64,000 nucleotides of DNA from Desulfovibrionales bacterium (GTDB lineage Bacteria; Desulfobacterota; Desulfovibrionia; Desulfovibrionales; Desulfonatronaceae), in assembly GCA_007693505.1 (NCBI GenBank), contig REDL01000050.1, forward strand, positions 1 to 64,000, in the 5' to 3' direction. The position numbers were made by a program, and so were the translations under genes. Positions within the stretch are counted from its first letter, which is position 1, and every line of letters begins with the position of its first letter. Below, piece by piece: positions 1 to 64,000 of this stretch. Under the pieces are notes generated by a model that saw nothing but the letters and a program-made list of their open reading frames with translations, searched no databases and was not told the origin of the DNA.

Positions 1-45
1 AACACAAAGGCCCGCTTATCCAAAAGATAAGCGGGCCTTTGTGTT
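1..45. terminator. Perfect hairpin, bidirectional terminator
   Basis: Two perfectly complementary 20-base arms (1-20 and 26-45) flank a CAAAA loop. The stem is GC-rich in the centre and its outer ends read AACACAAA and TTTGTGTT. It lies just downstream of the minus-strand gene ending at 70, so it probably ends that transcript. Confidence 0.8.
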
Positions 46-69
46 GAAAATGGACTATATTCAACACAA

Positions 70-621
70 TCAGGATGTGGAGCACTCCTTGCCGCAGCAG
101 CCCTCCAGAAATCCGCTGTACATGTAAAAAACCCGTTGCTCGCGGGCGAGGCGGTTCGGGTCGAGTGTCGGGGTGGGATGGTCCTGGATAAGGTGCTGAA
201 GCTCTTCCCAGCTGGGAATGGACGTAAAGCCGGTTGCGAGCTCCTTGCCGTCCAGGGTGCGCAACAACCGGGCATCCTTGGAGTCCGTGACCACCACCAG
301 AGGAGCCGGACCCTCTGGGAGAAGTCTTCCGGCATAGACCGCTTCGCGGGTATATGTTTCCGGGGTTCCGGAGCAGAACAGCAGCGCCAGGAGTGGGGTA
401 CCGTGCTCGTTGCGTGCCAGAAGGTCAACACAGCGGGAAAACAGTTTGCCGTCGATGTCGTAGGTAATGGGCACCTTTGGGTAGAGATTCCGACGAGGAT
501 AGCCTTTTTCCTCCACCAGCAGCCTGGCCAAGGCTTGGCGCAAATCTTCGTACGTGGTCATTTCCAGGCTCTCACCGGTCAGGTAATCGTTGATGGTCTG
601 ACCTAGACTGACTTCGTGCAT
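70..621 (-). CDS. HsdR-N-like (type I restriction enzyme R N-terminal domain) protein
   Basis: A 183-residue soluble protein. The N-terminal two thirds resemble the small stand-alone 'HsdR_N' endonuclease-fold proteins common in Desulfovibrionales: a YEDLRQALARLLVEEKGYPR helix-turn segment, then a GKLFSRCVDLLA strand and an LLALLFCSGTPET strand. It is far too short for a real HsdR translocase and there are no hsdM or hsdS neighbours, so a restriction role is doubtful. The C-terminus ends in a Cys-rich GCCGKECSTS tail, which may bind metal. The start is supported by an AAGGAAC ribosome site. Function unknown. Confidence 0.6.
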   Translation of the reverse strand: MHEVSLGQTINDYLTGESLEMTTYEDLRQALARLLVEEKGYPRRNLYPKVPITYDIDGKLFSRCVDLLARNEHGTPLLALLFCSGTPETYTREAVYAGRLLPEGPAPLVVVTDSKDARLLRTLDGKELATGFTSIPSWEELQHLIQDHPTPTLDPNRLAREQRVFYMYSGFLEGCCGKECSTS

Positions 622-693
622 AAGAGGTTCCTTGCTGTTGTAAAGATGAATCCTGCGGATCCATATCAGTCTATTTCGTGGACTGCCGCTTGG

Positions 694-1314
694 TCAACCC
701 GGCAACCCTTTATGCTTGTCCACATCCGCCCAGGTAATCATCTTTTCATCCTCCTGGCCGGGACGGCGCAGTTTTGGTGCGTCAATGCCGTGGAACAGGG
801 GCAACCAGGGCTTGAGTTTGCCAAAACAGATCCGCACCAGGATGTACATGGGGATGAATACGGCGGGGTAGCCCACCACATCAGGCAACAAGGGGATGGG
901 GTAGGCCAACTCGAATTCAATGGCGGCAAAGCGGGAATGCATCCATGCCAGGGCAAATGGCACGGGCCAAACTGAAGCCGCTCCCTGGGAAAGTGTGGCG
1001 AAAAAGTATTTGGCCCAGGCTTCGTTGGCCATTTTGTTGCAAGCCCGGTAGCTTTCTTTGTCTTTGTGGATAATGGCTTTCACGGACAGGTTGTGCAGGC
1101 GGATGGATTCCTGTTCCAATTTCTTAAGATGCGCACGGTTCAACCGCCCGACACCAAGAGAGGTCAGTTCACCGATAAGGGTGCACCAGATGGTAAGGAT
1201 GAATGTACCGAAAAAGAACCCACTGGCCGGATTGGGTAGCAGGCGATAGGTGGAGATCAGGAACGCATCCAACCAGTGATGGATGGAGGTGAGGATTTCG
1301 TGAAATTCTTGCAT
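694..1314 (-). CDS. Conserved integral membrane protein, unknown function
   Basis: A 206-residue protein with a hydrophobic segment at about 30-55, a charged helical stretch at about 60-95 (LKKLEQESIRLHN and following), and two or three further hydrophobic segments at about 100-125 and 135-165. The tail is hydrophilic and ends KHKGLPG. The layout of one membrane helix, a basic coiled-coil-like loop and then more helices is reminiscent of the DUF106/EMC3-type fold, but I cannot confirm that. It lies just downstream of the TauE-type exporter on the same strand and may be its partner. No strong ribosome site precedes the start. Confidence 0.55.
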   Translation of the reverse strand: MQEFHEILTSIHHWLDAFLISTYRLLPNPASGFFFGTFILTIWCTLIGELTSLGVGRLNRAHLKKLEQESIRLHNLSVKAIIHKDKESYRACNKMANEAWAKYFFATLSQGAASVWPVPFALAWMHSRFAAIEFELAYPIPLLPDVVGYPAVFIPMYILVRICFGKLKPWLPLFHGIDAPKLRRPGQEDEKMITWADVDKHKGLPG

Positions 1315-1342
1315 AAATATGATCTATCCCAGAAATGGAAGA

Positions 1343-1375
1343 AAAAAAAGCTGACATAAACCGACAGCTTTTTTT
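1343..1375. terminator. A/T-tailed hairpin terminator
   Basis: An AAAAAAAGCTG arm (1343-1353) pairs with CAGCTTTTTTT (1365-1375). The run of A on one side and T on the other makes it usable in both directions. It separates the TauE-type gene from the membrane-protein gene at 694-1314, so the two may not be fully cotranscribed. Confidence 0.6.
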
Positions 1376-1429
1376 GTCAAGTCAGGCGATCCCCGAATTT
1401 GCTGAACCGCTCATCCCCATGCCAATAAA

Positions 1430-1457
1430 GTAGGGGCGGTTCGTGAACCGCCCCTAC
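1430..1457. repeat. Short GC-rich palindrome (REP-like)
   Basis: The 28-base sequence is an almost perfect palindrome with arms GTAGGGGCGGTTC and GAACCGCCCCTAC around a GT loop. It has no T-tract. Palindromes of this kind occur as interspersed intergenic elements in many bacteria; only one copy was noticed here. Confidence 0.55.
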
Positions 1458-1503
1458 ATCAGGTCAACGGAGGATCAGAATTTCGAGAAACCAGCCGATC
1501 CGT

Positions 1504-2688
1504 CTAGGAGAACCAGCCAGCGATGAGGCCTATGAGATCCTGGCCCAGAAATCCACGAGCCATGAAATTCAATCCTACGTAAAAAGCCAAGATGATGAAA
1601 AAGCGTTTCAGCCATTTGTCCGGAATGTACTGGGACGTATGCGGACCAACCATGGAGCCGACCACAATACCCACCAACTGGATGCCGATAAGCGGCCAGT
1701 GCACCAAAACACCCTGCTGCAGGTAGCTTAAGATACTGGTGATCATTCCGATGATGACGGCCAGTGCGGATGTTCCGGCGGAAAGGTACATGGGCAGGCC
1801 AGTGACGCTGGTCAGGAAGGGCACGAGCATGAAGCCGCCGCCCACGCCCAGAAAGGCCGCGATGGCAGCAATGACGAAGCCGCCAAGAATCGGGTACAAG
1901 GGATTGAAGGAGAATTCAACGCCATAAAAGGTAAAGGCGATACGTTTTGCGGAAAAAGAAGTCATCTTTACGCCCAACTCACTGGTGTCCACCTTCTCCC
2001 CTGAACGCTTCCGTTTCATGGTGGACTCAAAGGCCTCGGCGGCCTGCTTCGCTTTTTTCTTGCTGGCCTGCCCTCTGGGCGTTGTTTCATAGAGCATGTA
2101 GCAGCCAAGGAACAAGACGAAAATTCCGAAAAAGCCGACATACTCTCGGAAGGATATCCTTCCGGCTGTCAGCCAGGGAATGATGTAACTGCCGGCAATG
2201 GAGCCAATGGACAGGGCAACGGCTACGGGAAGGACCAAACGCCCGAGTTTGTAGTAGTTGATGGAGGCAATCAAGGCGCTGGTTCCGACCATGAACTGGT
2301 TGGAAACGCGAATGGAGTCCGTGACGGCTCTGTTTATCGTTGGTGATGTTTGCCGGAAGTCTTGGGCGAAGTTGCCCAGACCGTAAATGGTGATGTGTCC
2401 GATACCGGCCATAATCCCACCGAAGGCACCGACGGTGGAGAAGATCCAGCCCACCCACACGGCCCAGAAAAAGGCCAGAATCAGGTTGATCTGCGGACCG
2501 CCCGGTATACCAAGATAGCCGAGGGGTGCGGTGGGATCGATTTGACCCGGCTCCGTGCCTTGGGGTGCGGCTTGGATGGCTTCCTGAAGATTCCCCACCT
2601 GGGCCCAGCCTGAGTCGGCCACCATGGAAATGGCGCCGAGAGCGAGAATCAGCGCAAGTACCAGAACCATTTTTTTATGCATACCCAT
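1504..2688 (-). CDS. TauE/SafE-family transporter (sulfite/organosulfonate exporter type)
   Basis: A 394-residue polytopic membrane protein. An N-terminal signal-like segment (1-29) is followed by a Pro/Gly-rich exported stretch and about eight hydrophobic helices. The two halves carry the family's Gly-rich repeats (VGAFGGIMAGIGHITIYGLG near 85-105 and FLGVGGGFMLVPFLTSVTGLP near 280-300). A Lys-rich cytoplasmic loop lies at about 205-245. Family members export sulfite, sulfoacetate or other anions across the inner membrane. In sulfate reducers such genes often sit near sulfur metabolism loci, but the substrate cannot be read from sequence. It is the last large gene of the leftward run after the ferredoxin gene at 2788. 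Confidence 0.8.
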   Translation of the reverse strand: MGMHKKMVLVLALILALGAISMVADSGWAQVGNLQEAIQAAPQGTEPGQIDPTAPLGYLGIPGGPQINLILAFFWAVWVGWIFSTVGAFGGIMAGIGHITIYGLGNFAQDFRQTSPTINRAVTDSIRVSNQFMVGTSALIASINYYKLGRLVLPVAVALSIGSIAGSYIIPWLTAGRISFREYVGFFGIFVLFLGCYMLYETTPRGQASKKKAKQAAEAFESTMKRKRSGEKVDTSELGVKMTSFSAKRIAFTFYGVEFSFNPLYPILGGFVIAAIAAFLGVGGGFMLVPFLTSVTGLPMYLSAGTSALAVIIGMITSILSYLQQGVLVHWPLIGIQLVGIVVGSMVGPHTSQYIPDKWLKRFFIILAFYVGLNFMARGFLGQDLIGLIAGWFS

Positions 2689-2787
2689 TTCTCCGTGCGT
2701 TAAATTGTTAAATCGTCCTTGCCATGGAGGGAAAACGAGCCCGCTTCCGGCAAGTATGCAGGTCGGGATAAAACGGAATCTGTCACG

Positions 2788-3303
2788 CTATGCCCGTTCC
2801 GCACCGGAAAGCAGCACTTGAGCCGCATAGTCTTCACGGGTCTGGTTGGACGCCACATTGGGGTTGACAAAGGACAAGGCATGTGTGGTGCATGCCGTGA
2901 CGCAAGCCGGTTTTTTGCCCTGGTCCACCCGGTCCCGGCAGTAATCGCATTTGATGGCCCGGCCGTTGACCATGTCCCACTGCGGAATCTTCCATGGACA
3001 GCCAACGATACAGGCTTTGCAGCCAACGCAAAGTTCCGCCTTGACAAAGACGATCCCATCTTCCTCACGTTTGGTCATGGCCCCGGTGGGACACGCTGAG
3101 ACGCACCAGGGCTGTTCACAGTGAAAGCAGGGCATGAACAGGTACAGATATTTCGCCCGGTCGTTCTTGTTGATTGGGCCAAGCGTTACGTGCTGACCCA
3201 GCTTCGCGCCGGTGGGAACGTTGTTCGTGGCCTTGCAGTGGACCTCACAGGCCTTGCAGCCGATGCATCTGTCCTGGTCGATCTTGATGAAGTAGTTGCT
3301 CAT
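2788..3303 (-). CDS. Four-cluster [4Fe-4S] ferredoxin subunit (DmsB/HybA/PsrB type)
   Basis: A 171-residue protein with four Cys clusters in the order typical of molybdoenzyme electron-transfer subunits: CIGCKACEVHC near 13-23, CFHCEQPWCVSACP near 58-71, CVGCKACIVGCP near 91-102 and CDYCRDRV...CVTAC near 116-135. There is no signal peptide, so it should be cytoplasmic unless carried by a Tat partner. The start has a clear AAGGAG site. It directly follows nuoN (72 bp gap) and is probably cotranscribed with complex I. The only non-Tat molybdoenzyme in the window is divergent from the head of the same operon (15574), so the two may form one enzyme. That pairing is inference. Confidence 0.8.
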   Translation of the reverse strand: MSNYFIKIDQDRCIGCKACEVHCKATNNVPTGAKLGQHVTLGPINKNDRAKYLYLFMPCFHCEQPWCVSACPTGAMTKREEDGIVFVKAELCVGCKACIVGCPWKIPQWDMVNGRAIKCDYCRDRVDQGKKPACVTACTTHALSFVNPNVASNQTREDYAAQVLLSGAERA

Positions 3304-3374
3304 GGGTCATGCTCCTTGTTGGTTCAAAGCGAGTCGTCTTTTGTCGGAATACCGTGTTTGCTGGCGCGTGTCGC

Positions 3375-4790
3375 CTAAAGCAGCAATGCGCCACTGGCCT
3401 GTAAGAGCAAATCGAACAGTCCCTGCGGCATTAATCCCAGGTACAGCACTCCCAGGGCCAAAGCCAAAGCCACGGAGGCACCGATGACCGTGGATGGTAC
3501 AACGGAAGGTGTGGCCTGGTCCATGGTGTAGGCATGGCGGACCATGTTCAGGTAGTAAAAAATGGCAATGGCGGTATTGATCGCGGCGATGATCACGAGC
3601 AAATAAAAGCCTTCGCCCCAGGCGGCGTTGAGCAGGAAGAGTTTGCCGGTGAATCCTCCCGTGGGCGGTAGGCCGACAAGGCCGAAGGCGGCCACGGCCA
3701 GAACAAAGGCCAGAAGCGGTGTGGAATGGTGCATGCCCTTCAGGTCGTGAAGCTGAATGTCGCGTCCGTCATCGGCCAGCCGGGTGATCACCCAGAATAT
3801 GGTCAGGTTCATGACCACATAGACCAGGGCGTAGTAGGACGCTGCAGCAAGACCGTAAGCCCCTCCGGCCACGAGGCCCATGACCACGAATCCGGCGTGG
3901 GCAACGCTGGAGTAGGCCAGGAGACGCTTTAGGTCGGTTTGCCGCAAGGCCAGGATGTTACCCAGGGTCATGGACAGGGTGGCGAAAACGGCGAGCACGA
4001 TTTTCACCTCCACTCCGGGGTCAAGCCCCATCAGCCTTACGAGGACAACAATGGCTCCAACCTTGGGCAGGGTCGCGGCAAACGCCGCGGTTTCGTTACT
4101 GGCTCCCTGGTAGACGTCGGGCGCCCAGAAGTGGAATGGGAATAACGCCAATTTATAGAGAAAGGCCAGGGCAAACAGGCCCAGACCGATCAGGGCCATG
4201 GGCTGCTCGGCAAATGACCAATTCATGGTCGCCAACTCATGGATGTACGTCGTATGCTGTCCGGCAATGATGTAGGATACTCCGAACAAACCGATGGCCG
4301 TGGCCACGGCTCCGAACAGGGCGTATTTGATGGCCCCTTCCACGGCCCGGGGATTTTCGTTGCGCAGCGGGAGGAGAATATACAGGCTGTAGGAAGCCAG
4401 TTCCAGAGAGATGTAGATGGTGAACAGTTCCACGGTGCTGGACAGAAGCATCAGGCCAAACGCACTCATGAACATGAAGAAGAAATAGTCCGCCCGGGGT
4501 GTCTTGCCCAGGGTGGTGTTGCGCAGTGCGTTGAGCACGCAGATGGCCAAGCCAAGGGCAATGACCAGCTTGAAAAACTGCGACAGACCATCAATCTGAT
4601 AGGAATCGTAGAACATCATGCCGGATTGGCTCATGGACAGGGCGGCGACGACAACCCCGCCTAGGGCGGCGTAGGCCAGCCAGTCGGTTCTATCCTTGAT
4701 GCTGTCCGTGACGGTCTGCACGAACAGGGCGACCAAGAGCAGAGCCATGTACAGCTCCGGGATGATCAGGGAGGGAGTGAAGTTCAGCAA
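3375..4790 (-). CDS. nuoN: NADH-quinone oxidoreductase subunit N (complex I antiporter-like)
   Basis: A proton-translocating membrane subunit of 471 residues. The start is a TTG at 4790 preceded by an AAGAGGAG site with correct spacing; upstream in-frame sequence lies inside nuoM and is not N-like. The usual key charges are present: the TM5 Glu (SLELASYSLYIL), the TM7 Lys in YKLALFPFHFWAPDVYQG, and KRLLAYSSVAHAGF further on. It is the last nuo gene of the operon. It would form one of four channel-like units of this complex. Confidence 0.92.
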   Translation of the reverse strand: MLNFTPSLIIPELYMALLLVALFVQTVTDSIKDRTDWLAYAALGGVVVAALSMSQSGMMFYDSYQIDGLSQFFKLVIALGLAICVLNALRNTTLGKTPRADYFFFMFMSAFGLMLLSSTVELFTIYISLELASYSLYILLPLRNENPRAVEGAIKYALFGAVATAIGLFGVSYIIAGQHTTYIHELATMNWSFAEQPMALIGLGLFALAFLYKLALFPFHFWAPDVYQGASNETAAFAATLPKVGAIVVLVRLMGLDPGVEVKIVLAVFATLSMTLGNILALRQTDLKRLLAYSSVAHAGFVVMGLVAGGAYGLAAASYYALVYVVMNLTIFWVITRLADDGRDIQLHDLKGMHHSTPLLAFVLAVAAFGLVGLPPTGGFTGKLFLLNAAWGEGFYLLVIIAAINTAIAIFYYLNMVRHAYTMDQATPSVVPSTVIGASVALALALGVLYLGLMPQGLFDLLLQASGALLL

Positions 4791-4845
4791 GGTAAGTCTC
4801 CTCTTGCGTATCCGAAATCCAGCGTTAGGGGTTGCGCTGGGAGGT

Positions 4846-6465
4846 TCAGTTCGTCCTTGGGGTAACGGCGTGGTCAACGACAAGGGTTGCCGTGCGGGGC
4901 AGTAGAGCCGCGTTGGGCGAGTCCTTGGCCAGTGGATCAATCAGGGCCGGGGGCGGCTGCCGCCATGTGCGCAAGATATCCTCAGAGGCGTTGTCGGAAA
5001 CCTGACGGTGTTGTTCAAAATTATGCAACAGGTTCTCGATGGATGGTCCCATAATATTCAGAGCCCGTCCCGGGGCCAAGCCAAGGTAGAAGACAAAGGC
5101 CAACAGGGGCAGAAGATAGGCCCATTCCCGGGCGTTGATGTCCTGCCACCCGGCGCCCTTGCTGGGCGTTCCCCAGCCCACGGCCAGGAGCAGGCGCATC
5201 AGGTACGCCAATCCCAGAAGCAAGCCAATGATGAACAGCACACCCAGGAAATAGCTGGCCTCGAACACCCCGATGAGCACCAGCAGCTTGCTGAAAAAGC
5301 CGTTGGTGCCCGGGAACCCGAAGGCGGCAAGGGAAAACAGAAGCAAAAAGCCCATGTAGATCGGCAGATGCCTGCTCAATCCGAGATTGTCCTCGATTTC
5401 GCGGCTGTGGCTGCGCTCGTACAACAGGCCGACCAGCATAAACATCGCCCCGGTGATGATCCCGTGGTTGACCATATGCATGATCGCGCCCTCGATGCCC
5501 TGGAAGGTGAAAACAAAGATGCCCAGGGTGACGAACCCCATGTGGGCCACCGAGGAGTAGGCGATGAGCTTTTTCATATCCTGCTGGCCGATGGCGACAA
5601 ACGAGCCATAAATAATGGAGATGACCGCCAGGACAATCATCAGCGGCGCGAAAAACTCACTGGCTGCCGGAGTAATGGGGATGCAAAACCGAAGGAAGCC
5701 GTAGGTGCCCATCTTCAATAGAATGGAGGCCAGAAGCACGGAACCGGCTGTTGGGGCTTCCACGTGGGCCGCCGGAAGCCAGGTATGGAACGGGAACATG
5801 GGCACCTTGACGGCAAAAGCCAGGGCCATGGCCAGGAAGGTCAGCTGCTGGAAGGGCAGTCCGAAGTTCTGGCTCATCAGGTCCGGAATGGAGAAGGTCC
5901 CGCCCGCGATGAAAAAGGCAACAATGGCCACCAGCAGCAGGGTGCTGCCGGCCAGGGTGTACAGAAAGAATTTGATGGAAGCGTACCGGCGTCTGGCCCC
6001 GCCCCATACCGCGATAAGCAGGAACATGGGCACCAGCATGGCTTCCCAGAAGATGTAGAACAGGACGAAATCCAGGGCGCAGAATACCCCGACGCAGGCC
6101 GTGGTCATGAGTAGCAGGCAAATGTGGAATTCTTTGACCCGTCGACCGATATAGCTCCAGGAACAGAGCACGCACAGGGGCAAGAGCAGCACCGTGAGGA
6201 CGATCATCAGCACGCTGATGCCGTCGATGCCCAGATAATACTGGATGTTCCAGGCCGCGATCCAGACATGGCGCTCGACGAATTGGAAGTCAGCCGTGGA
6301 AAGATCGAACCCCAACAGCGGCAGCAACAGCAAACATTCGACGACTCCCGCAGCCAGAGTGACCATGCGGATGGTCTCGTCCTTGCGGACAAAGACCAGA
6401 GCGATGGCCGCGAGAAGGGGAAAAAAGATCAAGGCGCTGAGGACGGGAAAATCTGCTTGAAGCAT
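4846..6465 (-). CDS. nuoM: NADH-quinone oxidoreductase subunit M (complex I antiporter-like)
   Basis: A 539-residue polytopic protein of the MrpD/NuoM family. The TM5 Glu is in place (YIFWEAMLVPMFLL), as are the TM7 Lys (VKVPMFPFHTWLPAAHVEAPT) and the KKLIAYSSVAHMGF helix. The C-terminus carries an extra soluble tail of about 60 residues beyond the last helix. It lies between nuoL and nuoN; its stop is 55 bp from the nuoN TTG start. It is one of two M-type subunits in the cluster. Confidence 0.93.
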   Translation of the reverse strand: MLQADFPVLSALIFFPLLAAIALVFVRKDETIRMVTLAAGVVECLLLLPLLGFDLSTADFQFVERHVWIAAWNIQYYLGIDGISVLMIVLTVLLLPLCVLCSWSYIGRRVKEFHICLLLMTTACVGVFCALDFVLFYIFWEAMLVPMFLLIAVWGGARRRYASIKFFLYTLAGSTLLLVAIVAFFIAGGTFSIPDLMSQNFGLPFQQLTFLAMALAFAVKVPMFPFHTWLPAAHVEAPTAGSVLLASILLKMGTYGFLRFCIPITPAASEFFAPLMIVLAVISIIYGSFVAIGQQDMKKLIAYSSVAHMGFVTLGIFVFTFQGIEGAIMHMVNHGIITGAMFMLVGLLYERSHSREIEDNLGLSRHLPIYMGFLLLFSLAAFGFPGTNGFFSKLLVLIGVFEASYFLGVLFIIGLLLGLAYLMRLLLAVGWGTPSKGAGWQDINAREWAYLLPLLAFVFYLGLAPGRALNIMGPSIENLLHNFEQHRQVSDNASEDILRTWRQPPPALIDPLAKDSPNAALLPRTATLVVDHAVTPRTN

Positions 6466-6529
6466 GTTCAGCTACTCCGAAAACAGTGGATGTTCGTGTT
6501 GCATGTTCGTTCTCCAGCGAAAAGGCAAA

Positions 6530-8632
6530 TCAGCGGATCATCAGCCAGGTCACCCCGCCAACAAGCATGGCGACAACCACGGCCACGGCCAGATAATCCT
6601 GGATCTTTCCGGAGAGCATTTGGGAGAGCGCCGATCCGGTATTCTGGAAATTGGTGGCGGTGCCATCGACCACACCATCGATGGCCTTTTGGTCGAACCA
6701 GTTGGAGAGGGCGGCCACGGAGAAGACACCGGCAGGGATCTTCTTGTTGATCGCGCCATCCACAGCCACTTCAATCTTGTCCGCCACGGCCCTGGCCGCC
6801 TGCATCACTCCGCGCACGAAAATCCAGTTGAACAGGGCATTGATGTACCACCTGTTCCACAGGAAGGTGTGCACGGCCCGGATGAAGGCGTACCTCTCAT
6901 ACACCGCGTTCACGTCCCATGTCCTGGAAAAATAGAACAGATAGGCCGGGATCACGCCGATGAGCACGCTACCGATGGACAGGGCCACGACCAGGGAGGT
7001 GGAAAACACCGGAGTGAATGTTTTGGTGGCCATGCCCAGATCAGTGACAAGCTGGGTGTTGAACAGCGAATACAGGGCATGCTCGGCCTTGGGGCCCAGC
7101 AAACCGAAGGTCACGATACCCACTGCCAGGATGCCGCAGGCAAAGGTCTGCGGTAAATAACCTTCGCCGACATGGTGATGGGGCTTGTCGGTCTCCTTGC
7201 GCAGATGGTCCGAAGCCTGGCCGTGGAAGATCATTCCGAAGTAACGGGTGGAATAGAAGGCCGTGAAGACCACGGTGACGATGACCACCGTGAACAGGAG
7301 GTAGTGCTGGGACTCCAGGGTGGCCACCAATACGGCTTCCTTGCTCCAGAAGCCGGGAAGCGGGGGCACGCCGATCAGGGAAAGGGTGGCCAGCCCCATG
7401 AACAGCCAGGTGAAGGGCAGGAATTTGCGTAAGGCGCCCATCTCATGGATGTAGATGGAGTGCACGGCATGGATGACTGTTCCGGCGCACAAAAAGAGAC
7501 AGGCCTTGAACATGGCATGGCTGACCAGATGGAACGTTCCAGCCATATAGCCCTTCACCAGCAGTTCCTGGCTGAAGCCGGCAACGCCCATGGCCAGCAT
7601 CATGAAACCGATCTGGCTGACCGTGGAGTAGGCCAGGACCTTTTTCAACTCCAGGGCCACCAGACCCTGGCTGGCGGCCAGAAAGGCGGTGATCGCGCCG
7701 ATCCAGGCCACGATCAGGAAGAAGTACATGGCTTCCTCCACACCAGCGGTCCAGTAGCCGTAATAGAAGATCGGGATGAACCGGGCGATGAGAAAAACAC
7801 CGCTTTTGACCATGGTCGCGGCGTGAATCAGGGCCGATACCGGGCCGGGACCGGACATGGCTTCGGGCAGCCATTCGTGCAGGGGAAACTGGGCGGACTT
7901 GCCCACTGGGCCGGCGATGAGCAGGATGCTGACCAGGACGATCAACCACGGAGTCTCAGCCATCAGGGGGAACCACTGCGGCGCAGTCTGGTAAAGTTCC
8001 AGAATGTTGAACGTCCGGGAGTAGAAATAGACGATCAGGATGCCGCCGAGCATGAGCATGTCGCCGACGCTGGTGACGATGAAGGCCTTGACCCCGCAGG
8101 CCGAGGGCTTGTCGTAGGCATTGGGCTCCGGACCGCCGATCCAGTATTTGCGCTCATCGCGATAGTAGAAGCCGATCAGGCCGTAGCTGCACAAGCCCAC
8201 CAGTTTCCAACCGATGAAGAGAATGATCAGATTATCGGCCAGGACCAGAAGCAGCATGCTGCCGATGAAGGCGTTCATAAGCATCCAGAAACGCATGATG
8301 GCCGGATCGCCTTTCATGTACCCGATGCAGTAGACCATGATGAAAAAACTGATCACCGCAACCACGTTGGCGACGATAATGCTCAGCGGGTCCAGCAGCA
8401 CGCCGAAGGTGACGGTGATCGGGGTGCTCAGCCAGAGTATCTTGGACTCCAGAGGCAGGACGTCGGCGGTAAAGAGCAGAGGCAGCATCATCACCGCGGA
8501 AAGGGCCGTGAGAAAGGAGAAGAATACGGCCCCGTACGTCATGACCGTGGTGCCGACGCGGGCCAGGAGTGGGGTGGCCAGCACGCCCAGGAGCGGGAGC
8601 GTCAGGCAGAGCCAGGCAAGTTGGATGTCCAT
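6530..8632 (-). CDS. nuoL: NADH-quinone oxidoreductase subunit L, with TM5 Glu replaced by Lys
   Basis: A 700-residue distal antiporter-like subunit of complex I. Landmarks are GKSAQFPLHEWLPEAMSGP (TM7 Lys), SALIHAATMV, and PLPGFWSKEAVL. The C-terminus has the long lateral helix and a final membrane anchor. Two oddities stand out. First, the normally conserved TM5 Glu of the W-E-x-VG motif is Lys143 here (FIGWKLVGLCSY; codon AAA at 8204-8206). Second, the C-terminal lateral-helix region appears about 27 residues longer than my recollection of the E. coli protein (about 613 residues in total). The other three antiporter-like subunits of this cluster keep the TM5 Glu. Confidence 0.93.
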   Translation of the reverse strand: MDIQLAWLCLTLPLLGVLATPLLARVGTTVMTYGAVFFSFLTALSAVMMLPLLFTADVLPLESKILWLSTPITVTFGVLLDPLSIIVANVVAVISFFIMVYCIGYMKGDPAIMRFWMLMNAFIGSMLLLVLADNLIILFIGWKLVGLCSYGLIGFYYRDERKYWIGGPEPNAYDKPSACGVKAFIVTSVGDMLMLGGILIVYFYSRTFNILELYQTAPQWFPLMAETPWLIVLVSILLIAGPVGKSAQFPLHEWLPEAMSGPGPVSALIHAATMVKSGVFLIARFIPIFYYGYWTAGVEEAMYFFLIVAWIGAITAFLAASQGLVALELKKVLAYSTVSQIGFMMLAMGVAGFSQELLVKGYMAGTFHLVSHAMFKACLFLCAGTVIHAVHSIYIHEMGALRKFLPFTWLFMGLATLSLIGVPPLPGFWSKEAVLVATLESQHYLLFTVVIVTVVFTAFYSTRYFGMIFHGQASDHLRKETDKPHHHVGEGYLPQTFACGILAVGIVTFGLLGPKAEHALYSLFNTQLVTDLGMATKTFTPVFSTSLVVALSIGSVLIGVIPAYLFYFSRTWDVNAVYERYAFIRAVHTFLWNRWYINALFNWIFVRGVMQAARAVADKIEVAVDGAINKKIPAGVFSVAALSNWFDQKAIDGVVDGTATNFQNTGSALSQMLSGKIQDYLAVAVVVAMLVGGVTWLMIR

Positions 8633-8688
8633 CTCAAGTCCATTCTTGGTTTAGTGTGAGCGGTGTTTCCCGTGAATGCGCGAAGGCG

Positions 8689-10197
8689 CTACATGTTCGC
8701 CAGGTAGCCGCTGATAACCGGCTCGAAAAGGTTCATGATCAAGGAGGGGTAGAGCCCCAGCGCCACGGATGTCAGGACGATGACCACCAGCGGTGCGACC
8801 ATGATCCAGGACGGGTCACGGACATGGTCGTCCTGGGCGAGATGTTCCGGCAACGGGCCGAAAAAGATGACCCGGGTGAAATGCACGGCATAGGAGATGG
8901 TCAGCAGGATGGCCACGAGGCCGATGATGCCGATGATCAGGCCCAGGTTGTCTCCGCGCTCGAAAATGCCCGCGAACATGACCACTTCCGCCGCGAAGCT
9001 GCTGAAGGGCGGAATACCTGCCAGCATCATGCCGCCGGACAGGAACAGCAGAGCCGTAATGGGCATCTTGGTGGCCAGGCCGCCCAGGCGGTTAATGTCC
9101 CGGATATGCGTGGTGTAGACAACGAGGCCGCAGGCGGAAAAGAAAACCGTCTTGCCCATGATGTGGCTGAGGAAGAAAAACAGTCCGCCTTCGATGCTGG
9201 CCGCGGTCAGGGCGCCGATGCCGAGCATGGAATAGGCGCTCTGGCTGATGGTCGAGCAGGCCGGGATGCGCTTCATGTCCGTCTGGGCCAGGGTCAGCAG
9301 GGAGCCGTAAACCATGGTGATCACGGCAAAGATCATGATCGGCGGGCCGAAAACCTGGAAGTCGTCCCAGAGCGGCAGGACCAGCATCCGGACGATGATG
9401 TAGGCGGCGATGTTCGCGTACACGGCCAGCAGGCCGGCGATGCAGGTGGGGTGCTCGGCGTGGACCCAGGGCATCCAGACATGCAGGGGCACGATGGCCA
9501 GCTTGGCGAAAAAGCCGATCAGGACCAGCAGGATAACCCAGAAGGCCAGAGGGTGGCCGGAGAGCAGGTGAATCTGGTCCATCTGGAAGGAGCCGACCTG
9601 GGAATAGATGATCACCACACCGCCCAGGAAGAACAGCGCCGAGAAGACCCCCCAGATAAAGCACATCACGGCCACCTTGACCCGGTCCTGGTAGCCGAAA
9701 TAGGCCATCAGGAAGAACAGGAAGAGGGTCAGGACTTCCAGAAAAAAATACATCATCACCAGGTCGGCGGAGAAACTGACACCCATGAACCCGACCGGAA
9801 AAGGCAGCAGCAGGTAGAAGAAGGACGTAAAATAGTTAATCTGGCCCTTTTCATCCAAATCCGGATAGAGAATTTCAATGCGGTGGTCGATGTACTTGAT
9901 GGAGTAGGTGCATAGGGCCAGACAGAGCAGGTTGCAGATCAGGGCCACGGCGATGCTCAGCCCGTCGGCCACCAGATGGATGGTGATCTCCGGGGAAGAC
10001 AAAATGGTGTAGCGCTCGATGACCGGGCCGCCATGATAGATATGTACCAGGGCCGCCAGGAGCAGGCCCGTGGTGTAGATCAACCCGGAGACAGCCACCC
10101 AGCCGGCTTTTTTGCCGATCCGGTACCGGAACAGCAGGATGACCAGGGCGACGAGGGCGGGTACGAGAATCGTCTGAAGGAGGGTGAAGGGCATCAT
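8689..10197 (-). CDS. Extra NuoM/MrpD-like antiporter subunit of complex I
   Basis: A 502-residue polytopic protein between nuoK and nuoL. It is a fourth antiporter-like subunit beyond the usual L, M and N. It keeps the TM5 Glu (YFFLEVLTLFLFFLMAYFG), the TM7 Lys (FFAKLAIVPLHVWMPWVHAEH) and a TM12-region His/Lys pair (LSHIMGKTVFFSACG). It differs clearly from the NuoM encoded at 4846-6465, so it is not a recent tandem copy. Duplicate M-type subunits are known from 'two-M' complexes I proposed to move more protons per electron pair; whether this one is built into the same enzyme is inference from its position inside the operon. The start (ATG-ATG at 10197/10194) follows an AAGGAGGGTG ribosome site. 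Confidence 0.85.
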   Translation of the reverse strand: MMPFTLLQTILVPALVALVILLFRYRIGKKAGWVAVSGLIYTTGLLLAALVHIYHGGPVIERYTILSSPEITIHLVADGLSIAVALICNLLCLALCTYSIKYIDHRIEILYPDLDEKGQINYFTSFFYLLLPFPVGFMGVSFSADLVMMYFFLEVLTLFLFFLMAYFGYQDRVKVAVMCFIWGVFSALFFLGGVVIIYSQVGSFQMDQIHLLSGHPLAFWVILLVLIGFFAKLAIVPLHVWMPWVHAEHPTCIAGLLAVYANIAAYIIVRMLVLPLWDDFQVFGPPIMIFAVITMVYGSLLTLAQTDMKRIPACSTISQSAYSMLGIGALTAASIEGGLFFFLSHIMGKTVFFSACGLVVYTTHIRDINRLGGLATKMPITALLFLSGGMMLAGIPPFSSFAAEVVMFAGIFERGDNLGLIIGIIGLVAILLTISYAVHFTRVIFFGPLPEHLAQDDHVRDPSWIMVAPLVVIVLTSVALGLYPSLIMNLFEPVISGYLANM

Positions 10198-10231
10198 TTC
10201 AGGTATTCCTTGGATCTGGACGCATTACGCG

Positions 10232-10552
10232 CTATCCGCGCATGGTGGCCAGGCGCGCGGCCTCCACGCCCTTGAAGCGTCGGGTGACGACGAGAACGAT
10301 GGCCAGGAGCAGCGTGGCTTCCGCGGCGGCAATGCCCATGACCAGCAAGGTTCCGACCTGGCCGATCTCATTGGGCGTCGGGGTGAGCTGGGCCGAGGCC
10401 ATGATGCTCAGGCCCGCGCCGTTCAGCATCAGTTCAATCCCGAGGATCATGCCCACCAGGGTGCGGCGGTAGATGACGCCAAACAGGCCGGTGCACAACA
10501 GGAACAGGGCGACCAGGTGGTAGATGAGCATCGGGGACACTTCGGGCATCAT
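10232..10552 (-). CDS. nuoK: NADH-quinone oxidoreductase subunit K
   Basis: A small 106-residue membrane subunit with three hydrophobic helices. The two membrane Glu residues needed for proton transfer are present (GMILGIELMLNG and GIAAAEATLLLAI). It overlaps the nuoJ stop by four bases, indicating translational coupling. The C-terminal tail is basic. Confidence 0.93.
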   Translation of the reverse strand: MMPEVSPMLIYHLVALFLLCTGLFGVIYRRTLVGMILGIELMLNGAGLSIMASAQLTPTPNEIGQVGTLLVMGIAAAEATLLLAIVLVVTRRFKGVEAARLATMRG

Positions 10553-11064
10553 CGCTGTTTCCTCCGCTCGAATCCAAGAATCACGGCCCCGGCCATGGCC
10601 ACGGTCAGCAAAAGGGAGATCAACTCAAAGGGGAGGATGTACGGTTCCAGCAGAAACCGGCCCAAGGCGCTGACCTCTGTTTCCTCGGCCACGAGCAGGG
10701 ATGGGGGCGATTTGAAGATGATCGTCAGACCCAGGAACAGGGCCGGAGCGAGAGCGGTCAAGGAGGCGAGGACGGCGCGCTTGCGTGATGGTCCCTGGGC
10801 CTCGTCCCCCGAAGACCAGGATTGGGTGAGCATGATGGCGAAGAAAATCAGGATGCTCACCGCGCCGACGTAGATCAGGATCTGCATCAGGCCGATAAAG
10901 GGCGCGGACATCAGGAAAAACAAACCGGCCACCCCGAACAGGGTCATGATCAAGCCCACGAGGGCCCGGACCAGGTTTTGGGAGAGCACGGTCATCAGGG
11001 CCCCGACGACGATGAAGGCGACGTGGCCAAACAAGACGGCATAGGCGAGGCTTTGGCTGGGCAT
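10549..11064 (-). CDS. nuoJ: NADH-quinone oxidoreductase subunit J
   Basis: A 171-residue membrane subunit with about five helices. The ATG at 11064 overlaps the nuoI stop by one base and starts with a hydrophobic helix (LAYAVLFGHVAFIVVGALM). The motif LMQILIYVGAVSILIFFAIML is the characteristic TM3 segment of NuoJ. The open frame extends upstream through nuoI sequence, but that part is an out-of-frame shadow and was discarded. Confidence 0.92.
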   Translation of the reverse strand: MPSQSLAYAVLFGHVAFIVVGALMTVLSQNLVRALVGLIMTLFGVAGLFFLMSAPFIGLMQILIYVGAVSILIFFAIMLTQSWSSGDEAQGPSRKRAVLASLTALAPALFLGLTIIFKSPPSLLVAEETEVSALGRFLLEPYILPFELISLLLTVAMAGAVILGFERRKQR

Positions 11065-11648
11065 TACGACTCCCTGCTGTTGGCGTGGGGTTCGGCTTGG
11101 GGGTGGTTTTGGGCGCGTGACCCAGAGTGCGTCTCGCCGCGCATCTGGGCGAGAAGGTCGTACTGAAAGTCTTCCAGAATCTCGCTGGCCAGATAGACGT
11201 CCTGGGAAAAGCGGATCGCGCCGGCCGGACAGTTCTGGACGCAAAGGCCGCAGAGGCTGCAATAGTTGTAGTCCAAATGAAAGGATTTCGGCTCCCGGTC
11301 CATTTCCATGGGGTGGCTGAATTTTTGGCGAAACTCCAGCGGCAGGTTCGCGATGTCCGGGTGCGGTGGGAGGACGGGGCGCGCGGAGACCGTCTGTTTG
11401 ATGCGCACGGTAATGCAACTGGACGGGCAAAGCTGGGCACAGGCCCCGCAGGCGATGCACCGGGGACGCTTGGGATCCTCATCAGTGGCCACCAGTTCGA
11501 TGTGGCCCCGGTACCCCTCCAGGGAATCGACGGTCGCGCGGGGATAGTGGACCGTGATGGTCGGCTGGAAAAAGTTGGTTGTGGTCACTTTCAGCCCGAC
11601 CAGCATGCTCCAGACATCGGTCATGGCTTGACGGAGATTCTGTATCAT
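11064..11648 (-). CDS. nuoI: NADH-quinone oxidoreductase subunit I (2x[4Fe-4S])
   Basis: A 194-residue peripheral-arm subunit with two ferredoxin motifs, CIACGACAQLCP and CSLCGLCVQNCP, ligating clusters N6a and N6b. The ATG at 11648 overlaps the nuoH stop as ATGA. It has a longer hydrophilic C-terminal tail than minimal NuoI. With no NuoEFG encoded, this subunit or an unknown partner must receive electrons from the donor, possibly a soluble ferredoxin. Confidence 0.93.
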   Translation of the reverse strand: MIQNLRQAMTDVWSMLVGLKVTTTNFFQPTITVHYPRATVDSLEGYRGHIELVATDEDPKRPRCIACGACAQLCPSSCITVRIKQTVSARPVLPPHPDIANLPLEFRQKFSHPMEMDREPKSFHLDYNYCSLCGLCVQNCPAGAIRFSQDVYLASEILEDFQYDLLAQMRGETHSGSRAQNHPQAEPHANSRES

Positions 11649-12616
11649 AAGGCAATCACCAGGGCCGTGATCAGCAGGTTGATCGTTGCAAGCGGGATCA
11701 GCCATTTCCAGCACAGGTTCAGGAGCTGGTCGAAGCGCACCCGCGGATAGGTCCAGCGGAAAAACATCATCACGATGAGCAGGAAATAGACCTTGGCCAG
11801 AAACCACCACCAGCCGGCAGCGCCCGGACCGTTCCACCCGCCCAGGAACAGGACCGCGGCCACGGAGCAGGCAATGATCATGTAGGCGTACTCAGCCAGA
11901 AAGAACACGCCAAAGCCCATGCCCGAATACTCGGTGTGAAAGCCGGCGGTCAGCTCGCTCTCGGCCTCGGGCAGGTCAAAGGGCGCACGGTTGGTTTCGG
12001 CCAAGGCGCAAATAAAATAGATCACGAAGGCCACTGGCTGCGTCAGGATGTGCCATTGCCATGGCCACGCTCCCTGACCGGCGGAGATTTCATAGAGATT
12101 CAGGGTGCCGGTGATGAAGACAATGGGCAGAACCGAGAGCAGCAGGGGAATCTCATACGCCACGGACTGCGAAATGTTCCGGGCGGCACCAAGCAGTGCG
12201 TACTTGTTCTGGGAGCTCCATCCGGCCAGGCAGATGGCCAGGACGTTCAGGCCGATAAACGCCAGAATCAGGACGAGCCCGACGTTGATGTCCAGAACCT
12301 GCAAATTCGGCCCAAAGGGAATGGCCAGAAGCGCCACTGGCACGGGAGCCAGGGAGAGGATCGGTGCCAGCCAGTAGAGCCATTTGTCCGCGCATGCCGG
12401 CGTGAACATCTGCTTGCCCACCAGCTTCAGGCCGTCCGCCAGGGGCTGGAGCAGGCCATACGGCCCGACCTCGTATGGACCTGGGCGGCGTTGGATAAAG
12501 CCGGCCACCTTGCGTTCCAGGTAGACCAGCACCAGGCCGTTGAGGCCGACAAAGGCCATGATCGCGGCCAGGCCGGCAAGGACCACGATGAGTTGCGTGG
12601 GGAAAATGTCCATCAT
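11645..12616 (-). CDS. nuoH: NADH-quinone oxidoreductase subunit H
   Basis: A 323-residue membrane subunit linking the quinone site to the proton channels. It carries the acidic cytoplasmic loop ETNRAPFDLPEAESEL followed by GFHTEYSGMGF, and the FIQRRPGPYEVGPYGLLQPLAD segment near the N-terminus. It follows nuoD directly with a four-base overlap, so there is no room for nuoE, nuoF or nuoG between them. Confidence 0.95.
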   Translation of the reverse strand: MMDIFPTQLIVVLAGLAAIMAFVGLNGLVLVYLERKVAGFIQRRPGPYEVGPYGLLQPLADGLKLVGKQMFTPACADKWLYWLAPILSLAPVPVALLAIPFGPNLQVLDINVGLVLILAFIGLNVLAICLAGWSSQNKYALLGAARNISQSVAYEIPLLLSVLPIVFITGTLNLYEISAGQGAWPWQWHILTQPVAFVIYFICALAETNRAPFDLPEAESELTAGFHTEYSGMGFGVFFLAEYAYMIIACSVAAVLFLGGWNGPGAAGWWWFLAKVYFLLIVMMFFRWTYPRVRFDQLLNLCWKWLIPLATINLLITALVIAL

Positions 12617-13773
12617 CTGTCTATCTCCGGGATGACGAGATCCAGACTGCCCAGGGTGGAGACGGCGTCGGAGATCAGGGAACCTTCTGCGACGTCCGCG
12701 AGCAGACTAAGATTGGAGAAGCTGGGTGAGCGCAATTTCACTCGATACGGCGATTCGCCACCATCACTGACCAGGTGGACGCCCACCTGCCCCCGGGCGC
12801 TTTCAACGCTGAAATAGACGTCGCCGGGCGGGGGGCATGGACGACGGGGGGCCAATGGGTGGATGTGGTCGCCCGGAGGCAGCGCATCCAGGGCTTGCAG
12901 AACTATGGTGACACTCTGGCGCATCTCGTCCATGCGCACCAGATAGCGGGCCAGGGCATCGCACTGGTCGTAGACGGGAATCTGGAAATCAAGGCGGGGA
13001 TAGACCGAATAGGGTTCTGCCCGTCGTACATCATACCCGACGCCGGAGCCGCGCAGGACCGGACCGGTGGCTCCGTAATCCCGGCATACTTCCGGTGTGA
13101 TCTCACCCACTTCTTCAACACGGCTACGCAGGATGACGTTGTCCGTGACCAAATCGGTGAACGTTTTCAGCCGCTCATCAAAATCATGGCAAAATGCACG
13201 GACTTCTTGGATGAATCGCTGGTCCACGTCCGTGCTTACACCCCCGAAACGGTAGTAGCAGAAGGTCAGGCGGGAGCCCGTGATCCGCTGCAGAATGTCC
13301 ATCAACCGTTCCCGGTCGGCAAAGGCGTACATGATCGGGGTGAAGGCCCCCAGGTCCAGCAGGTAGGCCCCCCACCAGAGCAGATGGGACTTGATCCGAT
13401 TCAGTTCGCAGGTGATTACCCGGATGAATTCGGCCCGGGGAGGCACCTCAATGCCCATCAGCCGTTCCACCGCGCCGACATAGGCCCAGTTCCAGGCCAG
13501 GGCATGCAGGTAGTCCACCCGGCCCATGTTCGGCAGGTATTGGGGATAGGTGCGAATTTCCCCCATTTTTTCCTGCATCCGGTGCACATAGCCCAGTACC
13601 GGCTCGGCCCGAACGATGTATTCGCCGTCCACTTCCAGCAGGATGCGCAATACCCCGTGGGTGGAGGGGTGCTGCGGCCCCATGTTCAGGATCAGCCGGT
13701 CCTTGCGCAGATCGGGCTGGAATTTTCGAGCATAGAAGTCGCCGCTGCCGTCCAAGCGAAGATCGAGGTTCAT
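12613..13773 (-). CDS. nuoD: NADH-quinone oxidoreductase subunit D (49-kDa type)
   Basis: A 386-residue peripheral subunit related to hydrogenase large subunits, shaping the quinone pocket. MGPQHPSTHGVLRI near residue 30, MGRVDYLHALAWNWAY and LRGSGVGYDVRRAEPYSVY are all conserved. The start is the ATG at 13773, which overlaps the nuoC stop as ATGA; the open frame before it lies in nuoC. Confidence 0.95.
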   Translation of the reverse strand: MNLDLRLDGSGDFYARKFQPDLRKDRLILNMGPQHPSTHGVLRILLEVDGEYIVRAEPVLGYVHRMQEKMGEIRTYPQYLPNMGRVDYLHALAWNWAYVGAVERLMGIEVPPRAEFIRVITCELNRIKSHLLWWGAYLLDLGAFTPIMYAFADRERLMDILQRITGSRLTFCYYRFGGVSTDVDQRFIQEVRAFCHDFDERLKTFTDLVTDNVILRSRVEEVGEITPEVCRDYGATGPVLRGSGVGYDVRRAEPYSVYPRLDFQIPVYDQCDALARYLVRMDEMRQSVTIVLQALDALPPGDHIHPLAPRRPCPPPGDVYFSVESARGQVGVHLVSDGGESPYRVKLRSPSFSNLSLLADVAEGSLISDAVSTLGSLDLVIPEIDR

Positions 13774-14309
13774 GACGCGCTCTCCAAAGAGGCTTGCGGG
13801 CCCGGGGTCAGGAGGCAACGAAATTCCTGGTCCTCAACCCTGACCGGGAGGTGGGATCTTCCAGGAAGCAATTGGTGCAGGTCGCGCCGCGCACCGGGCT
13901 GTTTGCGCAGCGGCGGTTTGCCTGTGAACTCCGCGGGCAGGAGCAGGGGCAAGAGGTTCGGGTGGTTGCTGAATGTGATGTTGAAAAAATCGGTGCATTC
14001 CCGTTCATGCCAGTTCGCACCGCCGTAGATCCCGGAAATGCTGGGAACTTCGGGACGGTCATGGTCGATCAGTACCCGCAGGCAGATGCGACCGGGATTG
14101 TAGACATGGTTGAAGTGGTAGACGAGCAGGTACCCTTCCATCAGGTCAACACAGGAAACGTCTTCCAGGAAATAGCCTGCCTCCTTCAGCAGACGGGAGG
14201 CCTCCACCAGGGAATCGTGAGCCAGAAAGATGTCCGCCGCGTAGCCGGTCTGCGTAGCCGAGCCACTGGTTCCGCTGGAAGTGATAGTTTTGCAGGGATC
14301 AGCCGGCAT
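13770..14309 (-). CDS. nuoC: NADH-quinone oxidoreductase subunit C (30-kDa type)
   Basis: About 179 residues if the ATG at 14309 (MPADPCKTI) is used, which gives an 11-bp overlap with nuoB. The core matches Nuo[33 protein letters not shown] and [21 protein letters not shown]. The C-terminal part after [13 protein letters not shown] is less typical. It binds NuoD and NuoI in the peripheral arm. It is separate from nuoD, unlike the fused NuoCD of E. coli. Confidence 0.88.
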
Positions 14310-14853
14310 TGCCGACTCCGTCGGTGGCGGTTTGGGGCATCGGCCACCACCGTTTTTTGGTGATCTTTTGCTGCAACTGGAACAAGCCTTCCAACAACCC
14401 TTCCGGGCGCGGTGGACATCCCGGAACATAGACATCTACGGGCACCAGTTTGTTGACGCCCTCGACAATGCCGTACTGACCCTCATACCGAAAGGGGCCT
14501 CCGGAAATGGCGCAGTTGCCCATGGCAATGACCCAGCGGGGCGCGGGCATCTGCTCGTAAAGGCGGACCAGCATGGGAGCCATCTTCTGGGAAACCGTAC
14601 CGGCCACGATCATCAGGTCGGATTGACGCGGCGACGGCCGGAAAACCTCAGCGCCAAAGCGGGCCACATCAAACCGGGCCATGCCGATGGCCATCATTTC
14701 AATGGCGCAACAGGCCAAACCAAAGGTCATGGGCCACAGCGACATGCTTCGACAGAGGTCCAGGGCTTTCTGAGACAGGGAAAAGCTGATGATCGGCGCT
14801 TCCGTCTCCGTATCCGCCGGAAGGATGCCTAAAACCTGATTCTCTTGGGCCAT
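14299..14853 (-). CDS. nuoB: NADH-quinone oxidoreductase subunit B (cluster N2)
   Basis: A 184-residue subunit carrying the terminal [4Fe-4S] cluster N2. The tandem Cys of [10 protein letters not shown], the Cys of [11 protein letters not shown] and that of [14 protein letters not shown] are the four ligands. It overlaps nuoA by 25 bp. Confidence 0.95.
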
Positions 14854-15209
14854 GTGAAAACTCCCTTTTTCCAGAAAAAAATCACCGATGCCAGCAGGAT
14901 CACGATGAAGATGAACAATTTGACGAAGGGAACCAGTCCTGCTCCGTCCGCATAGGCCGTGGCCACGGGAAAGAGAAAGAGTACGTCCACGTCAAAGGCA
15001 AGAAAGAGCAAAGCGTAGAAATAGTAGTTGATGCCAAATTTCGTCCACGCTGATCCATAAGGATCCATGCCGCATTCATAAGGAGAGTATAATGCTGGAG
15101 ATTTGGCCCTTGTTGCAAGGAGCATTGATGCAATGAACGGAGCTGCAGCAAACAAGGCGCCAGATATAAAAAAAATTATGATGGACATATGCAGCCATGA
15201 AAGACTCAT
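14829..15209 (-). CDS. nuoA: NADH-quinone oxidoreductase subunit A
   Basis: A 126-residue membrane subunit with three helices. The conserved [14 protein letters not shown] loop and [20 protein letters not shown] helix identify it. It is the first gene of the nuo operon; the start is preceded by AAGGAAGAG. The promoter should lie between 15210 and 15573, shared with the divergent molybdoenzyme gene. Confidence 0.95.
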
Positions 15210-15398
15210 ATTGAACTCTTCCTTGATGATGTTGCTGTCTGAATGCTCATTTTACAGTTTATATGTTAATATTTCTGTAAATATTTATTCTCAAATTATC
15301 CATGTCTGACCTTAAACATGAAAGAAAAAATATTGTCAAGCAGGAAAAGCTCGTTTTTTTTTTCTCAAAGTCTCAATTGTGTTGCACGGACCTTTTTC

Positions 15399-15443
15399 TT
15401 GTAGTATTGTTTGTATGACAGTATAAATCCGACCAAAATGGTC
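15399..15443 (+). promoter_or_regulatory. Candidate sigma70 promoter with overlapping palindromic operator
   Basis: TTGTAG (15399-15404) and TATAAA (15422-15427) are separated by 17 bases and face the molybdoenzyme gene. A perfect palindrome, GACCAAAATGGTC (15431-15443), falls at the expected transcription start and could be a repressor site. The minus-35 box is weak. The rest of the 15210-15573 gap holds no convincing gene. Confidence 0.35.
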
Positions 15444-15573
15444 AACAATGTTTTGCCTAATCTGGCCAGTAGCGACCAGGTTGACTGGTGTTGTTTGGGT
15501 GACGGGTCTACGCCGCTCAAAGTTGGAATTGTCCAGCGAACAGTACGGAATCATTGCTCATGGAGGAATAAGC

Positions 15574-17658
15574 ATGGCCACGACGACGAGTTTCAGCGTT
15601 TGCGGGATGTGTACGGTCAGGTGTCCCATTCAGGTGGATGTGGACGACGACGAGGTGACGTTCATTCAGGGAAATCCTCATTCTCCGCTCAAGGGAGCAC
15701 TTTGTGCACGGGGCGGAGCCGGCCCTGGCCTAATCAAGGATTCCGATCGTATCCGGCACCCGCTGATTCGCGAAGGGGAGCGCGGTGAGGGAAAATGGCG
15801 CAAGGCCACCTGGGACGAAGCCTTTGCCCATGTTGCCGAGAAGCTGAAAGGGGTGATAGCGCAGTACGGCGCCAACTCGGTCTTGTGGTCGGACCGTTCC
15901 GGTCCGTTCGTGGACATGTACAAGGCGTTCATGAAGGGTGTCGGCTCGGTGAACTACAGCAACCACGACGTCTCCTGCGCCCGTAACGTCCATCACGCCG
16001 CACAGAGCGTGACCGGCTACGGTCGCACGGACTTTGCCTACGACTTCAAGAACGCCAAGCACGTGGTTCTGCAAACCCGGAACATCTTTGAGGCCATCAA
16101 CGTCGCCGAAGTGAACAATCTCCTGGACGGCATGGCCGATGGCTGCAAACTCACGGTCATCGACATCCGGGCCACCATCACGGCCGGCAAGGCCCATCGC
16201 TTTTTCCAGATTCGCCCGGGCTCGGACCATGCCTTCAACCTGGCGGTTATCAACGAGCTGGTGGAGAAAAATCTTTACGACGCCAAATACGTCAAAAAGT
16301 ATGTTTCCGGTTTTGATGCGTTGAAGAGCTATATCGGGGAGTATACGCCGGAATGGGCCGAGGCGATCACCGGCGTCAAGGCCAAGGATCTGCGGAGCTT
16401 CGTGGCCGAGCTGGCCAAGGCCAAGCCCGCGGTCATCTGGCATCCGGGCTGGATGACCGCCAGGTATGATGATTCGTTTTACGTCTCCAGGACAGCGTAC
16501 ATCATCAATGCCCTGCTGGGCAGCATCGGCAGCAAGGGTGGCTTGGCCATTGGTGCGAAGCCGGCGGACTGCGGCCGCAAGGGCCTGAAGGCTTTGGCGG
16601 AGCTTTTCCCGAAACCTGAAGGGCAGCGGGCCGACGGGGTGGGCTGGAAACACACCCATTTCGACGCCGGTCCGGGATTGCTGCATTTGGCTTTCAAGGC
16701 CATTGAAACCGGCGTCCCCTATCCGGTGAAGGCCTATTTTGCCTGTCGCCACGATCCGATGCAGGCCCTGCCGGACCCGGACGCCCTGAAACGGGCATTC
16801 GCCAACCTGGATCTGCTGGTGGCCATCACCTTCTCCTGGTCGGCCACGGCCTGGAACGCGGACGTGGTTTTGCCCATGTCGCCGTATCTGGAGCGAGAAA
16901 GCATCATCGCCTCAAAAAGCGGCTTGAAGCCCCAGTTTTTTGTCCGCCAGCGCGCCGTGGCCCCGCGTTACGACACCAAGGCGGACTGGGAAATCCTCAC
17001 CGGTCTGGCCAAGGCCATGGGCATGGACAAGCTGGCCTTCGACTCCATTGAGGACATCTGGGCCTATCAGCTTCAGGACACTGGCGTGAGCGTTGAGGAT
17101 TTTCAGTCCAAGGGCTTCGTCCCCTTGACGGAGAAACCGATTTATCATGATCGGGACAAGCTGAAGTTCAAGACGCCGTCCGGGTCCATTGAAGTCATTT
17201 CCGAAAAACTGGAAAAGGCCGGGATCCCATCGCTATTGCCCTACAAGGAGAAGACATCGCCCCAGGGCGACCAATTCCGGATCACCTTTGGCCGATGCGG
17301 CGTCCACACCCAGGGCCACACCATGAATAATCCGATTCTGCATGAGCAGATGCCGGAAAACGTGCTCTGGATCAACGCCCAGCGGGCCGCGGATCTGGGC
17401 ATTGCCAACGGGGACGTGGTTCAGATCGCCGGGAATAACGGGTACTCCGGCAAGCTGAAGGCCTTTGTGACCGAATTCATCCACCCAGAAGCGGTATTCA
17501 TGGTGCACGGCTTCGACGACGGTGTTCCCGCGGAAACCAGAGCGCGGGGCAAAGGCGTGGCCGATCACCGGCTGATGGTCGGCGGCCTGGAGAAATGGGA
17601 CCTAGCCGGCGGTGCCATTGCCATGCAGGAGCACTTCGTCAGAGTGAGCAAGGTTTGA
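15574..17658 (+). CDS. Cytoplasmic molybdopterin oxidoreductase catalytic subunit (DMSO reductase superfamily)
   Basis: A 694-residue Mo/W-bisPGD enzyme. The N-terminus binds [4Fe-4S] through C10-x2-C13-x3-C17 and C44. The probable metal ligand is Cys135 (HDVSCARNVHHAA), as in the Phs/Psr/acetylene-hydratase side of the superfamily. There is no Tat signal, so it acts in the cytoplasm. The C-terminal cofactor-binding domain is complete. The ATG at 15574 has a GGAGG site 7 bases upstream; the longer open frame is not supported. It is monocistronic on the plus strand (terminator at 17690). Its ferredoxin partner may be the 2788-3303 product at the far end of the divergent nuo operon. Substrate unknown. 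Confidence 0.85.
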   Translation: MATTTSFSVCGMCTVRCPIQVDVDDDEVTFIQGNPHSPLKGALCARGGAGPGLIKDSDRIRHPLIREGERGEGKWRKATWDEAFAHVAEKLKGVIAQYGANSVLWSDRSGPFVDMYKAFMKGVGSVNYSNHDVSCARNVHHAAQSVTGYGRTDFAYDFKNAKHVVLQTRNIFEAINVAEVNNLLDGMADGCKLTVIDIRATITAGKAHRFFQIRPGSDHAFNLAVINELVEKNLYDAKYVKKYVSGFDALKSYIGEYTPEWAEAITGVKAKDLRSFVAELAKAKPAVIWHPGWMTARYDDSFYVSRTAYIINALLGSIGSKGGLAIGAKPADCGRKGLKALAELFPKPEGQRADGVGWKHTHFDAGPGLLHLAFKAIETGVPYPVKAYFACRHDPMQALPDPDALKRAFANLDLLVAITFSWSATAWNADVVLPMSPYLERESIIASKSGLKPQFFVRQRAVAPRYDTKADWEILTGLAKAMGMDKLAFDSIEDIWAYQLQDTGVSVEDFQSKGFVPLTEKPIYHDRDKLKFKTPSGSIEVISEKLEKAGIPSLLPYKEKTSPQGDQFRITFGRCGVHTQGHTMNNPILHEQMPENVLWINAQRAADLGIANGDVVQIAGNNGYSGKLKAFVTEFIHPEAVFMVHGFDDGVPAETRARGKGVADHRLMVGGLEKWDLAGGAIAMQEHFVRVSKV

Positions 17659-17689
17659 TTGAGGTCGACAAGCATACGTGGATGAATCA

Positions 17690-17724
17690 AAAACGGCGGC
17701 CTCCTAAATGGAGGCCGCCGTTTT
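17690..17724 (+). terminator. Strong rho-independent terminator
   Basis: Perfect 15-base arms (17690-17704 and 17710-17724) with a TAAAT loop and a TTTT run, 31 bp after the molybdoenzyme stop. A-rich sequence on the other side makes it bidirectional, and it could also end the antitoxin transcript. Confidence 0.85.
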
Positions 17725-17929
17725 GCTTTGAGGAGGTGACGGCATCATCGCCCGGCCATGCGCTTGGTGATCGGGCAAGCGGTGAAGCTACGCTTATCGG
17801 TGTGGCAATACCCCGACGTCAATCACGGGCTGCCCATGGAAAAGAGGGCGTTTCAGGAGCTGTGCGGATTTTGAGCCTTGCCCGTGATGGAGGATTTCGA
17901 ACTGTTGCGCGGCCCTGAACCGTCCGTAT

Positions 17930-18271
17930 TTACACGCCAGCTCTGCTGGTTGCGTGGAATTGCTGGTTAGAAAGTTTCTTGGATGGAATCTGCACTGTAA
18001 TCTGCAATCCAAGCGCCTTCGCGACTTTTGCTACTGTAGCAAATGTAGGATTACCATCCGAGGAAAAGGCCTTGTACAGCCCTTCACGAGTCAAGCCGGT
18101 ATCCCTTGCCAATTGGCTCATATTTTTGGCGCGAGCAATGACGCCCAGAGCATGAACAATGAACACTGGATCATCTCCGGCTTCCTCTATACAAGCCTCT
18201 AGATAAAGCTGAATATCTTCATCATTTTTAAGATGTTCAGCGGTATCCCATCGAGTTGTCTTGATACCCAT
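17930..18271 (-). CDS. HigA-like antitoxin (HTH addiction-module antidote)
   Basis: A 113-residue DNA-binding antitoxin. The N-terminal segment (TTRWDTAEHLKNDEDIQLYL) and the central helix-turn-helix (MSQLARDTGLTREGLYKAFS, followed by NPTFATVAKVAKALG) match the 'probable addiction module antidote' family. It lies 3 bp downstream of the toxin frame in the usual toxin-first order and should repress the pair. It appears intact, while its partner is interrupted. Confidence 0.85.
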   Translation of the reverse strand: MGIKTTRWDTAEHLKNDEDIQLYLEACIEEAGDDPVFIVHALGVIARAKNMSQLARDTGLTREGLYKAFSSDGNPTFATVAKVAKALGLQITVQIPSKKLSNQQFHATSRAGV

Positions 18272-18274
18272 AGT

Positions 18275-18571
18275 CTATACCTCTACTTGTTTAGCGATTT
18301 CTTTGGCTTTGGCGATATCTGCTTGCTGAGAGCTTTTGTCGCCACCCGAGAGAAGTATCACGACAACAGCATTTCTTTGCACAAACTACACTCGGTAACC
18401 CGGGCCATAGAAAATGCGCAATTCGTTTACGCCATCATCAACCGGCCCAACGTCTCCAAAATGGCCCATCTCCACTCTGTCAATTCTAGCCTGAATCCGG
18501 GCTCTCGCTTTACGATCCTTGAGGGAGTCGGACCATTTTCTAAACTGGACGGTTGCACGGATTTCTATCAT
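18275..18571 (-). pseudogene. RelE/HigB-like (Gp49 family) toxin interrupted by an in-frame TAG
   Basis: The frame starting at the ATG at 18571 encodes a Gp49/HigB-type killer protein (IEIRATVQFRKWSDSLKDRK, then NELRIFYGPGYRV). It hits TAG at 18386-18388 and continues in the same frame with FVQRNAVVVILLSGGDKSSQ and a Lys-rich end up to the TAG at 18275. In the family the interrupted position is normally Tyr (YRVYF), so one base change (TAC or TAT to TAG) explains it. The residues after the stop are needed for the toxin fold, so the truncated 61-residue product is probably inactive. Confidence 0.8.
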
Positions 18572-18753
18572 TCGTAAACTATAGTTGACGATTGAGAGGG
18601 GGGTCAACAGGAGTTTCAGCCCTGACCTTCAACCGCTATCCCGTCTCAGGACAGATGAAGCCAAGGCTCATACCGGGCCTGGGACTGGAGACAACGCAAA
18701 ATTGATATTTCAAGAATGTAACCATAAAAAGTTGTGAAGGTCGGGGGTGGGAC

Positions 18754-20619
18754 TTATGCAGAGGTCTTGGAGCCGTTACGGATGGTCCCGGCGATGGGCA
18801 GGGTGACGACGAAGCGGGCGCCGTGGCCGGGTTTGGAGACCACGTGGATGGTGCCGTCGTAGTCCGTAACGATGTCGTAGCAGATGGACAGGCCGAGGCC
18901 GGTACCACGGTTGACTTCCTTGGTGGAAAAAAACGGTTCGAAGATCCGTCCGACCACGTCCTTGGGGATGCCCATGCCGGTGTCCACGACTTCGGCGATC
19001 ACATTTCTGGAGTTGGAACGGGTGCGCAGGGTGATGATTCGGTCCCCGGGCACGCACTCCTTGGCCGAGCACTTATCCTCGATGGCGTCCCTGGCGTTGA
19101 CCAGCAGGTTGATGAACACCTGCTCCAGCCGGTTCGGGTCGGCCAGAACGGGTGGCTGGTTCTGGTCGAGTTCCCAATCAACGGCGATGTCCCGGATTTT
19201 GAGCTGTTCGCTGAAGAAGTCGCAGGCACGCTGCAATATGTCGTTGACCAGCACTTCCGTACTCTCAAGGTTCGGTTTGCGGCCGAATTCACGCATGTGC
19301 TCGATGATCCTGGTGGCTCGGGCCACGTTGTTCACGATTTTTGAGGTCATCTGACGCAGTTGGGCCTGGTCCGGAGTGAGCCCTTTGTTGGCGTGACGGG
19401 TGAAGTAATTGGCAACCATCTTCAGCACGGCCAGGGGCTGGTTCAGCTCATGGGCCACGCCGGCGGCCATTTCGCCCAGGGTGGCCATCTTGCTGGACTG
19501 GATGACCTGTTGCTCGGCGCGGATGCGGTCGGTTACGTCGGTGACCACGGCCAGCAGGATTTCCCTGCCCTCCAGGGTTGTCTGGGAGGTCTCGATGGAG
19601 ACGAAAAATTCTTCTCCTTCCTTGTCCATATGCTTGGCCTGGGAGACACTTCGTGACTCGCGCAAGGCATTGAGGTGAGCCTCCGCGGAATCCGGCGCAA
19701 AGAGCATGGCAAAGGACTTTCCGATGACTTCGCCTTTGCAATATCCGTAGAGTTGGGGCATTTTGCGGTTGCAATTGCGGATATCCAGAGTCGTTGCATT
19801 CAGCTCAAAGACGGCCACCGGTATGTTGTCGAAGATGGTGGCGTATTTGCGTTCGGACTTTTTGAGCTTTTGTTCCAGAATTTTGCGTTGGGTGATGTCC
19901 AGACACATTTCCATCACCGCGGTGACCTTGCCGCTACTGTCCCGAACGGGTGCCGTGGTCACGATCCAATGGGCCGGTTTGCCGTCCTTGTAAAAACCCG
20001 TTTCCTCGGTGGTGTGGGATTTACCGTCGGCAAAGGTCTTTTCAACAGGGCAATTCACGCACTTTTCGTCGCGACCTTTGTATATCTTGTAACATTTCTC
20101 CACGGGCTTGGCGCCGAACTGCTCTCCGAATAGACGGTTATAGCGGAGCAGGCGCAAGTTCCGGTCCTGGACTGTAATCAGGCAGGGGACACCTTCGAAC
20201 AGACTTTGATACATGGAGAGTACTTCGTCCATCTCCAGGCGTCGTTGGCGAACCGAAGCGGCAATCACGTTTACGGTCTCAGCCAGTTCCTTGAATTCTC
20301 CAGCTTTTTCCACATCCAATGGAATCCAGGCAGCACCGTGGGATTTGCTTTCAAGGGGCTTCATGATTCCTTGCAATGGGCGGGCCAGCCGATGAGAGAC
20401 GACAATGCCGAATCCCAGGAGGATCAGCAGGCTTGTCGGCAGGATCAACAACAGATCCCGGACAACTCCGGCAAAACCGGTCAGGTGGTCGGGCCGGGTC
20501 AGAGTCAGGACGGTCTGGACAACTATCAGGGTGCACAGCCCCAAAGCCATCACCATGCACAGGCGGAATGTCAGGGAGCGAAAAAGAGGGCGGAGACCGT
20601 CTTGTGAAAAGGCGGGCAT
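18754..20619 (-). CDS. Membrane-bound PAS-PAS sensor histidine kinase
   Basis: About 621 residues from the ATG at 20619, just after the upstream hybrid-kinase stop; the longer frame is a shadow of that gene. Two membrane helices lie at about 15-35 and 45-68 with a very short periplasmic loop. They are followed by a HAMP-like linker, a PAS domain with a Cys-rich insert (KCYKIYKGRDEKCVNCP), a second PAS domain, a HisKA domain with [13 protein letters not shown], and a complete HATPase ([26 protein letters not shown]). The Cys insert could bind metal or sense redox. It ends the minus-strand run SQR, DUF1641, Rrf1-like, hybrid kinase, kinase, and is related to the kinase at 43176. Confidence 0.85.
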   Translation of the reverse strand: MPAFSQDGLRPLFRSLTFRLCMVMALGLCTLIVVQTVLTLTRPDHLTGFAGVVRDLLLILPTSLLILLGFGIVVSHRLARPLQGIMKPLESKSHGAAWIPLDVEKAGEFKELAETVNVIAASVRQRRLEMDEVLSMYQSLFEGVPCLITVQDRNLRLLRYNRLFGEQFGAKPVEKCYKIYKGRDEKCVNCPVEKTFADGKSHTTEETGFYKDGKPAHWIVTTAPVRDSSGKVTAVMEMCLDITQRKILEQKLKKSERKYATIFDNIPVAVFELNATTLDIRNCNRKMPQLYGYCKGEVIGKSFAMLFAPDSAEAHLNALRESRSVSQAKHMDKEGEEFFVSIETSQTTLEGREILLAVVTDVTDRIRAEQQVIQSSKMATLGEMAAGVAHELNQPLAVLKMVANYFTRHANKGLTPDQAQLRQMTSKIVNNVARATRIIEHMREFGRKPNLESTEVLVNDILQRACDFFSEQLKIRDIAVDWELDQNQPPVLADPNRLEQVFINLLVNARDAIEDKCSAKECVPGDRIITLRTRSNSRNVIAEVVDTGMGIPKDVVGRIFEPFFSTKEVNRGTGLGLSICYDIVTDYDGTIHVVSKPGHGARFVVTLPIAGTIRNGSKTSA

Positions 20620-20633
20620 AGGGGCGTTGGCAA

Positions 20634-22580
20634 CTATGGTGACGGGGCGGGTGAAGGACTCATGGGCAACGTAATCCGGAAGGTCGTGCCTTTCCCCGGA
20701 GCCGAGTCCACAATGATGCTGCCGCCGTGTCGGGAGATGATCTCGTTGGCGACGAACATTCCGATGCCCGTACCCAGGGCGCCCTTTGAGGAAAAAAACA
20801 AGGTGAACATATTGTCCTTGGTTTCCTGGTCCATGCCGATGCCGTTGTCCTGGATGGTGAACACGGCATGACCAGCGCTCCCAGCGACATGAAAGTCGAT
20901 CCGATGCTCCTTCGCACCGCGATTGAACAGGCAGGCGTCCACGGCGTTCTCCAGGATATTGACCATGGCCGAGGAGAACGCAATGTCGTCGATCAGGATT
21001 TGTCCGTCCGCCTGCGAGAAGTCCGTATGGAAGACGATTCCCGCATTGTCCGCCTTGGTTGCGACGGTTTCGGCCAAGTATTCGGCCACACTGTGAATAA
21101 GGTGCGGGGCAAGATTCGGCTCCCGGGACTTGGAGTAATACAGGATGTCCATGACGGTTCGGCGCATATGGTCCAAACGGTGTCGAACGGTCTTCCAGCC
21201 CGCACCGATCCGTTGTAGGTCGCCTTTTTCCAGGCCCTTGTCCACGCGGTAGGCCCCGCCGTCGATGGCCATGAGCAATCCTTTGACTCCGTGGGACATG
21301 GACCCGAGCATGATGCCCAGAGAGGCCAGATGATCCTGGAGCTGGCGGATCTGGGTGATGTCCGTGGAAACTTCCAGAACATGGCTTACCGTGCCGTCGG
21401 CGTCGGTCAGGGGCGCTGTCCAGACCAGGATGTTGCGCTGTTCGCCGGCCAGGGTGGTGACCATGGTTTCGTATTGGTGTGGAGCATTGTCCGCGAAGCT
21501 GGCCTGGACCGGACAATCGTCGCAGGGAACGTCTCGGTGCTTGTAAAGTTGGTGACAGGGACGTCCTTCCGGATTGCCGAAGTCCCGGCGGAAGGTGGCG
21601 TTGGCCTCCACGACGCAAAGATCACGGTCCTGTATGCTGATGGCGCAGGGTACAGTATTGAAGAAGCGCTCAAATTTGCGTTGGGTGCGGGACAATTCTT
21701 CCTGGAGGCGGCGCATCTCCGAGACGTCCACGGCGATTTCCAGGAGCAGTTCCAATTCTCCCGCCGCTCCGATGACCGGTGAGACGTGGGCAATCACAGG
21801 TAGCCTGGTCTGGTCCGCGGAAATCATGGTTTCGTGGCGGTGGATGCTGACTTGCGATTCGGCGGCTTCGCGTACCGGACTTTTCCAGCCGGACTCGCCG
21901 CATCGTTCGTAAGCTCCACAACTGGATTGTCCCGCTCGATCTCCAAAACGTCTGTGATACGCTTGGTTGGCCGTGACCACGTTGCTTGCCGCGTCATGGA
22001 TAGCCACATAGAAGGGCATCTCGGGGAAATAGTCTCCAGCTGCGGGGTCGCTGGCCAGGATGGTCAGGGCTTGCCCCATGCCCTCCATGATCTGCGTTGC
22101 GGCCAGCTTCCGCTCCATCTCCACCAGGGCCGCGGATTTTTCATGAACCAGGGCTTCCAGATTCTCCGTGTGCTCTCGGACTTGGCGACGCAGTCGGATA
22201 CGTTCGGAAACCTTTTTCAAGGCGATTTCCAGCAGTTCTTCGTCGATGGGTTTGGTAATGAAGTCCGCGGCGTCGTGCTTGAGGCTCTGGATGGCTAATT
22301 GCATATCCCCGTGGCCGGAGATCATGATCACCTCGGCCTCCGGGCCGAGGGACTTGATTTCCTTGAGCACGGCGATGCCGTCTTTGCCCGGCATTTTGAT
22401 GTCCGTGAGCACAATAGGCGGGCGGCTGCTTTGGAAAATCTCGACAGCCTTGAAACCGTCGGTGGCGAGAATGGTCGCGAATCCAAGTTCCTGGAGCAGG
22501 ATTTCCAGCATTTCACGGATGTCCTGCTCATCGTCCACGATCAGCGCGGTCAGGACGTCGTGCGGCGAGGGCATGCTCAT
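20634..22580 (-). CDS. REC-PAS-PAS-kinase hybrid (receiver at the N-terminus)
   Basis: A 648-residue cytoplasmic protein. The N-terminal receiver (TALIVDDEQDIREM, phospho-Asp in VLTDIKMPGKDG, KPIDEE switch Lys) is followed by a coiled coil, two PAS domains (the second with a Cys cluster near HRDVPCDDCPVQASF), an atypical His box (LGSMSHGVKGLLMAIDGG) and an HATPase (ENAVDAC, DNGIGMD, GTGIGMFVAN). The receiver-first layout suggests that it receives a phosphoryl group or signal from another kinase. The adjacent single receiver at 22653 is a likely phosphate acceptor. A paralogue with the same architecture lies at 55432, also next to an Rrf1-type receiver. Confidence 0.85.
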   Translation of the reverse strand: MSMPSPHDVLTALIVDDEQDIREMLEILLQELGFATILATDGFKAVEIFQSSRPPIVLTDIKMPGKDGIAVLKEIKSLGPEAEVIMISGHGDMQLAIQSLKHDAADFITKPIDEELLEIALKKVSERIRLRRQVREHTENLEALVHEKSAALVEMERKLAATQIMEGMGQALTILASDPAAGDYFPEMPFYVAIHDAASNVVTANQAYHRRFGDRAGQSSCGAYERCGESGWKSPVREAAESQVSIHRHETMISADQTRLPVIAHVSPVIGAAGELELLLEIAVDVSEMRRLQEELSRTQRKFERFFNTVPCAISIQDRDLCVVEANATFRRDFGNPEGRPCHQLYKHRDVPCDDCPVQASFADNAPHQYETMVTTLAGEQRNILVWTAPLTDADGTVSHVLEVSTDITQIRQLQDHLASLGIMLGSMSHGVKGLLMAIDGGAYRVDKGLEKGDLQRIGAGWKTVRHRLDHMRRTVMDILYYSKSREPNLAPHLIHSVAEYLAETVATKADNAGIVFHTDFSQADGQILIDDIAFSSAMVNILENAVDACLFNRGAKEHRIDFHVAGSAGHAVFTIQDNGIGMDQETKDNMFTLFFSSKGALGTGIGMFVANEIISRHGGSIIVDSAPGKGTTFRITLPMSPSPAPSP

Positions 22581-22652
22581 GATCTTTCCAAAGAGAAAAA
22601 TGGTTCGCAGCCGACTATTCAGGAGGAATAGTCGGCCGCGGTGTTGCAGTGG

Positions 22653-23006
22653 CTAACGGACCATGTCCGCTACAAGTTGCAGAAGTTTCACGTTGTCGAT
22701 GGGCTTGGAGATGGTCGGAACGTCCTTGGTCAACACCGGCGGACGCGGACCAACGCCACTGACCACGATCACCGGGATGTCCCGGATGGTCTGATCTTTG
22801 CGCAGTCCAGCGTAGAAATTGGTTCCGCCCTTTTCCGGCATGTCCATGTCCAGGGTGATCAGGTCCGGTTTTTCGGCGCGAACCTTATCCAAGCCTTCAA
22901 CGCCGTTCGCGGCGGTGGCGGTCTGGTAGCCGTTGTCCTGGAAAAGCTCACTCAAGTAATCCAGAATTTCCGGGTCGTCGTCGACAATGAGAATTTTCTT
23001 GGCCAC
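22653..23006 (-). CDS. Single-domain response regulator, Rrf1-like
   Basis: A 117-residue stand-alone receiver. GTG at 23006 is chosen because AAGGAGG lies at ideal distance; the longer frame has no ribosome site. ILIVDDDPEILDYL, LITLDMDMPEKGG (phospho-Asp) and SKPID are the conserved sites. It has the same length and start context as the hmc-linked receiver at 57899 and much of the same sequence, so they are paralogues. No output domain, so it acts by protein contact or as a phosphate relay. Confidence 0.85.
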   Translation of the reverse strand: MAKKILIVDDDPEILDYLSELFQDNGYQTATAANGVEGLDKVRAEKPDLITLDMDMPEKGGTNFYAGLRKDQTIRDIPVIVVSGVGPRPPVLTKDVPTISKPIDNVKLLQLVADMVR

Positions 23007-23089
23007 GGGATCCTCCTTAGTGACTTGATTAGGTAGAAGAGCCAGAGCAGCCACGGCAGCTGGATTTCAGATCCGTGGCCGCAAAACGT

Positions 23090-23743
23090 CTATTTCAGCT
23101 TGCCAAGCGTCTTGGTCATCTCAACCATCACACCCAGTCCCTGTTTAGCTTCCGGGCTGGACATGGCCTTCATCATTCCGAAAATGCCGGTTGGCTGGAC
23201 ATCGGCCAAATCCAACTCCGTGAACGCATCGGATGCTTTTTCGATCATGTGCCGGACTTTCGGGTCGGAAAGCTTGCTGAGCATGCCGATCAAGAACACA
23301 AAGGCATCGCCCATTTCCTCGATCTGTTCAGAACCGTACTCTTGGGCTACCTTGGCACGCAAGGTGACCATGGCCTGGTAGGTGCGGAAAACCCCTTGCT
23401 GTTCCAGGTCGTCCAGGTAGGCAATGGCCTTGGGGACCGTGGATTTGAGCAAGGGCTCGGAGGTGTGCCAGAGGTCGATGACATTCTCCAGCTGTTTTAT
23501 TGTATAGGTGATGTTCTTGACGTTACGCATCATGGTCTTGAGCAGTTCGAACGAGTCCTCCAGCTGAAATCCGGTCTCCACGTCGCCCAGCTCATGGAGC
23601 ATCAGCTTGAAGGCGTCGTTCATGACCGGCTGGAGTTCCCGCCGGAGGTTCTGCGCGGCCACGGCGCGTTCGTGCACCAGCGCGACCTTGGCCTCGATCT
23701 CGTCGAGGCGTTTGAGGATGAGGTCTTCTTTGGACATCTGCAT
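23090..23743 (-). CDS. DUF1641 family protein
   Basis: A 217-residue, mainly helical soluble protein starting MQMSKEDLILKRLDEIEAKV after a GGGAGG site. The central and C-terminal helices (QLENVIDLWHTSEPLLKSTV, GMMKAMSSPEAKQGLGVMVE) match DUF1641, a family repeatedly encoded beside sulfide:quinone-oxidoreductase-like flavoproteins and some formate dehydrogenases. It lies 12 bp after the SQR-like gene and presumably works with it. Biochemical role unknown. Confidence 0.8.
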   Translation of the reverse strand: MQMSKEDLILKRLDEIEAKVALVHERAVAAQNLRRELQPVMNDAFKLMLHELGDVETGFQLEDSFELLKTMMRNVKNITYTIKQLENVIDLWHTSEPLLKSTVPKAIAYLDDLEQQGVFRTYQAMVTLRAKVAQEYGSEQIEEMGDAFVFLIGMLSKLSDPKVRHMIEKASDAFTELDLADVQPTGIFGMMKAMSSPEAKQGLGVMVEMTKTLGKLK

Positions 23744-23755
23744 GAACCTCCCGAG

Positions 23756-24994
23756 TTAGGCTTTGGCCAAGTGACGCATTTTTCCGGCCATGAACATCTG
23801 CGGTTCCAGAGGCAGTTCGCTGCCCTTGAGCATCATGTCGAAATAGACCCACTTGAACATCATCTTGCCCCAGTAGTTCATGTGGGACTCGCCGAGCAGG
23901 GAAAACGGACCGATGCCGGGAAAGGGGTATTTGCCCGGAAGCGGTTGAATTTCATAGTTGAAGTCGATCAGGTAGGCCTGTTCGTACCCGGAGACGATGA
24001 AGCAGGTGGAGTGGCCGTCATAGTCGGGACGGGGCTCCTCGCCCTCCATTTCCCGGATCAGGTTGTCCACCACAATGTCGGACTGGTAGTGGGCCACGCT
24101 TCCGGCCTTGGAAGTGGGCACGTTGGTGGCGTCTCCGATGACGTACATGTTCTCGAAATTCTTGGCCTTCAGGGTATGCTTGTCCGTTTCCACGTAGCCC
24201 ATGGCATCGCCCATCCCGGAGTCAGTGATCACTTCCTGTCCTAAGTTTGGTGGGATGGCCACCAGTAGGTCGTAGGGTACTTCCTCGCCGGAGACGGACT
24301 CAATGGTCTTCTTGCCTACATTGATGTTGTCCACCACGAAGTTCGGAGTGACCTTGATGTTCTTGTCCTCGCAGACCTTGCCAAGGACCTCGGCGGCTAC
24401 GGGCTTGGTAAAGGCTCCAGTGAGCGGGGTGACCAATTCTATTTCGATGTTCTGGCGCACGCCGTTGATGCTGAAAAACCAGTCGGCGAGATACACAAAT
24501 TCCAATGGTGCCACCGGACACTTGATGGGCATTTCGGCGATATGATGGACGATGCGTCCTTCCTTCATGTTCTTCCATTTCTTGAACAGAGCCACTGCAC
24601 CGTTCGGGGTGTAGAAGTTCTGGATGTTGCCCCCCCAATCGTCCATCATGCCCTCGACTTCCTCGGGGGCGATGCGGCATCCCGTGGCCACCACCACCCA
24701 ATCGTAGGTGTAGGAGCCGTTCTTGCATTTCACGGTCTTCTTGGCTGGATCGATTGATTCAATCGAGTCCATGACCAGCTTGACACCCTTGGGGATGAAG
24801 TCCGCTTTGGGCTTGATGCAGTCTTCCAGGGTGTAGACGCCGAAGGGCACGAACAGCCATCCGGCCTGATAGTGGTGCTCCCAGTCGCGGTCGATGACCG
24901 TGATTTCCCACTCCTTTTCCGGAAGTTTTTCACGCATTTTCGTGGCAACCATGGTTCCACCGGAGCCGGAACCAAGAATGAGCAATTTTTTCAT
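23756..24994 (-). CDS. Sulfide:quinone-oxidoreductase-like FAD protein
   Basis: A 412-residue flavoprotein of the two-dinucleotide-binding-fold family. FAD is bound by ILGSGSGGTMVA at the N-terminus and by the NMYVIGDATNVPTSKAG segment. Candidate redox Cys are in IKCPVAPLEF (about residue 160) and HSTCFIVSG (about 347), matching two of the SQR cysteines. The C-terminus is amphipathic (MNYWGKMMFKWVYFDMML), suited for peripheral membrane attachment. It would oxidise sulfide or a persulfide and reduce quinone, or run in reverse; the SQR subtype is uncertain. The start follows CAGGAG. Confidence 0.8.
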   Translation of the reverse strand: MKKLLILGSGSGGTMVATKMREKLPEKEWEITVIDRDWEHHYQAGWLFVPFGVYTLEDCIKPKADFIPKGVKLVMDSIESIDPAKKTVKCKNGSYTYDWVVVATGCRIAPEEVEGMMDDWGGNIQNFYTPNGAVALFKKWKNMKEGRIVHHIAEMPIKCPVAPLEFVYLADWFFSINGVRQNIEIELVTPLTGAFTKPVAAEVLGKVCEDKNIKVTPNFVVDNINVGKKTIESVSGEEVPYDLLVAIPPNLGQEVITDSGMGDAMGYVETDKHTLKAKNFENMYVIGDATNVPTSKAGSVAHYQSDIVVDNLIREMEGEEPRPDYDGHSTCFIVSGYEQAYLIDFNYEIQPLPGKYPFPGIGPFSLLGESHMNYWGKMMFKWVYFDMMLKGSELPLEPQMFMAGKMRHLAKA

Positions 24995-25044
24995 GACGAG
25001 CGTCTCCTGTTGAAAGGTTTAAGATTTGATGTGTGGATTGCAAA

Positions 25045-25060
25045 ATGGTCCGCGGACCAT
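25045..25060. promoter_or_regulatory. Perfect 16-bp palindrome upstream of the SQR operon
   Basis: ATGGTCCGCGGACCAT is fully self-complementary and lies 50 bp before the SQR-like start, between it and the Rrf2 gene. No T-tract follows. It is a good candidate operator, possibly for the adjacent Rrf2 protein. The GGTC...GACC half-sites resemble, in inverted order, the GACCA...TGGTC palindrome at 15431. Confidence 0.5.
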
Positions 25061-25108
25061 CTCGAGACAGTGCGCAATGGTTCCGCCTCGGTGTGTTGAG
25101 ACCGTGAC

Positions 25109-25585
25109 TTAGGCAGCTTGGGCAGTTTCATGCCGGCAGGGATCCATTGTGGTTTTGCGAAGCGACGGTGGGGCGTCGAAAATCGAGCCCTGACGCATCA
25201 TTCTGCCTAGGGTGATGGAATCGAGCTTGCCCTGAAGCGTATTGGAAAGGTCGTCCCAAATGGCAGGACAGCCGCAAAAATCAGAAGGCTCGCAGGTCGT
25301 TGGGTCAGGGCAGCAGGACAACCGCGACCCACCATCAAAGGCCTGAACGATTTCTCCCAGGGTGATGTCCTCAGGGGAACGACCAAGAAAGTACCCTCCG
25401 CCTGGACCGCGCAAGCCCTTGATCAGACCTGCCTGGCGAAGCGGTTTGATTATTTTTTCCAGATATTTGGTAGATATTCCAATACTGTTGGAAAGCTGAG
25501 ATGAGTGAACGGGGCCTCTTTGGGAAAAGTGGGCCAAATTTATCAGCAAGCGTGCACCGTGGCGTGTTCGTTGGGAGAGTTGCAT
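25109..25585 (-). CDS. Rrf2-family transcriptional regulator with Cys-rich Fe-S motif
   Basis: A 158-residue winged-helix regulator from the ATG at 25585 (MQLSQRTRHGARLLINLAHF). GLIKGLRGPGGGYFLGR is the Rrf2 wing signature. A Cys group, CCPDPTTCEPSDFCGCP (about residues 92-108), sits where IscR-type members ligate a [2Fe-2S] cluster. It lies upstream of the SQR/DUF1641/signalling run on the same strand and probably regulates it in response to redox or sulfide. Confidence 0.85.
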   Translation of the reverse strand: MQLSQRTRHGARLLINLAHFSQRGPVHSSQLSNSIGISTKYLEKIIKPLRQAGLIKGLRGPGGGYFLGRSPEDITLGEIVQAFDGGSRLSCCPDPTTCEPSDFCGCPAIWDDLSNTLQGKLDSITLGRMMRQGSIFDAPPSLRKTTMDPCRHETAQAA

Positions 25586-25651
25586 GTCGTGTCTCATCAA
25601 GTAGTTGAGTGAATGAAATTCTAAAGTTGATTTTTTTAATATATATAACAC

Positions 25652-26316
25652 TAGTCAATATTTCTTTTGGTTTTTTACCTGTGCGCGTGGCCAGATGATG
25701 TCATGACACACACCAGAGATTTATCGGATCACCGTTTTCGATTACGATGAAGTGATCGAAGTGTCGTGATTTTGATTTAGTCTGAAAAAGCGATATAACT
25801 CAGGATGATGTACCAAAATCTGTAGTAAGAAATCGTGTTGAGCGAGTCATTTGGCTTCATCATTAATTTGCGAAAATATTCACATGATTTTGTTGGCGAT
25901 GAAGGGATAGTTTTTCAGATAAAAGGCTCGCATGGAAAATCCGGTTTGCGAGTTCAAGGATAGATATATTGAGATCGCTGGTTCAAAATGAGTTTAATTT
26001 TATATAGATTAGTCGGAATTCGGTGTACCCATATCCCGCCAGTATGAGTCTGTCAAGGTGCCGAAAATATCCCCAGAAAGACGGATTGATATCAAGTGGA
26101 AAGAGTGGACGCTTTCGCGTATGAAAAATGAGTTTGCCGTTGGCGGGTCAAATTTCGGCAGTGTTCCGGGTCAGCGATGAGCGTTCGAGGATGGGGTGGT
26201 CGATAATTTGGACAGGGTGAGGAGGTCTGAAGGTCCTTGTGAGCAATGATGGAATGCAGCGAAAAAGTGGTGACTTGGAATGGTGAACCTGTTCGGTTCT
26301 TTTGTCTTGACGGAAG
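25652..26316. other. Gene-free AT-rich spacer
   Basis: No open frame with coding character, no tRNA-like structure and no strong terminator were seen. It is more AT-rich than its surroundings. It lies between two Rrf2 genes on the same strand and probably holds the promoter of the first, at its left end. Confidence 0.5.
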
Positions 26317-26793
26317 TCAGCCAGTCAATGGCTCCTCAGCGCAGCCGGGGCTTCGTGGTGTCGCGGGGACGGATGTTTCACCGATCTTACCCGGATTGAA
26401 CATCAGATCCGCCAGGGTGATGGCGTCCAGTTCGCGTTCCATGGTTTGTGAGATTCTTTCCCAGGCTATCCTGGTGCGGCAATCGCCGCTACGCTCGCAG
26501 ATATTGGGATTCGAACTGCACTGACTGATTTTGATATCACCCTCCATGGTTCGAACGATGTCGCCAAGGGTGATGCAGGCGGGGTCTTGGAGAAAGATAT
26601 GACCGCCATAAGCGCCACGAACGCTCTTGATGTAACCGGCTTTTTTCAGAGGGCGAAGGATTTGTTCGATGAACGGCACGGAAATGTCAGTTTTTTCTGA
26701 GATTGCGGAGGCACAGAGCGGCCTGTCCTCAGTGTGCTCGGCCAAATCGAGCAGGATGCGGGTTGCATAACGTGACCTGGCAGACAGTTTCAT
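26317..26793 (-). CDS. Rrf2-family transcriptional regulator
   Basis: A 158-residue winged-helix protein starting MKLSARSRYATRILLDLAEH after a GGGAGAG site. IKSVRGAYGGHIFL is the wing. The cluster-binding Cys group is CSSNPNICERSGDCR (about residues 92-106), spaced C-x7-C-x5-C. It is divergent from the tmcA'-C'-B' genes that begin at 27094, so it probably controls them as well as itself. It is distinct from the regulator at 25109. Confidence 0.85.
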   Translation of the reverse strand: MKLSARSRYATRILLDLAEHTEDRPLCASAISEKTDISVPFIEQILRPLKKAGYIKSVRGAYGGHIFLQDPACITLGDIVRTMEGDIKISQCSSNPNICERSGDCRTRIAWERISQTMERELDAITLADLMFNPGKIGETSVPATPRSPGCAEEPLTG

Positions 26794-27093
26794 GGTATCT
26801 CTCCCCTATGTTGCGGTATGTAACGTGAAATGGAACCCGACCTTCAACTTGTGAGTATCCACTTTCATGAGCTTTTTGTTTAGATTCCGATTCCCCACAA
26901 GTCAAGAATTTTTCCTATGCCATGGAGGACACAAGCTCTTTGCTGGACAGCTTGCAGGGTCTTCGCTAAATTTACGGCAAACCGAACGGCTGACCCCGAT
27001 CGGAATATTTTTTTTGAAGGGGCACGGGGCAAAGGCTCTGGATGGAATCCACAACGGTGAGGTCTGCTCGTAGACTCGCTGGGGTCATCAACC

Positions 27094-27542
27094 ATGCATC
27101 GATTTTCTTTTGAAAAGATCTTTTTTCCTCATTTTCTTGAACACAAACGCGTGGTGTGCGCAATCCTGACCTTTGTCTTTTTTTTCATCGTGAGCTTGAT
27201 CGTCCTCAACGGAAGGCCTGTAGCCCTGGCCGAACCGCTGTTTCTGGCTGATCCTGCGTTTACACCGCGTGAGCGTCCGGGCGTGCTTTTTGACCATGAC
27301 GGGCACATGGAACTGGCGGATTGCCTCGACTGCCACCATGCATTTGAAAATGGACGAAATATCTGGGAGTATGGCATGGAAACCCAGTGTTCCGCCTGTC
27401 ATGCAGCCGCTGAAAAGGGCAGGCTTGGGCTGCGCAGAGCCGTTCATGGCAGTGCATCGGTTGCCATGCCCAGCAGCCTGCCACGGGCAGGGCTCCGGTG
27501 ATGTGCGGTGCCTGCCATGTTCGCGGAGGAGGGCAGCCGTGA
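27094..27542 (+). pseudogene. Tetrahaem cytochrome c3-like TmcA paralogue with a frameshift
   Basis: A signal-anchored periplasmic cytochrome. The N-terminus has a membrane segment (about 19-41), then RPGVLFDHDGHMELADCLDC with CLDCHH and CSACH haem sites. At about 27448-27450 one base appears to be missing. In the shifted frame the sequence continues as QCIGCHAQQPATGRAPVMCG and ends CGACHVRGGGQP, ending with TGA at 27540-27542. That restores haem sites three and four and matches the intact tmcA at 42676 (HEQCIGCH, MCGECHVRR). Without correction only two haem sites are made. It may be a true frameshift or a sequencing error. It overlaps the tmcC' GTG start by four bases. Confidence 0.8.
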
Positions 27543-28195
27543 TTCATGTGGTCTATAATTTTGCCGTGGGGCCAATGGTCTGGCTGGCCTTCACGATTTG
27601 TATCACGGGCTTGGCCTATCGCCTGATTCGCTATCGCCGCAAGGCCGTGGCGGCGAAAAAGGGGTTGCCCGGTGATTTCCGGACAACCTGGGCCGTGCGA
27701 TCAATGCTGTATTACCTTCTTCCGCTGAACCGAACGGCCAAAAGCAGCCCCTGGTCCACGGTCGCCGGGTTCGCGCTACATATCCCTCTGCTCGTGGTGG
27801 CCTTTTTCCTCTCGGCCCACGTGATCATGCTGGAACAAAGCTGGGGCGTCGCCTGGCCGACCATCCCGGATGTTTGGGCCGATGTACTGACCATCATTGC
27901 CCTGGCCGCTCTGGGCTTTTTGGCGCTGAAACGATTGCTACACCCTGCTTTGCGGGGACTGACGGAACCCAAGGATTTGCTGGTTCTGCTGTTGGTCGCC
28001 CTGCCCCTGCTCACCGGACTGGCCGCGCACCGGCAGTGGGGCGATTATCCGCTGATGCTGACCCTGCATGTGCTGAGCGCGAATATTCTCTTGATGCTCA
28101 TCCCCTTTACCAAGCTGTCACACATGGCGCTCTTCTTCGTCTCCCGTGCGGCAACGGGCAGCGACTTCGGCAAGCGGCAGGTGGGGGCATGGTGA
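27539..28195 (+). CDS. TmcC-like integral membrane subunit (NarI/DsrM family)
   Basis: A 218-residue, five-to-six-helix protein starting at GTG 27539 (VIHVVYNFAVGPMVWLAF), with a GGAGGAGGG site inside tmcA'. It aligns through its length with the TmcC encoded at 40633 (FAxHIxLLxxxFFLSAHxIMLEQSWGV, ANILLMLIPFTKLSHM). His residues in membrane helices could ligate haem b. It would pass electrons between the periplasmic cytochrome and the cytoplasmic Fe-S subunit or quinone. The longer upstream frame is a shadow. Confidence 0.88.
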   Translation: MIHVVYNFAVGPMVWLAFTICITGLAYRLIRYRRKAVAAKKGLPGDFRTTWAVRSMLYYLLPLNRTAKSSPWSTVAGFALHIPLLVVAFFLSAHVIMLEQSWGVAWPTIPDVWADVLTIIALAALGFLALKRLLHPALRGLTEPKDLLVLLLVALPLLTGLAAHRQWGDYPLMLTLHVLSANILLMLIPFTKLSHMALFFVSRAATGSDFGKRQVGAW

Positions 28196-28211
28196 CGAAA
28201 AGGAGCGATTC

Positions 28212-29453
28212 TTGACCATAGATACCCAGACCCTCTCCCGGACTCTGGCCGACAAGGCCGGGGCTCGACTGGAGATGTGGTTGTCCATTTGTTCCCGGTG
28301 CGGGATGTGCGCGGAAGGTTGTCACTACTATGCCTCCAATCCCAGGCCGGAGCATGTTCCGGCCTTTCGGGTCAAGCCGTTGGTGGATCTGTACAAAAAG
28401 CGCGGCCAGGTGGACGCCACGGTCCTCGAAACCCTGCGCGACGTCTGCTACGGCACCTGCACCATGTGCCAGCGCTGCACCATGTACTGCCCCCACGGCA
28501 TTGGTATCGCCGCCCTGGTTCATGCTGCCCGGGGCGTGGCCGTGGCCATGGGGCTGACTCCGCCCGGACTGGCCAAAGGTCTGGAGAACGCCTTGGAGTT
28601 TGGCAACAACCTCGGGGTGACCGAGGATGATTTTCTGGAAACCGTGGAGTGGCAGTTGGAGGAACTGCAGGAGGAAATGCCTTTTGCTCGCGCTCCCATG
28701 GACAAGGAGGGCGCGGAGTTTCTGCTGACGTTTCATCCGCGGGACATAAAGTTCTATCCGCAAAATCTTTTCAACTATCTCAAGCTCTACAATGCCGCTG
28801 GCATCGACTTCACCATGTCTTCCAAAGCCTGGGATTCAACCAACCTGGGGCTTTTTGCCGGAGACGTGGCCAAGGCCTCCAGGCTGGCGGCCAATGTCGC
28901 GGACACGGCCGAGCGACTCAAGGTCAAGGCGCTGATCACCGCGGAGTGAGGCCACTCCATGAAGGCCCTCGGGTTCGAGGCGCCATACTGGTTGGGCAGG
29001 AAATTCTCCTTTGAGGCCATGCCGCCGATCAAGGTCTGGGCGGATTGCCTGCATGCCGGGACCCTGAAACTCAAGCCAGGGTTTCATGCTGCCCCGGTCA
29101 CATTTCAGGATTCCTGCAACTTTGTACGCAATGCGGGTATGTATCAGCAATCCAGGGATTTGATGTCCGTGGTGGCCACGGACTTCCGGGAAATGCATCC
29201 GCATGGCAACGCGACCTATTGTTGCGGCAACGGCGGCGGTCAGGGGCTGATGCCGGAATACAAGCAGGCCAAGATCGCCGCGTTGAAGGCCAAGGCCGAC
29301 TGCATCCTGGCCACGGGCGCAAAGACGGTTGTCGTGGCCTGCCACAACTGCGAGGACGGAATTCACGAAACCTGCAAAAACTATGAGCTGGACGCCAAGG
29401 TCGAGCTGTTCAGCGCCTACCTGGCAGAGGCGGTGGACCTGCAGGGGAACTGA
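28212..29453 (+). CDS. TmcB-like CCG-domain Fe-S protein, probable selenoprotein (UGA at 28947)
   Basis: A 413-residue cytoplasmic HdrD/TmcB-type protein if TGA at 28947-28949 is read as selenocysteine (residue 246). The start is TTG at 28212, six bases after AGGAG. Two ferredoxin motifs lie near 27-37 (CSRCGMCAEGC) and 83-93 (CTMCQRCTMYC). Around the TGA the frame reads KALITAE-U-GHSMKALGF; the intact homologues in this window read GECGHAFRS (39295) and TECGHAHRA (59368), so the stop replaces exactly the conserved Cys. After it the CCG domain is complete: DSCNFVRN, YCCGNGGG and ACHNC. A SECIS-like hairpin follows 22 nt downstream. No separate start signal precedes the second half. The protein would couple a cytoplasmic thiol/disulfide or ferredoxin partner to TmcC'. 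Confidence 0.85.
28964..28984 (+). promoter_or_regulatory. SECIS-like stem-loop
   Basis: CCUCG (28967-28971) pairs with CGAGG (28976-28980) around a GGUU loop. Two more G-C pairs (28964-28965 with 28983-28984) follow across a small internal loop. The apical loop begins 22 nt after the UGA and has G in its first two positions, fitting the bacterial SECIS rule of 16-37 nt spacing. Confidence 0.6.
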
Positions 29454-29499
29454 AAGAGGGGATTATTCCTACCCAGAAAACCATGCACAACCAACAGCA

Positions 29500-29536
29500 A
29501 CGGCCCGGTGAGATTATCTCGCCGGGCCGTTTTTTT
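29500..29536 (+). terminator. Rho-independent terminator after tmcB'
   Basis: ACGGCCCGG pairs with CCGGGCCGT, extended by four inner pairs (TGAG/CTCG, one G-T), and is followed by seven T. It lies 47 bp after the tmcB' stop and isolates the tmc'-type set from the arr-like operon. Confidence 0.85.
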
Positions 29537-29825
29537 GTGCGCGAAGAGGGCAAGGGAAGCGCTATGCTTCGGCGTCTTTCATGAAGGTACGATAAATCCA
29601 TGCAAATCTGGCAATTTTCCCGTCAACCAGTCCAGGATTTGTTCACAATATTTTCGCTGAATCATTCATTTTCTCCAAGATAAGCTGAGACGTGTCCAAA
29701 AACGAAACACTAATTCACACGTTTTTTGTCGGAATTGCCATGGGTTTCTTTCCTCTTGTTGCAACCAGAGAATAGAATCTTTTAATATCAATATGTTATA
29801 TTTGTCGGCAAAATGAATTGGGTCG

Positions 29826-29840
29826 TGGCACAGGAATTGC
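29826..29840 (+). promoter_or_regulatory. Sigma54 promoter for the arr-like operon
   Basis: TGGCACAGGAATTGC matches the sigma54 consensus TGGCACG-N4-TTGC at all but one base. The invariant GG and GC are ten bases apart, as required. Transcription should begin near 29852, leaving a leader of about 117 nt before the ATG at 29969. ACGTGT (29690) and ACACGT (29717) about 110-140 bp upstream form an inverted pair that could be an activator site; that part is speculative. Confidence 0.8.
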
Positions 29841-29968
29841 CTGTAATATAAGCACTGTAATATCAGCATGAGGGTTTGTGAATTGATTCGTGTTTTGATG
29901 GGATTTCAAGGACTCCCGTGATCCGATCCGACAGAATGATCATTGTCCAAGAACCTCGAGGAGGAACC

Positions 29969-32533
29969 ATGAAACAATTGGAGATTGACGGAATGGACGG
30001 TAAAGACGGAACCACGGTCAGCAGGCGATCGTTCGTCAAAGGAGCGGCTGCGGCGTGCGCCGGGCTGGCCACTGGCGGGCCAGCGCTCAGTGCCCTGACC
30101 CCGGGCACGGCACATGCCAGAGGCGCTCTGGCCGAGGGCAAATGGGTCAGCAGCTGCTGTGTGGGCTGTACGTCCTGGTGTTCCAAGCAGGTCTACGTGA
30201 TCAACGGGCGGGCCGTGAAGATTCGCGGTAACCCGCATTCCAAGACCAACGGCATCAGCTCCTGCCCCCGGGCCCACCTTGCCCTGCAGCAGGTCTACGA
30301 CCCGGACCGGGTCAAGACGCCCATGAAGCGGACCAACCCGAAAAAAGGCCGCAACGAGGACCCGGGATTCGTGCCCATCTCCTGGGACGAGGCTCTGGAC
30401 ATGCTGGCGGACAAGATCATGGAACTGCGGGCCAACGACGAAACCCACAAGTTCATGCTTATGCGCGGGCGCTACACGGCACTGAGGGATCTGCTGTACG
30501 ATCGCCTGCCGAAAATCATCGGCTCTCCCAACAACATCTCTCACAGCTCCATCTGCGCGGAAGCAGAAAAGATGCGCTATTTCCAGGAAGGGCAGTGGGC
30601 CTACATGCAGTATGACATTCCCAATACCCGCTACGTGCTGATCTGGGGCGCGGACCCGGTGGTGGCCAACCGCGGGGTATCTTCCTACCTGAACAGCTGG
30701 GGCCGAGCCCTGGACAACGCCCGGATCGTCTCGGTGGAACCGCGGCTCACGGGTACGGCCGGTAAATGCGACGAATGGCTGCCGGTCAAGCCGGGTTATG
30801 ATGGCGCTTTGGCCTCGGCCATGGCCCATGTCGTTTTGGTGGAAGGGATGTGGTACAAACCCTTTGTTGGCGATTTTTTCGACGGACAAAACCGGTTCAT
30901 CCCCGGCCAGAAGGTCGATGAAGATATTTTTCTGGAAAAGCATACTCACGGCTTGGCCAAGTGGTGGAACCTGTATCTGAAGGACGTGACCCCGGAATGG
31001 GCCGAGCCGCTCTGCGGCATTTCGGCGGAGCAGATTCGCCGCGTGGCCATGGGATTCGCCGCGGCGGCTCCCAACTGCATCTCCTGGGTCGGCGGCGGAC
31101 CGGCCATGCAGCCTCGCGGTACCTACGGCTGCCTGGCGGCCAATGCCCTAAACGGCCTTGTGGGGGGGTGCGATAACGTTGGCGGTGTCCTTGCCTACAA
31201 CTCTCGGAGCTATCAGGGTTTTCCCTCACCCAACGATTTCATGGACGAGATGGCCCAAACCAATTCAAAGAAAGAAAAGATCGACCAACGTGGGCGCCTG
31301 GAATGGCCCAACCTGGCACGGGGAAGGTCCGGGGCCGGCGTGAACGCCAACAACGTGGCTGACGCGATCATCAATGAGGATCCCAACGAAATCAAAGTGG
31401 CCATGGGCTATTTCAATAACTTTAATTTTTCCTGCCCTGGAACCGGCCGCTGGGACCAGGCCATGTCCAAGGTCGACTTTTTCGCCCACCTGACCACCCA
31501 TGCCTCGGAAATGAGTTTCTACGCGGATATCGTGCTGCCGGTGAACCATTGCATGTTCGAGGCCTGGGGCACTTTGGACAACTCCAGTAACGGGTATCGG
31601 TCCGTGAGCCTGATGCAGCCGGCCATTGAGCGACTCTGGGACACCAAGAGCATGGAAACGGAAATCCCCTGGCTTTTGGCCGAAAAGCTGGCCCAGCGCG
31701 GATTCGACAACCTGCTGCGCTACTATCAAGCCGTGGTGGACCCGGAAACGGGAAAAGCACCTACCAATGAAAAGGAATTCGAGCTGTACGCCATCAAGCA
31801 CCTGACGCAGCACTTCTGGGATCCGACCCAGAGTAAGGGTGGCGACAAATTTCTCGGGTGGGAACAGTTCGTGGAAGTCGGGGTCTGGAACTCCGATCCC
31901 TATTTGCACCGGGCCCGGTGGAGCAACATGGGCACCAAGACCGGGAAGTTCGAATTCTATAGCGAAACTCTGAAGGAGGCTTTGGAGAAGCACGCTGAGC
32001 GGCACAACACCACCGTGGACCACGTCTTGGAGGTCTGCAATTATCTGGCACGCGGAGAGATGGCCTTCATCCCCCACTACGAAGAGCCCTACGAGTGGGG
32101 TGACCCGGGGGTGTATCCGTTCAAATTCGTGGACTACAAGGGCCGCCTGAACCGGGAAGGTCGCAGCTCCAACTGCTCCTGGTATTTGCAACTCAAGGAT
32201 CTGGATCTCGGCGACATCGCCTACGACGACGTGGCCAAGCTGAACCCCATTGACGGTGAACGTCTGGGCATCAAGACCGGGGACAAGATCCGCCTGACCA
32301 CGCCCACGGGCAGCATCGTCTGCACCGCATCCCTGTGGGAGGGAACCCAGCCCGGTACCGTGGCCAAGTGCTTCGGCCAGGGACATTGGGCCTACGGGCG
32401 GCATGCGGCCAAGGTCTTTGGCAAGGAGGCCCTTGGGGCGAACAATAACGACATCATTCCGGTGGACTATGACCGTCTGAGTGGCTCCACGGCATTTTAC
32501 GGCCACATCCGACTAAAAGTCGAAAAGGTCTAG
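29969..32533 (+). CDS. arrA: ArrA-like respiratory arsenate reductase catalytic subunit (periplasmic molybdoenzyme)
   Basis: An 854-residue Mo-bisPGD enzyme with a Tat signal (SRRSFVK, R19-R20; cleavage near AHA-RG at 50). A [4Fe-4S] site is formed by C64-x2-C67-x3-C71 and C99. The presumed Mo ligand is Cys196 in SHSSICAEAEK. RGRYT (R168, Y169), H192, S193, C196 and K201 have the same mutual spacing as the arsenate-pocket residues I recall for Shewanella ANA-3 ArrA (R165, Y166, H189, S190, C193, K198), and the length is also that of ArrA as I recall it. It could still be a related polysulfide or thiosulfate reductase. GAGGAGG precedes the ATG. Downstream are the B subunit and a TorD-type chaperone; no membrane anchor gene is present. 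Confidence 0.75.
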   Translation: MKQLEIDGMDGKDGTTVSRRSFVKGAAAACAGLATGGPALSALTPGTAHARGALAEGKWVSSCCVGCTSWCSKQVYVINGRAVKIRGNPHSKTNGISSCPRAHLALQQVYDPDRVKTPMKRTNPKKGRNEDPGFVPISWDEALDMLADKIMELRANDETHKFMLMRGRYTALRDLLYDRLPKIIGSPNNISHSSICAEAEKMRYFQEGQWAYMQYDIPNTRYVLIWGADPVVANRGVSSYLNSWGRALDNARIVSVEPRLTGTAGKCDEWLPVKPGYDGALASAMAHVVLVEGMWYKPFVGDFFDGQNRFIPGQKVDEDIFLEKHTHGLAKWWNLYLKDVTPEWAEPLCGISAEQIRRVAMGFAAAAPNCISWVGGGPAMQPRGTYGCLAANALNGLVGGCDNVGGVLAYNSRSYQGFPSPNDFMDEMAQTNSKKEKIDQRGRLEWPNLARGRSGAGVNANNVADAIINEDPNEIKVAMGYFNNFNFSCPGTGRWDQAMSKVDFFAHLTTHASEMSFYADIVLPVNHCMFEAWGTLDNSSNGYRSVSLMQPAIERLWDTKSMETEIPWLLAEKLAQRGFDNLLRYYQAVVDPETGKAPTNEKEFELYAIKHLTQHFWDPTQSKGGDKFLGWEQFVEVGVWNSDPYLHRARWSNMGTKTGKFEFYSETLKEALEKHAERHNTTVDHVLEVCNYLARGEMAFIPHYEEPYEWGDPGVYPFKFVDYKGRLNREGRSSNCSWYLQLKDLDLGDIAYDDVAKLNPIDGERLGIKTGDKIRLTTPTGSIVCTASLWEGTQPGTVAKCFGQGHWAYGRHAAKVFGKEALGANNNDIIPVDYDRLSGSTAFYGHIRLKVEKV

Positions 32534-32553
32534 GGTTTCGCAAAACCAATACG

Positions 32554-32677
32554 CAGGCTGTTCAAAAAACTTGATGGCAAGGTGCAAAAAGAGGTCACGG
32601 TCGAAACGTATTTCTTCATGCGTGAGGGTTTGCACATTTTGCGGCATCGCAGCCAGCGAGGATTTTTCAACAGCCTG
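32554..32677. repeat. MITE-like element between arrA and arrB
   Basis: A 124-bp segment is bounded by 15-bp inverted ends, CAGGCTGTTCAAAAA and TTTTTCAACAGCCTG, with one mismatch. The inside has no coding character. Elements with a 'CAGGCTGTTGAAAAA' end are scattered in many proteobacterial genomes. It separates arrA from arrB by 161 bp in an otherwise typical operon. Confidence 0.65.
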
Positions 32678-32694
32678 CCAGGAGGAGAGATATA

Positions 32695-33420
32695 ATGGCA
32701 CGATACGCTATGGTCATAGATATGCAGCTGTGTACAGGATGCGGCGGGTGCATCATCGGATGCATGAACGAGAACAACTTGCCAGAAGGGATGCGCTGGT
32801 CCGGGAAGATAGCCGAGACCCTTGGCAGATACCCCTTAACCCGCTATCACTATAGGCCAACGCTTTGTAATCACTGCGAAAACGCGCCTTGTGTCCACGG
32901 CTGCCCAACCAAGTCTCTGTACAAGGCCGAGGGTGGGATTACGGCCCATGATATCAACAAGTGCATCGGTTGCCGGTACTGCATGTTCAACTGCCCCTAC
33001 GAAGGGGTGATATATTACAATTTGCGCCAGCCGCATGCCGAATGGCGCAACAACACGGCCGTTATTCCCAATAGCACGTCCACTCCAGCGGAAACTTTAC
33101 GTCGGACAGGCGCACGGGGCTGGCCGATCCAGAACCCGGATCCCGACATCACCTATGCCTCGATCCGGCCCAGGGGCGTGGTGGAAAAGTGCACCTTCTG
33201 CCAACACCGGGTGATCAATGGTGAGCTGCCCTACTGCGTTGAAGTCTGCCCTTCCAAGGCCCGGATTTTCGGGGACCTGGATGATCCCCAAAGCGAGGTC
33301 AGCCGGCTTCTGGGCATGTTCCCGGCCGAGCGGCTGCGCGAGGAGTTGGGCACCAGGCCACGCGTCTACTACATCCGGGAATTTTGCCCGAAACCACAAC
33401 CACAACCACAAGCCGGGTGA
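32695..33420 (+). CDS. arrB: ArrB-like four-cluster [4Fe-4S] subunit
   Basis: A 241-residue ferredoxin-type partner of the Tat molybdoenzyme. It has four Cys groups: CTGCGGCIIGC (12-22), CNHCENAPCVHGCP, CIGCRYCMFNCP and CTFCQHRV...CVEVCP. The long insert with NPDPDITYASIRP before the fourth group and the GTRPRVYYIREF end agree with my recollection of ArrB and set it apart from shorter PsrB proteins. There is no signal of its own; it would be exported with ArrA. GGAGGAGAG precedes the ATG. Confidence 0.78.
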   Translation: MARYAMVIDMQLCTGCGGCIIGCMNENNLPEGMRWSGKIAETLGRYPLTRYHYRPTLCNHCENAPCVHGCPTKSLYKAEGGITAHDINKCIGCRYCMFNCPYEGVIYYNLRQPHAEWRNNTAVIPNSTSTPAETLRRTGARGWPIQNPDPDITYASIRPRGVVEKCTFCQHRVINGELPYCVEVCPSKARIFGDLDDPQSEVSRLLGMFPAERLREELGTRPRVYYIREFCPKPQPQPQAG

Positions 33421-33617
33421 GGGCATGGTCCAGGCTGACGGCATCCAACAAGCAATCGCATAATCCACGCAGGGATGGTTCAGGATAGATGTCGGTGCGA
33501 CCCTTGCGGCCGCTCTGGATGGGCGAGGCAACGAGGAGCAACATCATGAGGATCAACCGTTCCTGAACCACCCCCCAACCTGTTGTTCAAAAAAAGACGG
33601 CCACACGGAGACCATTC

Positions 33618-34304
33618 ATGCTCGAACCGGACATTATCGCCCGAGTAGAAACCTACAAGGCCCTGACAAGGTGCTTTTTCCCTCCGGACGAACAACTGCA
33701 GCAAAGCGTGGAGAATCTGGCGACCCATGCGCCAACCTGGGTTCCGGAGGTCAACGCCTCGACCCTGACCATGCTGAAAAATCTGCCCGGCGACGAACAG
33801 GGTCGCGAAGCACTGCGGGTGGAGCATGCCAAATTGTTTTTGGGACCCTTTGAAGTCCTGGCCCCGCCCTTTGGGTCGGTCTATTTCCATGTGAACAAGA
33901 TGCTCTCCCACGAAAGCATCGACGACGCGGCGGAACGCTACCGGGAAGCCGGGGTGGCCACCGCTCCGGACAGGGGCAATCCGCCGGATCATGTCACCGC
34001 GGAGTTGGAGTTCATGTACTACCTCCTGTTTCAGGAACACGCCGCCCAGTGTCGTGACGATGCGTCGGCGGTGCGGGAGTGGCGGGACCGCAGGACGGAC
34101 TTCTTTCCCATTCATTTGGGCACCTGGGGACCGCTGTTCGCCGGCCGGGTGATATCCTTCGCCCAAACGCCGTTTTACAAAAACCTGGGGCTTGTCACCA
34201 AGGATATTTTGAAGGCTGAGATGCGCCTGACGACCGGCGCGGTGGAGTCGGAGCGGACTGAAAGATCGCCGGAAGCCATGGCTGTACCGACTACGCCCGG
34301 ATAA
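33618..34304 (+). CDS. TorD/DmsD-family molybdoenzyme chaperone (ArrD-like)
   Basis: A 228-residue cytoplasmic helical protein. VEHAKLFLGPFEVLAPPFGS, the PPDHVTAELEFMYYLL segment and FFPIHLGTWGPLF are the family hallmarks. Such chaperones guard the Tat signal and cofactor loading of one molybdoenzyme, here almost certainly the 29969 product. It is 197 bp downstream of arrB. The last 35 residues are hydrophilic and not conserved in the family. Confidence 0.85.
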   Translation: MLEPDIIARVETYKALTRCFFPPDEQLQQSVENLATHAPTWVPEVNASTLTMLKNLPGDEQGREALRVEHAKLFLGPFEVLAPPFGSVYFHVNKMLSHESIDDAAERYREAGVATAPDRGNPPDHVTAELEFMYYLLFQEHAAQCRDDASAVREWRDRRTDFFPIHLGTWGPLFAGRVISFAQTPFYKNLGLVTKDILKAEMRLTTGAVESERTERSPEAMAVPTTPG

Positions 34305-34683
34305 AACGTCAACCTCCAAAGGGGAGGCAAAGTCGGACAACATTCCAAGGAGCGCCCTGATCCTGCTGGGCAGCATCTGCTGGGTGATCGCGATGCTTCT
34401 GTTTCTTCCACGCCACCGGCGTCACTCCGGCCCATGCCGCTTCTTCCGCGTATCAGTGCATCTTCGTTCAGCCCAAGCCCCCCGTGGACATTCTGACCGG
34501 ACACCAGGGTCTTCCGGTTCTGGTGGACACTGGCATTGAATCCTGTCCACCCCGTCAGAGCATGGCTGTTCCCTGAGCGCATCGGTGCTGAAGAAAATTG
34601 ACGACGGATTGTCGATTCTGGGCTGAGCCAGTCTGGCGTTTACGGTATGACCGAGTGACATCGGACGATGACACGGAGGAACC
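34305..34683 (+). other. Intergenic segment with a possible decayed small exported ORF
   Basis: No intact gene is visible. One frame reads a hydrophobic signal-like stretch (SALILLGSICWVIAMLLFL) around 34355-34405. Another frame continues as FHATGVTPAHAASSAYQCIF, with an A-H-A cleavage-like site, to a TGA near 34575. A single-base shift would join them into a short secreted protein. This is weak evidence. Confidence 0.25.
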
Positions 34684-35043
34684 ATGGGCCACACAGCCGT
34701 TATGCTGCATAACGACGCGGAGGACGTCTCCCGGGTGGAGCGTCTGCTGGCCGCTCTTCACCTGCCTTTGCTGCGCTGCGAGCAAGTTGATGAACTGGAG
34801 AAACTCCTGGCTACATGCCGGGAATGTCTGGTACTGCTCAACCTGGAGACCCACGGCGTGGACAACGCGCTGTTGCGCCGCGTGAGCAAGGCTTGCGATC
34901 GGGTCCACATCATCGGGATTACCAGACGACCCTATCACCCCGAACTGGAACAGGCCTTGCGCTCGCATCTTCTGACCTTGGTCGCCTGCCCGATCAATGA
35001 CGAAGAACTGGGCTTGTGCCTCCGAGGAGTCATGGAATCATGA
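34684..35043 (+). CDS. Small receiver-like domain protein
   Basis: A 119-residue protein starting MGHTAVMLHNDAEDVSRVER after a GGAGGAACC site. The alternating strand/helix pattern (CLVLLNLETHGVDNALL, VHIIGITRRPYHPEL, LLTLVACPINDEEL) is that of a response-regulator fold. The canonical acidic pair is only partly kept (N10 and D11 near strand one, N57 in place of a phospho-Asp), so it may not be phosphorylated. It follows the arr-like operon and may belong to it. A similar degenerate receiver lies at 53980. Confidence 0.6.
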   Translation: MGHTAVMLHNDAEDVSRVERLLAALHLPLLRCEQVDELEKLLATCRECLVLLNLETHGVDNALLRRVSKACDRVHIIGITRRPYHPELEQALRSHLLTLVACPINDEELGLCLRGVMES

Positions 35044-35171
35044 GTATGACACCCCCGCGAGCCCTGATAAAAGAGGCCACTGCAAAAAGTCCGGGGGCTG
35101 CCCCCAGAACCTTGCGATATTCCGGCAACATGTTGATTTTACGGACCACCAACCACTGATCACTGACCACC

Positions 35172-35202
35172 GCTTTGTGCAAAATGACTTTTTGCACAAA
35201 GC
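35172..35202. terminator. Hairpin between convergent genes
   Basis: Perfect 13-bp arms, GCTTTGTGCAAAA and TTTTGCACAAAGC, around TGACT. It lies between the plus-strand arr-like operon and the minus-strand sigma54 activator. It probably acts on both transcripts. Confidence 0.6.
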
Positions 35203-35333
35203 TCATAAAAGAGAGAATTGCATCCGCGCCTTTCGACACCACGGAAAGGGCTTTGACAGCCTCCCCCCTTGAAGCCTGAGCAGCCGTCTGAAGTTCAAGC
35301 ATTGGGAGGCCATCCTGGTCCACAATGCTCGGT

Positions 35334-37556
35334 TCACCGTCGAGGTGATGGTTGCGCCTCTTCCGGCGCGACGACCCCCAGCCGCCTCATCTTGGCATAA
35401 AGCGTACTCCGGCCGATGCCCAGACGCTCGGCGGCCAGCTTTTTATTCCAGGAGCAGGATTCTAGCGCTTGCAGGATGACCGCCCGCTCTTGTTCCTCCA
35501 GTGTGGTCGCGGCGCTTTGGGACGGCCCTGGGATGAACCTCAGCCGGGCAGGCAGCTCCTCCGGAGTAATGACTGAGGATTTGGCGAGAACCGTGGCCTG
35601 TTCCACGACGTTTTCCAACTCCCGGATATTACCAGGCCAGGAATAGTCCAGCAATAGACGCATGGCCTTGGGGCTGAACTCCGTGATCGTTTTAAGCTGC
35701 TCCCCGCTGAAGCGGCGCAGGAAGTGGCTGGCCAGCAAGGCCACGTCGTTGCTCCGCTCCCGCAGGGGGGGAAGCTGAATCGGAATCACGTCCAGGCGAT
35801 AGTAGAGGTCCTCGCGAAACCGGCCAGCCTTGACTTCTTCCAGCAGTTCCTTGTTCGTGGCCGCGACGATGCGCACGTTCACGTCCACAGTCCGTTCCCC
35901 GCCTACCCGCTCAAATCGCTGGGTCTGAAGTACGCGAAGCAGCTTGACCTGAGCCGATGCGCTGATCTCACCGATCTCGTCCAGAAACACTGTCCCCCCG
36001 TCGGCCTGCTCGAACCGTCCTGGACGTTGCTTCAGGGCCCCGGTGAAAGCCCCCTTCTCATGTCCGAAAAGTTCACTCTCCAACAGTGTGGCCGGATAGG
36101 CCGAGCAGTTGATGACCACGAAGGGGCTGTTCTTGCGTGGGCTAAGGTCGTGAATGGCCCGCGCCGCCAGTTCCTTGCCCGTGCCCGACTCGCCCTGGAT
36201 CAGCACCGTTGCGTCTGTGGCCGCTACATCCTCAATCAGGCGGAAAATTTGCGTCAGCTTCGGGTCGCGGCCGATGATGCCCATGAAACTGGATTGCGAG
36301 TTCTGGCGAGTCTGGAACTGTTCCGTTTCCACTTCCTGCTGCACAGCGCGGCGCAAAGTCCCAGTGGCCTGGGACATGACAAGGCCGACCAGTTCCAGGT
36401 CCTGAGGCTGGCAGGCGCACTTCTTCACGCAGCCCACGATCATGGCCCCGCACAAGATATCCTCATGATACAGGGGAAGAATGGATTGGCCGGGGAGTTC
36501 CGCCAGGCTTTCAGGAATCATGGGCGGGCGGAAGGCCGAGGAATCGGTATGAAAAACCGGTTCCATGCCCTGGAGCAGGGTTTCGGCCTCAGCAGCGACC
36601 CGCGGATCCGTGACTTTGCGGACACCCTGTGCGGCGAGCACGAAAAACATCTCCCGACCGGGACTGAAGACCAGCAGGCTGGCTTCCAGGCACTGCAAAA
36701 TGTCTTTGGTTCGTCGGATCAGGTAAGCGGCGATTTCCGGCATGGTGCCAAGGGCCGAGACATTGCGAACGATCTCGCAGGACGCCCGGAGTTGACTCTG
36801 GGTCTGGGCCAGCTCAGCGGTCTGTTCCTCCAGCCTGCGAGTATACCCATGGATGCGTTCAGTCATGGCGTTGAAGGCCTCGGCCAGAACCGCGATCTCC
36901 TTCTGCCCCTGAACCGGAATGGGCAACCTGCTCTTGCCCGGGGTGTACTCCTGGACAGCCTGGACCAGGGCCAGAAAAGGCCGGGTGACCCGGTTCAGGA
37001 ACATCAGGCCTCCGGCCAGGGCGGGAACAAGGATCGCCAAGGCCAGGAGGCCAATGGAAAACCAAAGGTCTCGGACTTCCCGACGAAGGTGTTCTTCGGA
37101 AACGCCCAGCCGAAGTATCCCGGCATGGCCCTCGAAAATGGGCAAGGCGATGTCCAAATGCTGGTCGCCGGTTTCGGTCACGATGCGTTGGGTCACCGCT
37201 TGGTCGCTCGGAAAATGTTCGGGCAGGTTAAAGGTCAGCAGGTCCAAGGGCATTTCCACGCCAAAGGTGCTCGCCAGGACCCGACCTTCGCGGACGATGA
37301 ACAGATAACTCAAGAAAGGATGGGCCGTGCGATGCCGCTCCAGCATGTTCCGCAGGCCGACCAGATCGTTGACCAGGACTAGGTCGGCCGCTTCAGCGGC
37401 CAGGGCCTGACCTACGTTTTCCGCCTGGGCCGCCAGGGTCTGTTCCAGGCTCTGGGCGTAGCGATGCGAGGCCAGTAGGGTCGCCAGCAGGGTGCTCAGT
37501 GCCACGAGTCCAGCCACCGCGGCCAAGAGCGTCCCCTTGAGGGAGCGAGGCTTCAT
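35334..37556 (-). CDS. Membrane-spanning sigma54 activator (periplasmic sensor-HAMP-GAF-AAA-HTH)
   Basis: A 740-residue one-component regulator. TM1 lies at about 9-29 and TM2 at about 168-190, with a periplasmic sensor of about 135 residues between them. A HAMP domain (about 190-245), a GAF-like domain (about 270-400, with CVKKCACQ), an AAA+ domain and a Fis-type HTH at the C-terminus follow. The AAA+ domain has Walker A GESGTGKE, the sigma54-contact GAFTGA loop and VFLDEIGE. The HTH reads [20 protein letters not shown]. Most sigma54 activators are soluble; the membrane-anchored form is less common. It overlaps the PhnD-like lipoprotein gene (ATGA). Its likely target is the sigma54 promoter at 29826. 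Confidence 0.88.
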
Positions 37557-38509
37557 GGGGTGTCGTGCTCCCCAAGGGAACGCACGGTTTCCTGCAGTTC
37601 CAAGATCGAGGCGTACCAGGCCGGATCAGCGGGAACAAAGCGGTCGATCATCAGTTCGCCAAGAATGACCGCTCCTTCGGGGTCCGTATGCATGTCCAAA
37701 AGCAGCCCCCGGATCAGATCTACCCGCTCCCGAGGCATGTCCGCACCGACTACGATGGGCGGGATGCCGTACGGCGCCGAACGTTTAATGACCCTGGTGC
37801 GGGCCGTATGCACAGGGTTTTCCCGTGCAAAGTAATCCCAGATCAGGTTGTCCACGGCCGCGCCGTCCACCAAACCCTGGGCCACGGCCTGGATGGAGTT
37901 GTCGTGACTGTAGGTGTAGATCACGTCCCGGAAAAATGTTTCAGGCCGTTCACCCATCACGGCCAGCCAGTATTCCGGCACCAGCCTGCCGGTGTTGGAG
38001 TGCGGGTCGGTAAAGGCGAAGACGGCCCCGCGCAGGTCTTCCAGAGTCTGGTGCGGACCGTCCCGGTTGACGATCAGATAGGAGTAGTAGACCGGTGAGC
38101 CCTGGACCTCGGGCGCGACCAGCAGTTCGAATCCGTGATCCTTACTGCCCAGGGCGTAGGGGCCGGAACAAATGAAGGCCAAGTCGATCTCTCCTTGACC
38201 CAGCATCTCGTTCACCTCGGCATAGGTCTTGCGCTGCACGAATTCCAGGTCCATCTCCACTTTGCGACTGACGAAGGCCAGTAGCTGGAGATAGATACCG
38301 TGAGTCTCCTTGGGTGAAATCATGGCCCCCACGGCGGCCCGAAGCACAGGGCGCCCGCGGGCATTGGTCACCGGATCAGAAACAGTGACGGTCTTGCTGA
38401 AATCGACGGCTCGGACCTCCTCCCCCCGCTCGCACCCGGTTAGTAGGAGCAATCCGAAAAGAAGCGACTTTATGACAAAGATTGAAGGATAAGGGATAAT
38501 TTGTTGCAT
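37553..38509 (-). CDS. PhnD/AioX-like periplasmic oxyanion-binding lipoprotein
   Basis: A 318-residue solute-binding protein with a lipoprotein signal (LLLTGC, Cys26). It belongs to the phosphonate/phosphite-binding PhnD group ([40 protein letters not shown]). Apart from the lipid Cys it has a single Cys, C114, in FICSGPY. As I recall, AioX, the periplasmic arsenite sensor, is a PhnD-type protein with a key Cys in the same motif region. Together with the overlapping membrane regulator gene it probably forms a two-part sensor for an oxyanion. There are no ABC permease genes nearby, which argues against uptake. AGAGGAG precedes the start. Confidence 0.75.
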
Positions 38510-39294
38510 ACAACTCCTCTGGAATTTGGTGTCGTCGAGAGATGTTTCCTGTCAGGCTGCGCGCATATGAGTCCTAATGGAAAGCGCATGGTTGTTGGCG
38601 GCGACCAGCCCGTCCTCTACCATTCCACAGGATTTCTAATTGTGTGGGAGCTTCTCAAAAACTTGTGGCAAGCATGACCTGGATGCCCGCTCCCCGTCTG
38701 CATGCGGACAGGCTTCGCCGGCATGACGAGCTTGAGAGAACGTGCCATTTCAACCATCCCCGCGCAGGCCTGCCTGTGGCATACAGGCGGGAATCCAGGG
38801 GCAGAGGCAATTTCAGGTTTGCCCGACCTTTTTGAGCAATTACAGTGTGTGGACCAGCAATGGACTTCGGTGGAATGTGAATAGCCGACCAAGTCGTGTT
38901 TTTGCAAACAGGACATATGGAGGACTCATTGGCGGGCGAAGAGTACGTTCAGCTTGGATCTGGATGCGTACTCCAGAGGGGATACAGATCGATACAGTTA
39001 CGAAAGAGGAAGGCCGTCCGCCCCTTATTCAAAAGAATGGAGAAGGAGCGGACGGGTAAAAATGGATGTGAAAGAGATCAACCGTTGCCTGGTTGATGAT
39101 CTTTACGGGACAATCTGGTATAAAGACTTGGTAACTATTCAGCACATCCTGAGTTGAACCCATTTCCGACTCTGGAATCCCGCCTTCGCGGGAGCGACTT
39201 GTTTTGTCATGCCGTGTCCCAATCAGTCATACCCGCGAAGGCGGGTATCCAGTCCGATTTATGAGACGAACCGAGATGTTACAAATTTGCTTTC
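38510..39294. other. Long non-coding spacer with repeat fragments
   Basis: About 785 bp without a convincing gene. It holds several 'tggaATCCCGCCttcGCGGGA'-type repeat pieces at about 38680-38800 and 39173-39251. A short frame near 39062-39157 (DVKEINRCLVDDLYGTIWYK) has no ribosome site beyond a weak one and no recognisable family. Confidence 0.5.
39173..39251. repeat. Paired inverted REP-type hairpins
   Basis: Two small hairpins face each other: TCCCGC-CTTC-GCGGGA (39178-39193) and ACCCGC-GAAG-GCGGGT (39231-39246). Each is flanked by CTGGAATC or its complement, so the unit is an inverted pair as in BIME-type elements. It lies downstream of tmcB and may stabilise or end that transcript. Confidence 0.55.
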
Positions 39295-40614
39295 TTAGGC
39301 CTCCGGGCGTTCCATGCACTGGTAGATGATGTCCCCCAGGAATTTGATGTCCATGCCCAGCTCGTACTTGTGCACCGTGTCGTCCAGGCCGCCGTGGCAG
39401 TTGTGACATGGAGCGATGATGGTCTTGACACCAGTGGCTCGGAGCTGGTCGGCTTTGGCTTTGCAGGCTTCAACCCGGGCGTTTTTGAATGGCGGCCCGC
39501 AGTTGATCACCCCACCTCCGGCAGAGCAGCACAGATTATGCTCCCGGTTGGAGGTCGTTTCCACGATGTCTCCGTCCACCAGAATACGGATGACATCGCG
39601 CAGTTTGTCGCCCAAACCTCTTCCGCGGACGATGTTGCAGGGGTCCTGGAGCGTGACCGGCCCAGGGTACTTGGAAACCAGTTTTATCTTGCCCTGGGTC
39701 AGCAGTTCCCAGAAAAATTCCACGGAGTGGACCACAGGGACAGGGTAGTGTTTCCAGCCGGCCCAGCGGTTGCCCACATCGTAGACTGATCGAAAGGCAT
39801 GGCCGCACTCGCCCATGACGATCCGCTTGACCTTGAGTTTCTGGGCGGACTCGAAGTGCTTGCGTTTCAACCGGCCCATCATCTCAAAGTCCCCGGTGAA
39901 CATGCACATGTCCGAGTTGTCCCAACCCGGCTCCGCGGGCATGGTCCAATCGATCTTGGCTGTGTGCAGGATGGCCGCTGCCTGATAGATCAACTGGGTC
40001 CGGAACTTCGGCTCCGGGGCGATGACCGAGTAGTAGACGTCCGCGCCTTCCTTGTCCAAGGGAATACGCAGATCCGGGAATTCATCCCGGGCCTCTTCCT
40101 CTTGCCACTGCAAGGTGTCGGTCCATTCGTCGTCCTTGACCCACATCTGGTTAAAGGTGGCGGAATGGCTGTGGGCCGTGTCTTGGATATATTGTGGGGT
40201 GACCCCCAGCTTGTGACAGATTCGGCGCATGGTGATCATCATGTAAGCCGTGTCGATGCCCACCGGACAGTAATGGACGCAACGTCGGCACAGGTTGCAC
40301 TCTGAATAAGCGATCTGGGCCATGCTGTAGATCTGGTCCGGGCTGACCCTCCCGCCATTCGCCAGGAGCGTGCCGATGGTCTGCTTGACCTTGGCTGCCG
40401 GAGCATAGGTGGGATCTTTGTCGTGGGAGAGGTAGAAGTGGCAGGCCTCGGTACACATTCCGCAACGCAGGCAAATTTCGGCATACGCCTTGAGCCGAGC
40501 CCCGGTCTCTCCCTGAAAAACCGCATTGACGGTTTTCTGGATACTGTCCTCGTTCAAACGGGAAACCCCCTCACGGAGTCCCACGTCCTCGATCAGTCTC
40601 TCTTGAATGCCCAT
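39295..40614 (-). CDS. tmcB: TmcB, CCG-domain Fe-S subunit of the Tmc complex
   Basis: A 439-residue cytoplasmic HdrD-like protein. It has two ferredoxin motifs (CLRCGMCTEAC, CNLCRRCVHYCP), then GECGHAFRS, QDPCNIVRG, LCCSAGGG and APCHNCHGG of the CCG domain. In the Tmc complex it links the membrane subunit to a cytoplasmic redox partner. All positions are Cys here, in contrast to the selenocysteine-type paralogue at 28212. AAGGAG precedes the ATG. It is the last gene of the tmcA-D-C-B run. Confidence 0.9.
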   Translation of the reverse strand: MGIQERLIEDVGLREGVSRLNEDSIQKTVNAVFQGETGARLKAYAEICLRCGMCTEACHFYLSHDKDPTYAPAAKVKQTIGTLLANGGRVSPDQIYSMAQIAYSECNLCRRCVHYCPVGIDTAYMMITMRRICHKLGVTPQYIQDTAHSHSATFNQMWVKDDEWTDTLQWQEEEARDEFPDLRIPLDKEGADVYYSVIAPEPKFRTQLIYQAAAILHTAKIDWTMPAEPGWDNSDMCMFTGDFEMMGRLKRKHFESAQKLKVKRIVMGECGHAFRSVYDVGNRWAGWKHYPVPVVHSVEFFWELLTQGKIKLVSKYPGPVTLQDPCNIVRGRGLGDKLRDVIRILVDGDIVETTSNREHNLCCSAGGGVINCGPPFKNARVEACKAKADQLRATGVKTIIAPCHNCHGGLDDTVHKYELGMDIKFLGDIIYQCMERPEA

Positions 40615-40632
40615 ATATTTCTCCTTGTGGTC

Positions 40633-41292
40633 CTACCAGTCTTTGGCCCTGCGGATTCCGCCGAACTCGGAGCCGATATAGGCGCGGGTGAATACGGCGA
40701 AGAGCATGTGACTGATACGGGTGAACGGAATCGCGGCGATCATGATGTTGCCGGCCAAAACGTGGGCAATGACCATCACCTGGTAGTTGAAGAGCTGGTG
40801 ATAGGCCAGGAAGCCGGTAATGAAGGGCAGGGCCGCGATGGCCAGGATCAGCCAGTCCTGTCCGGTGGTCAGAAAGCGGACGTCCTTCTGCAGCAGCCGC
40901 CGCCCGGCAAAAAAGGCGCAACAGGCAATGACCAGGATGGTCATGATGTCCGCGGTGGCATCGGGCAGGTTCCACCAGCTGACGCCCCAGGACTCCTCAA
41001 TCATGATGATGTGGGCCGAGAGCAGGATGGGTGTGGCCAGCAGACAGATGTGGAACACGTAGGTGACCACGGTCAGGACCGGATTCTTTTTCCAGCCCAG
41101 GGCCTTGAAGGGGATCAGCCAGTTGAAGATGGAGCGAAAAGAGAACTTCCAGTCCATGTAGGCCAGGGAAACGGCATCCTTTTTTTTTGCCAAAGCGTAC
41201 ATGGACCCCAGGCGATAGATGGACCCAAAGATGAGGATGGCAAAAGACACCCAAACCAAGGGGCCGGTCACAAAGTTATAGATATCGTACAT
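40633..41292 (-). CDS. tmcC: TmcC, membrane subunit of the Tmc complex
   Basis: A 219-residue membrane protein with about five or six helices starting MYDIYNFVTGPLVWVSFAIL. It is related to NarI/DsrM and to HmcE. His residues in VFHICLLATPILLSAHIIMIEESWG and in the ARFQxxH-like VMVIAHVLAGNIM segment are candidates for haem b ligands. GGGGG lies upstream and its start is 2 bp from the tmcD stop. Confidence 0.9.
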   Translation of the reverse strand: MYDIYNFVTGPLVWVSFAILIFGSIYRLGSMYALAKKKDAVSLAYMDWKFSFRSIFNWLIPFKALGWKKNPVLTVVTYVFHICLLATPILLSAHIIMIEESWGVSWWNLPDATADIMTILVIACCAFFAGRRLLQKDVRFLTTGQDWLILAIAALPFITGFLAYHQLFNYQVMVIAHVLAGNIMIAAIPFTRISHMLFAVFTRAYIGSEFGGIRRAKDW

Positions 41293-41294
41293 GG

Positions 41295-42569
41295 CTACCC
41301 CCTTGACGAGAAGTCCGAAAGTGTGGCGACGATGCGCACGAACGTGCCCTTGTCCACGGCCCGGATGAGCACCTTGGAGCCATCAGGGCTGAAAACAGGA
41401 TCCCATGCGTGTTCAAAGTCCCGCTTGTAGGCCTTGCCGTCCATGAGTACGGCATGTCGGCCAGCCTTTTCCACCTTGGCGGCGACATGGGTTCCGTCGG
41501 CGCTGAAGACGGGCTTCCAGGCCATGTCATATTTACCCCTCCAGGGAGTGCCGTCTACGACCACTTGCCAATCCACGTTGTTGTTGCAGGCCAGGGCCGC
41601 GGCGCGCTTGCCGTCCGTGGACAGGGTCAGTTCCGTGACCACCGGAAAAGTCGTTGACCAGGGTTTGGCATTCACGGCTACCGTGAATTCGCCGAAAGTG
41701 GGGGCCACGATGGCGGCCAGAACCTTGCCATCGGTGCTGAACTGCTGGTGCCAGCACTGAAAAAAAACCGGATCCCATATGGTCTTGCCGTCCTGGGCCA
41801 TACCCCAGGCTCCAGCGATGCGCACGGGGGCGACCACCTCGCCGGTGCCCGGATTGAAGCGGGGCTCCCAGACACAATTGTAGGTCTGGCCCCAAACCGC
41901 GTCATCCACGGCGATGGAGTATTCATAGAGATTGAGGCGGACCTGGGTGGCCACCTTCCGGCCGTGTGCATCGAAAGTCGGGGTCCACGCGTTCATGAAC
42001 GTGTTTTTCCAGGCCTCACCGTTCACGGCCACGGTGTAGACACCGCGGCGGAAGGCGGCCAAGTCCGCGGCGGCCATGGCTTCGGTCTGAACAACTGCAG
42101 CCGTGCTTTGTCCATTGTCGCTGATGGCATATTCGTTGGCGTTGTCGAACAGGTTCGACCAAGTCGTGCCATCGACACTCATACCGTATTGTCCGTCGTT
42201 CTGGATCGCGGCGGCGATGACCGAGCCGTCCGCGGAAAAACAAGGGTGCCAGAGATAGGCGTAGAATTCTTCCCAGGTAGCACCGTCGACAGCCAGGCTC
42301 CATTCGCCGTCTTGCTGCGCGATGACCACAAGGCGCCCATCAGGAGAGAAGCAGGGCTTCCACAGTTTTTCGAAACTGGATTCCCAAGTTTTGCCGTTGA
42401 CGCACATGGAGAAGGTCTCATCCTCAAGCCGGACAATGGCGGCAAGGCGCTCGCCGTCCGAAGCAACGTAAGGCTCCTCCTGCCATTGATGCGTTTTTCC
42501 ACAGGTGACTGAATCAAGGATGACCCTTTCACCCGGCTGCCAATCCCAGGACGATGCAGCATCTTGCAT
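41295..42569 (-). CDS. tmcD: TmcD, Trp-rich beta-propeller-like subunit
   Basis: About 424 residues from the ATG at 42569, which has GAGGAG at correct distance. The protein consists of about eight repeats of roughly 45 residues with the pattern W-x-P-x-FS-x-DG...AA...Y-S-x-AVDG-x-x-W, suggesting a WD40/PQQ-like propeller. There is no signal peptide, so it is probably cytoplasmic. TmcD has no known enzymatic role. Gene order here is A-D-C-B rather than the A-B-C-D I recall for D. vulgaris. Confidence 0.82.
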   Translation of the reverse strand: MQDAASSWDWQPGERVILDSVTCGKTHQWQEEPYVASDGERLAAIVRLEDETFSMCVNGKTWESSFEKLWKPCFSPDGRLVVIAQQDGEWSLAVDGATWEEFYAYLWHPCFSADGSVIAAAIQNDGQYGMSVDGTTWSNLFDNANEYAISDNGQSTAAVVQTEAMAAADLAAFRRGVYTVAVNGEAWKNTFMNAWTPTFDAHGRKVATQVRLNLYEYSIAVDDAVWGQTYNCVWEPRFNPGTGEVVAPVRIAGAWGMAQDGKTIWDPVFFQCWHQQFSTDGKVLAAIVAPTFGEFTVAVNAKPWSTTFPVVTELTLSTDGKRAAALACNNNVDWQVVVDGTPWRGKYDMAWKPVFSADGTHVAAKVEKAGRHAVLMDGKAYKRDFEHAWDPVFSPDGSKVLIRAVDKGTFVRIVATLSDFSSRG

Positions 42570-42675
42570 AATCACTCCTCATTTTTTGCTGTTGGAACGC
42601 TGAACCACCGGAAAGGCGTCCGAAAATAACTTCATTGAGAAGATGGCCATCAGGCCAGGACGCCATGGGTCGCGG

Positions 42676-43065
42676 TCACCGCCGAACATGACATTCCCCG
42701 CACATGATGTAACCGGTTGGCTGGCCACGACGATGGAATTCCTGGTGACATCCGATGCACTGCTCGTGAAAGGCCTGCATCAGGCCTAAGCCCGTCTCGT
42801 CGTCTCCACTCACCGTATGACAATCGGAGCAATAGTTTTTCCCGGAAAACATGTCCCAGACGTTCTCTCCATTGACGTAATCATGGTGACAATCCATGCA
42901 GTCGATGATCTCGTAGTGCAATAAATGGTTGAATTCCACGCCGGGCCGTTGCCGGTCCTCAAAAGCCTTGCTTTCGATGAAGATCCGGTCTTCCTGGGCC
43001 ACGATGGTCCCGGCGATAAAGACGATCAGCACAAGGCAACAGACGAAAAGAACTCTGCTTTGCAT
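42676..43065 (-). CDS. tmcA: TmcA, type I acidic tetrahaem cytochrome c3
   Basis: A 129-residue periplasmic cytochrome. The ATG at 43065 has a GGAGG site and opens a signal peptide (MQSRVLFVCCLVLIVFIAG). Four haem motifs follow: CMDCHH, CSDCH, CIGCH and CGECH, with further His for bis-His ligation (FNHLLHYE). It accepts electrons from periplasmic hydrogenase or type I c3 and passes them to TmcC. The 110 bp before it separate it from the haem-motif sensor kinase on the same strand. Confidence 0.92.
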   Translation of the reverse strand: MQSRVLFVCCLVLIVFIAGTIVAQEDRIFIESKAFEDRQRPGVEFNHLLHYEIIDCMDCHHDYVNGENVWDMFSGKNYCSDCHTVSGDDETGLGLMQAFHEQCIGCHQEFHRRGQPTGYIMCGECHVRR

Positions 43066-43175
43066 GCATTCCTCCGTTGATTCGGTTGGAGCGTTCAATG
43101 TGGGTGATGCCGTCCACCTGCACTGTTTCATCGGTGCACGTTCCCTGCTCAAAGAGGGTTGTTGCGGGATGGCCC

Positions 43176-45578
43176 TCATGATGCTTGACTCGTGTCGTCT
43201 TCTGGTGTGCCCCTCCTTGTTGTTTTTTCTGATCCGTTCTCTTGGCATGAGCTCCCTTTGTCATTGAATTCCGCTCGGGAGCAGATGCACCGGTCGTCCA
43301 GCCACAGGCAATTCTCGACGTCGGCGATGGGAAACGTAATGGTGAAACAAGCACCGCCGGTTTCCTGGTTCTCGACAACAATGGTGCCGTTGTAGTCTTG
43401 AATGATACCGTAGGTGATGGAAAGACCAAGTCCCGTGCCTTTACCCACATCTTTGGTGGTAAAAAAAGGCTCGAAAATTTTTTTGGTCATGTTTTCCGGC
43501 ACCCCTGAGCCGGTGTCGCAGACCTTGATGATCACGACGCTTTCCGTGGATTTGGTTTGCAGTGTGATGGCTTTTATCCCATTTTTTGGGTTTTTGCCGT
43601 TCCAGCGTTCTTCGATGGCGTCCCGCGCGTTGACCAGAAGATTAATGACCACCTGTTCCAGACGATTGGGTTCGGCAATGATTAAGGGCAAATCCTCCTG
43701 GAGTTGCCAATCGACGGAAATATTCCGGACAGTGAGTTGTTGACTGAAGAATTCAAATCCGCGCTTGAGAACTTCATTGAACTGGACCGGCATGGTTTTC
43801 AGTTCGGATTTTCGCCCAAACTCCCGCATGTGTGAGATGATTTTTCCGGCTCGATCCACATGGGTACTGATGCTTTGGGAAATTTCCTCCAGCATGTTCA
43901 TGTCGATTTCATGCCCTTTCCCGACCTTTCGAGCTAAAAAACCACTAATCGACTTGAGAATCGTCAACGGTTGGTTGAGTTCATGAGCGACTCCAGTGGC
44001 CATTTCGCCCAAAGTAGTCATTTTGCTGGCATGGATGAATTGTTGTTCCGCCTCCAGGCGTTTGGTGATGTCGCTGCACGAGACGATCAGGACTTCATAT
44101 TTTTCGAATGTGGACAAGGAGATCCGCATGGAAACGAAAATGCTACGACCGTCTTTGGTGAGTTGCGACGCTTGGTTGATCTCGTGAGTGGTTCGCAGGT
44201 TTCGTGTCCAATATTCACGTTCTTCCTTTTTGAACAGCGAAGTGAAGGGTTTGCTCAGCAATTCTTCAGGCTTGTAGCCGTAAATTTTGAGCACGGCGTC
44301 ATTGCAGTTCATGATGGACAGGTTGTTTGCGTTGAGCACGAAGAGCGCTCCGGGAATGGCTTCGAAAATAGAGTGGTAGAACAGCTCCGATGCCGCCAGC
44401 TTGAATTCAAGTTCCTTACGGGCTGTAATGTCCAGCATCATTTCCATGGCCGCCACTGTATTGCCCTCGGCATCCTTGACCGGAGCCGTATAGACGATCC
44501 AATAGATCGTTTTTCCTTCCTTGGATAATCCGACCTCCTCGCTGACATGGGGAGAATCGTATAAAAACGTCTTTTCCACCGGACAGACCGTGCATCGATC
44601 TTTGCGGCCCTTGTTGATTTCAAAACAATGCCGGCCTCTGATATTACTGCCGAAGTGGTCCTCGTACTTCATGTTATGGCGGATAACCTTGTAGTTCGTG
44701 TCCACGACGCTGAGGAGACAGGGAACGTTCTGAAAGAGATTGCGATACTCCTCTCGCTGGGCGACCAAAAGTGATTCTTTTTCAGCTACCTTGCGGCACA
44801 TGTCGTTGTAGGATCCTGCGAGGACGCCGATTTCGTCAGCCTGGCGGACGGAGATGTCTGAATAGCTCCCACCCTCGCAGATTTCCTTTGTCGCCTGGAT
44901 CAAGCGACGGATGGGTTTGAAGATCAGGATGTGATAGTTCAGGAAGAGAACCAGGAATGTGGCCAGAAAGACTAGAAAAGAAATCAACATGTTGGCCCGC
45001 TCAAACTCGCGCAGGACCGTGTCCTTGATTTCCGTTGTTACTTCCATGTCCAGGATACCAAGGAGCTGCTCCTCCTCGGAGTGAGCGTGGCAGGATTGTC
45101 CGCTACAGCCCGGCCTGTTGGGAATGGGCGTGACCGTACCAACGATGATGGCATCGTTGACTTGCAGAACCCGACTGCGGTCTTCCTGGCTCAGAATTGC
45201 TGGAGGAGTATGCTGATCATGGCATGCTCGACAGGATTGTTCGGAGTTGGGCACAATATTACCGACTTCTTCCCGATTGCTGGAGTATGCAATTCGGCCT
45301 TTCTTGTCCACCAACCGAATGGCCTTGATGTTCTTGTGGGGGCTGAAGGCGATGATCTGCTGGATGTCTTCTTCAAAGTCGTGAAGGGTGGCGCAGTCGA
45401 GTCCGATCAGGACGGTGTCTGAAAGGGTGATGATGTCTGACTTGATACTTCGTAAAATGAATTCCTGAAGATAGACGACATTAAATGCGGCCCAGAGTCC
45501 GGCACAGATGAAGAAGGTCACACCACCAGACAACAGCATTTTGAACGTCAAGTTCTGAACCATGTTTTTGATTTTCAT
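43176..45578 (-). CDS. Sensor histidine kinase with periplasmic haem-binding motifs
   Basis: An 800-residue kinase. TM1 is at about 14-34 and TM2 at about 198-219. The periplasmic part holds C116-RA-C119-H120, a CxxCH haem site, and C158-SGQS-C163-H164, an expanded CX4CH motif. HAMP, two PAS domains (the first with [11 protein letters not shown]) and a HisKA domain with [14 protein letters not shown] follow. An HATPase ([26 protein letters not shown]) and an unusual tail of about 50 residues end it. Haem would let it sense periplasmic redox state or a gas. It is directly upstream of the tmc genes and probably controls them through an unlinked regulator. It is related to the kinase at 18754. 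Confidence 0.87.
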
Positions 45579-46121
45579 GGACTTTCCTTGATTCTTGGCA
45601 AGTATACCCTACCTAGCGTGTTCGTGGATAATGACACATCTTCAAGGTAATGCGGGGGGTTGGTACGTAATACGTTATGATTGTGTCATCATTGGTATGT
45701 CGTTGCATCCAGTAGAGTTTAGAAAAACGATGAGCCATTGCGACATGACCATTCCTGACTCTGTTAATCGTGTATTTTTGCAGTCAAGTTTATCTATTTT
45801 TTTTACAATCTACAATTAATTGGTAAAGCAATGCAAGGGCTGGATTGAGAAAAAAGAAAAGGGATATTTTTGGTGTACGTAATTTCTTTGCGCTTTGTCA
45901 GTAGACTGGATAACGTGGCCAATAAGGGGGTACGCGGATTTTAAGCTGGGGTCTTCGTTTCATGACATAGAAAGAAGACCCATTGGAAGAACGGCAGGGT
46001 GATTGGCTCACTGATGGAAAGGCATGGGAACGACAAGGAGGAGGGTGACCCGCTCTCGCCTACCGCGATGAAGGCACTTGAGGATGTCGCGATGTCACAA
46101 CATGATGTCCGCGGATGGCGG
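45579..46121. other. Intergenic spacer, no gene seen
   Basis: About 540 bp, AT-rich near 45660-45900, between two minus-strand genes. It probably contains the promoter of the haem-type kinase at its left end. Short frames here lack ribosome sites and recognisable sequence. Confidence 0.5.
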
Positions 46122-47837
46122 TCAACACAGGTCAAGTCCCGAAGCGCTGACGGCGCTGATACCGCCCGCGACGCTGGTCACATCCTGAAAGCCGATGTGG
46201 CCTAGGGTTATCAAAGTTTCATAGGAGCGCGCCCCGGTGCCGCAGATGACGACGATGCGCTTATCTTGGGGCAGTTTGTCCAGGTTTTCGATCAGGTCGC
46301 CTTGGGGAATATTGATCCAGTATTCGGGATAGGCCAGGGCTTCTTTCTTCGCATCGGATGGCTCACGGCAGTCCAGAAAGAAATGCGTGTTCTGTTCTCG
46401 TTGTTTCCAGAGGGCGGCGAATTCATCCGTCTGAATGGCCCTGTTTCGCCCCGCGAGGATGTTTTCGGCCGCATTGCCCAGGACGTTCAGAATATCCAGT
46501 GCGGCGGAAAAAGGCGGAGAGTAAGCCGTTTCCAGACTGCTCAGGGCGCCCACCTTCAAACCGGCCGGCAGGAGTCCGGCAATAACGTTCACCTTGCCCA
46601 CCAGGGCATCGCCCCGTTCCGCGGTTCCCTGCATTCCCAGGACACGGCCGGTTGCGCGTTCCACGACGAGGTCCAGGTTCATCACGCCCTTGTCCGGATG
46701 AAAATGGGCCCGGTCCAATTGACTGACGTGGACGCTCAGCGCGTCGAAACCGGCGGACAGCGCAGCCTGCAACGTCAGGCCGGTTCCGGCGGCGGCAATG
46801 TCGAACAGTTTGACGCACCAGGAGCCGACGACACCGGAGAAGCGGGTCGCGCCACCGGCCAGATTGTCCCCGATGATCCGGCCCTGGCGATTGGCCAATG
46901 AACCCATGGGCAGGAAGACGTTGGCGTTGGTCAGCAGGTGGCGCAGTTCCACGCAGTCGCCCCCGGCGTAGATGTGGGGATCGGACGTCCGCAGGTATTC
47001 GTCCACCGTGATGCCGCCCCGCTCAGACACGGCCAAACCGGAGGCCCGGGCCAGTTCCGTATTGGGCCGCACACCCACGGCGACGATGACCAGATCCGCT
47101 GGGATTTCACCCTGCCTGGTGCGCACCCGGGCAACCCGTCCGCGATCGTCGCCCTCCAGGCTGAGCACCTGGTTTCCCAATTGGAAACGTACGCCCTTTT
47201 CCCGCATGTGTCGCAGAGCCGTCAGGGACAGGTTGCCTCCGATCACGCCGGGCAGGATCTGTTCCCGGAGTTCGACGACCGTGGTCTCCACTCCCCAGAG
47301 GTCGACCAGGGCCACGGCCATTTCCAGGCCGATGAAGCCCGCACCCACCACCACGGCCCGCTTCACGCTTCCACTGGAAACGAGAGATTGGATGCTTTCG
47401 GCGGAGTCCAGGTTGTGCACGGTATGCACGCCGGCCAGTTCTTTTCCCGGGAAGGGCGGTATCACGGGGTTGCTTCCCGTGGCCAGCACCAGCTGATCAT
47501 AGATCAGCGCCTCGCGGCGTCCCGTGGGGACGTGGGCAAGGGTCACGGTCCTGGCCTCGCGGTCTATGGCCACAGCCTCGGTTTTGGTGCGGACTTCCAC
47601 GCCTTTGCTTTTCCGAAAGTATTCGGCGTCGCGAAGGACGTGGAAGGATGTGCTTTGCAGTTCCGGGACGTCGCTGACTTCGCCGGATACGTAGAACGGG
47701 ATGCCGCAGCCGCTGTAAGCGATGTGTTTGTCCCGATCCACGAGGGTGACCCGGCTTTCCGGTTCCAGGCGCTTGAAGCGGGCGGCCGCTTTGGAGCCCA
47801 AGGCCACGGCCCCGATGATGACGATGTGTTGCGACAT
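46122..47837 (-). CDS. CoA-disulfide-reductase-like FAD/NAD(P) oxidoreductase with C-terminal rhodanese domain
   Basis: A 571-residue flavoprotein. The active-site Cys is in YSGCGIPFYVSGE (about residue 44), the single-Cys signature of CoA-disulfide, NADH peroxidase and polysulfide (Npsr) reductases. The NAD-binding VVGAGFIGLEMAVAL and FAD-binding HIYAGGDCVELRH segments follow, then a dimerisation domain. The C-terminal rhodanese domain (about 465-571) has its catalytic Cys in VICGTGARSYE. The fusion is known from persulfide and polysulfide reductases, where the rhodanese Cys presents the persulfide. It is probably a cytoplasmic NAD(P)H-dependent S0/persulfide reductase. It lies 3 bp after a tandem Usp gene. 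Confidence 0.88.
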   Translation of the reverse strand: MSQHIVIIGAVALGSKAAARFKRLEPESRVTLVDRDKHIAYSGCGIPFYVSGEVSDVPELQSTSFHVLRDAEYFRKSKGVEVRTKTEAVAIDREARTVTLAHVPTGRREALIYDQLVLATGSNPVIPPFPGKELAGVHTVHNLDSAESIQSLVSSGSVKRAVVVGAGFIGLEMAVALVDLWGVETTVVELREQILPGVIGGNLSLTALRHMREKGVRFQLGNQVLSLEGDDRGRVARVRTRQGEIPADLVIVAVGVRPNTELARASGLAVSERGGITVDEYLRTSDPHIYAGGDCVELRHLLTNANVFLPMGSLANRQGRIIGDNLAGGATRFSGVVGSWCVKLFDIAAAGTGLTLQAALSAGFDALSVHVSQLDRAHFHPDKGVMNLDLVVERATGRVLGMQGTAERGDALVGKVNVIAGLLPAGLKVGALSSLETAYSPPFSAALDILNVLGNAAENILAGRNRAIQTDEFAALWKQREQNTHFFLDCREPSDAKKEALAYPEYWINIPQGDLIENLDKLPQDKRIVVICGTGARSYETLITLGHIGFQDVTSVAGGISAVSASGLDLC

Positions 47838-47840
47838 GAC

Positions 47841-48770
47841 TTACGCCTTCCTCTCTGGCTGACGTGGTTCCTGAAAGCGATCGGCCGGAGCGTCCGGACC
47901 GACGAGCATTACCGGGCAACGCGCCCCGGCAATGACTTGGGAGGAGATACGCGGCTCCATTTTTGAAAGCCCTCGGGTATCAGTGCAATAGTCCGGACTC
48001 AGCACGATGAGGTCCGCCTCGCCGTTCCGGGCGTATTTCAGGATTTCCACGGACGGATCACCTTCGCGAACCACGAATTTCGTCGCGGCGGGCAGGATCA
48101 GTTTTCGTCCGAAGTGCGAAAGGCGGTTTTCGGCTTGTTCCAGTGCCCGGCCCAGGGCTGCTCCTTCAAGCTCCGCATGGGCCTGCGGCAGGGCATGAAA
48201 TACGGCCAGGGGGGCTCCGTCCGCTTCAGCGATCCGCCTCGCCATGTTCAGAACATTTTCCGTTCCTTCCTGGAGGTCGATGGCCGCGACGATGTGCCGA
48301 AATGCTCCTGAAAGGGATCTGTTCAATGTCGCCGACATGCCCGGCGGAACGACGAGTACCGGACAGGCGGCTTCCCGGGCGATGAGCAGAGCGGTGTCCG
48401 TGGTCGAGGCGGAAAGCTCCCGCCGACAGATTTCGGCGTCGCCCTGGTCGCCGATGACCACGAGGTCCGGCTCCATGAGGCGGATGGTCTTGAGCGTTTC
48501 GACATGGACAAATCCGGAGCCGAGCATCACGTCCGCCGTCAGCCCCTCGGGCATGTTCGCCTGGCAGAATGCTTCGATTTCGACCTGCCGGGCCGCGAGT
48601 TCCCGTTCGTCGGAAAGCTGCAGCACACAGCTTTTTTCCCGCTCATGGGGCGTGCTGACATGCTGGACCATGAAGCCCGACTTGTGACGGGCGGCGATCG
48701 CCACCGCCATACGAACGGCGGCCGTGCCGTCGGCCTTGTCGGCCAGGGCCAGGAAAACCAGCTTGAACAT
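47841..48770 (-). CDS. Tandem universal stress protein (UspA x2)
   Basis: A 309-residue protein with two Usp domains, about 1-145 and 160-300. Ligand-loop motifs are degenerate in the first (DLVVIGDQGDAEICR) and partly kept in the second (ADLIVLSPDYCTDTRG followed by ARCPVMLV). It is 3 bp upstream of the persulfide-reductase-like gene and so is cotranscribed with it. AAGGAGC precedes the ATG. It is divergent from the orp sigma54 activator. Confidence 0.85.
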   Translation of the reverse strand: MFKLVFLALADKADGTAAVRMAVAIAARHKSGFMVQHVSTPHEREKSCVLQLSDERELAARQVEIEAFCQANMPEGLTADVMLGSGFVHVETLKTIRLMEPDLVVIGDQGDAEICRRELSASTTDTALLIAREAACPVLVVPPGMSATLNRSLSGAFRHIVAAIDLQEGTENVLNMARRIAEADGAPLAVFHALPQAHAELEGAALGRALEQAENRLSHFGRKLILPAATKFVVREGDPSVEILKYARNGEADLIVLSPDYCTDTRGLSKMEPRISSQVIAGARCPVMLVGPDAPADRFQEPRQPERKA

Positions 48771-48986
48771 TTTGCTCCTTCGGTGAACTGCTCATATTTG
48801 GAAACGAGTCGTTGCCATCCGCATTCTCTAAGCAGCTTTCATGCCGCACGGGACTTGCCTGTATTTTTGGTGGGTTGACACGTGGGAGTTTTTCCATAGA
48901 AACAGTCTGGGCGTAAAATTTGCCCGTGTTGTTTTGCCGGACGTAATATTCTCCCGATGGGGGAGGCTCCTTATCAAGCGGGGACG

Positions 48987-50303
48987 ATGATGCATTTTTT
49001 ACATGACATATCCTGCGAACATATCATGGACAGTCTGGCCGACGGCGTGTTCACCGTGGACAAGGACTGGAACATTACCTTCTTCAACCGCGCAGCCTGC
49101 GCCATAACCGGCGTAAAGAAAGACGAGGCCCTGGGACGTAAGTGTTGGGAAGTCTTCCGATCCAGCATCTGCGACGGTGCGTGTGCCCTGAAGTCCTCTG
49201 TGGAAACCGGGGAAAGCCGGGCCAACCGGTCGCTGTATTTCGTGCGCAGTGATGGAACCAGGGTGCCTATCAGCATCAACGCCGCTCCGCTGCGGGACCG
49301 GCGGGGCAAGATTGTGGGCGGAGTGGAGACGTTCCGCGACCTTTCGGCCCTGCGTCAGATCCAAAAGAAACTGGACGGGTTGTACCGGGTGGAAGATATC
49401 ATCAGCAGGAGCCCAGTGTTTCAGCGAACCTTGAGCATTCTGCCCCAGATCGCGACCAGCGGTTCCACGGTGTTGCTGCTGGGGGAGTCGGGCACGGGCA
49501 AGGAACTGGTGGCCCGGGCAATCCACAACCTGAGCGGTCGCAGTGGCAAGCCGTTCGTGGCCGTGAACTGCGGGGCTCTGCCGGAACAATTACTGGAAAG
49601 CGAACTGTTCGGCCACAAGGCCGGAGCGTTTACGGACGCCAAGCGGGACAAGCCAGGTCGGTTCCAGGCCGCGGACGGCGGGACCCTGTTTCTTGACGAA
49701 ATCGGCGATATGCCCTTGACGTTGCAGGTTAAAATCCTGCGCGCCCTGCAGGAGAAGGTGATTGAACCTTTGGGCGCGGTGCAAGGAGTGCCGGTGAACG
49801 TCCGGGTGGTTGCGGCAACCAACAAGAACCTGGAAGAGATGGTCACCCGCCAGGAGTTCCGAGGGGATCTTTATTATCGGTTGAACGTGGTTCGTCTGGT
49901 TCTGCCGCCTTTGAGGGAGCGTCCGGAGGACGTCCCGCTGTTGGCCCGGCATGTGGTCAAGCGCCAGAACGCCCTGACCGGCAAGGACATTCAGGGGGTG
50001 ACCGAGGAGGTGATGCGCCTGCTGGTGCGGCACCCGTTCCCGGGTAATGTCCGGGAGTTGGAAAACATCATAGAATACGCCTTCATCCTTTGCCCTGGTG
50101 GATTGATCAAGCTGGAACATTTGCCCGAAGGCCTGTGCCCCGATACTCCGGCCACGCCGACCGGGACCATGTGCGGCACCATGGATGAAATCAAGCGTCA
50201 GGCCGCGGCCCAGGCCCTGGCCCGCAACAATGGCCGGGTCATGGCCGCATGCCGCGAGTTGGATGTGTCCAAGGACACGCTGCGGCGGTTGCTGCGTCGG
50301 TGA
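48987..50303 (+). CDS. PAS-AAA-HTH sigma54-dependent activator (orp regulator, DVU2106-like)
   Basis: About 439 residues from the ATG-ATG at 48987/48990, which follows a GGGGA site; the upstream ATG at 48957 has none. The protein has a PAS domain (about 5-120, with a Cys-containing loop CWEVFRSSICDGAC). An AAA+ domain has GESGTGKE, the sigma54 loop GAFTDA (one change from GAFTGA) and LFLDEIGD. A Fis-type HTH (RVMAACRELDVSKDTLRRLL) ends it. It sits just upstream of the orp genes and the sigma54 promoter at 50591, as DVU2106 does in D. vulgaris. Confidence 0.88.
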   Translation: MMHFLHDISCEHIMDSLADGVFTVDKDWNITFFNRAACAITGVKKDEALGRKCWEVFRSSICDGACALKSSVETGESRANRSLYFVRSDGTRVPISINAAPLRDRRGKIVGGVETFRDLSALRQIQKKLDGLYRVEDIISRSPVFQRTLSILPQIATSGSTVLLLGESGTGKELVARAIHNLSGRSGKPFVAVNCGALPEQLLESELFGHKAGAFTDAKRDKPGRFQAADGGTLFLDEIGDMPLTLQVKILRALQEKVIEPLGAVQGVPVNVRVVAATNKNLEEMVTRQEFRGDLYYRLNVVRLVLPPLRERPEDVPLLARHVVKRQNALTGKDIQGVTEEVMRLLVRHPFPGNVRELENIIEYAFILCPGGLIKLEHLPEGLCPDTPATPTGTMCGTMDEIKRQAAAQALARNNGRVMAACRELDVSKDTLRRLLRR

Positions 50304-50590
50304 CGATTGTATTTCGTAACTGTTCAAATAAACTTGAGGTAACCATGGCCTGGATTCCCACGAAGGAGGGGATCCAGGTTTTTATCCGTCATATCTGGAG
50401 GGTCGTCTCGTCCTTTCCTCTCCCTTTATATCCTCACTTCTCCTCGTTTATCGCAGTGCCGGTTCAGAAGCTTGCGCCCTGCGTTTCTCTTCACTCCCCA
50501 TGCATTGATTCGGACGAATTTTACGTCCATTGCTTTGCTCCAGGTTCGTTGATTTCTGATTAACGGCTGGAACGAATGATTATTTTTGCT

Positions 50591-50605
50591 TGGCATGCAA
50601 TATGC
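50591..50605 (+). promoter_or_regulatory. Sigma54 promoter for the orp operon
   Basis: TGGCATGCAATATGC fits TGGCAYG-N4-TTGC with one change in the minus-12 box. GG and GC are ten bases apart. It lies 60 bp before the ATG at 50665 and 288 bp after the sigma54 activator stop. It also shows that the longer open frame starting near 50590 is not the real start. Confidence 0.78.
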
Positions 50606-50664
50606 GAAGAGAAAAGCGAAACGGGGTGATTTTCTTCCCCTTGAAGCATTTCGGAGAATCGGCA

Positions 50665-51103
50665 ATGCGAGTGTGTTTGGCCTGCTACGGAAACCGTATC
50701 GCAACATTGCTGGATACGGCCACATCGCTTTACCTGTATCAGGAACAGCCTGAATCGGTGCTGCACGGCACTCCAGAACAGATCCATTCGGTGCCGAACC
50801 GGGAGCCGAAAATCCACGTGTTCCCAAGTACGGTGCGAGACCTTGGAATGATCGGTTTTGCTCGGACCTTGGTGCAACTGGAAGTTGCATGGTTGCTCTG
50901 CGGTGGCTTGGCCTGCCCGGACAGGGAAATCCTTGTTTTTGCCGGGATCCAGGTGGAACCGTGGATTTGCGGCAGGACGGATGAGGTGGCGCAAGCCTGG
51001 TTTGCTGGACGTATTCGGTCTTTCAAAATGCCCGGCCTTGGAAGACGTGACTGTGCTGCAGGGCGAGAACGACGACGAACAACAAAAGGAGCTTGTAAAA
51101 TGA
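50665..51103 (+). pseudogene. NifX-like orp operon first gene, apparent frameshift
   Basis: Starts at ATG 50665 after GGAGAA with MRVCLACYGNRIATLLDTAT, a NifB/NifX-type domain also seen in orp clusters. The frame runs through AQAWFAGRIRSFKMPG and then has no stop before the next gene. In the +1 frame from about 51030 the sequence reads LEDVTVLQGENDDEQQKELV-K and stops at 51101-51103, overlapping the next ATG as ATGA. That end has normal codon use and operon spacing, so a one-base shift near 51030-51040 is likely, either real or a sequencing error. Otherwise the two genes are fused into one 313-codon frame. Confidence 0.6.
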
Positions 51104-51531
51104 AAATGAAACGGATTGCTGTTTCCAGTGAAGGCCCACGCCTGGACGACATGGTGGATCCACGGTTCGGCAGGGTGGCGGGCTTCGTCATCGTGGACCC
51201 GGCTGGAGACGCCTCCAGCTACATCGATAATGGCGCATCTCAGGTCATGGCCCAAGGTGCGGGAATCCAAGCGGCACAAAACCTTGCCGGTGCCGGTGTT
51301 GAGTTGGTGATCAGCGGGTTTGTCGGCCCCAAGGCTTTTCAAGCTCTGTCCGCCGCGGGAATCCAGATCATCCAATATGTAGAGGGCGTGACCGTGGAGC
51401 AGGCCGTGGAACGGTTCAAGCGCGGCGAACTGACTGTGGCCGATGCACCCAATTCCCAGGCGCATGAGGGAACAGGTCGAGGACATGGACACAGGAACGG
51501 CCAAGGACGTGGCCAGGGAGCGCGGCGGTGA
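51100..51531 (+). CDS. Orange-protein-like NifX/MTH1175 domain protein
   Basis: A 143-residue protein beginning MKMKRIAVSSEGPRLDDMVD with its own AAAGGAG site. The sequence matches the MTH1175/NifB-X group (DPRFGRVAGFVIVD, NGASQVMAQGAGIQAAQNLA, KAFQALSAAGIQIIQ). In Desulfovibrio the ORP of this family binds a mixed Mo-Cu sulfide cluster. The C-terminal tail is Gly/His/Arg rich (GRGHGHRNGQGRG) and may bind metal. It overlaps the first MinD gene by four bases. Confidence 0.82.
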   Translation: MKMKRIAVSSEGPRLDDMVDPRFGRVAGFVIVDPAGDASSYIDNGASQVMAQGAGIQAAQNLAGAGVELVISGFVGPKAFQALSAAGIQIIQYVEGVTVEQAVERFKRGELTVADAPNSQAHEGTGRGHGHRNGQGRGQGARR

Positions 51532-52433
51532 TCTTTGCTGTTGCCAGCGGCAAAGGGGGGACGGGGAAAACCACGGTCATCACCTCTCTGGCTGCCATTT
51601 GGGAGGGACCGGTAACCCTCGTTGATCTGGACGTGGAAGAGCCCAATCTGCATCTGTTTCTGAAGCCCAAGGTGATGCGGGAGACAGCGGCTATGCTGGA
51701 GGTTCCGGTTCACGATTCGGACAAGTGCAACCTGTGCGGGGAGTGCGCCATGTTTTGCCAATACAAGGCCTTGGCAATCATGGGCAAAACCATGTTGTTC
51801 TATCCGGAAATGTGCCCCGGTTGCGGCGGGTGTCTGAAAATCTGCCCCGAGGGCGCTCTCAGTCCGGGCGGACGAGAGATTGGACGGATCGCCGAAGGCC
51901 AGACGGAGTTCGGACGTTTTTTTATGGGCCGGTTGCGGGTCGGAGAAGCCATGAGTCCGCCGCTGATGCAGCAGGTCAAACAACGGGTAGTGGCGCAGGG
52001 GAGTCATGCCGAGATGCCTGGAGGCATAGAGGGGTGCGTTCCGGACGATGTGTTGATTGACGCTCCTCCAGGGGTGAGTTGTCCGGCGATGCATGCCGTG
52101 ATGGACGCGGACGCCATCGTACTGGTCACCGAGCCCACACCCTTTGGCTTGTACGACTTTCGCCTGGCCGTGGAGGCCTTTTCCATCATGCACAAACCCA
52201 TGGGCGCGGTGGTCAACCGCGACGGGATCGGGGACCAGGGCGTGGAAGAGTACTGCCGGGAATCCGGCATTCCGATCTGGGCCCGTATCCCGAACAGCCT
52301 GGCTGTGGCCCAGGCTTACTCACGGGGAGAGATCGTCGCCAGAAAGCTGCCGGAACTGAACGGGATTTTTCAGGAGTTGAAAAAGCGGATGCGTGCCGCC
52401 GTCACCGTGTCCCGGGAGGTGGAACGTGCGTGA
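51528..52433 (+). CDS. MinD-type ATPase with inserted [4Fe-4S] ferredoxin domain (orp)
   Basis: A 301-residue soluble ATPase. The deviant Walker A is SGKGGTGKTT at the N-terminus, and DVLIDAPPGVSCP is the Walker B/switch region. Two ferredoxin motifs, CNLCGECAMFCQ and CPGCGGCLKICP, are inserted at about 65-105. This is the DVU2103/2104 type that forms a complex with the orange protein and, as reported for D. vulgaris, influences cell division. It overlaps the next gene by 8 bp. Confidence 0.88.
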   Translation: MIFAVASGKGGTGKTTVITSLAAIWEGPVTLVDLDVEEPNLHLFLKPKVMRETAAMLEVPVHDSDKCNLCGECAMFCQYKALAIMGKTMLFYPEMCPGCGGCLKICPEGALSPGGREIGRIAEGQTEFGRFFMGRLRVGEAMSPPLMQQVKQRVVAQGSHAEMPGGIEGCVPDDVLIDAPPGVSCPAMHAVMDADAIVLVTEPTPFGLYDFRLAVEAFSIMHKPMGAVVNRDGIGDQGVEEYCRESGIPIWARIPNSLAVAQAYSRGEIVARKLPELNGIFQELKKRMRAAVTVSREVERA

Positions 52434-53310
52434 GATCGTGATGATCAGCGGCAAGGGCGGCACGGGCAAGACCTGTATCACCGCGGCCTTCGCGCATTTG
52501 GCCGACAATGCCATGGTCTGCGACCTGGATGTGGATGCGCCGGATCTGCACATGCTGTTGGCTCCGGTTGTCGAGGAAGAGCATGCGTTTCGCTCCGGGC
52601 ACGAAGCGGTGATCAATCAAGAGCGATGCACGAAATGCGGCGTATGCGCGGAGCTCTGTCGCTTTGGGGCTGTGCGCGAAGACCAGGGGAAGTATGCCAT
52701 CGACTCGTTGCGGTGCGAGGGTTGCAAGGTCTGTGTTCACTTCTGTCCCGAACAGGCCGTGGATTTCGTGGAAAAGCACTGCGGGCTGTGGTTTGCCTCC
52801 ATCATGCGCTTCGGGCCGATGATCCATGCCCGGCTGTTTCCTGGCGAGGAAACTTCCGGGCGGCTGGTGGCCCTGCTGAAGAAGGAGGCGCGCCTGCGAG
52901 CCAAGGCCCTGGGGTTGTCCCTGATTCTGTGTGACGGAACGCCGGGTATCGGGTGTCCGGTCATCAGCTCGCTTTCCGGCGCCAATCTGGCCGTGGTGGT
53001 CACCGAGCCGACACCGTCCGGACGGCATGATCTGGAGCGCGTGGCCGATCTGTGTCGACATTTCCGCATTCCCGTGGCCGTGATCGTGAACAAATTCGAT
53101 CTGAATCCTGATAACAGCCGGGCCATCGAAGCGTATTGCCTCGAAAACGGGCATGCCGCACTGGGCATGCTGCCCTATGACGAAGAGGTGACCAGGGCCA
53201 TGGTCCAGGCCAAATGCATCACCGAGTGCCCGACCTCAACATTTGGCAACGATCTGCGTGAGATTTGGAAAAAAATCATGGCTCATCACGTCGGATATTT
53301 GCCTCTCTGA
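52426..53310 (+). CDS. Second MinD-type ATPase with [4Fe-4S] domain (orp)
   Basis: A 294-residue paralogue of the preceding protein, starting at GTG 52426 after GGGAGG. SGKGGTGKTC is the Walker A. CTKCGVCAELC and CEGCKVCVHFCP are the inserted ferredoxin motifs, and DGTPGIGCPVISS the switch. In this family the two ATPases are nearly always paired and probably heterodimerise. Confidence 0.88.
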   Translation: MREIVMISGKGGTGKTCITAAFAHLADNAMVCDLDVDAPDLHMLLAPVVEEEHAFRSGHEAVINQERCTKCGVCAELCRFGAVREDQGKYAIDSLRCEGCKVCVHFCPEQAVDFVEKHCGLWFASIMRFGPMIHARLFPGEETSGRLVALLKKEARLRAKALGLSLILCDGTPGIGCPVISSLSGANLAVVVTEPTPSGRHDLERVADLCRHFRIPVAVIVNKFDLNPDNSRAIEAYCLENGHAALGMLPYDEEVTRAMVQAKCITECPTSTFGNDLREIWKKIMAHHVGYLPL

Positions 53311-53400
53311 GAAGTTGGAGAGGTATTGTATCCGTTTTCCCCGAAGTGTCATGCATAATGAACCATTTAACCAAACGATATGTTCAAAGGAGAAGTCACC

Positions 53401-53778
53401 ATGGACACGTTGATTATCGCCGTTCCATCCGAAACGCCTGGTGGTCTGGATGCCGCCTTGGGGATGCACTTTGGCCACTGCGATCTGTACACTATCGTGG
53501 AAGCCAATGGTGGAGAGATCGTGGACGTGCGAACACTGCCCAACGTCCCCCATCAGCAGGGTGGATGCATGGCCCCGGTCAACCACCTGGCCGGCAACGG
53601 CGTCAAGGTGCTTATTGCCGGAGGCATGGGGTTGCGTCCGTTGATGGGCTTCCAGCAAGCCGGTGTGCGTGTTGTTCATGGAGCCGGAGCGCCTTCCGTA
53701 GGTCATGCGATCCAGGCCTTCCTGATGGACTCCCTGCCGACGTTCAGCACCGAGTACACCTGCGGCGGAGGGGCATAG
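53401..53778 (+). CDS. NifX/MTH1175-like cofactor-binding protein
   Basis: A 125-residue protein from the ATG at 53401, which has an AAAGGAG site. LGMHFGHCDLYTIVEANGGE and PHQQGGCMAPVNHLAGNGVK are NifX-family signatures, and the end TEYTCGGGA has one Cys. Likely another member of the orp complex or a cluster carrier. The 200 bp after it hold no recognisable gene. Confidence 0.8.
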   Translation: MDTLIIAVPSETPGGLDAALGMHFGHCDLYTIVEANGGEIVDVRTLPNVPHQQGGCMAPVNHLAGNGVKVLIAGGMGLRPLMGFQQAGVRVVHGAGAPSVGHAIQAFLMDSLPTFSTEYTCGGGA

Positions 53779-53979
53779 AGCTGGCCGGACTATTGCTGCA
53801 CATCAGCGACATCTTATGCGGAAAAGCCAGTGCAGCTGGAGGTTCAACCACAGGGGGTGCAGGGGGGACGGGGAGGATATCCTGGAAAAGCAAGATTTCT
53901 TTCCCACGATCCCTGGGGTTCACACTCTGCCCATTTGCGTCGTTGTGTCGCAAGGTGTCGAAATCAAGGGAGGAGGCGC

Positions 53980-54363
53980 ATGCAGATACTGATAGCCACA
54001 AATCGTTCAGAGAAAAAATTTGCCAGTTTTTGCGATGCATTGCAAAATGGGGTGGAAAACGTGGAATTGTTGTTCACCAACAATTGGTCCAATGGTCTGG
54101 CCGCGGTGAAGGCCATGCCGACGGGATTCCTGATCCTGGACCAGGGCCTGCCCGAAGGCGAACCTTTCGAGTTGATCCGGCAATTGTTGTCGGTGAACCC
54201 GGCGGTGAACTGTATCGTAGTCACCGACCTGGACAAGGAATCCTTCCACGAGGCCGGAGAAGGCCTGGGCATTTTCGCGCAATTACCCGTGGAGCCCAGC
54301 TTCGCGGACGGAGAAGACCTGGCTCGACGGATACAGTGGTTTATGGAAGGTTATCGCGCGTAA
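53980..54363 (+). CDS. Receiver-like small protein, end of the orp run
   Basis: A 127-residue protein starting MQILIATNRSEKKFASFCDA with a very strong GGGAGGAGG site. The fold appears receiver-like (GFLILDQGLPEGEPFELIRQ with an Asp in the phosphorylation position, NCIVVTDLDKESF), but the acidic cluster of strand one is missing. It may correspond to the DVU2105-type small protein of orp clusters. It resembles the 34684 product only in general layout. Confidence 0.6.
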   Translation: MQILIATNRSEKKFASFCDALQNGVENVELLFTNNWSNGLAAVKAMPTGFLILDQGLPEGEPFELIRQLLSVNPAVNCIVVTDLDKESFHEAGEGLGIFAQLPVEPSFADGEDLARRIQWFMEGYRA

Positions 54364-54479
54364 CTGTCGGTTCATGATCCAGAACCTGAGAAAGGACCCG
54401 ACTGGAGCATTCTTCAGGTTCTGCGAGTCACCATCGCGGGTTTGCGGTCCGACTGAAGCCGGCAAGACGCTTAAAAAAG

Positions 54480-54502
54480 CCAGGCCGCCCGATGCGGCCT
54501 GG
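54480..54502 (-). terminator. Terminator for the DUF5320 gene
   Basis: CCAGGCCGC and GCGGCCTGG form a nine-base stem. On the minus strand the hairpin is followed by a CTTTTTTAA tail, so it ends leftward transcription from 54892. It also separates the convergent orp operon. Confidence 0.65.
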
Positions 54503-54574
54503 TTTGAGCGAGGAGAGGCAGGACGAGTTGATTGGAGCACTGCTAAGCGTTTCCTGCTCAATATTTGCCGTGAG

Positions 54575-54892
54575 CTATGTCATGTTCTTGTATCGATGTA
54601 GACGTAAGTGTCGTTGCCTGGGACGGGTGCCGGGCATGCCATTTGGACCTATCCATGCACCAGTGTCGGTCGGAACGGATGGCGACGCCGGAACAGCCCC
54701 GCCGTCTTCCTGAGCGCGTCTTCCGTTTTGTTCCCGTACTTGCCCCCCTTGTCCCATGCCTTGGCCGCCTTGACCGCGGCAACCACCCCGGCCTCGCCCC
54801 CGGACTCGGCCTTGCCCCTGACGGCTATTCCCACTGCCCCAGCCACTGATCGCGCCCTGTTCCATGGGGCCGGTTCCATCACCTCTTGGCAT
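54575..54892 (-). CDS. DUF5320-like Gly/Arg/Gln-rich protein
   Basis: A 105-residue protein. The N-terminus MPRGDGTGPMEQGAISGWGS is the DUF5320 signature, usually MPxxDGTGPMGxGPMTG. A low-complexity GRGRGG/QGGQGMGQGG region follows and the remainder is disordered. An AGGAGG site precedes the ATG at 54892. DUF5320 genes usually lie next to NifX/MinD (orp-like) clusters; here the gene is convergent with the cluster. Role unknown. Confidence 0.7.
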   Translation of the reverse strand: MPRGDGTGPMEQGAISGWGSGNSRQGQGRVRGRGRGGCRGQGGQGMGQGGQVREQNGRRAQEDGGAVPASPSVPTDTGAWIGPNGMPGTRPRQRHLRLHRYKNMT

Positions 54893-55190
54893 GACAACCT
54901 CCTGTGTGCTGTTCTTTGCTTGGAGTCAATGACCCATACTGAGGTTTATCACAAACCATGCCAAGCAAAGATATTGGCATATTCAGAGTGATAGCGTGAG
55001 AAGACGGTGCGCTGAACATTGTCCGGGCTTTTTTTGCGCCCTTGAGGTGCGGTTGGGCTTATTTTGCTTCATTGTTGCGGTTGGCTTGCGAAGAAATCTG
55101 TTCGATAGTCAGGACAAATGCTTTCAAAAGTCGAATAGCCAATAGCACCACAGCGGCACTTCCATTTTTTATCGTCTGACCAGGATGTTC

Positions 55191-55276
55191 AACCACTGGG
55201 CACACGGGGAGCACGGGGAAAGAACACCAATATTTTTGAAAATATTTTCCCTGTGTTCCCCGTATGCCCAGTGGTT
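55191..55276. repeat. Long imperfect inverted repeat
   Basis: An arm beginning AACCACTGGGCACACGGGGA pairs with one ending CCCCGTATGCCCAGTGGTT; together they give about 30 paired bases with few mismatches around an AT-rich loop. It lies in a 540-bp gene-free spacer (54893-55431) left of the hybrid kinase. It is probably a mobile palindromic element rather than a terminator. Confidence 0.65.
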
Positions 55277-55431
55277 AAATCTTCAGCAAGATCGGCTGAT
55301 GCCCAAAAATGTCGTTGTAGTGATAGGTAGGTTGGGTGACGTCTGGGCAAGGCGTGCTCCTGGCAGGGAGCTTGGCTTACTTGACTGATTAACGAGGAGC
55401 ACTTCCTGGGTATCGCAAAGTGGGGACTTCA

Positions 55432-57360
55432 TCAGGGACAGGTTGTCGGCTGCTTTCGAGGCAGGGTGATGGTGAAGGTGCTGCCCCTGCCGGGTTCGGA
55501 TTCCACCGCGATGGAACCGCCGTGTTTTTCGATGGTCTTGTTGGAGATGAACAGACCCAGGCCAGTGCCTTTGCTGCCTTTGGAAGAAAAAAACAGGGTG
55601 AAAATTTTGTCTCGGGTTTCCTTGTCCATGCCCTGGCCCTGGTCCTTGACCATAATGACGACGTTATCCGGGGTTGCCGATGCTGAAAATTCGACGTGGC
55701 GATGCGTGTCTTCAACTCCCTCGCAGGCATCTATTGCATTCTCCAGCAAATTGACCAAGGCCGCTGACAGGGCCGCGGCGTCGATTTCAAAGGAGCCGAG
55801 ATTGTCTTCGGTATGAAAGGTTAATTGGACGTCTGCCTTGTCCGCTCGCGGGCGGATCAGTTCTGCTGTATCGCTCAGGAATTTCATCACGTCCAAATCT
55901 TGAATATCCAGATCCCGTGACTTGGCGTAATACAGAATATCCAACACCAGCTTGCGGACCTTGCCAATGATGTTCTTCAAGGTATCCAGAGCGTCCGTGA
56001 CCTGGTCGGGGTGATTGTTCTTCAGTCCTGATTCCAGGCGGTACATGCCCCCGTCCAAAGCTGTGAGCAAGCCCTTGACTCCGTGGGACATGGAGCCGAG
56101 CATGATCCCCAGTGAGGTCAAATGGTCCTGGAGACGGCGAATTTCGGTGATGTCGGTGTACATCTCAATGACCTGATGGATTTCACCCTGGACATTGCGA
56201 ATCGGCGAGGAGATCGCCAGTACATTGAGCTGCTCGCCTTCGCGGGTGGTAACCACGGTCTCCATCTGGTGGGATTCTCCGTCCTGGAGCGTCTGAAGCA
56301 TTAAGCAGTCCGGGCAGGGAGCTTCCCGACCCTTCTTTTCGTGGTAGCATAACAGCCCTTCGGCTTCGTTAAACTTTTCCTTGAAGCGCCGGTTGGTTTC
56401 CGCCACGGTAAAATCCGGGTTTTGCACGGTAATGTAGCAGGGAACCTCATCGAAAAGGCGCTGGTATTTTTGCTGGGTGGCCAAGAGCTCATCCCGGAGG
56501 CGACTGAGTTCCGTCATGTCCACGGCGATGCACAAAACCAGGCCAACCTCGCCGCTTTTGTCCTGAATCGGTGACGTATGGGCCGTGACCGGAATCGAGG
56601 CTTTTTCTTTCCCGGCCAGGGTGATTTTGCGGCGTTGACCACCACCCGTTCTGAAGGTCTCCTGGACCGGACAGGTGGATTCGGTGAAAGACTCCGGAGT
56701 GTACATCTCCTGGGTATGCATGCCGTTGCAGTCGCCAATGCGCTCCCTGAAGAGGCTGTTGCAGGCGACGACCTGCAGATCCTGGTTGTGCAGGGATACG
56801 AGGCAGGGGAGCTCGTTGAAAAGTCCGGTTCGGTCTTCAACTTCGTTGGAAATACGCGAAAGAAAGTCACTGAATTTTTCCACCATCTGGCCGGCAGCGG
56901 TCTGTCGTTCCAGTTCGACAATACGTTGGGTTTTTTCTTCCACAAGCCGTTCGAGATTCTCTGTGTAGTCTCGAAGCTGGCGCTTCATCACAATTTTTTC
57001 TCGAACCCGGTTCAGGGAGATTTCCATTACATCGTCGTTGATCGGCTTGGTGATGAAGTCCGCTGCTTCATTCTTCAAAGCCTCAATGGCGAGTTCCAAA
57101 TCCCCATGACCGGTGATAATCACCACCTCTATGTCGGGATGGTCCATCTTGAGCCGACGCATCAGTTCAATGCCGTCCATGACAGGCATCTTGATGTCCG
57201 TAAGCACGATCGAAGGCTGAAAATCTTCGAGAATCTGCAGAGCGACCTGTCCATTCTCAGCAGTCTTGATCTCGTAGCCCATGTCTTCCAGGGTCAGACC
57301 GAGAAACCGCCTGATCCCCTCTTCGTCATCGACGAGCAGCAGTTTTCTATCCGTGTTCAT
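55432..57360 (-). CDS. REC-PAS-PAS-kinase hybrid, hmc-linked paralogue
   Basis: A 642-residue protein with the same order as the 20634 product: receiver (LLLVDDEEGIRRFL, phospho-Asp in VLTDIKMPVMDG, KPIND), coiled coil, and two PAS domains (a Cys pair in REAPCPDCLML). The atypical His box is LGSMSHGVKGLLTALDGG, and an HATPase (ENAIDACEG, DQGQGMD, GTGLGLFISN) ends it. The two copies are similar over their whole length, so one module was duplicated. It lies 540 bp downstream of the Rrf1 receiver and probably signals to it. Confidence 0.85.
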   Translation of the reverse strand: MNTDRKLLLVDDEEGIRRFLGLTLEDMGYEIKTAENGQVALQILEDFQPSIVLTDIKMPVMDGIELMRRLKMDHPDIEVVIITGHGDLELAIEALKNEAADFITKPINDDVMEISLNRVREKIVMKRQLRDYTENLERLVEEKTQRIVELERQTAAGQMVEKFSDFLSRISNEVEDRTGLFNELPCLVSLHNQDLQVVACNSLFRERIGDCNGMHTQEMYTPESFTESTCPVQETFRTGGGQRRKITLAGKEKASIPVTAHTSPIQDKSGEVGLVLCIAVDMTELSRLRDELLATQQKYQRLFDEVPCYITVQNPDFTVAETNRRFKEKFNEAEGLLCYHEKKGREAPCPDCLMLQTLQDGESHQMETVVTTREGEQLNVLAISSPIRNVQGEIHQVIEMYTDITEIRRLQDHLTSLGIMLGSMSHGVKGLLTALDGGMYRLESGLKNNHPDQVTDALDTLKNIIGKVRKLVLDILYYAKSRDLDIQDLDVMKFLSDTAELIRPRADKADVQLTFHTEDNLGSFEIDAAALSAALVNLLENAIDACEGVEDTHRHVEFSASATPDNVVIMVKDQGQGMDKETRDKIFTLFFSSKGSKGTGLGLFISNKTIEKHGGSIAVESEPGRGSTFTITLPRKQPTTCP

Positions 57361-57898
57361 GGTGACTCCAAAAGAAAATAGAAATGCGTTGTCTATGTTT
57401 ACAGATTTCTACCAAAATCCGCTTTGCCTAGCAAAATCGCGGAGAAGCGAGGCCATGGCGGAGTAAATGAATCATGACTCGCGGCAATGTGTTGCCAAAC
57501 CGGATACGCATATCTCAACAACAACAGCCGAGGAGCAGAGTGCTCCGAGAGACTGTTGTTTCGCAAGTCGGACCCCAGCGAAGGAAAGCAGCCAAATATC
57601 GCATTTACTGAACAGGCGCCTGGGAGGGTGCCTTGCGGATTTTATCTTACCGGTGTGGCTGGATAACCGTCATGCCATGCAGATCGGCGATTCCGTCGTT
57701 CTTTGAACAACCGAGCGAATGTTCAAGAATTAAAGGGGAAGAGCAGAAAAGGCAAACAGTACCAGAGTGGAAATTGCCGCCAAATGGCTCAGCGGCGGCC
57801 AGAGACAGAGGTATAGAGAGCGGGAGGGTGCCGCGCCCGCCCCTGATCAGGTATGGCAGGAGCGGATGCGGCAAGGTGGGCAGCAGGTGGAGCTGGGG
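57361..57898. other. Gene-free spacer between hybrid kinase and rrf1
   Basis: About 540 bp. No coding frame with a ribosome site, and no clear terminator. A palindrome CCTGATCAGG lies near 57843. The hybrid kinase promoter probably lies in the left part. Confidence 0.45.
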
Positions 57899-58252
57899 TC
57901 AGCCGATAGTCTGTTTGACGATCTTCATCAGCTCGTCGCGGTCGAAGGGCTTGGTCAGGCTGGCGACGGCTTTTTGGATCGCATACTGGTTGGAAGGCAG
58001 GCCGCTGATTACAATGATCGGGATTTTTTTCAGTTCCGGATTCTGGGTCAGTTTGCGATAAAAGCGTGGACCCCATTCATTGGGCATTTCCAGGTCAAGG
58101 GTGATCAGGTCCGGCTTTTCCTTGGCCACAATGTCGTGCGCCTCGGAGCCGTCGTTGGCTTCCACGGTTTCATAGCCGTTGTCCTTGAACAGCTGGGTCA
58201 GGTACGAGGTGATTTCCTTGTCGTCGTCGACGACCATGATTTTCTTCGCCAC
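57899..58252 (-). CDS. rrf1: Rrf1-type single-domain response regulator (hmc operon)
   Basis: A 117-residue receiver starting at GTG 58252, just after AGGAGG. IMVVDDDKEITSYL, LITLDLEMPNEWG (phospho-Asp) and TKPFDRDEL are the conserved sites. In D. vulgaris rrf1 directly follows the hmc genes; here a Usp gene lies between. The matching paralogue is at 22653. Confidence 0.85.
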   Translation of the reverse strand: MAKKIMVVDDDKEITSYLTQLFKDNGYETVEANDGSEAHDIVAKEKPDLITLDLEMPNEWGPRFYRKLTQNPELKKIPIIVISGLPSNQYAIQKAVASLTKPFDRDELMKIVKQTIG

Positions 58253-58366
58253 AGTACACCTCCTGGTGAGATTCGGAATGAACTTCCAATCCTTGAGGTT
58301 GCCGAAATCTACAAGAGCCTGGAGTGCATGCCAAAGCTTTCCGTCTTGCATGCGACGCTCTACAAT

Positions 58367-58401
58367 TCCACCGCCCGGGTTCGGAGACACCGGGCGGTGG
58401 A
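58367..58401. other. Stable hairpin between usp and rrf1
   Basis: TCCACCGCCCGG pairs perfectly with CCGGGCGGTGGA (12 bp). No T-tract is present, so it may be an mRNA processing or stabilising site rather than a terminator. Confidence 0.5.
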
Positions 58402-58420
58402 CGAAATGCTCGCAATATTT

Positions 58421-59320
58421 CTAGACCTTGTCCGGTCTGTTCACGCTGACCACCGGGCAGTTGGCGCGGAGGATCACTTGTTCCAGAGTCGACCCCATGC
58501 TGGCCTGTTCCGGGTCCAGGTCTCGGGTGTTGTGGGCCAGGACGATCAGGTCAGCCATGCGCTCACGGGCAATCTTGACGATTTCCACGTATGGATTGCC
58601 TTCCCATACGTCGACTTCAAAGTTCTTGAACTCGCCCATCTTGGGACCATACACGTCCCGAAGTCGTTTGCGAAGCGAGATGAGTTTGTCTTCGATGTCG
58701 CTCTGGGCCAAAACCTTGCTGGTGATATCCAGGGCGTGGAACAGGGTCATTTCGCAATCGAATTCCTTGGCCATGGACAAGGCGTACTTGAAAGCGCTTT
58801 CCGATTGCTTGGAAAAGTCCGTGGCAAAGACAATATGGGAGAAGCCGCCCATATACGACGCAGATTCGCGGTGTACGGTCATAACGGGGCATTTGGCCGC
58901 CTTGGCCACTCGTTGCAGGGTGCTTCCGGGGTAGCCTTTGGAATAGACCGCGCTGGAGTCGCCGGAATGCGCACCCATGATGATCATGTCCACATCTTCG
59001 CTGCGGGCGGCTCGGAGTATTTCCCGGTGCGGCAGACCCGTGGCCAAAAGTATGCGGGAATTTTTGCATTCTTCGAGTTGCTTGGCGTAGGTGGTCTTCA
59101 GCTCCTCCTCAACCCAGGCCATGTAGTCTTCGTCTACCGACACGGCCTCCTGGGAACGAACGTCACTGACTTCCTGATAGGAAAAGCCTTTTTTAGGCAC
59201 GCCGGCGACGTGAAAGAGCAGCAGTTCCGCATCATACCGCTTGGCCATCTCAAAGGCTACCCGCGCGGCCCCGAAACTGGCCGGGGAGCCTGTTGTCGCC
59301 AATAGAATCTTTTTCTTCAT
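58421..59320 (-). CDS. Tandem universal stress protein linked to hmc
   Basis: A 299-residue protein with two Usp domains. The first has the ATP-type loop MIIMGAHSGDSSAVY...GYPGSTLQRV, and the second DLIVLAHNTRDL...ASMGSTLEQV. It is 47 bp downstream of hmcF on the same strand and probably cotranscribed. Usp proteins near respiratory operons may sense ATP or energy state. Confidence 0.87.
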   Translation of the reverse strand: MKKKILLATTGSPASFGAARVAFEMAKRYDAELLLFHVAGVPKKGFSYQEVSDVRSQEAVSVDEDYMAWVEEELKTTYAKQLEECKNSRILLATGLPHREILRAARSEDVDMIIMGAHSGDSSAVYSKGYPGSTLQRVAKAAKCPVMTVHRESASYMGGFSHIVFATDFSKQSESAFKYALSMAKEFDCEMTLFHALDITSKVLAQSDIEDKLISLRKRLRDVYGPKMGEFKNFEVDVWEGNPYVEIVKIARERMADLIVLAHNTRDLDPEQASMGSTLEQVILRANCPVVSVNRPDKV

Positions 59321-59367
59321 GAGTTACCTCGTATGTGCTGACTGTTGGTGCGACAATGCGGAGTCTC

Positions 59368-60771
59368 TTACTCTTCGCCTTCCTCGTCCTGGGGCTTGAG
59401 GTGATCCGGGACGATCATCATCTTGATCACCAACGGCTTGAGGAAGGACCAGCGGATGCCCATGGGGTATTCCTCCTCAAGATCGCGGATGGCATCCCAG
59501 CAATTATGGCAGGGGGCGACCACGAGTTTGGCACCGGTATCCATGATCTGCTGCCGCTTCTTGAGCAGGGCGATGTTGCGTTGCGGCCGGTACTTGCCGA
59601 TCCCGTTGAACCCACCGCCACCGCCGCAGCAGTAGTTGTATTCCTTGTTCGGAGCCATTTCCACGAAGTAGCCCGGTTCCACCAGATAGCTCATGATTTC
59701 CCGGGTGATGTTCTTCAGGCCCTGGTTGCGGACATAATTGCAGGAATCCTGCAATGTAACCAGCTCCTTGATCCGCTTGGCCGGGTCGATCTTGATCCGC
59801 CCGGTGCGCAGCATCTCCGCCAGCCACTCCACATAATGGAGAAAGGGCCTCGGCGGTTGGCCGTCTTCCCGGCCGGCCCAGTAGGGCCCTTCGATCACCG
59901 TGGCCCGGTGCGCGTGGCCGCATTCCGTACCCACGACCCGCTTGGGCCGTAACCGTTCGATGGCGTCATAGACATGCAGGACGTTTTGCTTGCAGCCTTC
60001 CCAGTCGCCGGCGAACAGAGTCAACGAGGTCTGTTCCCAACCTTCGGAGGGCACGGTCCAGTTTTCGCCGGCCACATGGAAGAGGATCGCCGCCTCGGCA
60101 ATGTCTTCGGGATAGTGTTTGGCCTCGCGGGCATTGAGGGTGTACATGATGTCCGCGTCTTCCTTGTCCACAGGAATTTCCAGGCCAGGCCACTCTTCAC
60201 AGTTCTCGTCGGCCATCCATTCGCAGGTGTCCACCCAGTCCTCGGTGGTCACGTCCATCTGGGCCTTGTACACCCGGTGCATTCCGGAACCAATCTTCAA
60301 TTCCCAGGGGACAAATCCCTGGGAGAAAAGCAGGCCCCGCAGGTAGGAGAACATCACGCCCATGTCGATGCCGTGGGGGCAAAACTGGCCGCAGCGGTTG
60401 CAGCAGGTGCACCAGCTCCAGGCGATGTCCATGCAATTGCGCATAAAGGCGTTGTCCACCTTGCCCTTGCGCTTGACGATCTCACCCAGGGTGGCGTGGA
60501 TTTTGGCGGAAGGGACCTGGCGGGGGTCCCTGCCGTTGCATTCGTAGAGAAAGCAGCTGTCCGCGCACAACCCGCATTTGGCGCAGACATTCAGCCAGGT
60601 TTTCAATCGGGATTTCATGGTATTCTGGATGGCGGACCACAGTTTGTCCGTGTCCACCTCCAGTTGCTCCATTTCCGCGTAGTATTGCTTGCCGCCCTTG
60701 TCCGAGAGCGTCAGCTTGAGTTGCTCGTCGGTGGTGATGGGCTGCCTGTTGCATAGAGTACCTTCGGGCAT
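59368..60771 (-). CDS. hmcF: HmcF, CCG-domain Fe-S subunit of the Hmc complex
   Basis: A 467-residue cytoplasmic protein. Ferredoxin motifs are [11 protein letters not shown] and [12 protein letters not shown]. The CCG-type half has [26 protein letters not shown] and APCHNCWDA. The length and order agree with HmcF of D. vulgaris. It faces the cytoplasm and exchanges electrons with an unknown carrier. Confidence 0.92.
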
Positions 60772-60822
60772 TGTCGTTTCCCTCTCGTTAAGCTTGAGTT
60801 ATCCAAAGGTCAGCCGGAATGT

Positions 60823-61500
60823 CTACCAGGACATCTGGCTGCCCTTCATCCCGCCGCGCTTGATGCCGTAGTCCATACCCAGCTGGGCGCGGGACAGGAA
60901 AAAGAAGACCGCGTGGTTCAGCTTGGTGAACACCAGGCTGAGCAACCAGACGTGGCCGGTGATAATGTGCACGATTAACCAGAAGTTATAATCACCGACG
61001 TTGTACCTGGCAATCAGCCCGGTCAGAAAAGGGGACACGGCGATGACGATCAGGAGATAGTCGTAGGCCGAGGTCAGGATGCGCACCTCGGGAAAGGCGA
61101 TGCGGCGCAGAATGAGAAAGATGCCGCCGATCACCACGACCCAGGACAAAAAGTCGGCCAGGCCGGTGGAAATACCCGGAAGCCGGATGCCCCAGCTGTC
61201 TCTGAGCATGATGTTATGCGCTTCCAGAAAAATCGGTGTGAACAAGAGGCCGATATGGAAACTGAAAAAAAGCAGGGTGAACAGGGGTTTTGCCCGCCAT
61301 CCGTGGGAACCCCACGGCAGGAGCCAGAAGAAGATGGACCTTGCGGCGCCTTTCAAGCCGAACTGCATGTTCGGCCGGTAACCTACCCGGTCCAACCGCC
61401 AGTCCAGGCCGCGGATGTACGTTACCACGTGATACGTCAACCCAACGACCACGACAAGGAACGTGATCCAGACCATTGGTCCAGTCAAGAAATTATACAT
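60823..61500 (-). CDS. hmcE: HmcE, membrane subunit (NarI/DsrM-like)
   Basis: A 225-residue membrane protein from the ATG at 61500 with GAGGAG upstream. MYNFLTGPMVWITFLVVVVG begins a bundle of five or six helices related to TmcC. His residues (FHIGLLFTPIFLEAHNIML, IVHIITGHVWL) may ligate haem b. Confidence 0.9.
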   Translation of the reverse strand: MYNFLTGPMVWITFLVVVVGLTYHVVTYIRGLDWRLDRVGYRPNMQFGLKGAARSIFFWLLPWGSHGWRAKPLFTLLFFSFHIGLLFTPIFLEAHNIMLRDSWGIRLPGISTGLADFLSWVVVIGGIFLILRRIAFPEVRILTSAYDYLLIVIAVSPFLTGLIARYNVGDYNFWLIVHIITGHVWLLSLVFTKLNHAVFFFLSRAQLGMDYGIKRGGMKGSQMSW

Positions 61501-61649
61501 GTTCGTCTCCTCAAGCATCATTCATGTTGTTGCAGCGCGGACGAGATGCGTCCGTCGATGTGGTTGATCCGTGCGCTTGGTTTGGAGCAGGCCGCGTCGG
61601 TATCGTCGGGGCGGCCGTACTGTCCGTGCCGCCCCGACAATCGAGCCTG

Positions 61650-61826
61650 CTAGTGGCCATGGCCCTGACCATTTTCCTCGTCGGTCTGGTGAGGATTCTC
61701 GATTTGCCGTTTTTCACCCATGAGAAACTGCCACCAGAGTACGGCGCCCACCAGGATGCCGCCCATGAGCAGGTAGGTCATGGTCTTTGTATGCATAAAA
61801 AACTCATGCAATGAACTGAATTCCAT
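61650..61826 (-). CDS. hmcD: HmcD, small membrane subunit
   Basis: A 58-residue protein (start ATG 61826, GGGAGG site 8 bases before it; stop 61650). A single membrane helix, TYLLMGGILVGAVLWWQFLM, is followed by a charged tail ending ENGQGHGH. Its size and place between hmcC and hmcE identify it as HmcD. Confidence 0.85.
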   Translation of the reverse strand: MEFSSLHEFFMHTKTMTYLLMGGILVGAVLWWQFLMGEKRQIENPHQTDEENGQGHGH

Positions 61827-61846
61827 TGATGTAGCCTCCCTTCTGC

Positions 61847-63019
61847 TCAGTGTTGGCCTTTGTAGTCAGGATGTTCGAAAAAAACGGGCATTCTGGTGGA
61901 GATGAACCGGAATGCGACGATGCCCACAGTGACGATGAACACGGAAATGATGATTTCCATGATATGGGGGAAGTACCTGTCTTCAGAAGGCAGGTGGTAG
62001 TTGAAGGCGATCAGCGAGACGTTGAACCGGTTCAGGACAATGCCCAGCACGGTCAGGATCGCCGTCCACTTGATCAAGGGGAAGTTGTTGTCCCGAGCGC
62101 CCACGGCAAAGAGGAAGGCCGGCAGGGCCACGAATCCGAGCAGTTCCACCAGGAACCACACGCCAAATCCAGTCGCCAGGTAGTGCCAGTTGTTGTCATA
62201 GGTCAGGCCGATCATCTTCAGGGCAAAGTAGCCGAACAACACCCAGGAGCATCCCTTGGCAAAACCGAGGATCACGTCGTTGTGGTTCCTGTTGTATTCG
62301 CTGTCCATCATCCGGTGCAGGTACTTATGGGATAATGTGCCCTCAAAAATGACCATGGACAACCCGGCCGCGATACTGGAGACAAAGAAGAAGACCGGGA
62401 GGTAGGCTGAATACCATAAGGGGTGCAGTTTGGACGGGGCGATGGTGTACAGCGCTCCCAGGGAGGACTGGTGCAACGTGGAGAGGACCACGCCGAAGAT
62501 GACCAGTACCAGGGTCATCTTGACCAGCACTTCCCGTAGTTTTTTCCACCCTTTCCATTCGAACAGGGCGGGCAGGAATTCCAGGAAGAGGACGGTCAGG
62601 TACAAGAAGACGCACAGACCTACTTCGAACAGCAGGGATGTCGTGCCCTGCTGGACAAAGATCGGATAGGGCAACCGCCAGGGTCGGCCAACGTCGTAGT
62701 GCAGAGCCAGGACCACCAGGACATAGCCCAGGAATGCGGTCAGCACCGCGGGACGAACTGCGGATTGGTATTTCTTGAAGCCGAACACGTAGCAGGCCGC
62801 GGCGGTGGTGTAGCCTCCGGCTGCCAGGGCGACGCCGCAGAGCAGGTCAAAGCTGATCCAGATGCCCCAGGGGTAGTTGTCGTCCAGGTTGGTTACGGCC
62901 GCGAGCCCCCCGGTGAAGCGGATCACGGTGACGATCAGACCGGCGATGATGATCAGGCCGGTAATGATGTTGAATGGCGTCAAGTACGACTTGAAGTCGG
63001 TGCTGGTCTCGGTGCTCAT
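61847..63019 (-). CDS. hmcC: HmcC, NrfD-family quinone-site membrane subunit
   Basis: A 390-residue polytopic protein with about ten helices. [21 protein letters not shown] and [20 protein letters not shown] are NrfD/PsrC-family hallmarks. It is the large integral subunit of the Hmc complex and probably contacts quinone. It overlaps hmcB by four bases (ATGA). Confidence 0.93.
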
Positions 63020-64000
63020 TTGCCTTCCTCCTCGTCCGGTTTGCTCGCGTCAGCCGCTTTGAGTTCTTCCTCTTTCTTGGCCAAAGCTTCCTTGACAGCC
63101 TTCTTGACCTCATTGTCCACGCGGCGATTGGCGGCTTCCTCGGCCTTGCTCAGAGAGGTGGCGAGCTTTTCCTCGGCCTCCTCCTTGCTTTTGGCTACAG
63201 CGGCAGCCACGGCCTGTTTCTGCTCCTGAGCCGCAATCTTTTCCTTGCGCTTGTTGATGGCATAGATGCCGCCCAACAGGACTGGCCACACGGCCACGAC
63301 CACGGGCACGGCGGCCAGGGCACCGGCAGTGAGTTCCGGAGCGGATTTGGTGCCCAGATCCTCGCGCAGGCCGACCTGACGAAAGGGGGTGCCGGAGATG
63401 TACATCCAGCTTGTGCCGCCCATTTCATGTTCCCCATAGATTTGCTCAACGTACCGACCGGGGAACTGCTTGAATCGACGGTTGGCCAGGTTGATCAGCT
63501 CGTTGCGCGGCCCGTAAATCATGGCTTCCACGGGGCAGATGTCCACACACCCCGGCAGCCGCAGTTCGCCGGCTCGCATCTGCGGGCCGCACAGGGTGCA
63601 TTTCATCACCCGGGGAGTAAGCACCTTATGGTATTCGTACGTGGGAATTTCAAAGGGACAGGCGATCATGCAGTACCGGCAGCCGACACAGACGGAGTCG
63701 TCGTAGTCCACAGCGCTGTCGGTATTTTTCCGGAACGCCGCGACAAAGCATGAGGAGGCGCATGCCGGTTCCAGGCAGTGATTGCACTGGTTCTTCCGGT
63801 ACACCGGGCCGTTCGGGGTCTCGAACTTGTTGACCACGGTGAAGGTCGACGCGTCGGTGCGGCGGCGGGAATCCAGGATTTCCAGATTGTCAAACGGCAC
63901 TTCGGGTTCAGGGAGGTTATTGACCTGGTTGCAGGCCAGTTCACATTTCCGGCAACCGATACAGCGGGTCCCGTCAAAAAGCACACCCGGAGTCTCGAGA
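63016..64000 (-). CDS. hmcB: HmcB, [4Fe-4S] subunit with membrane anchor (5' end outside window)
   Basis: The frame stays open to the right edge, so the N-terminus is missing. About 328 residues are visible. Cys groups are [37 protein letters not shown] and CTLCGPQM...CVDICP, giving four cubane sites. A C-terminal membrane helix ([20 protein letters not shown]) and a long Lys/Glu/Ala-rich coiled coil follow; the anchor plus charged tail fits HmcB. It takes electrons from the HmcA cytochrome, which should be encoded just beyond the window. Confidence 0.92.

Follow-up and report, generated by a model that had tools for sequence, protein, structure and literature searches.

Evidence for a selenocysteine-containing HdrD/TmcB-like subunit encoded beside a TmcC-like membrane protein in a Desulfovibrionales bacterium

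The Tmc, Hmc, DsrMK and HdrDE complexes are central to transmembrane electron flow in sulfate reducers. Within the Tmc complex, the TmcB subunit is predicted to act on DsrC (PMC10553843). HdrB, according to PMC13083937 (citing Wagner 2017), holds two noncubane clusters, each of which takes up one half of a disulfide. The noncubane cluster of EtfD is described in the same paper as coordinatively saturated by a histidine and non-catalytic; its ligands (D2) are C637, C672, C673, C709, C712 and H583, and those of the other EtfD cluster (D1) are C503, C538, C581 and C584. In 2006, five bacterial sequences, those of Desulfotalea and D. vulgaris among them, were catalogued as "Fe-S oxidoreductase (GlpC)" proteins with selenocysteine (Sec) (PMC1794560). 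The motif of these GlpC selenoproteins is given as UGH in a 2026 review (PMC13188914), and the operons described for some of them are glpC-hdrA-frhD-frhG-frhA.

The locus described here lies in a 64-kb window, by which is meant the whole stretch of 64,000 nucleotides that was analyzed. Features are on the forward strand (+) unless otherwise stated.

Decoding of the in-frame UGA codon

When the in-frame TGA at positions 28947–28949 is read as a residue (Sec246, in the context ITAE-U-GHSMKA), a single protein of 413 residues extends from the TTG at 28212 to the TGA that ends at 29453. The TTG is preceded by 6 nt by an AAGGAG ribosome-binding site (28200–28205). The coherent translation that the sequence-only reading had reported on both sides of the TGA was confirmed: a 4Fe-4S dicluster domain with two 4Fe-4S motifs lies upstream (28281–28502, residues 24–97; Cys 27, 30, 33, 37, 83, 86, 89 and 93 are invariant), and a full C-terminal CCG domain lies downstream (PF02754, 29097–29354, residues 296–381; ligand Cys 302, 337, 338, 377 and 380). 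The TGA falls at the cysteine of the ECGH motif, as had also been claimed, and both paralogues in the window, TmcB (39295–40614) and HmcF (59368–60771), carry TGC at this position. The gene therefore has the in-frame UGA in place of a homologue's Cys codon that is expected of a bacterial selenoprotein gene.

A total of 17 full-length orthologues (56–100% identity) were found among 297 genomes of the order, and every one of them has one TGA, at the Sec246 codon. The class-level search added one partial orthologue, also with TGA, and returned no Cys orthologue at that identity level. The dN/dS ratio was approximately 0.07–0.12 and was equal on both sides of the TGA, which indicates purifying selection. 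The host genome (3.94 Mb) was found to contain the machinery on which the sequence-only reading depends: SelA (607 bits), SelB (384 bits) and SelD (329 bits) all scored above their cut-offs, a tRNA-Sec with the anticodon TCA (tRNA-Sec(UCA)) is present, and the gene for SelD itself contains an in-frame TGA. The selA gene was also present in 16 of 16 other orthologue genomes. Pairs of homologues with Sec and Cys at this position, for which the sequence-only reading had proposed to look, occur within one bacterial family of the phylum, in which the codon is TGA in three genomes and TGC in two (approximately 41% identity to the query). Overall, the tree requires at least four changes between Sec and Cys.

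A hairpin of the bacterial SECIS type is located downstream of the TGA at 28964–28984, with 8 bp, one bulged C and a GGUU apical loop at 28972–28975 (−12.3 kcal/mol). The hairpin had been said to begin 22 nt after the UGA; the GGUU hairpin is indeed present, but with its start at 28964 and GGUU at 28972, the distance of 22 nt fits the loop and not the hairpin. All of the published bSECIS constraints are satisfied, namely a loop of 3–9 nt, a stem of 4–16 bp, G in the first two loop positions, a distance of 16–37 nt from the UGA, and a minimum free energy of at most −7.5 kcal/mol (PMC13188914). The Rfam scan of the 64-kb window gave no match at the gathering score. Compared with a codon-preserving null, the energy of the hairpin showed a modest excess (mean z of −1.2 for the 17 orthologues and −2.2 for the window gene). 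Taken by itself, minimum free energy argues only weakly for a SECIS element; what carries the case is covariation and co-occurrence with the TGA. The hairpin was in register in 26/26 homologues with TGA versus 5/46 homologues with Cys (Fisher p of 6e-15, computed without correction for relatedness); when only distinct sequences were counted, the values were 20/20 and 4/42. Within the orthologue clade, the closing pair changes from G-C to A-U in 6 of 12 sequences, and in the other Sec clades four hairpin pairs are altered on both sides. In the control, in which the partner strand was slid by one column, the pairing was destroyed.

If the TGA were a true stop, the gene would be a pseudogene or would have been divided into two polypeptides, the second of them starting by reinitiation at the ATG at 28959. 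This ATG, four codons past the TGA, is found in the window gene and in 7 of the 16 other orthologues, and to that extent favors a split gene. However, it is missing in 9 of the 17 orthologues, and reinitiation was rejected because the ATG is not conserved. A pseudogene or nonsense mutation was likewise rejected, on the grounds that the TGA is kept in orthologues at 56–97% identity, that downstream dN/dS equals upstream dN/dS, and that selA is found in all 16 other orthologue genomes; the hairpin, moreover, covaries and accompanies the TGA. A true stop is thus extremely improbable. Pyrrolysine is encoded by TAG, not TGA. Because the TGA is conserved, selection is equal on both sides of it, the sel genes are present and the in-register SECIS hairpin covaries, it is nearly certain that SelB, acting at the downstream hairpin, decodes the UGA at 28947 as Sec246. 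The exchange of Sec and Cys among homologues gives additional support to the selenocysteine reading.

Relation to Tmc, Hmc and Dsr proteins and gene neighborhood

To place the Sec protein among its relatives, NCBIfam scores were compared. HmcF was the best family (NF045711, 353 bits against a cut-off of 750), followed by TmcB (NF045724, 301 bits against 735) and DsrK (NF045796, 191 bits against 400). Membership in TmcB, HmcF or DsrK was rejected as the curated cut-offs were missed. In the tree, which included 15 Sec orthologues, these formed their own clade with a support of 97/100, apart from the HmcF, TmcB and DsrK of the same genome. The sequence-only reading had designated the protein a TmcB paralogue; it is a paralogue, but one of a separate clade and slightly nearer to HmcF by score. 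By sequence comparison, the Sec protein appears to be a third paralogue that is neither TmcB nor HmcF, and complete Tmc and Hmc loci are also present in the window.

A gene for a TmcC-like membrane subunit of the NarI type lies immediately upstream (27539–28195, 218 aa, GTG start), so that the partner gene expected beside a TmcB is found here. Its score to TmcC is below the cut-off (NF045723, 197.9 bits against 240), yet TmcC is its best family, and it adjoins the Sec gene in 20/20 loci. Four His residues are invariant among its homologues and, by analogy, may be enough for two hemes b. Further upstream is a gene for a TmcA-like tetraheme cytochrome c (27094–27542), whose stop codon shares bases with the start GTG of the TmcC-like gene. 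This gene has a 1-nt frameshift near 27449, possibly a draft sequencing error, and is intact in the closest relative (L018/L105). Altogether, five relatives have an intact cytochrome gene, and the CxxCH scan of the loci did not find it in the remaining relatives. The TmcC-like gene is present in all 20 loci and the cytochrome is intact in only five relatives; therefore, the conserved core consists of two genes, as it does in HdrDE and DsrMK. An intrinsic terminator (29499–29531, a 15-bp stem and a T run) closes the three-gene unit.

The locus might be a second Tmc or Hmc complex, in which the Sec protein would be the TmcB (or HmcF), unchanged in function but upgraded with selenium. The resemblance to TmcB includes the domain order, the CCG domain, the ECGH/EUGH position, the TmcC-like partner and, in some relatives, the TmcA-like cytochrome, and the resemblance to HmcF consists of full-length homology and the highest NCBIfam score. 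In contrast to TmcB, however, the protein has Sec for Cys and is 31–33% identical, and no TmcD is adjacent; in contrast to HmcF, it again has Sec in place of Cys, and its locus is without the 16-heme HmcA and HmcB-D. The shortfall in the TmcB and HmcF scores, the well-supported separate clade, and the complete Cys-type Tmc locus 10 kb away in the window also argue against a second complex, which is therefore improbable. It is highly probable that the Sec protein instead pairs with the TmcC-like heme-b protein and forms the cytoplasmic half of a membrane complex of two subunits. The architecture would be that of HdrDE, DsrMK or EtfD, although in contrast to EtfD the soluble and membrane parts are encoded by separate genes at this locus. 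The membrane partner probably links the Fe-S protein to respiration.

In terms of the surrounding genes, two regulators of the Rrf2 family (25109–25651 and 26317–26793, both on the minus strand) are divergent from and upstream of the cytochrome, TmcC-like and Sec genes. In G089 and G027, too, Rrf2 homologues lie close to the Sec gene, and the two in the window may regulate the unit. The gene at 23756–24994 (minus strand) matches the selenoprotein subtype of type III sulfide:quinone reductase (NF049943, 675.9 bits, cut-off 525); its frame is without TGA, and it is apparently a Cys form. A sulfide:quinone reductase gene together with a DUF1641 gene is found close to the Sec gene in each of the five Desulfomicrobium-like genomes as well as in G027 (L110). 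On the other side, the stretch at 29918–33420 encodes a molybdopterin oxidoreductase with 1219.7 bits to ArrA (below the cut-off of 1600), a ferredoxin-like subunit and a TorD-type chaperone. This putative respiratory reductase also adjoins the Sec gene in G006, but was not observed next to it in G001, G003 or G007. In other members of the phylum with Sec or Cys forms (L121, L122 and L124), the homologue is also downstream of a TmcC-like gene. MetF/MetV-like genes are found close to two of these, L122 and L124, and at L122 there is a large HdrA-like gene as well, which suggests other metabolic couplings.

Cluster ligands and the possible role of Sec246

The AlphaFold2 model of the Sec subunit, which was made with a 47-sequence alignment, had a pLDDT of 91.9 and replaced a prediction from a 2-sequence alignment that was useless (pLDDT 33). 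The best solved fold match of the model was EtfD (9OJN, Z of 27.6 over 382 residues), and the HdrB chains gave Z values of 19.6–20.5. In the profile alignment, the EtfD D2 ligands C637, C672, C673, C709, C712 and H583 correspond to C302, C337, C338, C377, C380 and H248, respectively, of the Sec protein. Thus, the fold and all of the D2 noncubane ligands of EtfD and HdrB/HdrD are kept, and with its five CCG cysteines the protein has the features of a noncubane CCG protein of the HdrB/EtfD type. In contrast, the D1 ligands C503, C538, C581 and C584 correspond to P176, S209, U246 and S249, so that the first CCG site differs from that of EtfD and HdrB/HdrD in that three of its four ligand positions are missing and the fourth is Sec. 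On this alignment, the D1 cluster appears to be lost, with Sec246 as the sole surviving ligand position. The sequence E245-[U/C]246-G247-H248 is invariant in 47/47 aligned sequences, as are Cys 302, 337, 338 and 377; Cys380 is nearly invariant. Sec246 is two residues from the His ligand (His248, codon 28953–28955), which is aligned with the noncubane cluster ligand His583 of EtfD. The selenium-tuned site beside an Fe-S cluster that the sequence-only reading proposed fits this alignment, and we still infer such a site here.

A noncubane [4Fe-4S] cluster with Cys302, 337, 338, 377 and 380 and His248 as its ligands is likely, judging from the aligned residues, and would be the electron end point. 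The TmcC-like heme-b subunit would exchange electrons with menaquinone or with a periplasmic cytochrome, and the electrons would run between the quinone or heme b and, via the two 4Fe-4S clusters, the noncubane cluster. The periplasmic tetraheme cytochrome would be an optional third part that is broken in the host. The Sec246 selenolate and the noncubane cluster would then act on a di-, tri- or persulfide, with a DsrC trisulfide or polysulfide as the best guess for the candidate substrate. We tentatively suggest that the cluster may take one sulfur of such a substrate and Sec the other. The complex would accordingly be a putative quinone-linked disulfide/persulfide reductase that uses one noncubane cluster and one selenol. 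A more specific version is rather doubtful: a new catalytic arrangement in which one noncubane cluster and a Sec, the latter at the only ligand position left from the lost cluster, take the place of the two noncubane clusters with which HdrB splits a disulfide. The enzyme in question would be a quinone-linked membrane enzyme of two subunits, and its reaction the reduction (or formation) of a di-, tri- or persulfide.

Because the Sec protein keeps the EtfD-type His, a pure electron relay is also possible. In this case Sec would be real, but residue 246 would be an electronic or structural tuner (a second-shell or a direct Se ligand), and the complex would only relay electrons between the quinone or cytochrome and a partner in the cytoplasm, as has been proposed for EtfD. 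His583 completes the coordination of the EtfD noncubane cluster, which only relays electrons, and the same His is invariant in the Sec protein; since EtfD with this His is non-catalytic, the relay is a serious rival with an appreciable chance of being correct. However, residue 246 never departs from Cys or Sec, although nothing else of the first cluster site is left. This points to a thiol or selenol that takes part in the chemistry, and Sec is a costly residue to use as a mere spectator. As a whole, the combination of a selenoprotein, a two-subunit membrane complex and cluster/selenolate chemistry is quite likely to be the best explanation.

Catalogued selenoproteins and natural Sec/Cys exchange

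The Sec protein resembles the GlpC selenoproteins (COG0247/PTHR43551), by description only, in being a CCG-type Fe-S protein of Deltaproteobacteria with Sec in a U-G-H motif. It differs in its operon, as the flanking elements here are the cytochrome gene, the TmcC-like gene and the terminator, as opposed to hdrA-frhD-frhG-frhA, a context that is not required of all members. Searches of titles and abstracts gave no report of Sec in DsrK, heterodisulfide reductase or Tmc/Hmc subunits, and the literature searched held no report of the UGH selenoprotein family in a Tmc/Hmc-type membrane pair. The protein had been expected to be an unusual member of the Tmc/Hdr family, and this holds for the membrane pair but not for Sec-containing CCG Fe-S oxidoreductases as such. 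Because the UGH family was already catalogued, since at least 2006, the novelty is limited.

The change from Cys to Sec in the ECGH motif has occurred in several lineages, and Cys and Sec forms are found in sister species. This natural swap offers a ready means of asking whether residue 246 is in contact with the noncubane cluster or with the substrate. Automatic annotation may truncate such genes at the UGA. One Cys homologue with TGT (L092, in genome G351) has retained a SECIS-like hairpin with good pairing, which is likely a fossil left over from a recent reversion of Sec to Cys. In G351, a draft assembly of 91% completeness, no SelA was found, and no tRNA-Sec stood out from the background that ordinary tRNAs give, so that both may be only apparently absent. 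The superfamily has two more Sec clades, with EUGHE and EUGHA motifs (L031, L038, L040 and L041; L067 and L068), in the same genus and order at 28–37% identity, each with its own SECIS hairpin.
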